Below are positions 1-40,526 of a DNA stretch of 40,526 bases, in pieces. Every line of letters begins with the position of its first letter. The first letter of the stretch is position 1. The DNA comes from Clostridia bacterium (GTDB lineage Bacteria; Bacillota; Clostridia; Christensenellales; Aristaeellaceae): assembly GCA_017552535.1 (NCBI GenBank), contig JAFZPV010000017.1, positions 1 through 40,526 of the forward strand. Direction: 5' to 3'. The position numbers were made by a program, and so were the translations under genes. A model generated the notes under the pieces. It saw only the letters and a list, made by a program, of their open reading frames with translations, made no database searches and was not told the origin of the DNA.

Positions 1-2
1 CA

Positions 3-2471
3 AAGCGCATGGAGATCGGCGCGGTGATCGCCGCCGCTCCCGCTTGCAACGTGCGGCGCGAGCGCCCCGCCCCCGGGGATACCGTGATACTGCTGGGCGG
101 CTCCACGGGCCGTGACGGCATAGGCGGCGCGACGGGGTCCAGCAAGGCCCACAACGCGCATTCGGTAGAAACCTGCGGCGCGGAGGTGCAGAAGGGCAAC
201 GCCCCCGAGGAGCGCAAGCTCCAGCGCCTGTTCCGCAATCCCGAGGCCTGCCGCATGATCAAGCGGTGCAACGATTTCGGCGCGGGCGGCGTGTCTGTGG
301 CCATCGGCGAACTGGCGGACGGCCTTCTGATCGACTTGAACGCCGTGCCCAAAAAATATGAGGGCCTGGACGGCACGGAGCTGGCCATCAGCGAATCCCA
401 GGAGCGCATGGCCGTGGTGGTGGACAAACGCGACGTGTACGCCTTCCTGGCCCTGGCCGCCAAAGAGAATCTGCAGGCCTGCCCCGTGGCGGTGGTCACG
501 GAGGAAAAGCGCCTTGTGATGGAATGGAATTCCAAGCGCATCGTGGATATCAGCCGCGAGTTTTTGAACTCCAACGGTGCGGAAAAGCACATTTCGATCT
601 CTGCCGGTGCGCCGAAGATCGATAAAAAGCCCTTTGCCGGCGGTTTTGCCCAAAACATCAGGCACATGGCCTCCAGCCTGGAATGCTGCTCGAGGCGCGG
701 CCTCAGCGAGCGCTTTGACTCCACCATCGGTGCGGGCACCGTGCTGATGCCCTTCGGCGGCAAAAGGCAGCTCACGCCCATTCAGGCCATGGCCCACAAG
801 ATCTCTGTGGAAAACGGCCACACCGACGACTGCTCCCTCATGGCCTGGGGATACGATCCCGCCCTGTCCTCCGCAAGCCCCTATCACGGCGCGTACTGCG
901 CGGTGGCGGAATCCGTGTGCAAGCTGATCGCCTCCGGCGCGGAATTCAAAGACGTATACCTGACATTCCAGGAATACTTTGAAAAGCCCGGCCGGGACGG
1001 CAGGCGCTGGGGCAAGCCCTTCGCCGCGCTGCTGGGCGCGTTCAAGGCCCAGATGGTCCTGGGCATCGGCGCCATCGGCGGCAAGGACTCCATGAGCGGC
1101 AGCTTTGAAGACCTGGACGTTCCGCCCACGCTGGTGTCCTTCGCCGTGACCACGGACAAAGCTGAAAACGTGGTCTCGCCCGAATTCAAGCAGTCCGGGC
1201 ACCTTGCGGTGCTGCTCGCGCCCGAATACGACGAAAACGGCCTGCCCGAAGCGGAGTCCCTCAAGCGCCTGTTTGCCAGGGTAACGCAGCTTCTGCGTTC
1301 AGGCAAAGCCGTTGCCTGCTATACGCCCGGGCGGGGCGGCATCGCAGATGCTGTGATGAAGATGAGCTTCGGAAACGGGTTCGGCTTCGATTTTGCCTCC
1401 GGCCTTCTTTTGGAAGACCTGTTCGAGGACCGCGCGGGCCGCTTCATCCTGGAAGCAGCCGAACCCATCGAAGGTGCCAAAACGCTTGGCAGGATCAACA
1501 GCGAAGGCCGATTCTCTTTCAAAGAAGAATCCGTCGGAGCGGACGAACTGCTTTCGCTGTACGAAGGCAAGCTGGAAGGCGTGTTCCCCTGCAACATCCC
1601 CGCGCTGCCGGGCAAGGCGAAGACCTATAGCTTCCGGGCGGACGCGAAGGAGTCTTCCCGCATACGCGTGGCGCAGCCGCGGGTGCTGATACCGGTGTTC
1701 CCGGGCACCAACTGCGAGTACGACAGCGCGAAAGCCGTGCGGGACGCGGGTGCCGTTCCCGAGGTGCTGGTGCTCAACAACCTGACGCCCGCTGGCATCA
1801 CAGATTCCGTAAACCGCTTCGCGCAGGAGTTGAAAAGATCGCAGATCGTGTTCATCCCGGGCGGTTTCTCCGGCGGCGACGAGCCAGACGGCAGCGGCAA
1901 GTTCATCACCGCTTTCTTCCGCAGCGCCGCCATCCGTGACGGCGTGACGGAGCTTCTGGATGAGCGGGACGGCTTGATGTGCGGCATATGCAACGGCTTC
2001 CAGGCGCTGATCAAGCTGGGCCTGGTGCCCTACGGCAGGATCATCGACGCGGACGAAAACTGCCCCACCCTCACCTACAACGTGATCGGACGGCACCAGA
2101 GCCGCATCGTGCGCACCCGCGTGGCCTCCAACAAGTCCCCCTGGCTGCGCTTTATGCACGTGGGCGACGTGGTGAGCGTGCCCATATCCCACGGCGAAGG
2201 CCGCTTTGTGGCCAGCGACGAGCTGATTGGGCGCCTCGCCGCAAACGGCCAGATCGCCACGCAGTATGTGGACGAAAATTGCGAAGCCACCTACGACGTG
2301 CACTTCAATCCCAACGGTTCCGCCTGCGCCGTGGAAGGCATCACCTCCCCGGACGGGCGCGTGCTGGGCAAAATGGGCCACAGCGAGCGCGTTGGCGAAA
2401 ACCTGTATAAAAACGTTCCCGGCAACTACGACATCGGCATGTTCCGCGCAGCAGCGCAATACTACCGTTAA
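3..2471 (+). CDS. purL: Phosphoribosylformylglycinamidine synthase, single-chain PurL (5' truncated by window)
   Basis: It catalyses the ATP- and glutamine-dependent conversion of FGAR to FGAM in de novo purine synthesis, in the cytoplasm. The frame is open to the left edge, so the true start lies outside; about 820 C-terminal residues are visible. The first part holds the PurM-like synthetase halves, with the glycine-rich [11 protein letters not shown] and [13 protein letters not shown] stretches. From about residue 560 there is a class I glutamine amidotransferase domain. Its nucleophile is the Cys in GICNGFQ, and the His/Glu pair lies in KMGHSERVG near the end. Having the amidotransferase on the same chain makes this the long PurL form rather than the PurL/PurQ/PurS complex. 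It ends 11 bp before fhs, whose product makes 10-formyl-THF for the same pathway, so co-transcription is likely. Confidence 0.96.
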
Positions 2472-2482
2472 CAGGAGGACAT

Positions 2483-4159
2483 ATGGCACATCTTACGGAT
2501 ATCGAGATCGCACAGAGCTGCGAAATGCGCCCCATCGGCGAGATCGCCCGGCGCGCCGGCATCGACGAAAAATATCTGGAGCCCTACGGGCGCTATAAAG
2601 CCAAGGTCGACCCTTCGCTTTTGAAGGATACCGACCGGCCGGACGGCAGGCTGGTGCTGGTGACGGCCATCACCCCCACCCCAGCCGGCGAAGGCAAGAC
2701 CACCACCACCATAGGCCTCGCGGACGGCCTCAAGCGCATCGGCAAGAGCGTTACCGTGGCCCTCAGGGAGCCCTCCCTGGGTCCCGTGTTCGGCGTAAAG
2801 GGCGGCGCGGCGGGCGGCGGCTATGCCCAGGTGGTGCCCATGGAGGACATCAACCTGCACATTACCGCTGATTTCCACGCCATCGGCGCGGCCAACAACC
2901 TGCTGGCCGCGATGCTGGACAACCACATTCAGCAGGGCAACGCCCTGAACATCGATCCCCGCCGCATCACCTGGAAGCGCTGCGTGGACATGAACGACCG
3001 GCAGCTGCGCTTCATCGTGGACGGACTGGGCGGAAAGGTGAACGGCACGCCCCGCGAGGACGGCTTCGACATCACCGTGGCCAGCGAGATCATGGCGGTA
3101 TTCTGCCTGTCTTCCTCGATCACGGACCTCAAGGAGCGCCTGGGCCGCATCATCGTAGGCTACACCTATGACGACAAGCCCGTGACCGCCGGCGACCTGA
3201 AAGCCACCGGGGCCATGACCGCTCTGCTGAAGGACGCCATCAAGCCCAACCTGGTGCAGACCCTGGAGGGCACGCCCGCTTTCGTGCACGGCGGCCCCTT
3301 CGCCAACATCGCCCACGGCTGCAACTCGGTGATGGCCACGCGCATGGCGCTGAAGATGGGCGATTACACCGTGACGGAAGCCGGCTTCGGCGCGGATCTG
3401 GGCGCGGAGAAATTCCTGGACATCAAGTGCCGTATGTCCGGCCTTGAGCCCGACGCCGTGGTGATCGTGGCCACAGTGCGCGCGCTCAAGCTGCACGGCG
3501 GCGCCAACAAAAAGAGCCTGGACGCCGAGAACCTTGCGGCGCTGGAAAAGGGCATTCCGAACCTGCTCAGGCACGTGAACAACATCAAAAACGTCTACCG
3601 CCTGCCCTGCGTGGTGGCGGTGAACCGCTTCCCCACCGACACGGACGCGGAGATCGGTTTCATCATCGGCAAGTGCCGGGAGCTGGGCGTGAACACGGTC
3701 CTGTCCACCGTATGGGCCGAGGGCGGCAAGGGCGGCGAAGACCTGGCCCGCGAAGTGGTGCGGCTGTGCGAAGAGAAGAAGGGCGATTTCCGCTTCTCCT
3801 ACGAGCTTGACGAAAGCATCGAAGACAAGCTCACCCACATCGCCCAGCGGATCTACGGCGGCGACGGCATCACGCTTTCGCCCGACGCCAAAAAGCAGAT
3901 CAAACAGCTGACGTCCCTCGGCTTTGGAAACCTGCCCATCTGCGTGGCGAAAACGCAATACAGCTTTTCGGACGATCCGACGAAGCTGGGGGCGCCGGAG
4001 CATTTCCGCGTGAGCGTAAAGAGCGTGAAGGTCTCCGCTGGCGCGGGCTTCGTGGTAGCGCTCACCGGCGACATCATGACCATGCCGGGCCTGCCCAAAG
4101 TGCCCGCCGCCGAGATGATCGACGTGGACGAAAACGGGCGCATCACGGGTCTGTTCTAA
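2483..4159 (+). CDS. fhs: Formate--tetrahydrofolate ligase
   Basis: It makes 10-formyl-THF from formate, THF and ATP. This feeds purine formylation steps and, in acetogens, the methyl branch of the Wood-Ljungdahl pathway. The 558 residues match the usual family length. The P-loop-like TPAGEGKTT lies at residues 66-74, followed by the family motif around [19 protein letters not shown]. An AGGAGG site at 2473-2478, 5 nt before the ATG, fixes the start. The gene follows purL after 11 bp and is closed by a strong terminator, so purL-fhs looks like the end of a purine/one-carbon operon. No other Wood-Ljungdahl gene is in the window, so acetogenesis cannot be claimed. Confidence 0.97.
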
Positions 4160-4177
4160 ACCCTAAAAGCATTTGTA

Positions 4178-4208
4178 CCCTGCCGCCGGATGGCGGCAGG
4201 GTTTTTTG
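4178..4208 (+). terminator. Intrinsic terminator after fhs
   Basis: A perfect 10-bp GC-rich stem (CCCTGCCGCC / GGCGGCAGGG) with a 4-nt loop is followed by TTTTTTG. It starts 18 bp after the fhs stop codon and closes the purL-fhs transcript. Confidence 0.95.
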
Positions 4209-4243
4209 TTCTTCCCGGAAGCTCAGGAACTTGTGCAGCCCGA

Positions 4244-4434
4244 CACCTCATCCGAGCCGCTTCGCAGCCCACCTTTCCCCTCCAGGGGAAGGCTTATGCA
4301 CCTCCACACAAAGGTTCTCCATCGGGGGATGCTCAGCACTGCGTAAAAGGGATTTCTCTTGAAAGAACAACATTGTGTGCATTGCCAAAGGCTTCCCCTT
4401 GAGGGGAAGCTCCGCCGGAGGCGGTGATGAGGTG
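4244..4434. repeat. MITE-like non-coding element with imperfect terminal inverted repeats
   Basis: The left end reads CACCTCATC and the right end is its inverse, GATGAGGTG. About 17-25 bp inside each end sits a small hairpin of the same design, TTCCCCTCCAGGGGAA on the left and TTCCCCTTGAGGGGAA on the right. The 191 bp between and including these ends carries no plausible gene. Terminal inversion, internal hairpins and an intergenic position are what non-autonomous mobile or REP-like elements look like. No target-site duplication is evident. The sequence shows the inverted ends; calling it mobile is inference. Confidence 0.55.
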
Positions 4435-4484
4435 GAATGTAAGATTACATTCCCTGACTTTCCGTGGAGAGCTTTTTCGTCCGA

Positions 4485-4518
4485 CAAAACGCCGGGAGAA
4501 GCGGTGCTTCTCCCGGCG
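4485..4518 (-). terminator. Intrinsic terminator of the first sugar transport operon
   Basis: A perfect 13-bp stem (CGCCGGGAGAAGC / GCTTCTCCCGGCG) with a 3-nt loop is followed on the minus strand by TTTTG. It lies 22 bp beyond the stop codon of the solute-binding protein gene. A diverged copy of the same sequence ends the second transport operon at 8412-8445. Confidence 0.9.
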
Positions 4519-4540
4519 CGTTTGGTTATGCCTTCAGGTC

Positions 4541-6247
4541 TTAGTCAGCGTACTGCCTCTGGTAAGCCGCGTCGGCTACCTCCAGCAGCTTGCTCAGACC
4601 GATGGTCTCGAGCTCGGCCTTGAACGCCTCGGGGTCGGAGATCATGGAGTCACGGCCCAGGACGTAGTTGGTGCGCTGCTCGTTGACGAAGCTCTTGATG
4701 GTGGCGCGGATCTCGCTGATCTCTTCCAGCTCGTCGGTGGTGAAGTTCAGGTTCGGGCAGTATACGCCGTCCAGGGTGGGCGCGAACTTCTGATACACAC
4801 CGGTGATGCTGTTCTGGCGCACGCCGCCGCTGTTCTCCCAGTTGACTTCGTAGCCGTCCTCATACTTGCTGATGAAGCCGCCGTGATAGTCGGAAACACC
4901 GGAGAAAGTGGGCATCTGGTCGAACCAGTTTACGTTCTGCGCGGTCAGGAACACGTTCACGATCTCGCCCAGATGGCTGTCTTCGGAAATGTAAGTGGGC
5001 TCATAGCCTTCCAGGCTGGTGGAGATCTCCGCGTTGGGATGCTTGGCCAGGTAATCCTCAGTCTTGATCCAGTTCTCGCCTTCCACACCGAAGCGGCCCA
5101 GCATATACGCCTCTTCGCAGAACATACTGTCGCCTACGCGGAACGCGAGCTCGGGGTTCTTGCAGAAGCTGGTCACGAACCACAGGGGGCTGGTGGAGGA
5201 CTGGTTGTAGCTTACGTACCTCACGCCTTCGGGACCGGTAAGAGGCTCAGCGGGCCAGAAGCGCAGCCTGGCTTCCACCAGTTCCTCGGTGTCGCTGCCG
5301 AAGAAGCCCAGAGAGGAATCAAACAGAGCTCCGACCTTGTTGCCTGCGGTGCCGGCCACAGCCTTGATCTCGGGACGGCCGTAGGTGAAGGATTCGGGAG
5401 CCATCAGCTTGTCGTCCACCAGGCCCTTGATGTAATCAACGGCCTCGAACCACTCGTCCTGGGTGTAGGAAGCTTCCACGTGGCCGTCTTTGATGAGCCA
5501 CATATCGCGGTCGTCCTCCGCCACGAAGGCGTTGGTGAGGAACTTCACGGGGTTGGAGCCCCAGGAGGAGGGAGAACCCAGCAGCGGGATCTCGTCATTG
5601 GGGTCGCCGTCGCCGTTGGCGTCGTTGTCGCGGAACGCCTCGAGCATCTCACGGAACTCGTCGGTATCGGTGGGCATTTCAAGGCCCAGGTTGTCCAGAT
5701 AGGTCTTGTTGATCCACAGCTTATACTTGGTCTCGTTCTGGGGAGAAGCCTGGATCTTCGGCACCGCGTACACGGAGCCGTCGGAGTTGGTGATGTTGGT
5801 GATCAGGTTCCAGGTGGGGAAGCGCTCCACGGCGCTGTCGATGTTCACGCCCAGACCGTCATCCAGGTATTCCCTGAGGTTGACGAACTTGCCCTTGCTG
5901 CCGTAGTTGTACGCTTCGGCAACGGACAGGCCGTACAGCACCACGTCGGGCAGTTCTTCGTTGGTATCCAGCATGATGGTGAGCTTCTGCTTGGGCTCTA
6001 CCTCGGGCAGGAACTCAAACTGCAGGTCGACGTTGCACTTTTCTTCCACCCACTTGGTGAAGGTGTTGTCGTCCCAGTCGGACACGTGGGCGTTGGTGCA
6101 CACCAGTACCTTGAGCACGTAGGGCTCGTCGCCGGTCCAGATGGGATACACGCCAGGCTCGGACAGTCCGCCTTCGGCCAGCGCGGGTACGCACAGCGCC
6201 AGCACCAGGACGGCAGCCAGAACGATGGACAGGAGCTTGGACTTCAT
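4541..6247 (-). CDS. Extracellular solute-binding protein of a CUT1-type sugar ABC transporter
   Basis: This secreted substrate-capturing protein delivers its ligand to the two permeases encoded just upstream. The 568 residues begin with a signal peptide: basic MKSK, a hydrophobic core, and a likely cut after the ALA ending at residue 24. The Cys at residue 19 is not in a good lipobox, so a lipoprotein is less likely. Segments such as LPDVVLYG and the Trp/Tyr-rich C-terminal half fit the long (about 500-570 residue) binding proteins that accompany LplB/YtcP permeases. AAGGAGG lies 8 nt before the ATG. It is the last gene of LplB-YtcP-SBP and is separated from the permease by a 50-bp gap containing a hairpin. 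The ligand is unknown; an oligosaccharide is likely from the family. No ATPase is encoded here. Confidence 0.88.
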   Translation of the reverse strand: MKSKLLSIVLAAVLVLALCVPALAEGGLSEPGVYPIWTGDEPYVLKVLVCTNAHVSDWDDNTFTKWVEEKCNVDLQFEFLPEVEPKQKLTIMLDTNEELPDVVLYGLSVAEAYNYGSKGKFVNLREYLDDGLGVNIDSAVERFPTWNLITNITNSDGSVYAVPKIQASPQNETKYKLWINKTYLDNLGLEMPTDTDEFREMLEAFRDNDANGDGDPNDEIPLLGSPSSWGSNPVKFLTNAFVAEDDRDMWLIKDGHVEASYTQDEWFEAVDYIKGLVDDKLMAPESFTYGRPEIKAVAGTAGNKVGALFDSSLGFFGSDTEELVEARLRFWPAEPLTGPEGVRYVSYNQSSTSPLWFVTSFCKNPELAFRVGDSMFCEEAYMLGRFGVEGENWIKTEDYLAKHPNAEISTSLEGYEPTYISEDSHLGEIVNVFLTAQNVNWFDQMPTFSGVSDYHGGFISKYEDGYEVNWENSGGVRQNSITGVYQKFAPTLDGVYCPNLNFTTDELEEISEIRATIKSFVNEQRTNYVLGRDSMISDPEAFKAELETIGLSKLLEVADAAYQRQYAD

Positions 6248-6270
6248 CTTAAAATCCTCCTTTTTGATAT

Positions 6271-6298
6271 ATTCAACGAAGTTTGCCTTCGTTTGAAT
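6271..6298 (-). other. Intercistronic hairpin between permease and binding-protein genes
   Basis: ATTCAACGAAG pairs with CTTCGTTTGAAT across a 5-nt loop, with a single bulged base. It begins at the stop codon of the upstream permease and ends before the Shine-Dalgarno of the binding-protein gene. It has no proper U-tract, so it is more likely an mRNA-stabilising or processing element than a full terminator. Confidence 0.5.
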
Positions 6299-7221
6299 CA
6301 GCCTTTCACGGCGCCGATCATGACGCCCTTGACGAAGTACTTTTTAACAAAGGGATACAGTACCAGGATCGGCAGCGTGGAGATCACGATAAAGCAGTAT
6401 TTGAGCAGATCCTGCAGCGACTGGTTGTACAGCAGCTCCTCCGCGCTGGAGGCCAGGGCCTCGGTGTTGAAGGAGTTTTTGATCAGGATGGCCCTGAGCA
6501 CCATCTGCAGCGGCATCTTGTTCTGGTCCTTCAGGTACAGGAAGGCGGTAAAATAGTCGTTCCAGTGGCCCACGGCGTAGTACAGCGCCAGTACCGCCAT
6601 CACCGTGCCGGACAGCGGAAGCACCATCTGGAAGAAATACTTGAAGTCGGAACAGCCGTCTATCTTGGCAGCCTCCTCCAGCTCGCTGGGAATGTTCTTG
6701 ATGAACGTGCGGGCGATGATCATGTTGTACACGCTCATGGCACCGGGGATGATCATGGAGGTGCGGCTGTTGATCATGCCCAGGCCCCTTACCAGGATGT
6801 AGTTGGGTATCGTGCCGCCGCCAAAGAACATGGTGAACATGAACAGGCCCGTGATGAAGCCGTGCCCGGGCAGGCTCTTGCGAGCCAATGGATAAGCGCA
6901 CATCATGGTCACGGAGAGGTTGATGGTGGTGCCCACGATGGCGTATATGAAGGTGTTGCCGTAGGCGGTCCATATGCCCTTATAGTCGAACACCGCCCGA
7001 TATCCCTTCAGGGTGAAATCCACCGGCCAGAAGGTGACCCAGCCGAAAGCCACGGCGTCCTGGGAGGAGAAGGAGTTGGCCACCACGTTGATCAGCGGCA
7101 TGATGATCAGCAGCGTAAAAAGGCCCAGGATGGTGTAGGTGATGGTGTAGTACGCTTTGTCCCCCGTGGAGATCCGGATGGGGTTGGCGTGCCTGATCTT
7201 TTCATTCTGATGTCCCGTCAT
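6298..7221 (-). CDS. Carbohydrate ABC transporter permease, YtcP/LplC type
   Basis: One of two membrane subunits of a CUT1 importer. The 307 residues show about six hydrophobic segments, the first near residues 28-50 (TILGLFTLLIIMPLINVV). The cytoplasmic EAA loop that docks on the ATPase reads EEAAKIDG and continues to the conserved LPL about ten residues later. The C terminus (PFVKKYFVKGVMIGAVKG) is typical of the YtcP/LplC subfamily. AGGAGG lies 8 nt before the ATG and overlaps the stop codon of the preceding permease, so the two are translationally linked. The missing ATPase is expected to be a shared MsmX-type protein encoded elsewhere; that is family knowledge, not seen here. Confidence 0.93.
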   Translation of the reverse strand: MTGHQNEKIRHANPIRISTGDKAYYTITYTILGLFTLLIIMPLINVVANSFSSQDAVAFGWVTFWPVDFTLKGYRAVFDYKGIWTAYGNTFIYAIVGTTINLSVTMMCAYPLARKSLPGHGFITGLFMFTMFFGGGTIPNYILVRGLGMINSRTSMIIPGAMSVYNMIIARTFIKNIPSELEEAAKIDGCSDFKYFFQMVLPLSGTVMAVLALYYAVGHWNDYFTAFLYLKDQNKMPLQMVLRAILIKNSFNTEALASSAEELLYNQSLQDLLKYCFIVISTLPILVLYPFVKKYFVKGVMIGAVKG

Positions 7222-7234
7222 GATCCCCGCCTCC

Positions 7235-8209
7235 TTACCAAAGCCCGCTGCCGCTCACCTTGTCGGCGATCTTGTTCACCGTGAGCAGCGCGATCAGGTT
7301 GACCACGGAGTTGAACATGCCGATGGCGGTGGCGTAGCTGGTGTTGCTGGGTCCGCTCTCAGCCGTGAGGCCCACCTTGTACACGTAGGTGGAGATCACT
7401 TCGCTGGCCACCAGGTTGGTGTCGTTCTGCATAAGATAGGCTTTATCGAAGCCTATCGTCATCAGGGAGCCGCAGCGGAGGATCAGGGTAATGGCGATAG
7501 TGGGGATGATGGTGGGCAGATCGATGTACCATACCCTCTTTAGGCGGGAAGCGCCGTCGATGGTGGCGGCCTCGTGCAGCTCGGGGTCCACGGCAGAAAG
7601 CGCCGCCATATAGATGATGGAGCCCCAGCCGGTGGACTGCCACACGCCCGAAAGGATATACAGTATGCGGAAGTTCGGCCCGCCGATGAACATATTGGTG
7701 TCGAAGTTTATGCCCATACGGTACAGCACGTTGTTGATCATGCCCGTATTGATGTCCAGCACACGGTTCATGATGCCTACCAGCACCACGGTGGATATGA
7801 AGTGCGGCATATAGGTGATGTTTTCCACCGCGCTTTTGTATTTGCGGGCCAGAACGGAGTTGAGCAGGAGGGCGAATATGATGGGTATGGGAAAGGTGAG
7901 CACCATCTGCACCACCGACAGGTACAGTGTGTTGCCCACGACCCTTTCGAACTGGTAGGATTTGAAGAACTTTTCAAAATTGGCCAGCCCCACCCAGGGG
8001 GAACCCAATATGCCCACGGAGAAATCGTATCTCTTGAAGGCGATGGTGGCGCCGTACATGGGAACGTATTTGAAGATGATCAGCCACGCGAGAGGTATGG
8101 CCAGAAAGCAGTACATCTGCCAGTTGTCCTTAACTCGCAGGGATACAGGCCGCTTCGGCTTTGACGACAGCGCCGCGGGGTTCGCTTTGTCTTGCTGAAC
8201 AGTCATCAT
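7235..8209 (-). CDS. Carbohydrate ABC transporter permease, LplB type
   Basis: First gene of the first transport operon and partner permease of the YtcP-type subunit. Its 324 residues carry a hydrophilic N-terminal tail of about 30 residues and then the LplB signature region (FLAIPLAWLIIFKYVPMYG). The EAA loop is HEAATIDGASRLKRVWYIDLP. Two adjacent ATG codons occur, at 8209 and 8206. GAGG lies only a few nt before the first and 7 nt before the second, so the true start may be 8206. The stop TAA lies inside the ribosome binding site of the next gene. Confidence 0.93.
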   Translation of the reverse strand: MMTVQQDKANPAALSSKPKRPVSLRVKDNWQMYCFLAIPLAWLIIFKYVPMYGATIAFKRYDFSVGILGSPWVGLANFEKFFKSYQFERVVGNTLYLSVVQMVLTFPIPIIFALLLNSVLARKYKSAVENITYMPHFISTVVLVGIMNRVLDINTGMINNVLYRMGINFDTNMFIGGPNFRILYILSGVWQSTGWGSIIYMAALSAVDPELHEAATIDGASRLKRVWYIDLPTIIPTIAITLILRCGSLMTIGFDKAYLMQNDTNLVASEVISTYVYKVGLTAESGPSNTSYATAIGMFNSVVNLIALLTVNKIADKVSGSGLW

Positions 8210-8264
8210 GTCACCTCAAAAGGAACGGATGTGCCTGGGGAGGTTTTCTGTCAGGCTACAGGCA

Positions 8265-8293
8265 ATTATAGTCCTTTGTTAACAGAATGTCAA
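8265..8293 (-). promoter_or_regulatory. Perfect-consensus sigma-A promoter of the first transport operon
   Basis: On the minus strand TTGACA (8288-8293) and TATAAT (8265-8270) are separated by exactly 17 bp, a full match to the vegetative consensus. The start codon lies about 56 bp downstream. The spacer contains the 8-bp palindrome TGTTAACA (8277-8284), which could be part of an operator. A full-consensus promoter on a sugar transport operon suggests control by repression. Confidence 0.85.
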
Positions 8294-8411
8294 TAGCGGT
8301 CACGGGCTTTATTGTCCGGACTGTGCTTTTCTAATACATTTTTATGTGCACATTGGCAAATTTCCGCATAACAAGCAGATATGTATGCAGCCGAGAGTTT
8401 TCATACCTCGC

Positions 8412-8445
8412 CGAAAACACCAGGGAGGCAATGCTTCTCCCGGCG
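8412..8445 (-). terminator. Probable terminator of the second transport operon
   Basis: On the minus strand CCGGGAG and CTCCCTGG form an imperfect stem followed by TGTTTTC, 27 bp past the stop codon of the LplB-type permease. The right part (TGCTTCTCCCGGCG, plus strand) is identical to the terminator at 4485-4518, but the other arm has drifted, so the stem is weaker. The rest of the 8210-8471 intergenic stretch holds only the promoter of the first operon. Confidence 0.55.
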
Positions 8446-8471
8446 TTGCTCCAATAGGCGATTATTTCAAG

Positions 8472-9425
8472 CTAATAGAATGTGGCCTGCCCAAGCAGCT
8501 TTGCGCCGCGATTGGCGATGATGACGAGAATGATGTTTACGACCGACTTAAACAAGCCCACTGCCGTTGAATAACTGAAATCGGTATTTAGTAGGCCGAT
8601 TTTATAGATATAGGTCTCAAAGACCTCGGATGAACGTATATTGAGTGGGTTTTGAAACATATAAATCTGCTCAAACCCGTTATTCATGATGTTGCCGCAT
8701 TGCAGAATGAGCTGTATGGAGATGACGCTCGCGATGCCGGTGAGGGATATATGCCAGACTTTCTGAAAGCGGTTGGCGCCGTCTACGGTCGCAGCTTCGT
8801 ACAGTTCGGGATTGATTGCGGACAGAGAAGCAAGATAGATGATCGTGCCCCAGCCAGCCTCCTTCCAGATTGTAGTGCCCACGATAAGACCTCGGAACAT
8901 GGCGGCGGAGCTTAAAAACGGCACAGTGTGCCCGGTCATGCGTTTGATCAAGATGTTTACAAGGCCGTCGGTTTCAGACAGGAACGTGATAGTGATGCCG
9001 CCGATTGCCACCCAAGAGATAAAATGCGGCAGATACATGACCGTCTGGCCGATCCTTTTGAACGCTGTGCAGCGGATCTCGTTCACCATGAGGGCCAGGA
9101 TGATGGGAACCGGCATGTTGATGCACAGGCGCAAAATACTCAGCAGGATGGAATTGCGGAACGTGTCAAAAAAATCCGAAGTAGCGAATACCTTGGAAAA
9201 ATACAGGAAGCCGACCCACTTACTTGCGAAAATACCTTTGGTATAGGAGAAGTCCTTGAAGGAAATGATGACGCCGTACATTGGCGTGTAGCAGAAGATT
9301 GCCAGATAGACAAGTCCCGGAACACACATCAAATACAGATAGCGTTTCTTAATGATATACACTATCAGGTTCAGAAACTTTTCACGCGCTGTTTTAGGCT
9401 GCTTGATCAGCATCATTCTGGGCAT
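8472..9425 (-). CDS. Carbohydrate ABC transporter permease, LplB type (second system)
   Basis: Second LplB-type membrane subunit, 317 residues from the chosen start. It shows the family core (LYLMCVPGLVYLAIFCYTPM) and an EAA loop YEAATVDGANRFQKVWHIS. In the usual LP position after the EAA loop it has LTG, a small departure. I chose the ATG at 9425 because GGAGG lies 9 nt before it. The frame stays open to 9482, but that extension is translated from an intergenic hairpin and gives a low-complexity PSSKGGGG peptide. It is the last gene of an operon ordered YtcP-SBP-LplB, unlike the first system. Confidence 0.9.
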   Translation of the reverse strand: MPRMMLIKQPKTAREKFLNLIVYIIKKRYLYLMCVPGLVYLAIFCYTPMYGVIISFKDFSYTKGIFASKWVGFLYFSKVFATSDFFDTFRNSILLSILRLCINMPVPIILALMVNEIRCTAFKRIGQTVMYLPHFISWVAIGGITITFLSETDGLVNILIKRMTGHTVPFLSSAAMFRGLIVGTTIWKEAGWGTIIYLASLSAINPELYEAATVDGANRFQKVWHISLTGIASVISIQLILQCGNIMNNGFEQIYMFQNPLNIRSSEVFETYIYKIGLLNTDFSYSTAVGLFKSVVNIILVIIANRGAKLLGQATFY

Positions 9426-9450
9426 TACATTCTGCCTCCGCCTTTGGAAA

Positions 9451-9482
9451 TTGCCTCCCCCACCTTTCGACGAGGGAGGCAA
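9451..9482. repeat. Intergenic hairpin repeat between binding protein and permease genes
   Basis: TTGCCTCCC (9451-9459) and GGGAGGCAA (9474-9482) form a perfect 9-bp stem in the 95-bp gap between the second binding-protein gene and its LplB permease. The adjoining GCCTCCGCC sequence resembles the GC-rich part of the 4244-4434 element. It may be a solo remnant of a related repeat, or a processing or partial termination signal inside the operon. Confidence 0.5.
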
Positions 9483-9520
9483 GCATCAGATAGTATTGTC
9501 AGGTGCCGTAACTTTGCGGT

Positions 9521-11110
9521 TTATTCCTTGGGTCCGCGCACAGCGGCTACGATCTCTTCGACTTCTTCCCAAGCCGGGCAATACACATTGTACAGCCAAT
9601 CTGTGAACTCTTCGCGGGTGATGCCGCCCACGATGTACTGCACCATCATCTCGTCGTTGAGCTTAGTAGTCAGTTCAGCGTTCTTGGTCTTCAGGTCAGC
9701 GTAGCCGGGGTAGGTGTCGATGTTGTCGTATACGATGAAGCCGTGGTTGAGCTCGTTATAGCGCTTCATGTACTCGGCTTTTTCCTCGGGGGTGTTGCCG
9801 CCGAAGGTGAGCTTGCCGTAATTCGGCCAGCTCTGCTGGACCATCAGGTAGGAAAGAGCGTTGATAAGACGTTCTTCGTGGCCGGGTTCTTCCTTCTCTT
9901 CCTGAGTGAAACCGACTTTACTGCGCAGTACGGGATCCCAGCTCTTGTAGTTGATGCCTTCGATACCGTTATTCAGAAGATGTACGCCTTCTTCGGTGCA
10001 GCCGAAGTTGAGGAAACGGCAGGCGGCATCAACAGCTTCTTCGGAAGCGTTCTTGCTGATGCAGAACACACCCCAGCAGGACATGGTGATGTAGTGGAAG
10101 TAGTTTTCCGCGTCCGCGGCGGTCGTTCCAGCAGGCTGGAGGGGATAGCCGGCTACGACTTCACCATCGGGATTGTTCTGATAGAATTCATTGGTGGCGT
10201 TGGATCTGTACTGCATGGTGTGATCCAGCGAAGCAGTCTTGATGAAGCAGCCCACCTTGCCGGTCTTGAAAGCAGCCTGGTCAGCGTATACGTCACCGTC
10301 GAGATAGAACTCAGGATAGATACCGCCGGCCTCGTAGAGGTCGTGATACCAATCCATGAGATCCATGAAGCCTTCCTGTGCGGGAATGACTTTATAAGCT
10401 ATGGTCTCAGGCTCAATTCCGAAGCCTTCACGGATGTTCTTGTCGAGAAGTCCGCCACCCTTATCACCCAGCTGGGTGACGAAGATGCCCCAGGTGTCGT
10501 CAACGCCGTTACCGTCGGGATCCTGAGTAGACACGGCCACGCAATACTCAAACAGGTCATCAGCCGTTACCGGGACTTCCATATCCAACTTCTTGAGCCA
10601 GTCACCGCGGTAGGGGATTGCATCGGGAGTCAGCTGCTGCATACGGGGCAGACCGTACAAGCCGTTGTCAAGAGAGGGCACGCGCCCATAAGCGAGGTCA
10701 TTTTCGTTCAGCCAGGTGAACGCGTTGGGAATCTTGTCAGCGAGCTCTTCAAGATTCCAGATCAAGCCTTCCTTCGCCCACTTCTGGAAGTTGACGTTGG
10801 AGGAGTTGTCCCACAGATAGAACATATCCGGAATGTCACCCGCCGCGATCTGGGAAGCGATGAGGGAGTTGTACTGCGCGGCGTCTAGAACGGAGATGTC
10901 CAGTTTTACGCCAATGCGCTTTTCAAGCTCCTTCAAAATGGGGTTGTTCTCCAGCTGGATGCCGGGGAGACGGTCTGTCACGGTGATGGTGGTCACCTCA
11001 CCGTCCCATGCGGACGGTTCACTGACTGCGGGGTCATAGACTGCCAGTGCTGAGCTGCCAAGGGCAAGCACGAGCAAAAGCGCCATGAGGGTTACGAAGG
11101 TCTTTTTCAT
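9521..11110 (-). CDS. Extracellular solute-binding protein (second sugar ABC system)
   Basis: Secreted ligand-binding subunit of the second CUT1-type importer, 529 residues. The signal peptide is MKKTF followed by a hydrophobic core, with a likely cut after the ALA ending near residue 23. The mature part begins with a domain containing LEKRIGVKLDIS and AAGDIPDMFYLWD, typical of family 1 binding proteins paired with LplB/YtcP permeases. AGGAGG lies 8 nt before the ATG at 11110. The frame extends upstream to 11215, but that part overlaps the preceding permease gene and lacks a binding site. It is not close in sequence to the first binding protein, so a different ligand is likely. Confidence 0.88.
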   Translation of the reverse strand: MKKTFVTLMALLLVLALGSSALAVYDPAVSEPSAWDGEVTTITVTDRLPGIQLENNPILKELEKRIGVKLDISVLDAAQYNSLIASQIAAGDIPDMFYLWDNSSNVNFQKWAKEGLIWNLEELADKIPNAFTWLNENDLAYGRVPSLDNGLYGLPRMQQLTPDAIPYRGDWLKKLDMEVPVTADDLFEYCVAVSTQDPDGNGVDDTWGIFVTQLGDKGGGLLDKNIREGFGIEPETIAYKVIPAQEGFMDLMDWYHDLYEAGGIYPEFYLDGDVYADQAAFKTGKVGCFIKTASLDHTMQYRSNATNEFYQNNPDGEVVAGYPLQPAGTTAADAENYFHYITMSCWGVFCISKNASEEAVDAACRFLNFGCTEEGVHLLNNGIEGINYKSWDPVLRSKVGFTQEEKEEPGHEERLINALSYLMVQQSWPNYGKLTFGGNTPEEKAEYMKRYNELNHGFIVYDNIDTYPGYADLKTKNAELTTKLNDEMMVQYIVGGITREEFTDWLYNVYCPAWEEVEEIVAAVRGPKE

Positions 11111-11148
11111 TTGGCTTTCCTCCTTGTTGGTGATATTAACGGGAAACG

Positions 11149-12066
11149 TCATTCCTTGACGCCGCCCAAAACCAATCCTGTCATAAAGTATTTCTGCAAA
11201 AACGGGTATACGCACATGATCGGCAAAGTCGCAATCATGATGATAGCCATTTTCGCTGTGAAAGTATTTGCCTGCTGGCTTACATCGGTCACGCCCTGAT
11301 TGACTTCATCGATCATGTCGGTGGCAATGAATTCGCGCAGCACACGTTGCAGAGGATATTTATTGGGCTTGTAGATGTACAGGATGCTGTTAAAGTAGCT
11401 GTTCCAGTAGCCCACGATGGTGAATAAGCCCAGCGTCGCCAAGATGGGCATACACAGCGGAAGGACGATGCGCACCAGGACCTGAACGTCGTTCGCCCCG
11501 TCGATGAGAGCAGCTTCCTCGATGGAACCGGGCAAACCGTTCATGTAGTTCTTCATCAGGATCAAATTGTAGCAGCCGCAAAGGCCCGGAAGAATCAGAC
11601 TCCACAGGTTGTTTTTTAGTCCCAGTGTACGGCACACGAGGATGTAATTCGGTATCATTCCACCGGAAAAATACATGGTGATAACCCACAGCGTCAGGAT
11701 GAAATTACGCCCCTTCAGGTCCTTTTTCGTAAGTGGGTACGCCGTGACGACCATCAGAGTCATGGTCAGCGGCGTGCCCACAAAGACGAGGAAAGCAGTG
11801 TTCGCGTAGCCCGACCAGATCAGCCCGTATTTAAGCACCAAATGGTAACTGGTCCATGAAAACTGCGTAGGCCATGGGATTTCCGGCTGTCTCAGATAAA
11901 GAGCGTATGGCTCGACGGAATAAACGATGACATACCAAAACGGCAAAAAGCACAGCACCGAAAACAAGCCAACAGTAGTATAGCAAATGATGGCCATGGC
12001 TCTGTCGTCCATGCGCAGCTTAATTTTGTTGTTTACTGTTTCGACTGGATTGCCAGTGCTGTTCAC
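11149..12066 (-). CDS. Carbohydrate ABC transporter permease, YtcP/LplC type (second system)
   Basis: First gene of the second transport operon, 305 residues with about six membrane segments. The EAA loop reads IEEAALIDGANDVQVLVRIVLPL and the C terminus is the family-typical FLQKYFMTGLVLGGVKE. The reading frame starts with GTG at 12066; an AAGGCGG sequence lies upstream at a somewhat long distance. An internal ATG at residue 19 (MDDRAM) is a possible alternative. The gene is followed after 38 bp by its binding-protein gene. The order YtcP-SBP-LplB is a rearranged version of the first operon. Confidence 0.9.
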   Translation of the reverse strand: MNSTGNPVETVNNKIKLRMDDRAMAIICYTTVGLFSVLCFLPFWYVIVYSVEPYALYLRQPEIPWPTQFSWTSYHLVLKYGLIWSGYANTAFLVFVGTPLTMTLMVVTAYPLTKKDLKGRNFILTLWVITMYFSGGMIPNYILVCRTLGLKNNLWSLILPGLCGCYNLILMKNYMNGLPGSIEEAALIDGANDVQVLVRIVLPLCMPILATLGLFTIVGYWNSYFNSILYIYKPNKYPLQRVLREFIATDMIDEVNQGVTDVSQQANTFTAKMAIIMIATLPIMCVYPFLQKYFMTGLVLGGVKE

Positions 12067-12143
12067 CCGAAACTTTCACCGCCTTCTGGAACCCGCGGAG
12101 TTGATGCGTATTTAGAATATTGTTATGTTGACGTCACGTTAAT

Positions 12144-12172
12144 GTTAAACCACAATTGCGCGCTTTTGTCAA
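12144..12172 (-). promoter_or_regulatory. Sigma-A-type promoter of the second transport operon
   Basis: On the minus strand TTGACA (12167-12172) is followed after 17 bp by TTTAAC (12144-12149), a perfect -35 with a moderate -10. It lies about 78 bp before the GTG start of the YtcP-type permease. Confidence 0.65.
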
Positions 12173-12194
12173 TCTTTTTTGCCCTATGCACAAA

Positions 12195-12221
12195 GATAAT
12201 TCCACGGTTTATGGAATTATC
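12195..12221. promoter_or_regulatory. Perfect 10-bp inverted repeat: operator or terminator
   Basis: GATAATTCCA and TGGAATTATC flank a 7-nt spacer. The repeat sits 22 bp upstream of the -35 of the second transport operon and about 40 bp beyond the stop of the nitrilase-GDPD gene. On the minus strand it is followed by TTTGTG, so it could end that transcript. Its AT-rich stem and position equally suit a binding site for a transcriptional activator. Confidence 0.5.
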
Positions 12222-12259
12222 CTGTAAATGCGCACTTCCCATTAAAGGTTTTTTGTTTT

Positions 12260-13852
12260 TCAGATTTTAGTGCCGTTCTTCACCTTCAGGTAATCGTTGG
12301 TGAGGATGCAGTCGATGCCCATGTCCAAAAAGCGCCGGGCTTCTTCGGGATCGTCGGACCAGAAGACGTTCAGCTTTATGCCGTGGGCCTTGGCTTTTGC
12401 GATCATCTCTTCGTTAAAGTAGGGCTTGAAGAGCTGCACGCGGTCGATGCCCATTGCGATGGCCCGGTCCACGATCTGATAGTGTTCCCTCTCCCCCACG
12501 CACAAGCCGATATCCGGCGAAAGCTCACGCATGCGCATGAGGATCGTATCGTTGGCGCTCATAAAGTACACGTAGCGGCGGTTGTCGTATTTGTCGATCA
12601 GGCGCACGATGTTCTGCAGGAACGCGTCGTCTGCGGGCTCGTAGTCGCTGGGGCTTTTGATGTGCACGTTCATGATCACGTGGCCGGCGTACTTCTGCAG
12701 AATGTCCTCGAAGCGCACCACGCCCAGGCCCCGGAACACCTCGCTGTGGCGCGAGCCGAAGTCCAGCGTCTTCAGCTCCGCCAGCGTTTTTTCGTACACC
12801 TTGCCGCTGCCGTCGCTCACGCGGTCCAGCGTGGAGTCGTGCAGGGAGATGATGTCGCCGTCCAGCGTGGGCCACAGGTCGAACTCGATCTCCTGCGCGC
12901 CCAGCGCCACCGCCATGCCGAAGGCCGGCATGGAGTTTTCCGGCGCCGCGGTGGAAAAGCCCCTGTGCGCGCACAGCCTGGGATACGCAAGCGTCCTGTC
13001 GTCCGGGATCACGGCGCTGCCCGCTGCCCGGTACTTCCAGGGCCGGCGGCCCTTTTCGGTATAGTCGTGATGCAGGCCCGGCGGGTTCATGTAGCCCATG
13101 GGCTTTAAATACTTTTGGAAGGGGTCGAACTCGAATTCGATCGTCCCGCGGCCCTTCTCCTTGTAAGCCAGCACATCTCCGCTGGGCGAAACGGCCATGG
13201 ATGAGCCTGCCGTCGGGCAATCGTCCCCCAGGGACACGCCCGCGCGCAGCACATAGGCACCCGTGTTGTAGGCGGCAAAGCGCGCGTTGATCAGCGCAGC
13301 CTCGTGGGTATCGCTCCTCTGCTGGGCGCAGCCGATCAGCACGTGGGGCTTTTTCTGGGCGATCGCCGAGAACATCTCGTAGAAGTAAAAATCGTAGCAG
13401 GTGAGGAAGGCAAAGCGTATGCCTTCCATTTCAACGATGTACGGCTCGCTGTAGCGGTAGGTGTAATCGCTTTTCAGGCCGAGCTTCGTGACTTCGCCGG
13501 GCGTCAGGTGCTGCTTTAGGTACTTGCCGCGCAGTTCGCCCGCGCGGTCGAAGGCGAAGGTGGTGTTTAAGTATTCGCCGTCCACAAGATCGGAGGCGTT
13601 CACGAACACGAAGGCGCCCAATCGCTTCGCCGTTTCGGCAGCCTTCTGAAGCAGTCTGCCGGTGTTTTCTTCGTGCGCCTGCACGTATTCTTCCCGCGTC
13701 TCGGGGCAGAAGGTCATGTCCGCGTATTCCGGCAAAACGATGATGTCTATGCCCAGCCGGCATCCGTCCAGCATTTGTATCGCTTCGTCCGTGCCCCGGC
13801 GCGCGCCGTCCAGGCCGGCGTAAAACCCGCTCTGATAGATCAATCCCTTCAT
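12260..13852 (-). CDS. Nitrilase-superfamily hydrolase fused to a glycerophosphodiester phosphodiesterase domain
   Basis: A 530-residue two-enzyme protein. Residues 1-265 are a carbon-nitrogen hydrolase with the Glu-Lys-Cys triad in place: E42 (VLPEYAD), K113 (GKYLKQHL) and C152 (LTCYDFYF). Residues 290-530 are a GDPD TIM barrel: H296 in AHRGFS, E323/D325 in EIEFD, and H338 in SLHDSTLDR. The usual third metal ligand, the Glu of the NIEIK motif, is His here (NVHIK, about residue 397). The first domain should split an amide and the second a phosphodiester such as a glycerophospho-compound. No signal peptide is seen, so it should be cytoplasmic. GGGAGG lies 7 nt before the ATG. It is last in a run with two esterases, 16 bp after the second. 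The natural substrate is unknown. Confidence 0.88.
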   Translation of the reverse strand: MKGLIYQSGFYAGLDGARRGTDEAIQMLDGCRLGIDIIVLPEYADMTFCPETREEYVQAHEENTGRLLQKAAETAKRLGAFVFVNASDLVDGEYLNTTFAFDRAGELRGKYLKQHLTPGEVTKLGLKSDYTYRYSEPYIVEMEGIRFAFLTCYDFYFYEMFSAIAQKKPHVLIGCAQQRSDTHEAALINARFAAYNTGAYVLRAGVSLGDDCPTAGSSMAVSPSGDVLAYKEKGRGTIEFEFDPFQKYLKPMGYMNPPGLHHDYTEKGRRPWKYRAAGSAVIPDDRTLAYPRLCAHRGFSTAAPENSMPAFGMAVALGAQEIEFDLWPTLDGDIISLHDSTLDRVSDGSGKVYEKTLAELKTLDFGSRHSEVFRGLGVVRFEDILQKYAGHVIMNVHIKSPSDYEPADDAFLQNIVRLIDKYDNRRYVYFMSANDTILMRMRELSPDIGLCVGEREHYQIVDRAIAMGIDRVQLFKPYFNEEMIAKAKAHGIKLNVFWSDDPEEARRFLDMGIDCILTNDYLKVKNGTKI

Positions 13853-13868
13853 GGCCTTGCCTCCCGTT

Positions 13869-14657
13869 TCAGCAAAATCCGTATTTCTTTTCCAGTCCCA
13901 GGTATTTCAGGAATTTTTGTATGTGCTCGTCCCAGTACTCCCAGGTATGTTTGCCGGGGTCGGACTCGTACACATATTCAAAGGGATTGCCCGGTATGGC
14001 GTCGAAGAATTCCTTCGTGTGCAGGGCAGAGGGCAGGATAAAGTCCTCGGTGCCGCAGCTGTGGTATATGCGGGGCAGCGGCATCCCGTCCGCAAGCGCC
14101 TTCTGCGCCGAACCGAAAACGTCTTCCTCGGTGCCCTTTAAGTCCCGCGAGCCGTAGAGCATCTCGCTGCGCTGCCTGCTTTTGTCGGTGGGCTGGGAGC
14201 CGATGCCGTTGATGCCGCCCGCGGACAGGCAGCCGATGGCGGCATAGGACTGCGGATTGGCCAGGCCGATCTTCATGGCGCCCGCTCCGCCCATGGACAG
14301 GCCGGCGATGAAATTGTCCTCCCGGCGGTCGCTCAGGGGAAAGAAGGAGCGCATGGTGAGCGGAAGTTCCTTTGCGATATAGGTATAGTAATTTCCGCCG
14401 TGGGCCATATCCGCGTAGGAGGACAGGTGGACGCAGGGCATCACCACCGCCAGCCCGTACGCGCCGGCGTAGCGTTCGATGGAGGTGCGTCTTTCCCAGA
14501 TGGTCTCGTCGTCGCTCATCCCGTGCAGAAGCCACAGCGTGGGATACCGCTCCGGTTTGCCTGTATCATGCTCAGCCTCTCTCTGGGGAAGGATCACGTT
14601 GCAGCTTACGCACATGCCCAGCGACTGCGAGAAAAAGTATGTCTGCACAAGCGCCAT
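13869..14657 (-). CDS. Alpha/beta-hydrolase esterase (EstA / esterase D-like)
   Basis: A 262-residue cytoplasmic esterase of the tributyrin esterase/S-formylglutathione hydrolase-like family. The catalytic triad is readable: S121 in GLSMGG, D205 in CGTEDF, and H237 in GKHTWEYW. The oxyanion region is LLHGMSDD. The ATG at 14657 is chosen because GGAGG precedes it and because it lies one base after the stop of the upstream paralogue (TAA-A-ATG), implying coupled translation. It shares many blocks with that paralogue (IWERRTSIERY in both), so the pair arose by tandem duplication. Short-chain acyl esters, possibly on sugars, are the likely substrates; this is inferred from the family. Confidence 0.88.
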   Translation of the reverse strand: MALVQTYFFSQSLGMCVSCNVILPQREAEHDTGKPERYPTLWLLHGMSDDETIWERRTSIERYAGAYGLAVVMPCVHLSSYADMAHGGNYYTYIAKELPLTMRSFFPLSDRREDNFIAGLSMGGAGAMKIGLANPQSYAAIGCLSAGGINGIGSQPTDKSRQRSEMLYGSRDLKGTEEDVFGSAQKALADGMPLPRIYHSCGTEDFILPSALHTKEFFDAIPGNPFEYVYESDPGKHTWEYWDEHIQKFLKYLGLEKKYGFC

Positions 14658-14658
14658 T

Positions 14659-15453
14659 TTACTTCTCCTCCTTTCCAGTTTCCAGCCAGGCAAGCACCGA
14701 CTGGATCTTTTCGTCCCAGTATTTCCAGCTGTGGTTCCCGTCGCCTTCCTCGTACGTGAGGTCGTAATCCATGCCCCTCAGACAGTTGCGCAGGCGCACG
14801 TTCTGCCAATACAGCCCATCCTGCAGGCCGCAGTACATATACAGGCGGGGCAAATCGGCGTTCTTCTCCCTGAGGCCAGACGCCAGGGCGAACAGGTCGT
14901 TTTTGGAGCCGCGCACCTGATCGCAGGGGCCGAACACGTCTTCCCAGTACGCCCGGTTTGCTCCGGCGGACTGCTCGGCCATCTCCGCCACGTCCACCGC
15001 GCCGGAAAGGCTGGCTGCCGCGCCGTATTTCTCCGGACAGCTTAAAGCCAGCTTGAGGGCGCCGTAACCGCCCATGGAAAGGCCGCAAACGTACGTATCC
15101 TCGCGCCTGGACGAGATATTGGGAAAGAACCGGCGGCATATGCGGGGCAGCTCCTCGGAAAAGTAGGTGAACCACTTAAAGCCCCATGCCATGTCCGTGT
15201 ACCAGCCGCGCTGCGTTTCAGCCATCACCACCGCCATGGGCTTGTCGGCCACGTAGCGTTCGATGCTTGTGCGCCTCTCCCAGATGGTGTGGTCGTCGCT
15301 AAGGCCGTGCAGAAGGTACATCACCTTCCACTTTTCGGCTTCTTCCGAGCCGCCTACGCCGATCTGCCCTTTGTTGCCCTCGGGCAGGATCACGTTCATC
15401 TGCGTGCACATGCCCAGAGTCTCCGAAAAGAAATTTACATGCAACAGCGCCAT
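14659..15453 (-). CDS. Alpha/beta-hydrolase esterase (EstA / esterase D-like), paralogue of the next gene
   Basis: A 264-residue esterase with triad S127 (GLSMGG), D212 (CGLQDG) and H241 (GNHSWKYW). The start at 15453 has GAGG 5 nt upstream. The frame continues to 15507, but that would include the preceding terminator hairpin. It is first of a three-gene run (esterase, esterase, nitrilase-GDPD). No convincing promoter is visible between the terminator at 15484-15514 and this gene, so expression may rely partly on read-through from the htrA operon. It differs from its neighbour in loop lengths and in the C-terminal third, which suggests the two duplicates have different acyl substrates. Confidence 0.87.
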   Translation of the reverse strand: MALLHVNFFSETLGMCTQMNVILPEGNKGQIGVGGSEEAEKWKVMYLLHGLSDDHTIWERRTSIERYVADKPMAVVMAETQRGWYTDMAWGFKWFTYFSEELPRICRRFFPNISSRREDTYVCGLSMGGYGALKLALSCPEKYGAAASLSGAVDVAEMAEQSAGANRAYWEDVFGPCDQVRGSKNDLFALASGLREKNADLPRLYMYCGLQDGLYWQNVRLRNCLRGMDYDLTYEEGDGNHSWKYWDEKIQSVLAWLETGKEEK

Positions 15454-15483
15454 ATATACCTCGCTTCCGCGCTTTATGCGCAT

Positions 15484-15514
15484 AAAAATGCAGGCGGGAG
15501 AACACACTCCCGCC
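15484..15514 (-). terminator. Intrinsic terminator after the HtrA-like gene
   Basis: A perfect 8-bp GC stem (GGCGGGAG / CTCCCGCC) with a 6-nt loop is followed on the minus strand by TGCATTTTT. It sits 8 bp beyond the protease stop codon. The opposite side carries CGTTTT, but no plus-strand gene ends here. Confidence 0.75.
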
Positions 15515-15522
15515 CGTTTTGA

Positions 15523-16608
15523 TCAGTCTATCATTTCCAGTTTCACGGTCACGTCCAGCTTTTCAAACCTGGAAAGCGGCTCGCCGTCCTTGTCCTTGTA
15601 GCGCACGATGCTCAGCGTCATGCTTTCGCCCGCCGCCAGCTTGTCCACGATCTTGGTGTACTCGCGGAAGTTGTACACCCTCGTGCCGTTCACATGGGTG
15701 ATCACATCGCCCGCGCGCAGGCCCGCCTTGCCCGCAGGACTGTTCTTTTCCACCTCGTTGATCAGAAGGCCCCTGGGCGGATAGTTCTTGAGGGGCTCCT
15801 CCGGGCCGGCGTTGTCGGTGACGCTCACGCCGAAACGCGGGCGGTTGTAAGCGCCGGTTTCGATGATGGACTGGGCGATAGGCCAGGCGATGTCGATGGG
15901 CACCGCGAAGGACAGGCCTTCGTACACCACGAAGTCTTCGCCGTTGGCGTCTTTATAGTAGTAACCCATGTATTTCATGAAGGGGATGCCCACCAGTTCT
16001 CCGTCCATGTTGAGCATGGCGCCGCCGGAATTGCCGGGGTTGATGGCAGCGTCCATCTGGATGAGCCCCACGGCGCGGGAGGAATCGTAGTCGGCGTCGT
16101 CGCGGTTCAGGCCGGACACGATGCCCACGGTGAGCGTGTTGTACAGCGCCTCCGGAACCACCGGAGAACCGATGGTGCACACCAGATCGCCCACGCGCAG
16201 CTTCGAGGAGGAGCCGATGGCCACGGGCTGGATATCCAGTTCATCGTCAACCTTTACCACCGCTACGTCGCAGGCCTCGTCTCCGCCCACCACATACGCC
16301 GCATAGGTGCGGCCGTCGCCGAAACGGATCTCCAGTTCGTCCGCGTCGTCCACCACGTGGTAATTGGTGAGGAAATAGCCGCCCTCCTTCACCAGCACGG
16401 CGCTGCCGGAGCTGATGTCTTCCTTGGTCACCGCGTCGGTCTTGGCGTCCCACACGTTGCTGACCACCATCAGCACCGCCACAGACGGGGATACCTTTTC
16501 GAATATTCCGGGCAGGGGGTTGCTGCTCAGCAGCACTTCGGGCACTGCGTACGCGTAGCAGCCAAGCGTCATAACCAGGATCAAAAGTGCGCACAGGATC
16601 TTTTTCAT
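15523..16608 (-). CDS. HtrA/DegP-family serine protease with PDZ domain
   Basis: An exported or membrane-held quality-control protease, 361 residues. It has an N-terminal hydrophobic signal (LCALLILVMTLGCYAYA) whose Cys17 is in a poor lipobox. The trypsin-like domain carries the full triad: H84 in TNYHVV, D114 in CDVAVV, and S194 in GNSGGAML. A single PDZ domain follows from about residue 255 (GLLINEVEKNSPAGKAGLRAGD). The stop codon of mutS2 overlaps its Shine-Dalgarno AGGAG, so the two are translated in tandem. It is the last gene of a four-gene leftward operon and is followed by a terminator. Family members degrade misfolded envelope proteins; a specific target cannot be inferred. Confidence 0.93.
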   Translation of the reverse strand: MKKILCALLILVMTLGCYAYAVPEVLLSSNPLPGIFEKVSPSVAVLMVVSNVWDAKTDAVTKEDISSGSAVLVKEGGYFLTNYHVVDDADELEIRFGDGRTYAAYVVGGDEACDVAVVKVDDELDIQPVAIGSSSKLRVGDLVCTIGSPVVPEALYNTLTVGIVSGLNRDDADYDSSRAVGLIQMDAAINPGNSGGAMLNMDGELVGIPFMKYMGYYYKDANGEDFVVYEGLSFAVPIDIAWPIAQSIIETGAYNRPRFGVSVTDNAGPEEPLKNYPPRGLLINEVEKNSPAGKAGLRAGDVITHVNGTRVYNFREYTKIVDKLAAGESMTLSIVRYKDKDGEPLSRFEKLDVTVKLEMID

Positions 16609-16620
16609 GGTTCTGTTCTC

Positions 16621-18999
16621 CTACTTCAGTGTAACTATGGTCACGCCGTCCTCGCCTTCGCCGTACCGGCCCAGGCGGAAGGAGGCTACATCCGGGATGC
16701 GTTTAAGGGCGCTTTGCACCGCGCTCCTCAGGGCGCCCGTCCCTTTGCCGTGGATGATGGAAACGCTGCGGATGCCGTTGAGCCGCGCGCCGTCCAGGAA
16801 CAGTTCCATCTGGGCGATGGCTTCCTCCGTGGTCATGCCGCGCAGATCGCACTCCATTTCGCCGCGGCGCGCGGACACGCTGATCTGCGTGGACGGCACC
16901 CTGCGGGGCTCGTAGCGGTGCTTTCTGGGGTCCTCCGGCGGTTTTTCCGCCGCCAGGGTCACTTCGGAAAGATTGGCCTTCAGCTTGATCGCGCCAGCCT
17001 GGACGCTAAAGTCTCCCTTTGCGTCGGGCGGGGTCAGCACCGTACCCTGGGTGCCCAGGCGCAGAAGCATCACCCGGTCGCCCGCCTTGAGGGATTTGGG
17101 CTTTTCGCCGGGTGCCTGGCTCAAGGGCTGTATGGAATCGCTCACCTCATCGATGCCTTCCTGCAGCACGCCCCTGAGCTCGTGGAGCTCGTGCTCCTTG
17201 AGCACCTGGGCGCTGCGGGCCTTTTTGAGCTCCGATATCACGCGTTCGGCTTCGCCCTGGGCCTTGGTGAGCACGCTTTTGGCCTGCGCCCGGGCCTTCT
17301 GGATCATCTCGTCCCGCTGGCCCTCCAGTTCCCGGCGCGCCTTTTCGGCTTCCGCGCGCAGGCGCTGGGTCTCCAGGTGGGCTTCCTCCGCCAGCTTGCG
17401 CTCTTTTTCGGCGATCTGGCGGTGGTATTCGGCGTTGGCGATCACGTCTTCAAAGCGGATCTGATCCCGCGTGAGGCGCTCGGAAGCGCTTTGGATGATG
17501 TCTTCCGTCAGGCCGAGCTTGCGGGAGATCTCAAAGGCGTTGCTCTTGCCCGGCACGCCGATCAGCAGCCGGTATGTGGGCCTTAGGGAGTTGACGTCAA
17601 ACTCCACCGAGGCGTTCTCCACCCCCGGCGTGCTCAGCGCGAAGGCCTTGAGCTCTGAGTAATGGGTGGTGGCCAGGGTGGTCACGCCCTCCCGCAGAAG
17701 CATTTCCAGTATGCTCATGGCCAGGGCCGCGCCTTCGGTGGGATCGGTACCCGCACCAAGCTCGTCGAACAGCACCAGGGAATTCTTCGTGCGGTTTTTA
17801 AGGATCGCCACGATGTTGGTCATGTGGGACGAGAAGGTGGACAGGCTCTGTTCGATGGACTGCTCGTCGCCGATGTCCGCAAACACCTCGTCGAACACCG
17901 CAAGCTCGCTTCCAAACAGCGCCGGCACCTGCATGCCCGCCTGCGCCATGAGGGTGAGCAGGCCCACCGTTTTGAGCGTAACGGTCTTGCCGCCGGTGTT
18001 GGGGCCCGTGATCACCAAGGTGGTGAAGTCCTCGCCGATCCACAGGTCAGAGGGCACCACCTTGTCCGGGTCGATCAGGGGATGCCGCGCCTGCTTTAAG
18101 CGGATGCGGCCATTTTGGTTGAGTTTGGGCGGAACGGCTTTCATTTCCCGGGCCAGGAACGCCCGGGCAAATATCACGTCCAACTGCGCCATGACCGCTA
18201 TGCTCTGGGCGATCAGGGGCGCGTCCGGCGCCAGGCGCTGGGTGAACTCCGTCAGGATGCGCTCGATCTCCCTGCGCTCCTTTAATGTAAGCTCCTTAAG
18301 CTCGTTTCCCGCCTCCACCACGCTCATCGGCTCGATGAACAGCGTGGAGCCGCTGCCGCTCTGGTCGTGCACCAGGCCCGGCACATACTGGCGGTATTCC
18401 GCCTTGACCGGGATCACGTAGCGGCCGTTGCGCACGGTGACGATGGTGTCCGACAGGTATTTCTGCATGGCGGAGGAGCGCAGATAAGCGTTGAGCTTGT
18501 CGCGCACCTTGTCGTTCACCGCGCGGATGTGGCGGCGGATGTCCCTGAGCTCCGGCGAGGCGTTGTCGCTCATCTCCTCCTCGGAGATGATGGCGGCCAG
18601 GATATCCTCCTCCAGCATGCGATTGGTGGCGATCGCGGAAGCCATTTCCGTCAGGATGGGCGTGTCCTCCCGCTCCGTGACCAGGGCCCTGCGCACGGCC
18701 CGCAGGCAGGTGAGCACCTGCGCGACCTCCAGAAGCGCCTTCATGGACAGCATGGAGCCCACCTGGCTGAGCTTTAAGTATTCGCGGATGTCCTGGAAGG
18801 CGCTCATGGGGTTGCCGCCCGTATAGGCGATCACGCTCAGGGCCTCTTCCGTTTCGGCCTGGAGCTTTTCCACCCGGCGCATGTCGCCGGAAGGGCGCAG
18901 CTCGCCCGCCGCCTCCTTGCCCATGTCGGACACGGCATAGAGTCTGAGCATGTCCAGGATCTTGGGAAATTCCAGTACCCGCAGGTATTTATCGTTCAT
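16621..18999 (-). CDS. mutS2: MutS2: ribosome-rescue / anti-recombination ATPase with Smr domain
   Basis: A 792-residue protein of normal family length. Residues 1-300 form the MutS-like lever and clamp region. The Walker A TGPNTGGKT lies near residues 331-340, with the Walker B FDELGAGTDP and the SLSTFSSH signature after it. A long charged coiled coil follows (EKERKLAEEAHLETQRLRAE). The C-terminal Smr nuclease-like domain (about 712-792) carries DLRG and IHGKGTGALR. In Bacillus subtilis MutS2 acts on collided ribosomes; in other bacteria it suppresses recombination. The ATG at 18999 is preceded by GGAG at a good distance; the frame is open further upstream but runs into the U32 gene. It lies 13 bp after that gene and 12 bp before htrA. 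Confidence 0.96.
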   Translation of the reverse strand: MNDKYLRVLEFPKILDMLRLYAVSDMGKEAAGELRPSGDMRRVEKLQAETEEALSVIAYTGGNPMSAFQDIREYLKLSQVGSMLSMKALLEVAQVLTCLRAVRRALVTEREDTPILTEMASAIATNRMLEEDILAAIISEEEMSDNASPELRDIRRHIRAVNDKVRDKLNAYLRSSAMQKYLSDTIVTVRNGRYVIPVKAEYRQYVPGLVHDQSGSGSTLFIEPMSVVEAGNELKELTLKERREIERILTEFTQRLAPDAPLIAQSIAVMAQLDVIFARAFLAREMKAVPPKLNQNGRIRLKQARHPLIDPDKVVPSDLWIGEDFTTLVITGPNTGGKTVTLKTVGLLTLMAQAGMQVPALFGSELAVFDEVFADIGDEQSIEQSLSTFSSHMTNIVAILKNRTKNSLVLFDELGAGTDPTEGAALAMSILEMLLREGVTTLATTHYSELKAFALSTPGVENASVEFDVNSLRPTYRLLIGVPGKSNAFEISRKLGLTEDIIQSASERLTRDQIRFEDVIANAEYHRQIAEKERKLAEEAHLETQRLRAEAEKARRELEGQRDEMIQKARAQAKSVLTKAQGEAERVISELKKARSAQVLKEHELHELRGVLQEGIDEVSDSIQPLSQAPGEKPKSLKAGDRVMLLRLGTQGTVLTPPDAKGDFSVQAGAIKLKANLSEVTLAAEKPPEDPRKHRYEPRRVPSTQISVSARRGEMECDLRGMTTEEAIAQMELFLDGARLNGIRSVSIIHGKGTGALRSAVQSALKRIPDVASFRLGRYGEGEDGVTIVTLK

Positions 19000-19012
19000 G
19001 TACGTCTCCGTG

Positions 19013-21316
19013 TCATTCGGTCTTTCTGAAATAATGTCCGGTGGTGTGGGGCCTGTCTGGAACGGCGGCCTCCTCCCCGCGGGCCAGGCGCGCGTACAGA
19101 AGCAGGGTCTGTTCGGCCTGGGCGGGCGTTTCGTCCGTGAAGAGCAGCCTCCACACGGCGCTTTTGGGAAGCTCCACCGTTCGGGAAGCCACATCCAGCG
19201 GCACGCTGTTGAGCAGGTCGATCACACAGCCCCGGTCGGAAGCCAGGCGCCTTAAGGGGAACACCGCTTTCATGCGGTCCGTCAGGCTGCAGGCGTCCAG
19301 CCGCTTATCAGGCGGGTTCAGGTCGCAGGCGCGGCAGGAAACGTGCTGTCCGCCCCCGCGCGCCGCGTTCAGCGGGCAGTGCCTTAAGTGCATCAGCGGC
19401 AGCCGTCCGTACACCGCCAGCTCCCGCCGGCCTCCGATGGAAGCGATCTCCCGGCAAGTCAGCTCCACGGACGGGGTGTATATGCTTCTTTCCGCCCCCA
19501 GGAACCTGAGGGCCGGCTCGTTTGCCAGGTTCAGTTCGAAGCTGAAGCGCTTTTCTCCCGGCCAGGTAAGGTCCATCTGACCCACGTTGGTGATGTATAC
19601 GCCCTTCAGGCTTTCCGCGCGGTCAAGCGCTAAGCGGTTGAGCTCTTTAAGCGTGTCGGTGTGCATCACCGGCGGCAGATACAGGTACATGCCGTCCATA
19701 TCGGCTTTCCCAAGCGCCTCTGCCCGGGTATCGGCAGGAAAATACACCAGGTCGTCGGCGCCTGCGCGCTCGAGCCTGCGCAACAAGGCGCAGTCGGCGC
19801 TCTGCACCGCAAGGCGCGGGCGGTCCGGGTTTTCATCCGGCAGCGGATCGTCCCGGTACGGATGTATCTCGCCCGTAGCGCCGCGCTTTTGTTTGATCCT
19901 TTGGAAGGACAAGCTTTCGAGGCAGCTTCTCCGCAGGGCGTTCACAGCCGAAACGGGCACGAAGGCGTCTTCGTCAGCCGCCAGTTCGATCGTGTCCATG
20001 CGGTAGGGCGTGCCGCCCGTTTTGGAAAGCTGCTCCCGTATGCGGGCTTCGTCAAGCCTGCCCTTGGCGGCCTTTTCCACCGTCTGGCCCGCGCATTCAA
20101 TAGTGCGCTCGCCGTCTGTAAGGCTGAGGCTGATCGGCTGGCCCACCCGAGCAGTGAGCACCGCGTTTACCGCCACGGTCTGCTTTTCGCCCTGGCAGCT
20201 CAGGCGCGCTTCTTCCATCTGCTTTTCGCTGGTCAGGCGGATCACTTCGCCCGTGACCGAAGACGGGTTTTTGACGCTCAGGCCGGCTAAACCCTGCAGA
20301 CGCACAGGCACGTCTTCCCCTTTTTCAGGCCGGACGACCAGCGTGTCCGCATTCAGAACGTCCTTGGCAAGGCGGATCTCCCGGGCGCTCACGGCCCTGC
20401 CGACGCCCACGCCCCAATGGGACGGGCGCCTTACGGAAAGGAACTCCCCGTCGCGTATCCCCTCGGCGTAGCCCCGCGTAAAGCCGCCGCGGTTAAAGAT
20501 CTGCCTCAGCTTTTCTTCGTCTTCCGGGGTAAAAGCATCCCCGTCCAGCAGGCGGCGGTAGATGCCCGTGACCACAGCCACGTATTCCGGCCGCTTTAAG
20601 CGCCCCTCGATCTTGAGGCTCTTTACGCCCGCACCGGTCAGTTTTTCCAGGAAACCTGCGCTCATCAGGTCCTTGGGCGAAAGCAGATACCCCGAAGCCT
20701 GGCGCGCACCGGAAAGCGTATACTCCATGCGGCAGGGCTGCGCGCAGGCGCCCCGGTTGCCGCTGCGGCCGCCCACGAGGCTGGAAAACAGGCACAGCCC
20801 CGAGCAGGCGACGCAAAGCGCCCCGTGGCAGAACACTTCGATCTCTATGCCGGTTTCCGCGCTTTTGCGGATCTCGTCCAGATCCATCTCGCGGGCCAGA
20901 ACGGCGCGCTCGAAGCCGCGTTTTTTCAGATACTCCGCGCCCTGGGCGCTGGAGACGGCCATCTGCGTGCTGGCGTGCAGCCTGAGCCCCGGCACCATCT
21001 GCGAAAGCACCCGGCACACGCCCGCGTCCTGTACGATGGCGGCGTCCGCGCGGCAGGCCGCCAGGTCTTCGGCCATGCGCTCAAGCTCCTTGAGTTCGCT
21101 CTGCTTGACCAGCGTGTTCACCGTCACGTAGAGCTTTTTTCCCCGCTCGTGCAGGTAATCGGAGGCGCGCTTCAATTCGTCCGAATCGAAGTTGCCCGCG
21201 CCTCGCCGGGCATTGAGCGTCTTTCCGCCCAGGTATACCGCGTCTGCGCCGTTCTGCACGGCGGCCACCAGCGAATCCCACTGGCCCGCGGGAGAAAGCA
21301 GCTCCGGGACGCTCAT
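19013..21316 (-). CDS. Peptidase U32 family protein with DUF3656 (RlhA-like)
   Basis: A 767-residue protein whose N-terminal 300 residues are the U32 barrel, starting PELLSPAGQWDSL and carrying the family signature EVFCHGALCVACSGLCLFSS (about residues 160-179). Four Cys of the kind that bind an iron-sulfur cluster are visible across that stretch and in CAQPCR. The C-terminal part is DUF3656-like. U32 proteins with this architecture include Escherichia coli RlhA, which hydroxylates 23S rRNA C2501; several U32 relatives modify RNA rather than cut protein. A rRNA-modification role is therefore the best inference, and it fits the adjacent ribosome-acting MutS2. Its start overlaps the stop of the LCP gene (ATGA). 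Confidence 0.88.
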   Translation of the reverse strand: MSVPELLSPAGQWDSLVAAVQNGADAVYLGGKTLNARRGAGNFDSDELKRASDYLHERGKKLYVTVNTLVKQSELKELERMAEDLAACRADAAIVQDAGVCRVLSQMVPGLRLHASTQMAVSSAQGAEYLKKRGFERAVLAREMDLDEIRKSAETGIEIEVFCHGALCVACSGLCLFSSLVGGRSGNRGACAQPCRMEYTLSGARQASGYLLSPKDLMSAGFLEKLTGAGVKSLKIEGRLKRPEYVAVVTGIYRRLLDGDAFTPEDEEKLRQIFNRGGFTRGYAEGIRDGEFLSVRRPSHWGVGVGRAVSAREIRLAKDVLNADTLVVRPEKGEDVPVRLQGLAGLSVKNPSSVTGEVIRLTSEKQMEEARLSCQGEKQTVAVNAVLTARVGQPISLSLTDGERTIECAGQTVEKAAKGRLDEARIREQLSKTGGTPYRMDTIELAADEDAFVPVSAVNALRRSCLESLSFQRIKQKRGATGEIHPYRDDPLPDENPDRPRLAVQSADCALLRRLERAGADDLVYFPADTRAEALGKADMDGMYLYLPPVMHTDTLKELNRLALDRAESLKGVYITNVGQMDLTWPGEKRFSFELNLANEPALRFLGAERSIYTPSVELTCREIASIGGRRELAVYGRLPLMHLRHCPLNAARGGGQHVSCRACDLNPPDKRLDACSLTDRMKAVFPLRRLASDRGCVIDLLNSVPLDVASRTVELPKSAVWRLLFTDETPAQAEQTLLLYARLARGEEAAVPDRPHTTGHYFRKTE

Positions 21317-22674
21317 TTTCCGTATATGAACTGATGCAGTTCCTTCGTGTTCTCTTCCACGTCCATGTCGTAGAGCATGGCCTCGTCGTTGCGCCTTTCT
21401 TCTTTATAAGTGCCCTGTTTCGGCAGGCGCATCTCCTCCGCGCCCTCGAAGCCCTCGCGGTTGAGCACCAGGGCGCCCAGCTCCACGATGGTGTTGAGGT
21501 TCAGGTTCGTCTGGAAGCTGTCGAGGCTGCTGGAAACGAGGATCATGATGTTGCTCAGCGACGTGCCCTTCATCTTGACCAGGAGGGTGTTGAGCACCTT
21601 CCTCTGGCGCCGTGCGCGCTCGTAGTCGCTGTCCAGCTTACGGATGCGGGCGTAGCCCAGGGTCTGCATGCCGTTCAAATGCACGTTGGTGCCGTAGGTC
21701 TTGAGCTCGGTGGCATAATACTCGGCCTCGGCGGCGGCGTACTCCATCCTCTTATGCTTGACCTGCAGCCAGTACTGCTCCTTGACGTTGTGGTTGATCT
21801 GACCCATCTCGCCTTCGGTGATGTTCATCTCCACGCCGCCCAGCTTTTCGGCGATGGCGGCGAAGCCTGCGAAATCCACGAATGCGTAATACTGGATGTT
21901 CATGCCGAAATACTGGTTCACCGTGCGCATGGCCAGTTCCGCACCGCCGAAGAAATACGCCGAATTGATGCGCACCGTACGGCCCTTGATCTGAACGGCG
22001 GTGTCCCTCATGATGGAGGTGAGCTTGATCTCGCCCGTTTCGCGGTTCACGGAGCAGATCATCATGGTGTCGGTGCGGCAGGACTCGCCGGGCACGCGCA
22101 GGTCTGCGCCCAGAAGCAGCACGTTGAGCCACTTGTCGTCCAGGCCCTGGGTGAGCGCCAGGTCTTCCACACGCACGGAGTTGCCGTCCTTCTCGCTCAG
22201 GCCGTCGGCAGGGCCGTCGTCGGTGAGGTCTGAAAACAGGCTGCCCAGATCGTCATATTGATTGTCGGTATTCGGCGCTTTGGTGGGCGCGGGGCTGACC
22301 AGAGCGATCAGCTTCGAAGAAAAGCCGCCCAGATCCACCACGCCCCGCCAGTCCGCAAGGAACGCGGCAGCTGCTAAGAGCACCAGTATGAGCAGCACCG
22401 CCAGAATGGCGGGCAGAGCGCTGCCCTTCTTTTTCTTCTTTCCGGAGGCAGACTTCTTTTTTCCGCCCTGTGCTTTTTTGCGCGCAGGCTCGTAGACGCC
22501 GGTCTCCTCGGTGATTTCGTCCCTTTTTGCGGTTTTCTTCGCGCCGGACGTGCGCTTTTCTGAGGCGCGCCTGTATTCTTTCGTGGGCGCGTCGTCCGCT
22601 TTGGACTTTTTCTTTTTTTTCTTCGGGCTTTCGTCTTCGTCGATATATTCGTAAGGCAGCTGATCGTCCTTCAT
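21313..22674 (-). CDS. LytR-CpsA-Psr (LCP) family wall glycopolymer ligase
   Basis: A 453-residue membrane protein that attaches glycopolymers to peptidoglycan outside the cell. Residues 1-85 are an unusually long, Lys-rich cytoplasmic tail with runs such as PKKKKKKSK and GKKKKKG. One membrane segment lies at about 86-107. The LCP domain begins near residue 184 (LNVLLLGADLR) with the conserved pyrophosphate-binding residues in CRTDTMM, SIMRDT and the Arg-rich DYERARRQR. GGAGG lies 8 nt before the ATG. It is the first gene of the LCP-U32-mutS2-htrA operon and overlaps the next by 4 bp. The basic tail might bind nucleic acid, membrane or partner proteins; that is speculation. Confidence 0.92.
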   Translation of the reverse strand: MKDDQLPYEYIDEDESPKKKKKKSKADDAPTKEYRRASEKRTSGAKKTAKRDEITEETGVYEPARKKAQGGKKKSASGKKKKKGSALPAILAVLLILVLLAAAAFLADWRGVVDLGGFSSKLIALVSPAPTKAPNTDNQYDDLGSLFSDLTDDGPADGLSEKDGNSVRVEDLALTQGLDDKWLNVLLLGADLRVPGESCRTDTMMICSVNRETGEIKLTSIMRDTAVQIKGRTVRINSAYFFGGAELAMRTVNQYFGMNIQYYAFVDFAGFAAIAEKLGGVEMNITEGEMGQINHNVKEQYWLQVKHKRMEYAAAEAEYYATELKTYGTNVHLNGMQTLGYARIRKLDSDYERARRQRKVLNTLLVKMKGTSLSNIMILVSSSLDSFQTNLNLNTIVELGALVLNREGFEGAEEMRLPKQGTYKEERRNDEAMLYDMDVEENTKELHQFIYGK

Positions 22675-22710
22675 GGGGTACGCCTCCGCAGTTATATGAT
22701 AGCATTTTGC

Positions 22711-22739
22711 ATTATACTACCAAATCACCGGTTTTACAA
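22711..22739 (-). promoter_or_regulatory. Sigma-A promoter of the LCP-U32-mutS2-htrA operon
   Basis: On the minus strand TTGTAA (22734-22739), 17 bp, TATAAT (22711-22716). It lies 37 bp before the LCP start codon, in the 177-bp divergent gap with tcdA. Confidence 0.8.
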
Positions 22740-22793
22740 GTAATGATTCTGCGAATGTCGTCTGGCTCCGCGCGGTAAAATTTGGCGGCGTTG

Positions 22794-22822
22794 TTGACAA
22801 ACCGCGTGCCGTATCCCATAAT
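22794..22822 (+). promoter_or_regulatory. Sigma-A promoter of tcdA
   Basis: TTGACA (22794-22799), 17 bp, CATAAT (22817-22822): a perfect -35 and five of six at -10. The start codon of tcdA is 29 bp downstream, so the leader is short. Confidence 0.8.
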
Positions 22823-22851
22823 GTGCCTATAAACGAAAAGAGGGAAAGCGG

Positions 22852-23538
22852 ATGGACTGGACCCAAAGAACGGAAATGATCCTGGGCGCCCAAAGCATGT
22901 CCGCCCTGAAAAGCGCCCGCGTGGCCGTGTTCGGCTTAGGCGGGGTGGGCAGCTATGCCGCGGAAGCACTGGTGCGCGCCGGCGTCGGGCACATCAGCCT
23001 GCTGGACGGCGATGTTTACGAGCAGAACAACCTGAACCGGCAGCTTTACGCCACGATGGATACCCTGGGCAGGCCCAAGGCGGAAGCGGCCCGGGAACGC
23101 GCGCTTGCCATAAACCCGGAGTGCGACGCGAAGGCGCTCAGCCTGTTTTACAGCCAGGAGAACGCGGACAGCGTGGATCTCTCCGCTTTCGATTATGTGG
23201 CGGACTGCATAGACACGGTAAAGTCAAAGCTGCTGATCATCGAGCGTTCGGTGCAGGCAGGCGTGCCCGTGATCAGCTGCATGGGCACCGGCAACAAACT
23301 GCACCCGGAAATGCTGAAGATCGGCGACATATCCGAAACCAGCGTATGCCCCCTGGCCCGGGTGATGCGGCGCGAGACGCGCAGAATGGGCATTGAACAC
23401 CTCAAGGTGCTGTATTCCACCGAGACGCCGCTGACCCCCGCCGGCGGCGGGCGCACGCCCGGCTCCGTGTCATTCGTGCCCTCCTGCGCCGGGCTCATGA
23501 TCGCCGGGCAGATCGTGCGGGACATCATCGGGCGCTGA
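22852..23538 (+). CDS. tcdA: tRNA threonylcarbamoyladenosine dehydratase (TcdA/CsdL)
   Basis: An E1-like enzyme that uses ATP to cyclise t6A at tRNA position 37 to ct6A, in the cytoplasm. The 228 residues show the ThiF/MoeB nucleotide-binding site GLGGVGSY at residues 28-35, D52 and D54 in LLDGDVYEQNNLNRQ, and the catalytic-region Asp in CIDTVKSK. TcdA is distinguished from ThiF and MoeB by its short length and its C-terminal TPGSVSFVPSCAGLMIA stretch, which is present. GAGGG lies 7 nt upstream of the ATG. It has its own promoter and is 65 bp before the next gene. Confidence 0.93.
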   Translation: MDWTQRTEMILGAQSMSALKSARVAVFGLGGVGSYAAEALVRAGVGHISLLDGDVYEQNNLNRQLYATMDTLGRPKAEAARERALAINPECDAKALSLFYSQENADSVDLSAFDYVADCIDTVKSKLLIIERSVQAGVPVISCMGTGNKLHPEMLKIGDISETSVCPLARVMRRETRRMGIEHLKVLYSTETPLTPAGGGRTPGSVSFVPSCAGLMIAGQIVRDIIGR

Positions 23539-23571
23539 AGCATCGGGATAGCAAAAGTAACATTGACCGCG

Positions 23572-23577
23572 TATAAT
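23572..23577 (+). promoter_or_regulatory. Possible -10 element before the ROK-SIS gene
   Basis: A perfect TATAAT lies 26 bp before the ATG, but no acceptable -35 sits at 16-18 bp and there is no extended -10. It could be a weak or activator-dependent promoter for the ROK-SIS/suf/dehydrogenase run. Confidence 0.3.
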
Positions 23578-23603
23578 CGTTTTATCAAACACAGGAGGCG
23601 CAC

Positions 23604-25208
23604 ATGAAGCCCTTTATCGGCATCGACATCGGCGGCACCAAATGCGCCGTCACGCTGGCCAGGGCGGACCGGGGCATACGCTTTATCGGCAAAAAGCGCT
23701 TCGATTCCCGCGCCTGGGAAGGCCCGGAAGAAATGTTTGAGCGCATCTTCGCTTACACAGACGAACTTCTTGCGGAAAACGGCCTCTCCTGCGGCGGCAT
23801 ACAGGCTGTGGGCGTGAGCTGCGGCGGGCCTCTGGACAGTTCGAAGGGCGTGGTGCTGTGCCCGCCCAACCTGCCCGGCTGGGTGAACATCCCCATCACG
23901 AAAGAACTCGAAAAGCGTTTCGGCGTGCCGGCTTTTCTGCTGAACGACGCCAACGCCTGCGCCCTGGCGGAGTGGAAGCTGGGCGCGGGCCGGGGCTGCC
24001 GGAACATGATCTTTCTCACCATGGGCACCGGCATGGGCGGCGGCGTAATCGCCGAAGGGCGGCTTTTGGCAGGCGCCAGCGACATGGGCGGCGAGATCGG
24101 CCATCTGCGTCTGGCAGAGGACGGCCCCGTGGGCTTCGGCAAGGCCGGTTCCTTCGAAGGCTTCTGCTCGGGCGGAGGCATCGCCCGGCAGGCGCAGGAA
24201 TACACGCGCCGGGCGCTTGAGCAGGGCCGCGCGCCCGCCTGGACGCGGGACGGCGTAAGCACGGAAGAAATAAATGCCGGCCTCATCGCCGGATACGCGA
24301 AGAATGGCGACGCCGACGCCATAGCGATATACGAAACCGTGGGCCGGTGGCTCGGCAAAGGGCTTTCGCTTTTGACGGACGCCTTCAACCCCGAACGCAT
24401 CGTGATCGGCAGCATCTTCGCCCGCAGCGGAGAGCTTCTGTCAGGGCCTATGCATAAGGAAATGCAAAAGGAGTGCATCCCCTATTCGCTTAACGCCGTA
24501 CAGGTGGTGCCCGCAGCCCTGGGCGAGAGCCTTGGCGACTGCGCCGCCATCATGACGGCGCTGAACGCCCTGGGCATCGATCCCATGTACGAAGCCGAAG
24601 AAACGGACGAACGGGTGCTTTTCCATTACAGGCGGCTGTTTGAACGCTATCCGCGGCTGTCGGGGCTGAAGCAAAGCGTGATGGACGCCTACCTTGCCCT
24701 CAGGGACTGCTTCGAAGGCGGGGGCAAGCTGCTCCTGTGCGGAAACGGCGGTTCCTGCGCGGACGCGGAGCACATCGCGGGCGAGCTCATGAAGGGCTTT
24801 TACCTGAAGCGCCCCGTTTCTTCCGAAGAGCCCCTTTCCCGGCTGCAGGGCGCGCTGTGCGCCGTGCCCCTCACCGGCAGCGGCGCGCTGGCCACCGCCT
24901 TTATGAATGACGTATCCCCCGAATACGTGTTCGCCCAGCAGGTGCTGGGCCTGGGCAGGAGGGGCGACGTGCTTCTGGCCATATCCACCTCCGGCAATGC
25001 GAAGAACGTGCTGGCAGCCGTAAAGACCGCAAAAGCCCTGGGCATCGGCACCGTGGCACTGACGGGCGGAACGGGCGGGCGCCTGGCCGAAGAGTGCGGT
25101 CTTCATATCATCGCCCCGGCAAACAGCCCCGCAGACGTGCAGGAATGCCACCTGCCCATATACCATACGCTTTGCGCGATGCTGGAAGCGCATTTCTATA
25201 AGGAGTAA
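23604..25208 (+). CDS. ROK-family sugar kinase fused to a SIS-domain (GmhA-like) phosphosugar isomerase
   Basis: A 534-residue fusion. Residues 1-315 are a ROK kinase with the phosphate loop DIGGTK (8-13), the catalytic Asp115 in LNDANA, and the glycine loop TMGTGMGGG. The ROK zinc motif is degenerate: H167 of GEIGHL remains, but the three Cys normally following in CGCGxxGC are replaced (GFGKAGSFEGF). Residues 345-534 are a SIS domain closest to GmhA: GNGGSCADAEH with His and Glu (AEHIAGEL, about 390-394), STSGNAKNV, and the terminal HLPIYH. Together the halves could phosphorylate and isomerise one sugar, for example a ketose/aldose-7-phosphate type substrate. AGGAGG lies 5 nt before the ATG. 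It is followed after 6 bp by sufC. Confidence 0.87.
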   Translation: MKPFIGIDIGGTKCAVTLARADRGIRFIGKKRFDSRAWEGPEEMFERIFAYTDELLAENGLSCGGIQAVGVSCGGPLDSSKGVVLCPPNLPGWVNIPITKELEKRFGVPAFLLNDANACALAEWKLGAGRGCRNMIFLTMGTGMGGGVIAEGRLLAGASDMGGEIGHLRLAEDGPVGFGKAGSFEGFCSGGGIARQAQEYTRRALEQGRAPAWTRDGVSTEEINAGLIAGYAKNGDADAIAIYETVGRWLGKGLSLLTDAFNPERIVIGSIFARSGELLSGPMHKEMQKECIPYSLNAVQVVPAALGESLGDCAAIMTALNALGIDPMYEAEETDERVLFHYRRLFERYPRLSGLKQSVMDAYLALRDCFEGGGKLLLCGNGGSCADAEHIAGELMKGFYLKRPVSSEEPLSRLQGALCAVPLTGSGALATAFMNDVSPEYVFAQQVLGLGRRGDVLLAISTSGNAKNVLAAVKTAKALGIGTVALTGGTGGRLAEECGLHIIAPANSPADVQECHLPIYHTLCAMLEAHFYKE

Positions 25209-25214
25209 ACCGAT

Positions 25215-25946
25215 ATGCTGAAACTGGAACACATCACCTGGTCCACGCCGGACGGCGTGAAGATCCTGGACGACGTGAGTCTGGAAGTGCCGGACAAAAA
25301 GCTCATCGCCATCACCGGCCCCAACGGCGGCGGCAAGACCACCCTGGCGAAGGTCATGGCGGGCATCCTCACCCCGGACAGCGGCCGCGTGCTGCTGGAC
25401 GGGCAGGACATCACGAAGCTGGACGTGACCCAGCGGGCGCACAAAGGCATCGCGTTCGCTTTTCAGCAGCCCGTGCGCTTCAAGGGGCTCACCGTGCGTA
25501 CGCTGATCGAGATCGCAGCGGGCGGGGAAGTGAGCTATACCTCCCTGTGTGACCACATGGCCGCGGTGGGTCTGTGCGCCCGGGACTATCTGGACCGGGA
25601 AGTGAACAGCACCCTGTCCGGCGGCGAAATGAAGCGCATCGAGATTGCCACGGTGCTGGCCCGAAAGGCACGCCTGTCCATATTCGACGAGCCGGAAGCC
25701 GGCATCGACATCTGGAGCTTCGCCGGCCTCATCAAAACTTTCGACGCCCTTCGCCAGAGGCCGGAAGGTACGCTGGTGATCGTGAGCCACCAGGAAAGGC
25801 TCCTGCGCATCGCCGACGAGATCATCGTGCTGGCGGGCGGAAAGCTCACCCGGCGCGGCGCCGGCGAGGAGATGCTCATGTCCCTCATCAGCAGCGGCGA
25901 CGCGGGCACCGTTTGCGAAAAGAAGGAGGCGATGATCGGTGAATGA
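25215..25946 (+). CDS. sufC: SufC-like ABC ATPase for Fe-S cluster assembly
   Basis: Cytoplasmic ATPase that works with a SufB/SufD scaffold. The 243 residues have Walker A GPNGGGKT (35-42), the signature LSGGE (about 135-139) and Walker B LSIFDEPEAG (about 155-164). The Glu-rich FDEPEAGID, in place of the transporter FDEPTSGLD, is typical of SufC. No transmembrane partner is nearby. An AAGGAG site overlaps the stop of the ROK-SIS gene. The gene overlaps the scaffold gene by 8 bp. The absence of sufS, sufU, sufA and a second sufB/D paralogue marks a minimal two-gene system. Confidence 0.88.
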   Translation: MLKLEHITWSTPDGVKILDDVSLEVPDKKLIAITGPNGGGKTTLAKVMAGILTPDSGRVLLDGQDITKLDVTQRAHKGIAFAFQQPVRFKGLTVRTLIEIAAGGEVSYTSLCDHMAAVGLCARDYLDREVNSTLSGGEMKRIEIATVLARKARLSIFDEPEAGIDIWSFAGLIKTFDALRQRPEGTLVIVSHQERLLRIADEIIVLAGGKLTRRGAGEEMLMSLISSGDAGTVCEKKEAMIGE

Positions 25947-26856
25947 GATCACGAAGACCCTGCTGGACCTGATCAGCGACTGGGACGGCAAATTCAAGGG
26001 CGCCTACAACCTGCGGGTGGACGGCACCTGCGCGGGCAGGCAGTCCTCCGACAACATCGCGATCCTTTCCAAAGAGGACAAGCCGGGGCTGGAGATCCGC
26101 ATCCGTCCGGGCACGAAGGGCGAGAGCGTCTCGATCCCCGCCTGCGTGACCCACGGGGATGTGGACGACCTGGTATACAACGATTTTTACATCGGCGAGA
26201 TGGCGGACGTCACCATCGTGGCCGGCTGCGGCGTGCACACCACCACGGGAGAGCCCGCGCGGCACAACGGCATACACCGCTTTTTCCTCTCCCCCGGCGC
26301 CCACGTGAAATACGTGGAAAAGCACGTGGGGCTGGGCAGCGGCGAGGGCCTGAAGACCATCGACCCCGTGACGGAGTGCTTTCTGGAAAAGGACAGCGTG
26401 CTGGAGATGGACACCTCCCAGATCGGCGGCGTTGACCGCACCACCCGCGAGACCAAGGCGACCCTCGGGGAAGGCGCGCGCCTGATCATCCGCGAGCGCC
26501 TGCTCACGGAAAAAGACCAGACCGCCGCCACCCTGTTCACCGTCACCATGAAGGGCGACGGCAGCGCGGCGGACGTGGTATCGCGCTCCGTGGCCAGGGA
26601 TACGTCCCGGCAGGAATACGTTTCCACCGTGATCGGGGAAGCGAAGTGCACGGGCCACACCGAGTGCGACGCGATCATCTCCGGCAAGGCGCAGGTAGAC
26701 GCCTCGCCCCGCCTCTTCGCCAGAAACGAGGACGCGCAGCTGATTCACGAGGCCGCCATCGGCAAGATCGCGGGCGAGCAGATCCTGAAATTGCGCACCC
26801 TGGGCCTCACCGAACAGCAGGCCGAGGAAAAGATCGTCGAAGGGTTCCTTTCTTAA
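25939..26856 (+). CDS. SufB/SufD-like Fe-S scaffold subunit
   Basis: A 305-residue SufBD-fold protein that would form a complex with the SufC-like ATPase. The family C-terminal block is clear: ECDAIISGKAQVDASP, then LIHEAAIGKIAGEQILKLRTLGL and a short helical tail. It lacks the long N-terminal region of SufB. The Cys that in E. coli SufB accepts sulfur appears to be missing at its expected place (RLFARNEDA here), although alignment is needed to be sure. The start is GTG at 25939 with AGGAGG 9 nt upstream, inside the end of sufC. The pair resembles the reduced SufC-SufB (SMS-type) systems described mainly in archaea and some anaerobes. Confidence 0.8.
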   Translation: MNEITKTLLDLISDWDGKFKGAYNLRVDGTCAGRQSSDNIAILSKEDKPGLEIRIRPGTKGESVSIPACVTHGDVDDLVYNDFYIGEMADVTIVAGCGVHTTTGEPARHNGIHRFFLSPGAHVKYVEKHVGLGSGEGLKTIDPVTECFLEKDSVLEMDTSQIGGVDRTTRETKATLGEGARLIIRERLLTEKDQTAATLFTVTMKGDGSAADVVSRSVARDTSRQEYVSTVIGEAKCTGHTECDAIISGKAQVDASPRLFARNEDAQLIHEAAIGKIAGEQILKLRTLGLTEQQAEEKIVEGFLS

Positions 26857-26871
26857 GCGGCGGAGGCAGTC

Positions 26872-28020
26872 ATGCGCACGATCGTCATTTGGGGCGCGGG
26901 CCGCATCGGGCGCGGCTTCGTGGCGGACATCTTCCGGCAGGCGGAAGGCTTTCGGACGGTATTCGTGGATATCGATCTGCCTTTGGTGAACGCACTGAAC
27001 GCGGCAGACGGCTATACCGTAGCCAAAGCCACCCGGGACGGGATCGAAGAGACCTTCGTGAAAAAAGGCTATGAGGCGGTGCACACATCCGATACAGGCC
27101 GCCTGACGGCGCTGTTTTCGGAAAAGGATCTCCTGCTGGATATCGCCGTGCACGAGCCGAAGCTCGAAGAAGTGACCGATATGCTCGTGCCCCTGATCGG
27201 ACACCGGTCGCGCATGGGCCTTGCCATGGACGTGATGATGAACGTGAACATGGCGCGCCCGGACGAGCGCTTCCGCGCCCTGATGCGCGAAAGGCTGGGC
27301 CCGGAAGAAAAGGCTTATTTTGACCGGAACGTAGGCGTCACGGGGATCTTCGCCATGTGCATCTCCCCCCTCGCGCCCGCGTGGCTCAAAGAGAAAGACC
27401 CTCTGGCGCTGTGGAACAACGGCTGGCCCACCCAGACCGTGAGCCAAAGCGCCCTGAAATGCCCGCCGCCCAAAGCGCCCCGGCTCCTGCTCACAGACGA
27501 CATCGAGCGCGAAGAGACCCGCAAGCTCTACACCCTCAACATGGCCCACGCCTTTCTGTGCTATCTGGGCCTGCCCAAAGGGCTCACAACGTCGCTGGAA
27601 GCCGTCAGGGACGCAGAACTGCGCGCACAGCTCCTCTGTGCGCTGGATGAATCCGCCCTTGGGCTTCGGGCAGAGTTCGGCTTCGGCTCCGAAGAAATGG
27701 AAATCTGGAGCCGCACCATCGTATCGCTTCTGGAAAACCCGTACATCGAGGACGGCCTGCAAAGGCTCGGAGCGGACACCCGCCGCAAGCTCGGTCCCCG
27801 GGACCGGCTCACCGGCCCCGCACGCCTGTGCCTGAAGGCCGGGCATCCGCCAGAGCACCTCGCCCGGGCGATACGCGCGGGCTTCGAATACGACAATCCG
27901 GACGATGGTACCAGTGAGGTGCGCGCATATTACCGTGAATCCGGCCTGGCCGCTGCGGTAAAAAAATACTGCGGTCTGAAACCTGACGATCCACTGTTTG
28001 ATCTCATCATAAAAGCGTGA
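26872..28020 (+). CDS. Mannitol-1-phosphate 5-dehydrogenase-like NAD-dependent polyol dehydrogenase
   Basis: A 382-residue long-chain dehydrogenase/reductase. It starts with the NAD-binding GAGRIGRGF (8-16). The catalytic set of the mannitol dehydrogenase family is kept: K218, N223 and H226 in RKLYTLNMAHA. C-terminal blocks such as ENPYIEDGLQRLG and RKLGPRDRL match MtlD. The length equals E. coli MtlD. It should oxidise a polyol phosphate to a ketose phosphate, but no mannitol PTS is here and the N-terminal half diverges, so another sugar-phosphate substrate is possible. It is the last gene of the ROK-SIS/suf run, 15 bp after the scaffold gene. Its stop codon lies inside the terminator hairpin. 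Confidence 0.8.
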   Translation: MRTIVIWGAGRIGRGFVADIFRQAEGFRTVFVDIDLPLVNALNAADGYTVAKATRDGIEETFVKKGYEAVHTSDTGRLTALFSEKDLLLDIAVHEPKLEEVTDMLVPLIGHRSRMGLAMDVMMNVNMARPDERFRALMRERLGPEEKAYFDRNVGVTGIFAMCISPLAPAWLKEKDPLALWNNGWPTQTVSQSALKCPPPKAPRLLLTDDIEREETRKLYTLNMAHAFLCYLGLPKGLTTSLEAVRDAELRAQLLCALDESALGLRAEFGFGSEEMEIWSRTIVSLLENPYIEDGLQRLGADTRRKLGPRDRLTGPARLCLKAGHPPEHLARAIRAGFEYDNPDDGTSEVRAYYRESGLAAAVKKYCGLKPDDPLFDLIIKA

Positions 28021-28047
28021 AGCCCTTCAGCCGGGCTTCACGCTTTT
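28011..28047. terminator. Bidirectional terminator between convergent operons
   Basis: AAAAGCGTGAAGCCC and GGGCTTCACGCTTTT form a perfect 15-bp inverted repeat with a 7-nt loop. It gives a stem plus U-run on both strands. The upstream arm contains the dehydrogenase stop codon. Confidence 0.93.
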
Positions 28048-28058
28048 ATGATGCATTC

Positions 28059-28745
28059 CTATCTTGCTTTTGGGTATTCGTTGCACAGAAGGCGGTACGG
28101 CGCTTCGTCCTCTTCGATGGCGGGGAAGCGCCCAACGGGCGGGTTGAAGCGGTTGTCGGTGTTGTCGTCGTTGCACTGGCTCACTTCGCCCAGCAGCACG
28201 CTGCCGCTGCCTTTCTCCACCTCGAACTCGTGATAGAGCCTTTGGGGAATGAAGATGCTTTCGCCGGGCGTGAGCCTCACCTGCGTGCCCGCGGGCACGG
28301 TATACGAGCGGCCGTCCGTGCGGATGCATACGTCCCCTGCCCTGTCCACGCTTTCGTCCGGCAGACTGCCGAACACGCGGATCAGCACGTTTCCCCCGCC
28401 GCGGTTGATGATGTCTTCCGTCTTGTACCAGTGAAAATGATTGGGGCACCGCTGCCCTCCCTTTAAATACAAGAGTTTCTCGGCGTAGACCTTCGGATAC
28501 TTTTCGGGTGCCGTCCGCAGGCCGTTGCGTATGGTGATCAGGGAAAAGCCCACCCGGTCAAAATCTCCCGAGCCGAAATCCGTGATGTCCCAGCCCAGCA
28601 TGCAGTCACGGACCTCGTCGTACTCATGGCCCAGCGAAAGCCACTTTTGGGGCGTGAACGAGCAAAACGGCGGCAGGAAGCAGCTGTACTTTTCGCACAC
28701 GCTTTCCATCTCTTTGAGCGCTTTGTTGATCTGGGAACGTTTCAT
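28059..28745 (-). CDS. D-lyxose/D-mannose isomerase-like cupin (sugar ketol-isomerase)
   Basis: A 228-residue cupin of the D-lyxose isomerase family (E. coli EcSI, Bacillus YdaE). The metal ligands are in place: H103 and H105 (NHFHW), E110 (KTEDI) and H172 (LYHEFEVEKGSG). The active-site region VSQCNDDNTDNRF is also conserved. These enzymes interconvert D-lyxose with D-xylulose, and often D-mannose with D-fructose. AGGAGG lies 7 nt upstream of the ATG, and the start overlaps the stop of the PfkB kinase (ATGA). Isomerase followed by kinase would give a ketose phosphate for the pentose phosphate or glycolytic route. The operon ends at the shared terminator. Confidence 0.88.
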   Translation of the reverse strand: MKRSQINKALKEMESVCEKYSCFLPPFCSFTPQKWLSLGHEYDEVRDCMLGWDITDFGSGDFDRVGFSLITIRNGLRTAPEKYPKVYAEKLLYLKGGQRCPNHFHWYKTEDIINRGGGNVLIRVFGSLPDESVDRAGDVCIRTDGRSYTVPAGTQVRLTPGESIFIPQRLYHEFEVEKGSGSVLLGEVSQCNDDNTDNRFNPPVGRFPAIEEDEAPYRLLCNEYPKAR

Positions 28746-29833
28746 AGCTTGCCCTCCTGCGAAAAGTTATCCGGCGCGAACGCGGGCTTTCCCGGCGGGA
28801 ACGCTTCCGCAAAGCGCCACACCTCGTCCCGGCTCCGCATGCCGCTCACCGCGTCCGCTTTGGTCAGGCTGCAGGCGGCGCAGGCACAGGCGAAGGAAAG
28901 GGTCTTTTCATCGTCCCAGCCGCCGTATATGCCGTACAGCGTGCCGGCGCAGAAGGCGTCGCCAGCCCCCACGCTGCCCTCGACCGCGCCTGCCGGCAGG
29001 CACAGGGACGGGCTGAAAAAGAACCCGTCCCGGCTCAGGCAGAAGCCGCCTTCCCTGGCATGGACCACCACCTTGCGCTTTACGCCCTCCGCAAGCGACA
29101 TTTCCATAGCCTTTCGGACAGTGCTTACCTTCAGAAGGCCGTTTTCGTCCCGGGCGCTCAGCCCCCAGGCGGAGCAGCACTCGATCTCGTTGACGATGAG
29201 GTAATCGCAGTATTTGAGCGCCGGAAGCACGGTTTTGGCGTAGTCCATGCCGCTGTCCGTGACCATGTCAACCGAGGTGCGGATTCCCTTTGCCTGCACG
29301 GAGCGCAGGTAGCGCGCCATCACCGTCCCGTATTCGGGATCAGGCGCGTCGAAGCGGTCCAGAAGCAGGATGTATGCGATGTGCATAATGTCGCAGTCCA
29401 GCTTATCCGCCTCCGCGTCCGAGGGCGAGAACAGGGCGTTCGCGCCGCGGGCGTGGAAGAAGGTGCGCTCGCCGCCGGGCAGACTCATCACGTCCGAAAA
29501 GCTGGTGGGAACGTTGTCAAGCGTCCGTATGCGGCTGGTATCCATGCCCGCCTTTTGAAGCTCGTCCAGCAGGAAGCGCCCGTATTCGTCGCTGCCCACG
29601 CAGCCTACGCCGCTCACAGGCAGGGACGGGTCTATGCGCTTTAAGTCTATGCCCACGTTGGGCACGCTGCCGCCCACCCCGCGGGACACGGAGCGTATGC
29701 TGGACAGCATGCCGATGCCGGGATAGCGGTCGATGTTCTTTACCACGTCCGCCACCAGGTTGCCCGCTACGGCGATGCCGCGCCGCAGGGGAAATTCATT
29801 CGTCTTTGAAAAAACCGCCGTTTCCGCGCTCAT
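28742..29833 (-). CDS. PfkB-family carbohydrate kinase
   Basis: A ribokinase-like sugar kinase of about 363 residues. It has the N-terminal substrate region GGSVPNVGIDLKR and the C-terminal signature with the catalytic Asp, GAGDAFCAGTLYG (around residues 290-300). Substrate is not fixed by sequence; a ketose such as fructose or xylulose would fit the isomerase encoded directly after it. Two in-frame ATG codons are 9 bp apart, at 29842 and 29833. GGGAG touches the first but is 9 nt before the second, so 29833 is preferred. It follows the alpha/beta hydrolase gene closely and overlaps the isomerase gene by 4 bp. Confidence 0.88.
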   Translation of the reverse strand: MSAETAVFSKTNEFPLRRGIAVAGNLVADVVKNIDRYPGIGMLSSIRSVSRGVGGSVPNVGIDLKRIDPSLPVSGVGCVGSDEYGRFLLDELQKAGMDTSRIRTLDNVPTSFSDVMSLPGGERTFFHARGANALFSPSDAEADKLDCDIMHIAYILLLDRFDAPDPEYGTVMARYLRSVQAKGIRTSVDMVTDSGMDYAKTVLPALKYCDYLIVNEIECCSAWGLSARDENGLLKVSTVRKAMEMSLAEGVKRKVVVHAREGGFCLSRDGFFFSPSLCLPAGAVEGSVGAGDAFCAGTLYGIYGGWDDEKTLSFACACAACSLTKADAVSGMRSRDEVWRFAEAFPPGKPAFAPDNFSQEGKL

Positions 29834-29856
29834 GCTGTTCATCTCCCGCTTTCGTA

Positions 29857-30840
29857 TCAGGCAAGGGATTCATACCAGGCGACCGCCCTGTCCTGCCAGC
29901 CTTCCATGCACATGCCCGTGCCGTCCCCGAAGCCGTGGCCGCCCTCCGGGCCGATCTCCAGCCGGCAGGGAATGCCTTTCTTTTCCAGCGTCCCGGCAAG
30001 CAAACGGGAATGCTCCGGCTTTACCAGTGTGTCCCCTGCCGTCAGGAACAGGGCGCAGGGCGGAAAGCCCTCAGCGTGGCCGGGGATCTCATAAGGCGAG
30101 GACACTGCCTCTTCGATGGAGCAGCCGAACAGCCGGGCCGGTTCCTCCGGCTCATAGGCGCCGTCCCGCAGGCAGATCGCCCAGCTGACCAGGGGATATA
30201 CCGGAAATACCGCCCGGGGCGCGGGCAGGCCGAAGGCCGCATAGCCTTTTTCCGGAACGTTCCACAGGCACACCAGATAGCCGCCCGCGGAAAACCCGCA
30301 GGTGATGTATTGGTCCCGTTTGAGCTTCCACTCCTCCGCGTGCGCCCGCGCAAGGGTGAGCGCCCGCGCAAAGTCCCGCATGTTCCTGTCAAGCAGCCTT
30401 TCGCCGGCCGTTACCTGATAGGTGAGTATCAGCACGTGATAGCCCAGGCGGTTGAAGCGGGCGGCCACCGGCCAGCCCTCGGTGAGGTTCCACACGTGCA
30501 CGAAGCCGCCGCCCGGCACCAGCAGGATGAAGGGCCTTTCCTGCGCCTTGGGATCGTCGGACGGAAAAAACACCAGGTTCGCGCCTTCGAGGGACGCGTC
30601 CTTTTCGCACTCCTCCGGGCTGTATAGAGGATAATACCAGTTTCCGTCCTCCGAGGCTTTAAAGAGCCGCTCGAAGCCGGCCTCCAGGTCGGAGGCGAAG
30701 TATCCTTCCCGCAGCCGGGCAAGGGGCATGGACCATACGTCCTCCCCTTTGAGATCGCGGCCCCGGATGGCGCCTTTGGCGACGGGCGCGATCCTTGCGT
30801 CGCTCAGAAGTTCGCCTAAGGTGCTGCCTGAACGGATCAT
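29857..30840 (-). CDS. Alpha/beta hydrolase (Aes/BD-FAE-like esterase)
   Basis: A cytoplasmic esterase of about 327 residues and first gene of a three-gene sugar operon. Visible motifs are the oxyanion segment LLVPGGGFVH, the nucleophile elbow GFSAGGYLV, the acid region TAGDTLVKPEH, and the His in EGGHGFGDG. The likely start is the ATG at 30840 with AGGGAG 9 nt upstream. Longer starts up to 30975 run through the promoter, whose predicted transcription start lies near 30871. A bifunctional carbohydrate-esterase-like role, removing acyl groups from a sugar before isomerisation and phosphorylation, fits the context but is inference. Confidence 0.82.
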   Translation of the reverse strand: MIRSGSTLGELLSDARIAPVAKGAIRGRDLKGEDVWSMPLARLREGYFASDLEAGFERLFKASEDGNWYYPLYSPEECEKDASLEGANLVFFPSDDPKAQERPFILLVPGGGFVHVWNLTEGWPVAARFNRLGYHVLILTYQVTAGERLLDRNMRDFARALTLARAHAEEWKLKRDQYITCGFSAGGYLVCLWNVPEKGYAAFGLPAPRAVFPVYPLVSWAICLRDGAYEPEEPARLFGCSIEEAVSSPYEIPGHAEGFPPCALFLTAGDTLVKPEHSRLLAGTLEKKGIPCRLEIGPEGGHGFGDGTGMCMEGWQDRAVAWYESLA

Positions 30841-30877
30841 CCCGCTCATCTCCCTGCTTTTCATCGCTTGCCCCATG

Positions 30878-30906
30878 ATTATACTGTATTTTTCTCCCCT
30901 TTTCAA
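30878..30906 (-). promoter_or_regulatory. Sigma-A promoter of the hydrolase-kinase-isomerase operon
   Basis: On the minus strand TTGAAA (30901-30906), 17 bp, TATAAT (30878-30883). It rules out hydrolase starts upstream of about 30871. Confidence 0.82.
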
Positions 30907-31005
30907 GGCCGGCAAATGCGAAAGCCGCACGGCAGATTGGCACAGCCGGCGCAAGCTTTGCGCATACGGGCGCACGCGCTGCTTTCCTTTACGGGGTCTG
31001 CTGCC

Positions 31006-31034
31006 TTGCGGCGAATGCGCTTTGGGTGTATAAT
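31006..31034 (+). promoter_or_regulatory. Probable promoter of the CE1-like esterase gene
   Basis: TTGCGG (31006-31011), 17 bp, TATAAT (31029-31034). The -10 is perfect and the -35 weak. The start codon is 30 bp downstream. It diverges from the minus-strand promoter at 30878-30906. Confidence 0.55.
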
Positions 31035-31064
31035 GCAGGCATCAAGAAAAATGGAGGCATCCAT

Positions 31065-32138
31065 ATGAACAAGCCGTTCGCACTCGATACCGCGCTTTCT
31101 TTCGATCCGTATCCCGGAGAGCCCAGCCGCGACGGCGTGCAGGGCTGCGAAGTCACGTCCGAAGGCCGCGTGCGCTTCCGCATCATCGCGCCGGAGGCAA
31201 AGCAGGTCTGGATCAATCAGTTCTTTGACAACGACTTTTACCTGGACCGTGCGGCGGACGGAGCCTGGGAAGGCGAGTTCGACATGGGCAGGGGGTTTTT
31301 GTACTTTTTCCTCAAGATCGACGGCGCGGACGTGCTCTCGCCGTATATGCCCATCGGCTACGGCTGCTGCCGGCCGATGAACTTCGTCTTCGTTCCCGTT
31401 TCTGACATGGAGGGCTGGGACGATCTGGAGGGCATCGAACACGGCGGCGTGACGAGGCGCTACTATTTTTCCTCCGTCACCGGAAAAACGGAGATCTGCC
31501 TTATATACACGCCCCCGTTCTTTGACGCGTCCCAAAGCTTTCCCGTCTTGTACCTGCAGCACGGGTACGGCGAGAACGAGACGGGCTGGACCTACCAGGG
31601 CCATGTGAACCGCATCGCGGACCGGCTTTTGCACGAAGGGCGCATGAAGCCCATGCTGATCGTAATGGGCAACGGTATGGCGCAAAAGGACGGCAAGGCG
31701 CAGAATACACTGTATCCGGAGATCCTGGTAAAGGACCTGATCCCCTTCATCGAGGATAACTACCCCGTAAAGAAAGACAAGTGGAGCCGGGCGATGGCAG
31801 GCCTGAGCATGGGCAGCTACCAGACCAGCATCGCCACCATGTCCCACCCCGAGCTGTTCGGCTACGCTGGCATCTTCAGCGGCTTCATGCGCGCCCCCTG
31901 GAAGCCGGAGTGGGAAAAGCACATGGACATCCTGAACGACAGGGAGACCTTCAACGCCTCGTACAAAGTGTTCTACCGCGCCATGGGCACCGAGGATACG
32001 TACTTTGCCCGCTTCGCTGAGGACGACGCGCTCCTGGAAGGCCGGGGCCTTAACATCCTCAGGGAGACCTTCCCCGGCGGACACGACTGGACGGTATGGC
32101 GGCGCTGCATCTATTCGTTCCTGCCGAAATTATTTTAA
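31065..32138 (+). CDS. CE1-like esterase with N-terminal carbohydrate-binding/E-set domain
   Basis: A 357-residue protein without a signal peptide. Residues 20-110 look like the immunoglobulin-like E-set/CBM48 module of glycan-acting esterases (GRVRFRIIAPEAKQVWI). Residues 125-357 are an esterase of the feruloyl/acetyl-xylan type: VLYLQHGYGENETGW, nucleophile S248 in GLSMGS, and H340 in GGHDWTVW. Related two-domain proteins release ferulate or acetate from xylan side chains or oligosaccharides. GGAGG lies 7 nt before the ATG. It is a single-gene unit that ends directly in the structured repeat starting at 32145. Confidence 0.87.
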   Translation: MNKPFALDTALSFDPYPGEPSRDGVQGCEVTSEGRVRFRIIAPEAKQVWINQFFDNDFYLDRAADGAWEGEFDMGRGFLYFFLKIDGADVLSPYMPIGYGCCRPMNFVFVPVSDMEGWDDLEGIEHGGVTRRYYFSSVTGKTEICLIYTPPFFDASQSFPVLYLQHGYGENETGWTYQGHVNRIADRLLHEGRMKPMLIVMGNGMAQKDGKAQNTLYPEILVKDLIPFIEDNYPVKKDKWSRAMAGLSMGSYQTSIATMSHPELFGYAGIFSGFMRAPWKPEWEKHMDILNDRETFNASYKVFYRAMGTEDTYFARFAEDDALLEGRGLNILRETFPGGHDWTVWRRCIYSFLPKLF

Positions 32139-32144
32139 ATGTAT

Positions 32145-32177
32145 CGGTGGAAATGAAACAAGGTTTCATTTCCACCG
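32145..32177 (+). terminator. Terminator-like hairpin, first stem of the structured repeat (copy 1)
   Basis: CGGTGGAAATGAAAC and GTTTCATTTCCACCG form a perfect 15-bp stem with loop AAG, 6 bp after the esterase stop codon. A T-rich stretch (GTTGAGTTTTGG) follows. The equivalent stem in copy 2 differs at four base pairs, every one compensated. Confidence 0.7.
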
Positions 32178-32454
32178 GTTGAGTTTTGGATGCGTTTGAT
32201 TGTATATTTTCCGAAACGACTGCTTGTTTCCGGCTTTAACGACAGGTTTCCAGTTTTTGCTAAAACTCTGCGGAGTTTTCGGGCGCAAAAACTGCAAGGA
32301 AACGATTTTTGCTCCCGGCGGGCAAGCTCGCCTTCGCAAAAATCGCTCCTCGGGCCGGCAAAGCCGGCCCTGCGGATTGAAATTGGAGGGGTAGGCCCCT
32401 TCAAAGCACCTTGGGGGCTGTTGCTTCGTGCAGCAGCCCCTGGCTTACGCAGAG
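32145..32454 (+). repeat. Structured intergenic repeat, copy 1
   Basis: A non-coding element of about 310 bp, homologous to the inverted copy at 37641-37935. Stems in order: A, 32145-32177. B, outer 32251-32259/32286-32294 and inner 32262-32268/32273-32279 with a TGCG loop. C, 32303-32312/32336-32345. D, 32352-32359/32363-32370 with an AAA loop. E, around 32383-32404. An extra hairpin (32414-32440, GGGGCTGTTGC / GCAGCAGCCCC) is absent from copy 2. Homology resumes at CCTGGCTTACGCA. The element fills the gap between the esterase and the convergent anti-sigma-like gene. No protein-coding content is evident. Confidence 0.85.
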
Positions 32455-32463
32455 AACTCTTTG

Positions 32464-33594
32464 CTATTCAAAGCGCAGTTCGATGCTTTCGTCACCATGG
32501 TAAATGGGTTTAAAGATGTCGCCGTCCTCGTAGGTCACCAACGTTATGCCGAGTGCATCCGGTGTGACGAAAAGCTGCTTGGCGTCAAACTCATAAAGCT
32601 GCGACCAGCGACCGTCCTCCATCTGTTTTGCCTCACCTATCAGTGCGCCGCCGTTGCCGTACCAGTGCTTTTCGTTATCGACAGTGATGTCGAAACTATA
32701 GAGCGGTCCGTTGCCCTTGCCGCTGTCCATAACCGGCTCGTCGGTGATGTAGAGGATGTCGATCAGTGCAGAAGCTGGCGTAAGCAGCGCCCGCTGGATG
32801 CGGATCTCATAGCCGTCGAACACAAAATCGGTCTCGCCCGCCGGGACGCGCAGGAAACTTGTGTCGGTTTCACCTACCTCAAAGCTCAGCTTGAAGGCCT
32901 CAGCAACTTCAAAGCTGCCGCCGCCGACCAGCCGGCCTACATAGTCCTCCCCGTCCTCCCCGGCTTCGCCGAGGGGCGCGAGGGGACTTTCGATGCACCC
33001 GTCCTCCGCGATCTCATAGGGGCCGATTGCCCGCAGGATCGTGAAACTCAGCTCGCAGTCGCGGCTGCTCCCCTCGGGCAGCTCGCCGATGGCGACATTT
33101 TCGGACTGTTTTGCGTCGAGAAAGAATTCCGAGACGTTAGACATCAGCCTGTAGTCCGCACTCTTGCCGCCGAAGGTCGGCCAGTCGGACAGCACGTAAA
33201 GTCCCTCTTCGCCCGTCAGGTTCTCCATCGTCCAGTAAAGCGCGTAGCTTTCCCCGGCCTCGTCATAGATTGCCTCGTTCACGCTCACTCGGACGACGTC
33301 GCCCTCGTAGATCGCCTGCACGGGCTGGATCATCCCGGTGATCTCCTCGTTCGTCCTCCCGTCCTCGCCCGAGAACCAATTGCCCAGATGGCCTGTCACG
33401 GCGGCGAGGGCTGCCGTGCCGATCAGCAGCACACAGAGTGCGGCCACAGCGGCCAGCGTAAGTTTTTTCTTCATGTGTTTTTGTTCCTCCTGTTCAATGC
33501 TTTGCCATATGCGGCTTTGGTGCGCTGCGTCTAAGCGAATTGCGCAAAGGCGGCGATCCATGGCCGTTCTGATCTGCGTTTCTTCAAATTTCAT
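32464..33594 (-). CDS. Membrane-anchored anti-sigma-factor-like protein
   Basis: A 376-residue single-pass protein. Residues 1-42 are a charged cytoplasmic head (TQIRTAMDRRLCAIRL), residues 44-66 a membrane segment, and the rest an acidic, beta-rich extracellular part with no motif I recognise with certainty. The layout and the 11-bp overlap with an ECF sigma gene are what is expected of a cognate regulator of the DUF4179/RsiV-like kind. The head is too short and lacks the His-x3-Cys-x2-Cys zinc motif of ZAS anti-sigma factors. GGAGG lies 9 nt before the ATG. The extracellular domain would sense an envelope signal and hold the sigma factor inactive. Confidence 0.7.
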   Translation of the reverse strand: MKFEETQIRTAMDRRLCAIRLDAAHQSRIWQSIEQEEQKHMKKKLTLAAVAALCVLLIGTAALAAVTGHLGNWFSGEDGRTNEEITGMIQPVQAIYEGDVVRVSVNEAIYDEAGESYALYWTMENLTGEEGLYVLSDWPTFGGKSADYRLMSNVSEFFLDAKQSENVAIGELPEGSSRDCELSFTILRAIGPYEIAEDGCIESPLAPLGEAGEDGEDYVGRLVGGGSFEVAEAFKLSFEVGETDTSFLRVPAGETDFVFDGYEIRIQRALLTPASALIDILYITDEPVMDSGKGNGPLYSFDITVDNEKHWYGNGGALIGEAKQMEDGRWSQLYEFDAKQLFVTPDALGITLVTYEDGDIFKPIYHGDESIELRFE

Positions 33595-34087
33595 CGTACC
33601 ATTCCTCCAGTTCGCGCTTCAGTATCGCCTGCGCCCTGTTCAGCCGTTCATAGGCAGTCGAGCGGGATATGCCCAGCGCCTGCGCCGTTTCTTCCGCTGA
33701 AAGGCCCTGGTACCAGCGCAAAAGTACCGCCTCGCGAAGGCGGGGTCTGAGCTTCATCACGGCTTTGGTCACAGCATCATCCCGCATGTCAAAGGAGACC
33801 TCCAGGTCGCTTAACTGGTCGAGCGACACAGACCGGTCGATGTGCCTGAACCAGGCGCCGCGGCGAATGTCCCTGCAGGTGTTGATCGCAATGCGCATCA
33901 GCCAGGTCCTTTCGCTGCTCTCGCCCCGAAAGCGCCCGAAACCCTTCCAGGCCTTCAGAAAGGTCTCCTGCACCGCGTCCTCAGCCAGGCTCCGATCACC
34001 GAGATACGAATAACACATGCGCAAAAGGCTTTCCCCGTATTGGCTCATCGCCTCCCCGAGCCAGCGTCTGCGCTCATTGTTCTCCAT
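33584..34087 (-). CDS. ECF-type RNA polymerase sigma factor
   Basis: A 167-residue group IV sigma factor. Region 2 spans about residues 10-75 (YGESLLRMCYSYLGDRSLAE, AEDAVQETFLKAW, ERTWLMRIAINTCRDIRR). Region 4 spans about 108-160 (LRPRLREAVLLRWYQGLSAEETAQALG, then ISRSTAYERLNRA). No extra C-terminal domain. GGAGG lies 9 nt upstream of the ATG. It is the first gene of a two-gene unit with the membrane regulator. The regulon cannot be deduced; an envelope stress response is the usual role of such pairs. Confidence 0.92.
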   Translation of the reverse strand: MENNERRRWLGEAMSQYGESLLRMCYSYLGDRSLAEDAVQETFLKAWKGFGRFRGESSERTWLMRIAINTCRDIRRGAWFRHIDRSVSLDQLSDLEVSFDMRDDAVTKAVMKLRPRLREAVLLRWYQGLSAEETAQALGISRSTAYERLNRAQAILKRELEEWYDEI

Positions 34088-34110
34088 CCTCTCCGGCCTC
34101 CTTTCACCTG

Positions 34111-34140
34111 ATTAGACGATAACAAAGGCGGCTTTGTCCG
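34111..34140 (-). promoter_or_regulatory. Tentative promoter and palindrome before the ECF sigma gene
   Basis: On the minus strand CGGACA (34135-34140), 18 bp, TCTAAT (34111-34116) gives a weak sigma-A fit. The same region contains CGTCTA, a sequence used as -10 by several ECF sigma factors, so self-activation is possible. The spacer holds the perfect inverted repeat ACAAAG-N4-CTTTGT (34122-34137), a possible operator. From 34141 to 34258 there is only AT-rich sequence and one short hairpin. Confidence 0.35.
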
Positions 34141-34258
34141 GATTTCACAATATTTATTTTTTGGCACGACCCCGGAGTTTTTCGGGGTTTGCAAGGCGGC
34201 TCATTTTTTACCGGAATACTGGCAAACTGTTTCTTTTGCCTTTTTGCGTTTTGCGCGG

Positions 34259-34288
34259 TTGATTTGTACGGCGGCGATGTGATATAAT
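34259..34288 (+). promoter_or_regulatory. Extended -10 promoter of the nitroreductase operon
   Basis: TTGATT (34259-34264), 18 bp, TATAAT (34283-34288), with TG one base before the -10 (TGATATAAT), so an extended -10. The nitroreductase start is 43 bp downstream. Confidence 0.78.
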
Positions 34289-34331
34289 GATAATAGGATA
34301 ATATGTTTTCAATTTCGGCATGGAGGCTGTT

Positions 34332-34877
34332 ATGAACAACGAAGTACTGAAGGCCATCGCTGACCGGCGTTCCATCCGGGCATACACCGGTCGGCCCGTT
34401 AATGACGAAGAACTGGGCGCGCTCATAAGCGCGGCAACCCAGGCTCCCAGCGCGGTCAACCGTCAGCCCTACCATTTTACTTTTGTGCGCGATAAAGCCG
34501 TTCTGGACGAATTCTGCCAGGCCTGGAGAAACGTGAGCCGGCAGTTGAATCCCGATAATCCGCCCTCGGAGGACTTTAACGTCTTTCGCGGAGCGCCCTG
34601 CGTGTGCTTTATTTTCTGCGATCCTTTGAACAGCTGGTCTTTGGTGGACTCCGGCATCGCCGTAGAGAACCTCGCCCTGGCCGCCCACTCCATGGGGCTG
34701 GGCAGCGTGATCCTGGGCATGCCGAAGATGCTGTTTGAAGCAGCCGGCGAAGCGTGGCTCCAAAAGCTCGACTGCCCCGCAGGCATGCGCTTTTCCGTCG
34801 CCATCGGCATCGGCACCCCCGCTGCCGGCAAGGACGCGCACCCCGTGCGCGAAGGCCTCGTGACGGTCAAAGGATGA
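34332..34877 (+). CDS. Nitroreductase-family flavoprotein
   Basis: An FMN-dependent NAD(P)H oxidoreductase of about 181 residues. The N-terminal flavin-binding segment RRSIRAYTGRPV and the APSAVNRQPYHF stretch are characteristic, as is the AVENLALAAHSMGLGSVILG helix region. The ATG at 34332 has GGAGG 5 nt upstream; an ATG 12 bp earlier lacks one. Physiological substrate is unknown (quinones, flavins or nitro compounds in relatives). It is the first gene of an operon, and its stop codon overlaps the start of the following wall-hydrolase gene. Confidence 0.9.
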   Translation: MNNEVLKAIADRRSIRAYTGRPVNDEELGALISAATQAPSAVNRQPYHFTFVRDKAVLDEFCQAWRNVSRQLNPDNPPSEDFNVFRGAPCVCFIFCDPLNSWSLVDSGIAVENLALAAHSMGLGSVILGMPKMLFEAAGEAWLQKLDCPAGMRFSVAIGIGTPAAGKDAHPVREGLVTVKG

Positions 34878-36715
34878 TGAAGCGGTTCTGGTACATTTTG
34901 TTCGCGCTGCTGCTCACGCTCTGCGCCCTGGCGGACCGGCCCGCGCCCCGTTCGATCTCGCTTTCGCAAAGCAGCATGGAGATCGACCTGGCCGAGGCAA
35001 GCGAGTTCACCCTGGAAGCCAGCGTGTCCCCCGACGGCGCGTCCACCAACTACAAATGGTGGGTGTCGGACAAAAGCGTGCTCAGCGTGGAAGACGGTGT
35101 GGTGACGGCGCTCAAACCCGGCATAGCCAACGTGTACGTTTCCGTGCACGGCTTTTCAGACGTCCGGGCGGTATGCGAGGTCAAGGTGACCGACAGCCGC
35201 GCTCCCGAGCGCCTCATCGTGTACCCCTCCTCCATCTCGGCGGAGCCCTCCAGGGGCGTACAGATCCAGTGCGTAGTGATGCCCCAGGATGCAGGCTGCG
35301 AATTTGAATTTTCGTCCAGCAATCCCTCCGTCGCGTCCGTTTCAGAAACGGGCTATGTGTCCCTGCTCTCCCCTGGCCGCGCCACGATCACGGTGAAGAG
35401 CGCCTATTCCCCTTTGGTCAGCGCTGAGATCCGCGTGACGGCGGAGTACAAAGAGCGCATCCGCAGCATACGCATATCGGAAAGCTCGCTCACGCTGGAA
35501 AAAGGCGACGCCTATGCCCTGAACGTGAACATCCAGCCCGAGAACGGCAGCCGCGCCGTGGTGTTTGAATCCAGCGACGAAAGCGTCGCCAAAGTGGACG
35601 AAAACGGCCTGGTGACCGCGGTGGGCTTCGGTTCTGCCCTGATCAGCGCTGCATCACACCGCGATCCCTCCGTGGCCGCCAGCCTGCCCGTGACCGTGAC
35701 CGACGCCATGCGCCCGGAAACGCTGAGGGCCGAATGCAGCGCGGGGCTGCTTCTGTCGCCGGGAGATTCAGGCGAAATGATTGTGGAGCTGGGGCCTTTG
35801 TCGGCAGACCTTTCCTACACCCTTTCCTCCTCCCGGGAGGATATCGTCAAGCTGGAAGGCAGCACCGTAACCGCCCTGAAGCGGGGCATGTCGGTGATCA
35901 CGGTGCAGAGCGTTTACCGCGAAGACCTGAAGGCAGAGCTTACCGTGATCGTGGAGGACGGCACGAACGTGCTGTTCATGCCCCTTCGCCGCACGGACGA
36001 AAGCGGCATACAGGACAACCTTGCGCACATCGACAGCATCAAAAAATGCGCCCTGCAAGGCTTAAGCGAGCTTCGGGACGCCGGGGAGATCAACGCCGCG
36101 GAATACAGAAAGCGCGTGAAGATCGTGGAGAGCGCCTTCGAGATGTACGCCTTCCCCTGGACGGTGGACCAGACGGTAAAATACTGGGAAGCCGCCAACA
36201 GCGAAAACGGCGCGAAGGATTTTCAGCCCGGCGTGATCTACTACGGGCTTCCTTACACCTCGGGCACCAACCACAACCGCACCTACAACGTGGAGCGCGC
36301 CCTGGAGCAGAAGCGCTACCTGCCCGTGGAGGGCAAAGACTATTACCTTTTGAACCGCAGCGTGGAAGACTACGCCTCCGGCTACGCAGGCAACGACTGT
36401 TCCGCTTTTGTGGCCCAGGCGCTGTGGGGCTACACCATATACAACGGCGATCCGGTCAAAACGGGCACGCTGTACTACGACGAGCGCCTGCGGGCTTTTG
36501 ACGACTATAAGGCCCTGAAGGCCGGAGACCTGCTGGTGCGCCACTCCATACACGTGGTGATGTTCCTGTACTGGGCGGACGAAGATCACACCCAGGCGGT
36601 GTTCATCCAGCAGGGCGGCAGCGAGCCGGCCATCAACACGGTGAACGCCTACGTGCAGGACGTAAGCTATTATACCGATAACTTCTACCGCCTGCGGCGG
36701 CCCCTGTTTGAATAA
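34874..36715 (+). CDS. Secreted protein with four Big2-like Ig domains and a C-terminal NlpC/P60-CHAP-like hydrolase
   Basis: A 613-residue exported protein. The signal peptide is MMKRFWYILFALLLTLCALA. Four Ig-like Big2 repeats follow over about residues 25-370; each carries the S-x-x-x-V-A/L-S-V core (SDKSVLSVEDGVVTALKPG; NPSVASVSETGYVSL; DESVAKVDENGLVTAVGFG; REDIVKLEGSTVTALKRG). After a helical linker, the C-terminal domain has the Cys nucleophile C509 in GNDCSAFVAQALWG and the His pair in RHSIHVVMFLYW (about 557-560), a papain-like arrangement of peptidoglycan peptidases and amidases. Start choice is between ATG 34874 and 34877; both overlap the nitroreductase stop. It likely acts on the cell wall or at the surface. 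Confidence 0.82.
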   Translation: MMKRFWYILFALLLTLCALADRPAPRSISLSQSSMEIDLAEASEFTLEASVSPDGASTNYKWWVSDKSVLSVEDGVVTALKPGIANVYVSVHGFSDVRAVCEVKVTDSRAPERLIVYPSSISAEPSRGVQIQCVVMPQDAGCEFEFSSSNPSVASVSETGYVSLLSPGRATITVKSAYSPLVSAEIRVTAEYKERIRSIRISESSLTLEKGDAYALNVNIQPENGSRAVVFESSDESVAKVDENGLVTAVGFGSALISAASHRDPSVAASLPVTVTDAMRPETLRAECSAGLLLSPGDSGEMIVELGPLSADLSYTLSSSREDIVKLEGSTVTALKRGMSVITVQSVYREDLKAELTVIVEDGTNVLFMPLRRTDESGIQDNLAHIDSIKKCALQGLSELRDAGEINAAEYRKRVKIVESAFEMYAFPWTVDQTVKYWEAANSENGAKDFQPGVIYYGLPYTSGTNHNRTYNVERALEQKRYLPVEGKDYYLLNRSVEDYASGYAGNDCSAFVAQALWGYTIYNGDPVKTGTLYYDERLRAFDDYKALKAGDLLVRHSIHVVMFLYWADEDHTQAVFIQQGGSEPAINTVNAYVQDVSYYTDNFYRLRRPLFE

Positions 36716-36733
36716 AACGCGGAAAGGAAACCC

Positions 36734-37633
36734 ATGATCGACGTATGCCTGCTGGGCACCGGGGGCATGATGCCCCTGCCCGACAGATTTCTGACTTCCC
36801 TGTACGTGCGCACGGACGGACAGGTGCTTCTGATCGACTGCGGAGAGGGCACCCAGACCGCCATCCGCACCGCAGGCCTTCGCTTTAAGCCCATCCGTGC
36901 CCTGCTGCTCACGCACTTTCACGCGGATCACGTAAGCGGTCTTCCGGGCCTGCTGCTGACGCTGGGCAACGAAGACCGCGCCGAGCCGCTGGATATCTAC
37001 GGTCCGGCGGGACTCAAGCGCGTGGTGGCCGCCGCCCGGGTGATCGTGCCAGAGCTGCCCTACGAACTCAACTGCCACGAGCTGGAAGCGGAAGAGGAAA
37101 TCACGTTCGAGGCCGCCGGCCTGACCGTCACGGCCTTTCCCGCGGACCACGGCATGCCCTGCCTCAGCTATGCCCTGGAGCGCAGCCGCCCCGGAAAGTT
37201 CGATCCCGAAAGGGCGAAGGCCCGCGGCGTGCCGCTTGGGCTGTGGAGCCGCTTGCAGAAGGGCGAAAGCGCGGAAGGCTTCAGGCCCGAAGACGTGCTG
37301 GGCCCCGACCGGCGCGGCATCCGGCTACTGTATTCCACCGACACCCTGCCTCTGGAGCGCGTGAAGGCCCTGGGCTTTGACGCTGACCTCATGGTGCTGG
37401 AGGGCATGTTCGGCGATCCTGCGAAAGCCGAGCGGGCCCAGTTCACCCATCACTCCACCATGCAGCAGTCGGCTCTGCTTGCCCGGGACGCCCATGCCAG
37501 GCGGCTGTGGCTCACCCATTATTCCCCCGCCAATCCCCATCCCGAAGAATACGAAGAGGAGATCAAAGCCCTCTTTCCGAACGCCGTGATCTGCCGGGAC
37601 GGGCAGAAACTGACGCTGGAATTCGAAGATTAA
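36734..37633 (+). CDS. rnz: Ribonuclease Z
   Basis: Endonuclease that trims the 3' end of tRNA precursors lacking an encoded CCA. The 299 residues fit the short RNase Z form. The metal-binding motif is H61-F-H63-A-D65-H66, preceded by the characteristic IDCGEGTQ (34-41). Further ligands are in PADHGMPCLSY, LYSTDT and the final LTHYSP. The exosite loop region around PLGLWSRLQKGE is also typical. An AAAGGAAA site lies before the ATG. It follows the Big2 gene by 18 bp and ends at the right flank of repeat copy 2. Confidence 0.93.
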   Translation: MIDVCLLGTGGMMPLPDRFLTSLYVRTDGQVLLIDCGEGTQTAIRTAGLRFKPIRALLLTHFHADHVSGLPGLLLTLGNEDRAEPLDIYGPAGLKRVVAAARVIVPELPYELNCHELEAEEEITFEAAGLTVTAFPADHGMPCLSYALERSRPGKFDPERAKARGVPLGLWSRLQKGESAEGFRPEDVLGPDRRGIRLLYSTDTLPLERVKALGFDADLMVLEGMFGDPAKAERAQFTHHSTMQQSALLARDAHARRLWLTHYSPANPHPEEYEEEIKALFPNAVICRDGQKLTLEFED

Positions 37634-37640
37634 CAGGGCT

Positions 37641-37935
37641 ATTGCATAAGTCAGGAGAATCCACCAGGTGGTTTGGAGGGGTTTACCCTTCCAATTTCAA
37701 TCCGCAGGGCCAGCTTTGCCGGCCCGAGGAGCGATTTTTGCGAAGGTGAGCTTGCCCGCCGAAAGCAAAAATCGCTACATTGCAGTTTTTTCGCCCGGAG
37801 ATTTCCGCAGAAATCTCAGAAAAAACTGTGAACCTGTTGCTGAAGCCGGAAATGATCAGACGTTTCGCATACAGATCAGGCAAAAGGTTTCAAAAACCAA
37901 ACCGCCGGGAATGAAATCCCATTTCATTCCCGGCG
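37641..37935 (-). repeat. Structured intergenic repeat, copy 2 (inverted relative to copy 1)
   Basis: The same element as 32145-32454, read on the minus strand. Stems: A, 37903-37917/37921-37935 (15 bp perfect, loop of 3). B, outer 37783-37791/37820-37828 and inner 37798-37805/37810-37817. C, 37730-37741/37765-37776. D, 37707-37714/37718-37725. E, around 37673-37694. Inner stem B is GAGATTTC/GAAATCTC here and AAAACTC/GAGTTTT in copy 1, with the same TGCG loop and the same CT/CGGGCG internal loop. It lies behind the GH43 gene (26 bp) and converges on rnz. No coding content is apparent. Confidence 0.85.
37903..37935 (-). terminator. Terminator-like hairpin after the GH43 gene (stem A of copy 2)
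   Basis: CGCCGGGAATGAAAT and ATTTCATTCCCGGCG form a perfect 15-bp stem with a 3-nt loop. On the minus strand it is followed by GTTTGGTTTTTG, a better T-tract than in copy 1. Confidence 0.75.
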
Positions 37936-37961
37936 ATGGGCTGCCCTGCAACCCCGTCCCG

Positions 37962-38843
37962 TCATCGTATCACGTTTCCCGTCAGGCGCAGACCGCTTCC
38001 TGCCTCCTCCAGCTCCATGAACGCCGCGCGCTCGTCGGGCGTGCGGTTTGGCATGTGGATGGCCAGGTATCTGCGGCCGTCAAAGCTTTCAAAGATCATG
38101 CCGTGGCCGCCGTCTTTGTCGAACAGCGGCTCTTTGTCCACCGTCCATTCGCCGGAAAGCCTGCCGTTGTCAGAGCGCGCGCAGCCGATGGCGTAGCCGC
38201 CGGGAGACAGCGTGCTCCACAGCATCAAAAGCGTTCCGTCCGAGGTGCGGTACATGTTGGGCCCGTCCGTCACATAGCCTCGGGTGCCGCTGGAGTGATT
38301 CACCGCGCGGCTCCATTTCGCCTGTGAGGCTTTGAACATCAGCTTCGGTTCCCCCGCCGGCGCGCTCAGGTCGTCCGTGAGCGGCATATACAGGATCTCC
38401 CCGTCGCCGATCTGCACCCATTCGTGGCAGAACACGAGATACGGCTTTGAATCCTCCACGTACAAAGTGCCGTCCAGGCATTCCCAGTCCGGGGGCGTGA
38501 GCGCCCTTTCGCTCCAGGGCCGGAAGGGGCCTTCCGGCGAATCCGCCTTGAGCACGGCGGTGCCGCGGCAGACGCCGGGCGCCTTGAAGGACGCAAAGAG
38601 ATAGTATTTGCCCCGGTACGCGTGCATCTCCGGCGCCCAGAAGTTCACCTGGCCCCAGTAGCCCTGCGGCCTGTCGAATACGTTGCCCAGGCACATCCAG
38701 TGCTCAAGGTCCTCGCTTGCGTAGGCGTCAAAGCCCCGGCCTTCGCTTTTCCAAATGTCGTGATCCGTGGACCCGTACAGGTAGTACCTGCCGTTTTCGG
38801 CGTATACGAAGGGGTCCCGGATCTGGATGTCTTTGAGCAGCAT
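37962..38843 (-). CDS. Glycoside hydrolase family 43-like protein
   Basis: A 293-residue five-bladed beta-propeller, probably intracellular since the chosen start has no signal peptide. The catalytic base region is IRDPFVYAENGRYYLYGS (D10) and the second Asp is D124 in ECLDGTLY. The position normally held by the general-acid Glu (EGP) reads TDGPNMY, with D193. Some GH43 branches show this Asp, so activity is uncertain. FWAPEMHAYRGKYYLFAS is also typical. The ATG at 38843 has GGGAGGT 6 nt upstream; the frame extends to 38999 but crosses the promoter. Typical substrates are arabinose- or xylose-containing oligosaccharides. Confidence 0.85.
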   Translation of the reverse strand: MLLKDIQIRDPFVYAENGRYYLYGSTDHDIWKSEGRGFDAYASEDLEHWMCLGNVFDRPQGYWGQVNFWAPEMHAYRGKYYLFASFKAPGVCRGTAVLKADSPEGPFRPWSERALTPPDWECLDGTLYVEDSKPYLVFCHEWVQIGDGEILYMPLTDDLSAPAGEPKLMFKASQAKWSRAVNHSSGTRGYVTDGPNMYRTSDGTLLMLWSTLSPGGYAIGCARSDNGRLSGEWTVDKEPLFDKDGGHGMIFESFDGRRYLAIHMPNRTPDERAAFMELEEAGSGLRLTGNVIR

Positions 38844-38862
38844 ACTGCCACCTCCCGACCAT

Positions 38863-38891
38863 ATTATGCGCCGGAACCGCCCGGAAATCAA
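38863..38891 (-). promoter_or_regulatory. Promoter of the GH43 gene
   Basis: On the minus strand TTGATT (38886-38891), 17 bp, CATAAT (38863-38868). It lies 19 bp before the start codon, so the leader is very short. Confidence 0.65.
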
Positions 38892-38920
38892 GCCTTGAGC
38901 CCAAAAACTTCCGCAAACGG

Positions 38921-38949
38921 TTGCAAGCAGGCCCAGGCTGTGATACAAT
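38921..38949 (+). promoter_or_regulatory. Promoter of the small exported wall-binding protein gene
   Basis: TTGCAA (38921-38926), 17 bp, TACAAT (38944-38949) with an extended -10 (TGATACAAT). The start codon is 24 bp downstream. It diverges from the GH43 promoter. Confidence 0.7.
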
Positions 38950-38973
38950 GAAAACAAAAAAGGAGTCAGGCAT

Positions 38974-39450
38974 ATGTTCAGAAAAACGATCGCGCTCATC
39001 CTGGCGCTTCTTACCCTGGCAGGCGGCTGCCTGTACGCGGAATACGATTACGACGACAAGCTCACGGTGGTGGCGATGCTGGGCGACAGCAGCGACTTCG
39101 TCCAGGCGGTGGAAGATGCCCTGGTGGAGGGCGGCTACCTGAACGAGAAGTACGCCGACGGCTATTTTGACGAGTATACCGAAAAGGCCGTAAAGCGCTT
39201 CCAGCGGGAAAAAGACTATGAGCCGGACGGCGCGCTCACCAAGATCCAGTTCTACTGGCTGAGCCGCACACACTACAACGACTGGTTCGACACCTCCTAC
39301 ATCGTGTACATCACCAACGGCGGAAGCCGCTACCACACCTACACCTGCAGCGCCCTGAAAAACAGCCTGGAGCTGATGCCCATCAGCATCAACGTCGCGG
39401 AAGGCTATGGATACCTCCCCTGCCGCCGCTGCAAGCCCCTGGGATACTGA
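38974..39450 (+). CDS. Small exported protein with peptidoglycan-binding domain and Cys-rich C terminus
   Basis: A 158-residue protein. Its hydrophobic N terminus ends in LTLAGGC, so Cys19 may be lipidated, although the lipobox is not ideal. Residues 42-96 resemble a PG_binding_1 domain (ALVEGGYLNEKYADGYFDEYTEKAVKRFQ). The C-terminal 45 residues carry H121, C125, C150 and C153 (YHTYTC and LPCRRC), an Ada-like or nuclease-tail-like metal site in other proteins. AAGGAG lies 8 nt before the ATG. The protein is expected at the cell surface. Its function is unknown; wall anchoring plus a metal site is what the sequence supports. Confidence 0.75.
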   Translation: MFRKTIALILALLTLAGGCLYAEYDYDDKLTVVAMLGDSSDFVQAVEDALVEGGYLNEKYADGYFDEYTEKAVKRFQREKDYEPDGALTKIQFYWLSRTHYNDWFDTSYIVYITNGGSRYHTYTCSALKNSLELMPISINVAEGYGYLPCRRCKPLGY

Positions 39451-39486
39451 GTCAAACTCCCGCGGAGCTTTCCGCGGGAGTTTGAC
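39451..39486 (+). terminator. Strong hairpin after the small exported protein gene
   Basis: GTCAAACTCCCGCGGA and its exact complement (39471-39486) form a 16-bp perfect stem with loop GCTT, starting at the stop codon. There is no U-run after it apart from the TTTGAC in the stem foot, so termination may be partial. Confidence 0.6.
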
Positions 39487-39501
39487 AAAGAGGAAATTGG
39501 C

Positions 39502-39565
39502 AAAGAGGAAAGAGGAAATGATATGGTTGGGTTCACCCAACAAGCTCATTTCCTCTTTCCTCTTT
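39502..39565. repeat. Long purine-rich hairpin with nested stem
   Basis: A perfect 20-bp stem (39502-39521 with 39546-39565), purine-only on one arm apart from one T, encloses a second hairpin GTTGGGT-TC-ACCCAAC (39526-39541). It lies between the preceding terminator and the metK promoter. It does not end in a T-tract. It could be a DNA-level element or a boundary hairpin. Confidence 0.65.
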
Positions 39566-39608
39566 CCACAATTAACATTCCCTTGCTTTCTCCCCGGCGA
39601 TGTCCGTG

Positions 39609-39614
39609 TATAAT
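39609..39614 (+). promoter_or_regulatory. Likely -10 of the metK promoter
   Basis: A perfect TATAAT lies 16 bp before the riboswitch P1 stem. The -35 is unclear: TTTCTC fits at 16 bp spacing and TTGCTT only at 20 bp. Position relative to the riboswitch supports it. Confidence 0.55.
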
Positions 39615-39629
39615 ATTCCCGATAACATG

Positions 39630-39774
39630 CCTTATCAAGAGTGGTTGAGGGACGGGCCCTGTGAAACCCGGCAACCGGTCTGATCCGGTGCCAATTCCCG
39701 CAAGGCGAAAGCCTTGAAAGATGAGGCGAGCGCTCCGCGCGTATGTGTGAGACTCGCCCCCTGATGAGGGCGGG
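39630..39774 (+). ncRNA. SAM-I (S-box) riboswitch with terminator expression platform
   Basis: The aptamer shows the S-box consensus blocks in order: TTATCAAGAG, GGTTGAGGGAC, CTGTGAAACCCGGCAACC, GGTGCCAATTCC and GAAAGATGAGG. P1 pairs 39630-39636 with 39720-39726. Downstream, CTCGCCC (39753-39759) pairs with GGGCGGG (39768-39774) followed by TTATTAGTTT, the terminator. GGCGAG (39725-39730) can instead pair with CTCGCC (39753-39758) as antiterminator and overlaps P1 by two bases. SAM binding should therefore terminate transcription before metK, which makes SAM. Confidence 0.95.
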
Positions 39775-39807
39775 TTATTAGTTTACACAGAAACAGGAGA
39801 ATGCCCC

Positions 39808-40526
39808 ATGCGAAAGCTCTTTACCTCCGAGTCCGTCACCGAAGGACATCCCGATAAGATCTGCGACCAGATCAGCGATTCCATCCTGGACGCCATCCTG
39901 GCGCAGGACCCCAACGCCCATGTGGCCTGCGAGTGCGTGGCCACCACGGGCCTTATCATGATCATGGGCGAGATCAGCGCCGCCTGCCATGTGGACTACG
40001 CGCAGATCGCCCGCGCCAAAGTGTTGGAAATCGGTTACGACCGTGCCAAATACGGCTTCGACGGCGAAAGCTGCTCCGTGCTGGTGTGCGTGGACCAGCA
40101 GTCCCCCGACATCGCCATGGGCGTGAACAACGCGCTGGAAGGCCGCGGCGAGAACGCCATGGAGACCGGTGCGGGCGACCAGGGCATGATGTTCGGCTAC
40201 GCCTGCAGCGAGACCGAAGAGCTCATGCCCATGCCCATCGCCCTGGCCCACCGCATCACCCGCCGCATGGCGTACGTGCGCAAAAACAAGCTGGTGGGCT
40301 ATATGCGGCCTGACGGCAAGGCCCAGGTCACCGTGGAATACGAGGACGGAAAGCCCCTACGCGTGGACACGGTGGTGCTCTCCACCCAGCACGACCCGAA
40401 CGCCACCCACGAGCAGATCGAAAAGGACATGATCGACCTGGTGATCCGTCACGAGATCCCCGCCGAACTCATCGACGAAAACACCCGCTTCTTCATCAAC
40501 CCCACCGGGCGCTTTGTCGTGGGCGG
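39808..40526 (+). CDS. metK: S-adenosylmethionine synthetase (3' truncated by window)
   Basis: Makes SAM from methionine and ATP. The first 239 residues are visible. The N-terminal signature is complete: [18 protein letters not shown] with the catalytic H14 and the ATP-contacting D16 and K17. The [12 protein letters not shown] motif lies around residues 118-130, and the last visible block [13 protein letters not shown] is the conserved C-terminal domain entry. AGGAGA ends 7 nt before the ATG at 39808. A nearer upstream ATG at 39801 is out of frame. The gene sits directly under the SAM-I riboswitch, a feedback loop on its own product. Confidence 0.96.

Follow-up and report, generated by a model that had tools for sequence, protein, structure and literature searches.

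A probably mobile, modular hairpin repeat in intergenic regions of Christensenella-like Clostridia

Described interspersed repeats and the element in the window

The BOX elements of Streptococcus pneumoniae are small, modular, interspersed and highly folded repeats with an optional inner module, which occur in many copies and are regarded as putative MITEs in the sections of PMC3049150 that deal with them. The same sections describe SPRITE of pneumococcus, a terminator-like interspersed repeat composed of an 18-bp duplex and a uridine-rich tail. In the Bacillus cereus group, the repeats bcr1-bcr18 are group-restricted and intergenic, some of them are MITE-like, and they are often found in UTRs (PMC3446304, passages on these repeats). 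REP and BIME elements are palindromic, lie mostly downstream of genes, between unidirectional or convergent genes, and are made of 20-40 bp units, most of which are tagged GTAG or CGTC; the CGTC REPs are without a known transposase as far as the respective part of PMC3733652 goes. Finally, the long-TSD subgroup of the IS1202 family generates target duplications of 16-28 bp, the family ends of the ISAjo2 type are 5'-TGT...ACA-3', and no common target was found for this subgroup according to the relevant portion of PMC10132070.

Here we describe an element which resembles each of these systems in part. It was found in a window of 40,526 nt (the whole stretch of DNA that was analysed), which corresponds to contig C27 of a 2.39-Mb clostridial genome that is 77% complete. 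Compared by description, the element shares with BOX all the features listed above, but it belongs to another host and consists of a core of four hairpins (B-C-D-E), to which duplicated host hairpins are added in distant relatives. From bcr1-bcr18, which are also group-restricted and in part MITE-like, it differs, again compared by description, in its host. It occupies sites like those of REPs; however, with a length of about 200-420 bp, long and short forms, and several hairpins in the order A, B, C, D, E between hairpin-forming ends, it differs from the REP units, and unlike SPRITE it is a chain of hairpins. The IS1202-type elements are the nearest precedent for long flank repeats (PMC10132070, same portion): the length of the repeats fits those found in distant MAGs, while the ends fit only as a TGT...ACA core, and unlike our element these are autonomous ISs with a transposase of 441-457 aa in Acinetobacter; none with the ends of the element was found here. 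In the open-access literature searched, only analogues of the repeat were met with, and the family is apparently unnamed.

A sequence-only reading of the window had proposed that about 300 bp at 32145-32454 are homologous to the reverse complement of 37641-37935. Reading and aligning the two copies bore this out, including the differences listed between them, and the pair was also detected as an inverted repeat, 89% complementary over 137 nt. Both copies are present, but their edges had to be corrected: copy 1 extends from about 32143 to 32440 on the plus strand, and copy 2, on the minus strand, from 37641 to about 37956. Copy 1 is located between an esterase-like gene of the plus strand ending at 32138 and a minus-strand gene with a sub-threshold DUF4179 match ending at 32464. 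Copy 2 lies between a GH43 gene (minus strand, ending at 37962) and a metallo-hydrolase-like gene (plus strand, ending at 37633). Both copies are thus flanked by convergent called genes, and no called gene lies over either of them. The window also harbours a SAM riboswitch (RF00162, 88.8 bits) at 39629-39727 on the plus strand; it precedes a gene for S-adenosylmethionine synthetase at 39808.

The hairpin of stem A is found at 32143-32179 (plus strand) in copy 1 and at 37901-37937 (minus strand) in copy 2, each with 17 pairs according to the terminator scan (G-T allowed). The four positions at which the copies differ are all compensated, as previously noticed. Stem B of copy 1 (32251-32294, plus strand) is composed of an outer stem, an asymmetric loop with 5' U and 3' CGGGC, an inner stem and a TGCG loop. 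The alignment shows that its inner part changes from AAAACTC/GAGTTTT to GAGATTTC/GAAATCTC between the copies, that the TGCG loop and the CT/CGGGCG internal loop are identical in both, and that the remaining stems and compensated differences listed for the pair are also present. On the plus strand, copy 1 further contains the stem C hairpin (32303-32345), stem D (32347-32376) with a flanking TCC...GGA extension (TCCTCG ... CTGCGGA), the stem E hairpin (32385-32401) and the right-end hairpin GGGGCTGTTGC-TTCG-TGCAGCAGCCCC (32414-32440). In 18 other copies of the same genome, a hairpin similar to GGGGCTGTTGCACAGCCCC (4 edits or fewer) is located at the left end instead. In copy 2, the B-C-D-E core is located at 37669-37829 on the minus strand, where it matches the covariance model R1 (see below) with 185.5 bits. 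The fold of each copy is better than those of 100 out of 100 dinucleotide shuffles, with z-scores of -8.57 (copy 1) and -6.28 (copy 2). The earlier statement that the sequence resembles no known structured RNA agrees with the Rfam search, in which every family remained below its gathering score on the element. Even a permissive scan of 11 loci gave on the element a single miRNA match, MIR2275, over stem A of copy 1, at chance level (E 3.6; 24.6 bits, where 60.5 would be required).

Copy number, distribution and genomic sites

R1 is a model of the B-C-D-E core built from 36 copies of the host genome (G000) and its genus. In the host genome, blastn gave 46 matches and R1 gave 75 at E <= 0.001, and therefore the pair in the window is not a chance similarity. 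At 50 bits or more there are 61 R1 places, some of them cut by contig ends; the matches below 50 bits include those to stem B only and reverse-strand matches on copies. As in MITEs, the element is short (about 300 bp), non-coding and dispersed, with one of 45 scored copies of the host genome inside a called gene.

Among 60 genomes, R1 matches were detected in 24 (host included). The host family is represented by 36 genomes, of which 22 matched; of the 24 genomes from other families two matched, weakly (E about 1e-6 to 1e-5). Because the filters were stricter in this search and 49 candidates were scored per genome, the counts for copy-rich genomes, at least 45 in G002 and at least 49 in G006, are lower bounds. 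Within the sample searched, the element scarcely occurs outside one family of Christensenella-like Clostridia. When named genomes were scanned with a pattern, the matches listed included Ca. Faecaligallichristensenella, 'Christensenella sp. UBA4379' and further MAGs of Clostridia, several of them with rumen in the title. These named MAGs are more distant relatives and may not belong to the family of the window. The plasmid and phage collections searched for the element yielded none. One IMG/VR contig carries a copy (L152, 1001-1126, minus strand, 66.5 bits).

The copies form genome-specific subfamilies with up to tens of members per genome. For 89 of 94 distinct copies the nearest neighbour is in the same genome, compared with a mean of 33.2 and a maximum of 46 after shuffling. 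Orthologous sites were compared by scanning 60 stretches behind orthologs of 15 upstream genes of the host genome in six congeners, in which one truncated copy (L360) was found. Together with full copies at two further orthologous sites (L051 in G003 and L032 in G005), 3 of 62 sites are filled, some of the 60 stretches being short (L339, L348) or behind weak orthologs (L309, 58%; L325, 49%). The gene at L013, which has paralogs, and the pgk site of G006, at a contig end, were left out of this comparison, and two matches were not counted as copies: a weak one behind the gene at L313 (16.5 bits), which may be a remnant, and L364 (12.9 bits). In our opinion the whole is best explained if the copies, two of them in the window, belong to a non-autonomous, modular mobile repeat, and we consider this explanation likely.

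Modules are visible within the family. Among the copies displayed, seven of the host genome and two of G005 have three additional hairpins inserted in the 3' arm of stem B. The long form with a very similar extra module of three hairpins in stem B (L220, L221, L214, L218, L222, L225, L226, L251 and L252) is common to the species of the window and G005. In G001, a solo E-type hairpin (L363) is located between pgk and tpiA, genes which we name from the look of their proteins. The stem B insert and the solo E hairpin resemble the modularity of BOX as outlined in PMC3049150. In G005, the ortholog of the gene upstream of copy L212 is immediately followed by a tandem repeat with GGCGGCAATCTGCCGCC hairpins (L361).

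One observation speaks against mobility. Among the copies whose neighbours were compared, six of the host genome have a neighbour gene in common with a copy elsewhere: L016 and L218 with G002, L212 with G003, L213 with G005, L066 and L094, L216 with L150 (downstream gene), and L217 with L099. L212 and L213 are already contained in the 3 of 62 filled sites, and the other four lie outside that test. The pgk-tpiA site holds a copy in four genomes (L213 of the host, L032 of G005, L066 and L094), is shared at no more than 55-59% Pgk identity, and fits kept function as well as repeated insertion. The host copy L213 belongs to a different subfamily at this site, and together with the shared neighbours this indicates that some sites are old or were hit repeatedly.

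In the host genome, 43 R1-confirmed copies have a called neighbour on both sides, and 22 of them lie between convergent genes, 11 in ++ and 7 in -- arrangement and 3 between divergent genes; 14 copies near contig ends, one inside a called gene and one without a neighbour were left out. A looser motif scan (up to 4 edits) gave 265 matches, 94 of which lie within called genes and were set aside, and led to very similar context counts (23/11/7/3). The element is thus mostly located beside the 3' ends of genes, and the flanking mRNAs may carry it as a putative structured 3' UTR.

This location bears on two other explanations. The element could be a bidirectional terminator or a chromosome-architecture repeat of the REP/BIME kind, kept between convergent genes for the benefit of the cell. 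The 22 of 43 copies between convergent genes, the A-rich and T-rich flanks, and the fact that REPs occupy the same niche (PMC3733652) are in its favour. However, several of the orthologous sites that are free of the element hold, as judged by eye, an ordinary hairpin with a T-tract, and the terminator scan of the window region revealed 10 sites compared to 7.8 in shuffles; we regard this explanation as quite improbable. Secondly, the element could be a regulatory RNA which lies in 3' UTRs or intercistronic regions, is kept by selection for its folded structure (for example as an mRNA stabiliser or a processing site) and has secondarily multiplied. The upstream gene has the same orientation in 33 of 43 host copies, and the pgk-tpiA site is occupied in four genomes, as would suit such an RNA, but in 10 of 43 copies the upstream gene is on the other strand, and 59 of 62 tested orthologous sites are without a copy.

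Complementarity of the hairpin arms

The case for a regulatory RNA is based above all on covariation. Further copies were found to covary in two alignments, both of which are fitted to the model, with the kinship of the copies partly controlled. In alignment A3, which contains 108 R1 matches in 82 loci (80 from named genomes and two own), all 44 tested pairs changed on both sides, and 0 of 500 shuffles scored as high; 96.3% of the cells are paired (71.1% in shuffles), and the covariation score is 0.361 (0.096 for shuffles, no higher than 0.072 for slid versions). For 103 matches from the host genome, its three congeners G002, G005 and G006, and G012, the corresponding values are 96.1% paired cells, 37 of 44 two-sided pairs and a score of 0.332. 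Conserved unpaired parts are the loop of stem B with 5' U and 3' CGGGC (or GGCC), the linker TCCTCG before stem D and CTGCGGA after it. The TCC...GGA pairing around D (helix 6) is backed by few two-sided changes. Of the 94 copies in alignment A4, 71 have an intact asymmetric loop in stem B, and 12 of the 20 unclassified copies are long forms cut by the model; the loop recurs in other MAGs.

The sequence-only reading had taken stem covariation with conserved loops as the mark of a selected fold. This meaning is not supported in that form, since the family looks mobile, arm copying is seen in a few copies, and G-U pairs show no clear excess; selection on an RNA fold is only partly supported as the meaning of the covariation, and the element may still have a role as RNA. 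In a repeat family that looks mobile, entire hairpins can be moved as modules.

With five near-invariant pairs excluded, one-sided deviations gave G-U:A-C ratios of 28:40 in A3 and 32:28 in A2, compared to 63:5 in a tRNA control (acceptor and T stems of 77 distinct tRNAs from the loci analysed). Thus G-U is not clearly favoured over A-C in the element, which would speak against a fold selected at the level of RNA. However, common G-U alleles exist at two pairs, in 44 and 21 sequences of A4, and because of them the outcome of this test is mixed. In addition, UNCG loops were found on the sense strand only (42 of 159 for E and 54 of 129 for B, 0 in both for the reverse complement), and therefore an RNA role or common descent is favoured. 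Weighing these points against the orthologous sites and the G-U ratios, we think it unlikely that the element is at heart a regulatory RNA, despite 44 of 44 covarying pairs.

At the level of DNA, template switching yields multi-base compensated changes without RNA selection (PMC8794818), and part of the compensation may be explained by such switching between the arms. What looks like arm copying made stem B perfectly palindromic in three of 94 A4 copies (CGCCCG/CGGGCG in L006, CT/AG in L011 and L019) and also in one G004 copy (L035). These cases, and the fact that template switching accounts for multi-base compensated changes, would suit a DNA repeat that decays neutrally, in which template switching alone keeps the palindromes complementary and the fold is unselected. 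On the other hand, the asymmetric loop of stem B is kept in most A4 copies and in other MAGs, and close copy pairs (at most 6% apart; the pairs are not independent) differ by 28 one-sided and 3 two-sided changes, which means that arm copying is not overwhelming. A purely neutral repeat therefore seems an unlikely explanation to us. In the mobile repeat that we prefer, the complementarity of the hairpins would be kept partly by template switching between arms, and the asymmetric loops would persist because folded DNA or RNA is presumably needed for amplification.

The very strong covariation in a mobile-looking DNA repeat calls for caution when RNAs are to be discovered in repeats by covariation. 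At the same time, the family is a natural data set for parting RNA selection from template switching by G-U versus A-C deviations and arm copying.

Ends, flanking repeats and possible mode of insertion

The inverted-end motif GGGGCTGTTGCA is present at 20 places in the host genome (0 for the reversed control), 17 of which are ends of known copies. The other three all lie within 54-139 nt of contig ends, and an autonomous parent with GGGGCTGTTGCA ends was therefore set aside for this assembly (77% complete). As in MITEs, terminal inverted repeats, GGGGCTGTTGCA...TGCAACAGCYCC, are found in part of the host copies, and imperfect ones, CAGNNTGTCRAAAA...TTTTYGACANNCTG, were recognised by eye in distant MAGs. 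The ends in the host genome are a GGGGCTG hairpin (left) and CAGCYCC (right), with an A-rich left and a T-rich right flank: A is present at the last four positions of the left flank in 56-83% of 18 host copies, and T at positions 2-3 of the right flank in 72 and 62% of 29 host copies.

In the named MAGs, flank repeats of at least 20 nt surround 13 of 76 motif hits compared to 4 of 1497 mismatched flank pairs. Motif hits were counted here if they had no more than 3 edits. R1 confirmed 42 of 42 hits in the host genome, 70 of 76 in named MAGs and 22 of 59 in other G genomes, having been run on part of the latter. All 13 copies are among the 70 confirmed ones; the repeat at L061 is the element's own hairpin, which leaves 12 of 70 copies between direct repeats that are specific to the respective host and 20-37 bp long. 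Eleven of these repeats fold as hairpins and one does so weakly (L116). Among sixteen flank pairs displayed, some of them shorter, thirteen are complete hairpins (L129 and L121 by eye, with small loop differences), L116 is a weak hairpin, L097 has none, and L126 is a hairpin with an 11-nt exact repeat. In most displayed pairs the order is A-rich - hairpin - CAG...element...CTG - hairpin - T-rich, directly outside the ends. No flank repeat of at least 12 nt was found at the 42 host copies or at the 59 motif hits of other G genomes (22 R1-confirmed), and short target-site duplications in the host genome were not significant (6 of 13, 2.7 expected). Insertion into the loop of a terminator was considered and rejected, the flanks of the same copy being no more complementary than shuffled flanks.

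The flank hairpins in distant MAGs appear to be intrinsic terminators that were duplicated by insertion, with the terminator label resting on the hairpin and the T-rich flank. We infer that terminators are targeted in both lineages and that in the genus of the window the hairpin is now carried by the element. It is tempting to speculate, although we would not put it at even chances, that the machinery reads hairpins on both sides, with the folded array as substrate, the terminator as target, and a cut at both feet of the hairpin. In such a mechanism the direct repeats would be target-site duplications of an intrinsic terminator. A transposase acting in trans, perhaps an IS481/IS1202-like DDE enzyme (TGT...ACA ends, long target duplications), would cut the two strands, each at one foot of the terminator hairpin, and the hairpin would then be doubled by gap filling. 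With the terminator doubled, a gene reading in from either side would meet a terminator, and the insertion would therefore be nearly neutral. In the genus of the window, the element itself seems to bring terminator-like ends (A-rich - GGGGCTG hairpin ... CAGCYCC - T-rich).

Searches of copy-rich genomes for Y1, PF00078, PF01609, Cas1 and PF00665 revealed no mobilising enzyme. Mobilisation by RAYT, as for REPs, or by IS200 was rejected: the sole Y1 gene of the host genome lies in an IS200-like element that interrupts a copy and is not a partner of the repeat, and the copy-rich genomes G002 and G006 have no Y1 transposase. The IS200-like element (164-aa frame; L271, contig C6, near 27471-28224) is inserted in the spacer of a copy downstream of a gene which we take to be clpX-like from the look of its protein. 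Reverse transcription was discarded, as PF00078 was not detected in G000 (77% complete), G012 and G023. A PF01609 DDE transposase was likewise set aside, with none in G000 (77% complete) and a weak match in G012, and so was Cas1, with none in G000 (77% complete), G005, G006 and G012 and one in G002. For PF00665 (rve), one IS481-like IS was found in G000 and none in G002. This IS (L376, 967-2075; 324 aa with 202.9 bits, where the NCBIfam cut-off is 224) has the ends TGTAGG...CCTACA and is surrounded by a perfect 26-nt direct repeat; it shows a long target duplication in the host genome. Its ends differ from those of the element beyond TGT, and it is the only rve IS found in this genome (77% complete).

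If the duplication of terminators is confirmed, it would hint at a rule by which long-TSD transposition may choose its target; for the IS1202 group, no target had been found in the portion of PMC10132070 cited above. It would represent a terminator-duplicating, self-insulating transposon strategy, in which each flanking gene keeps one terminator, and would explain how dozens of copies could settle harmlessly beside genes.
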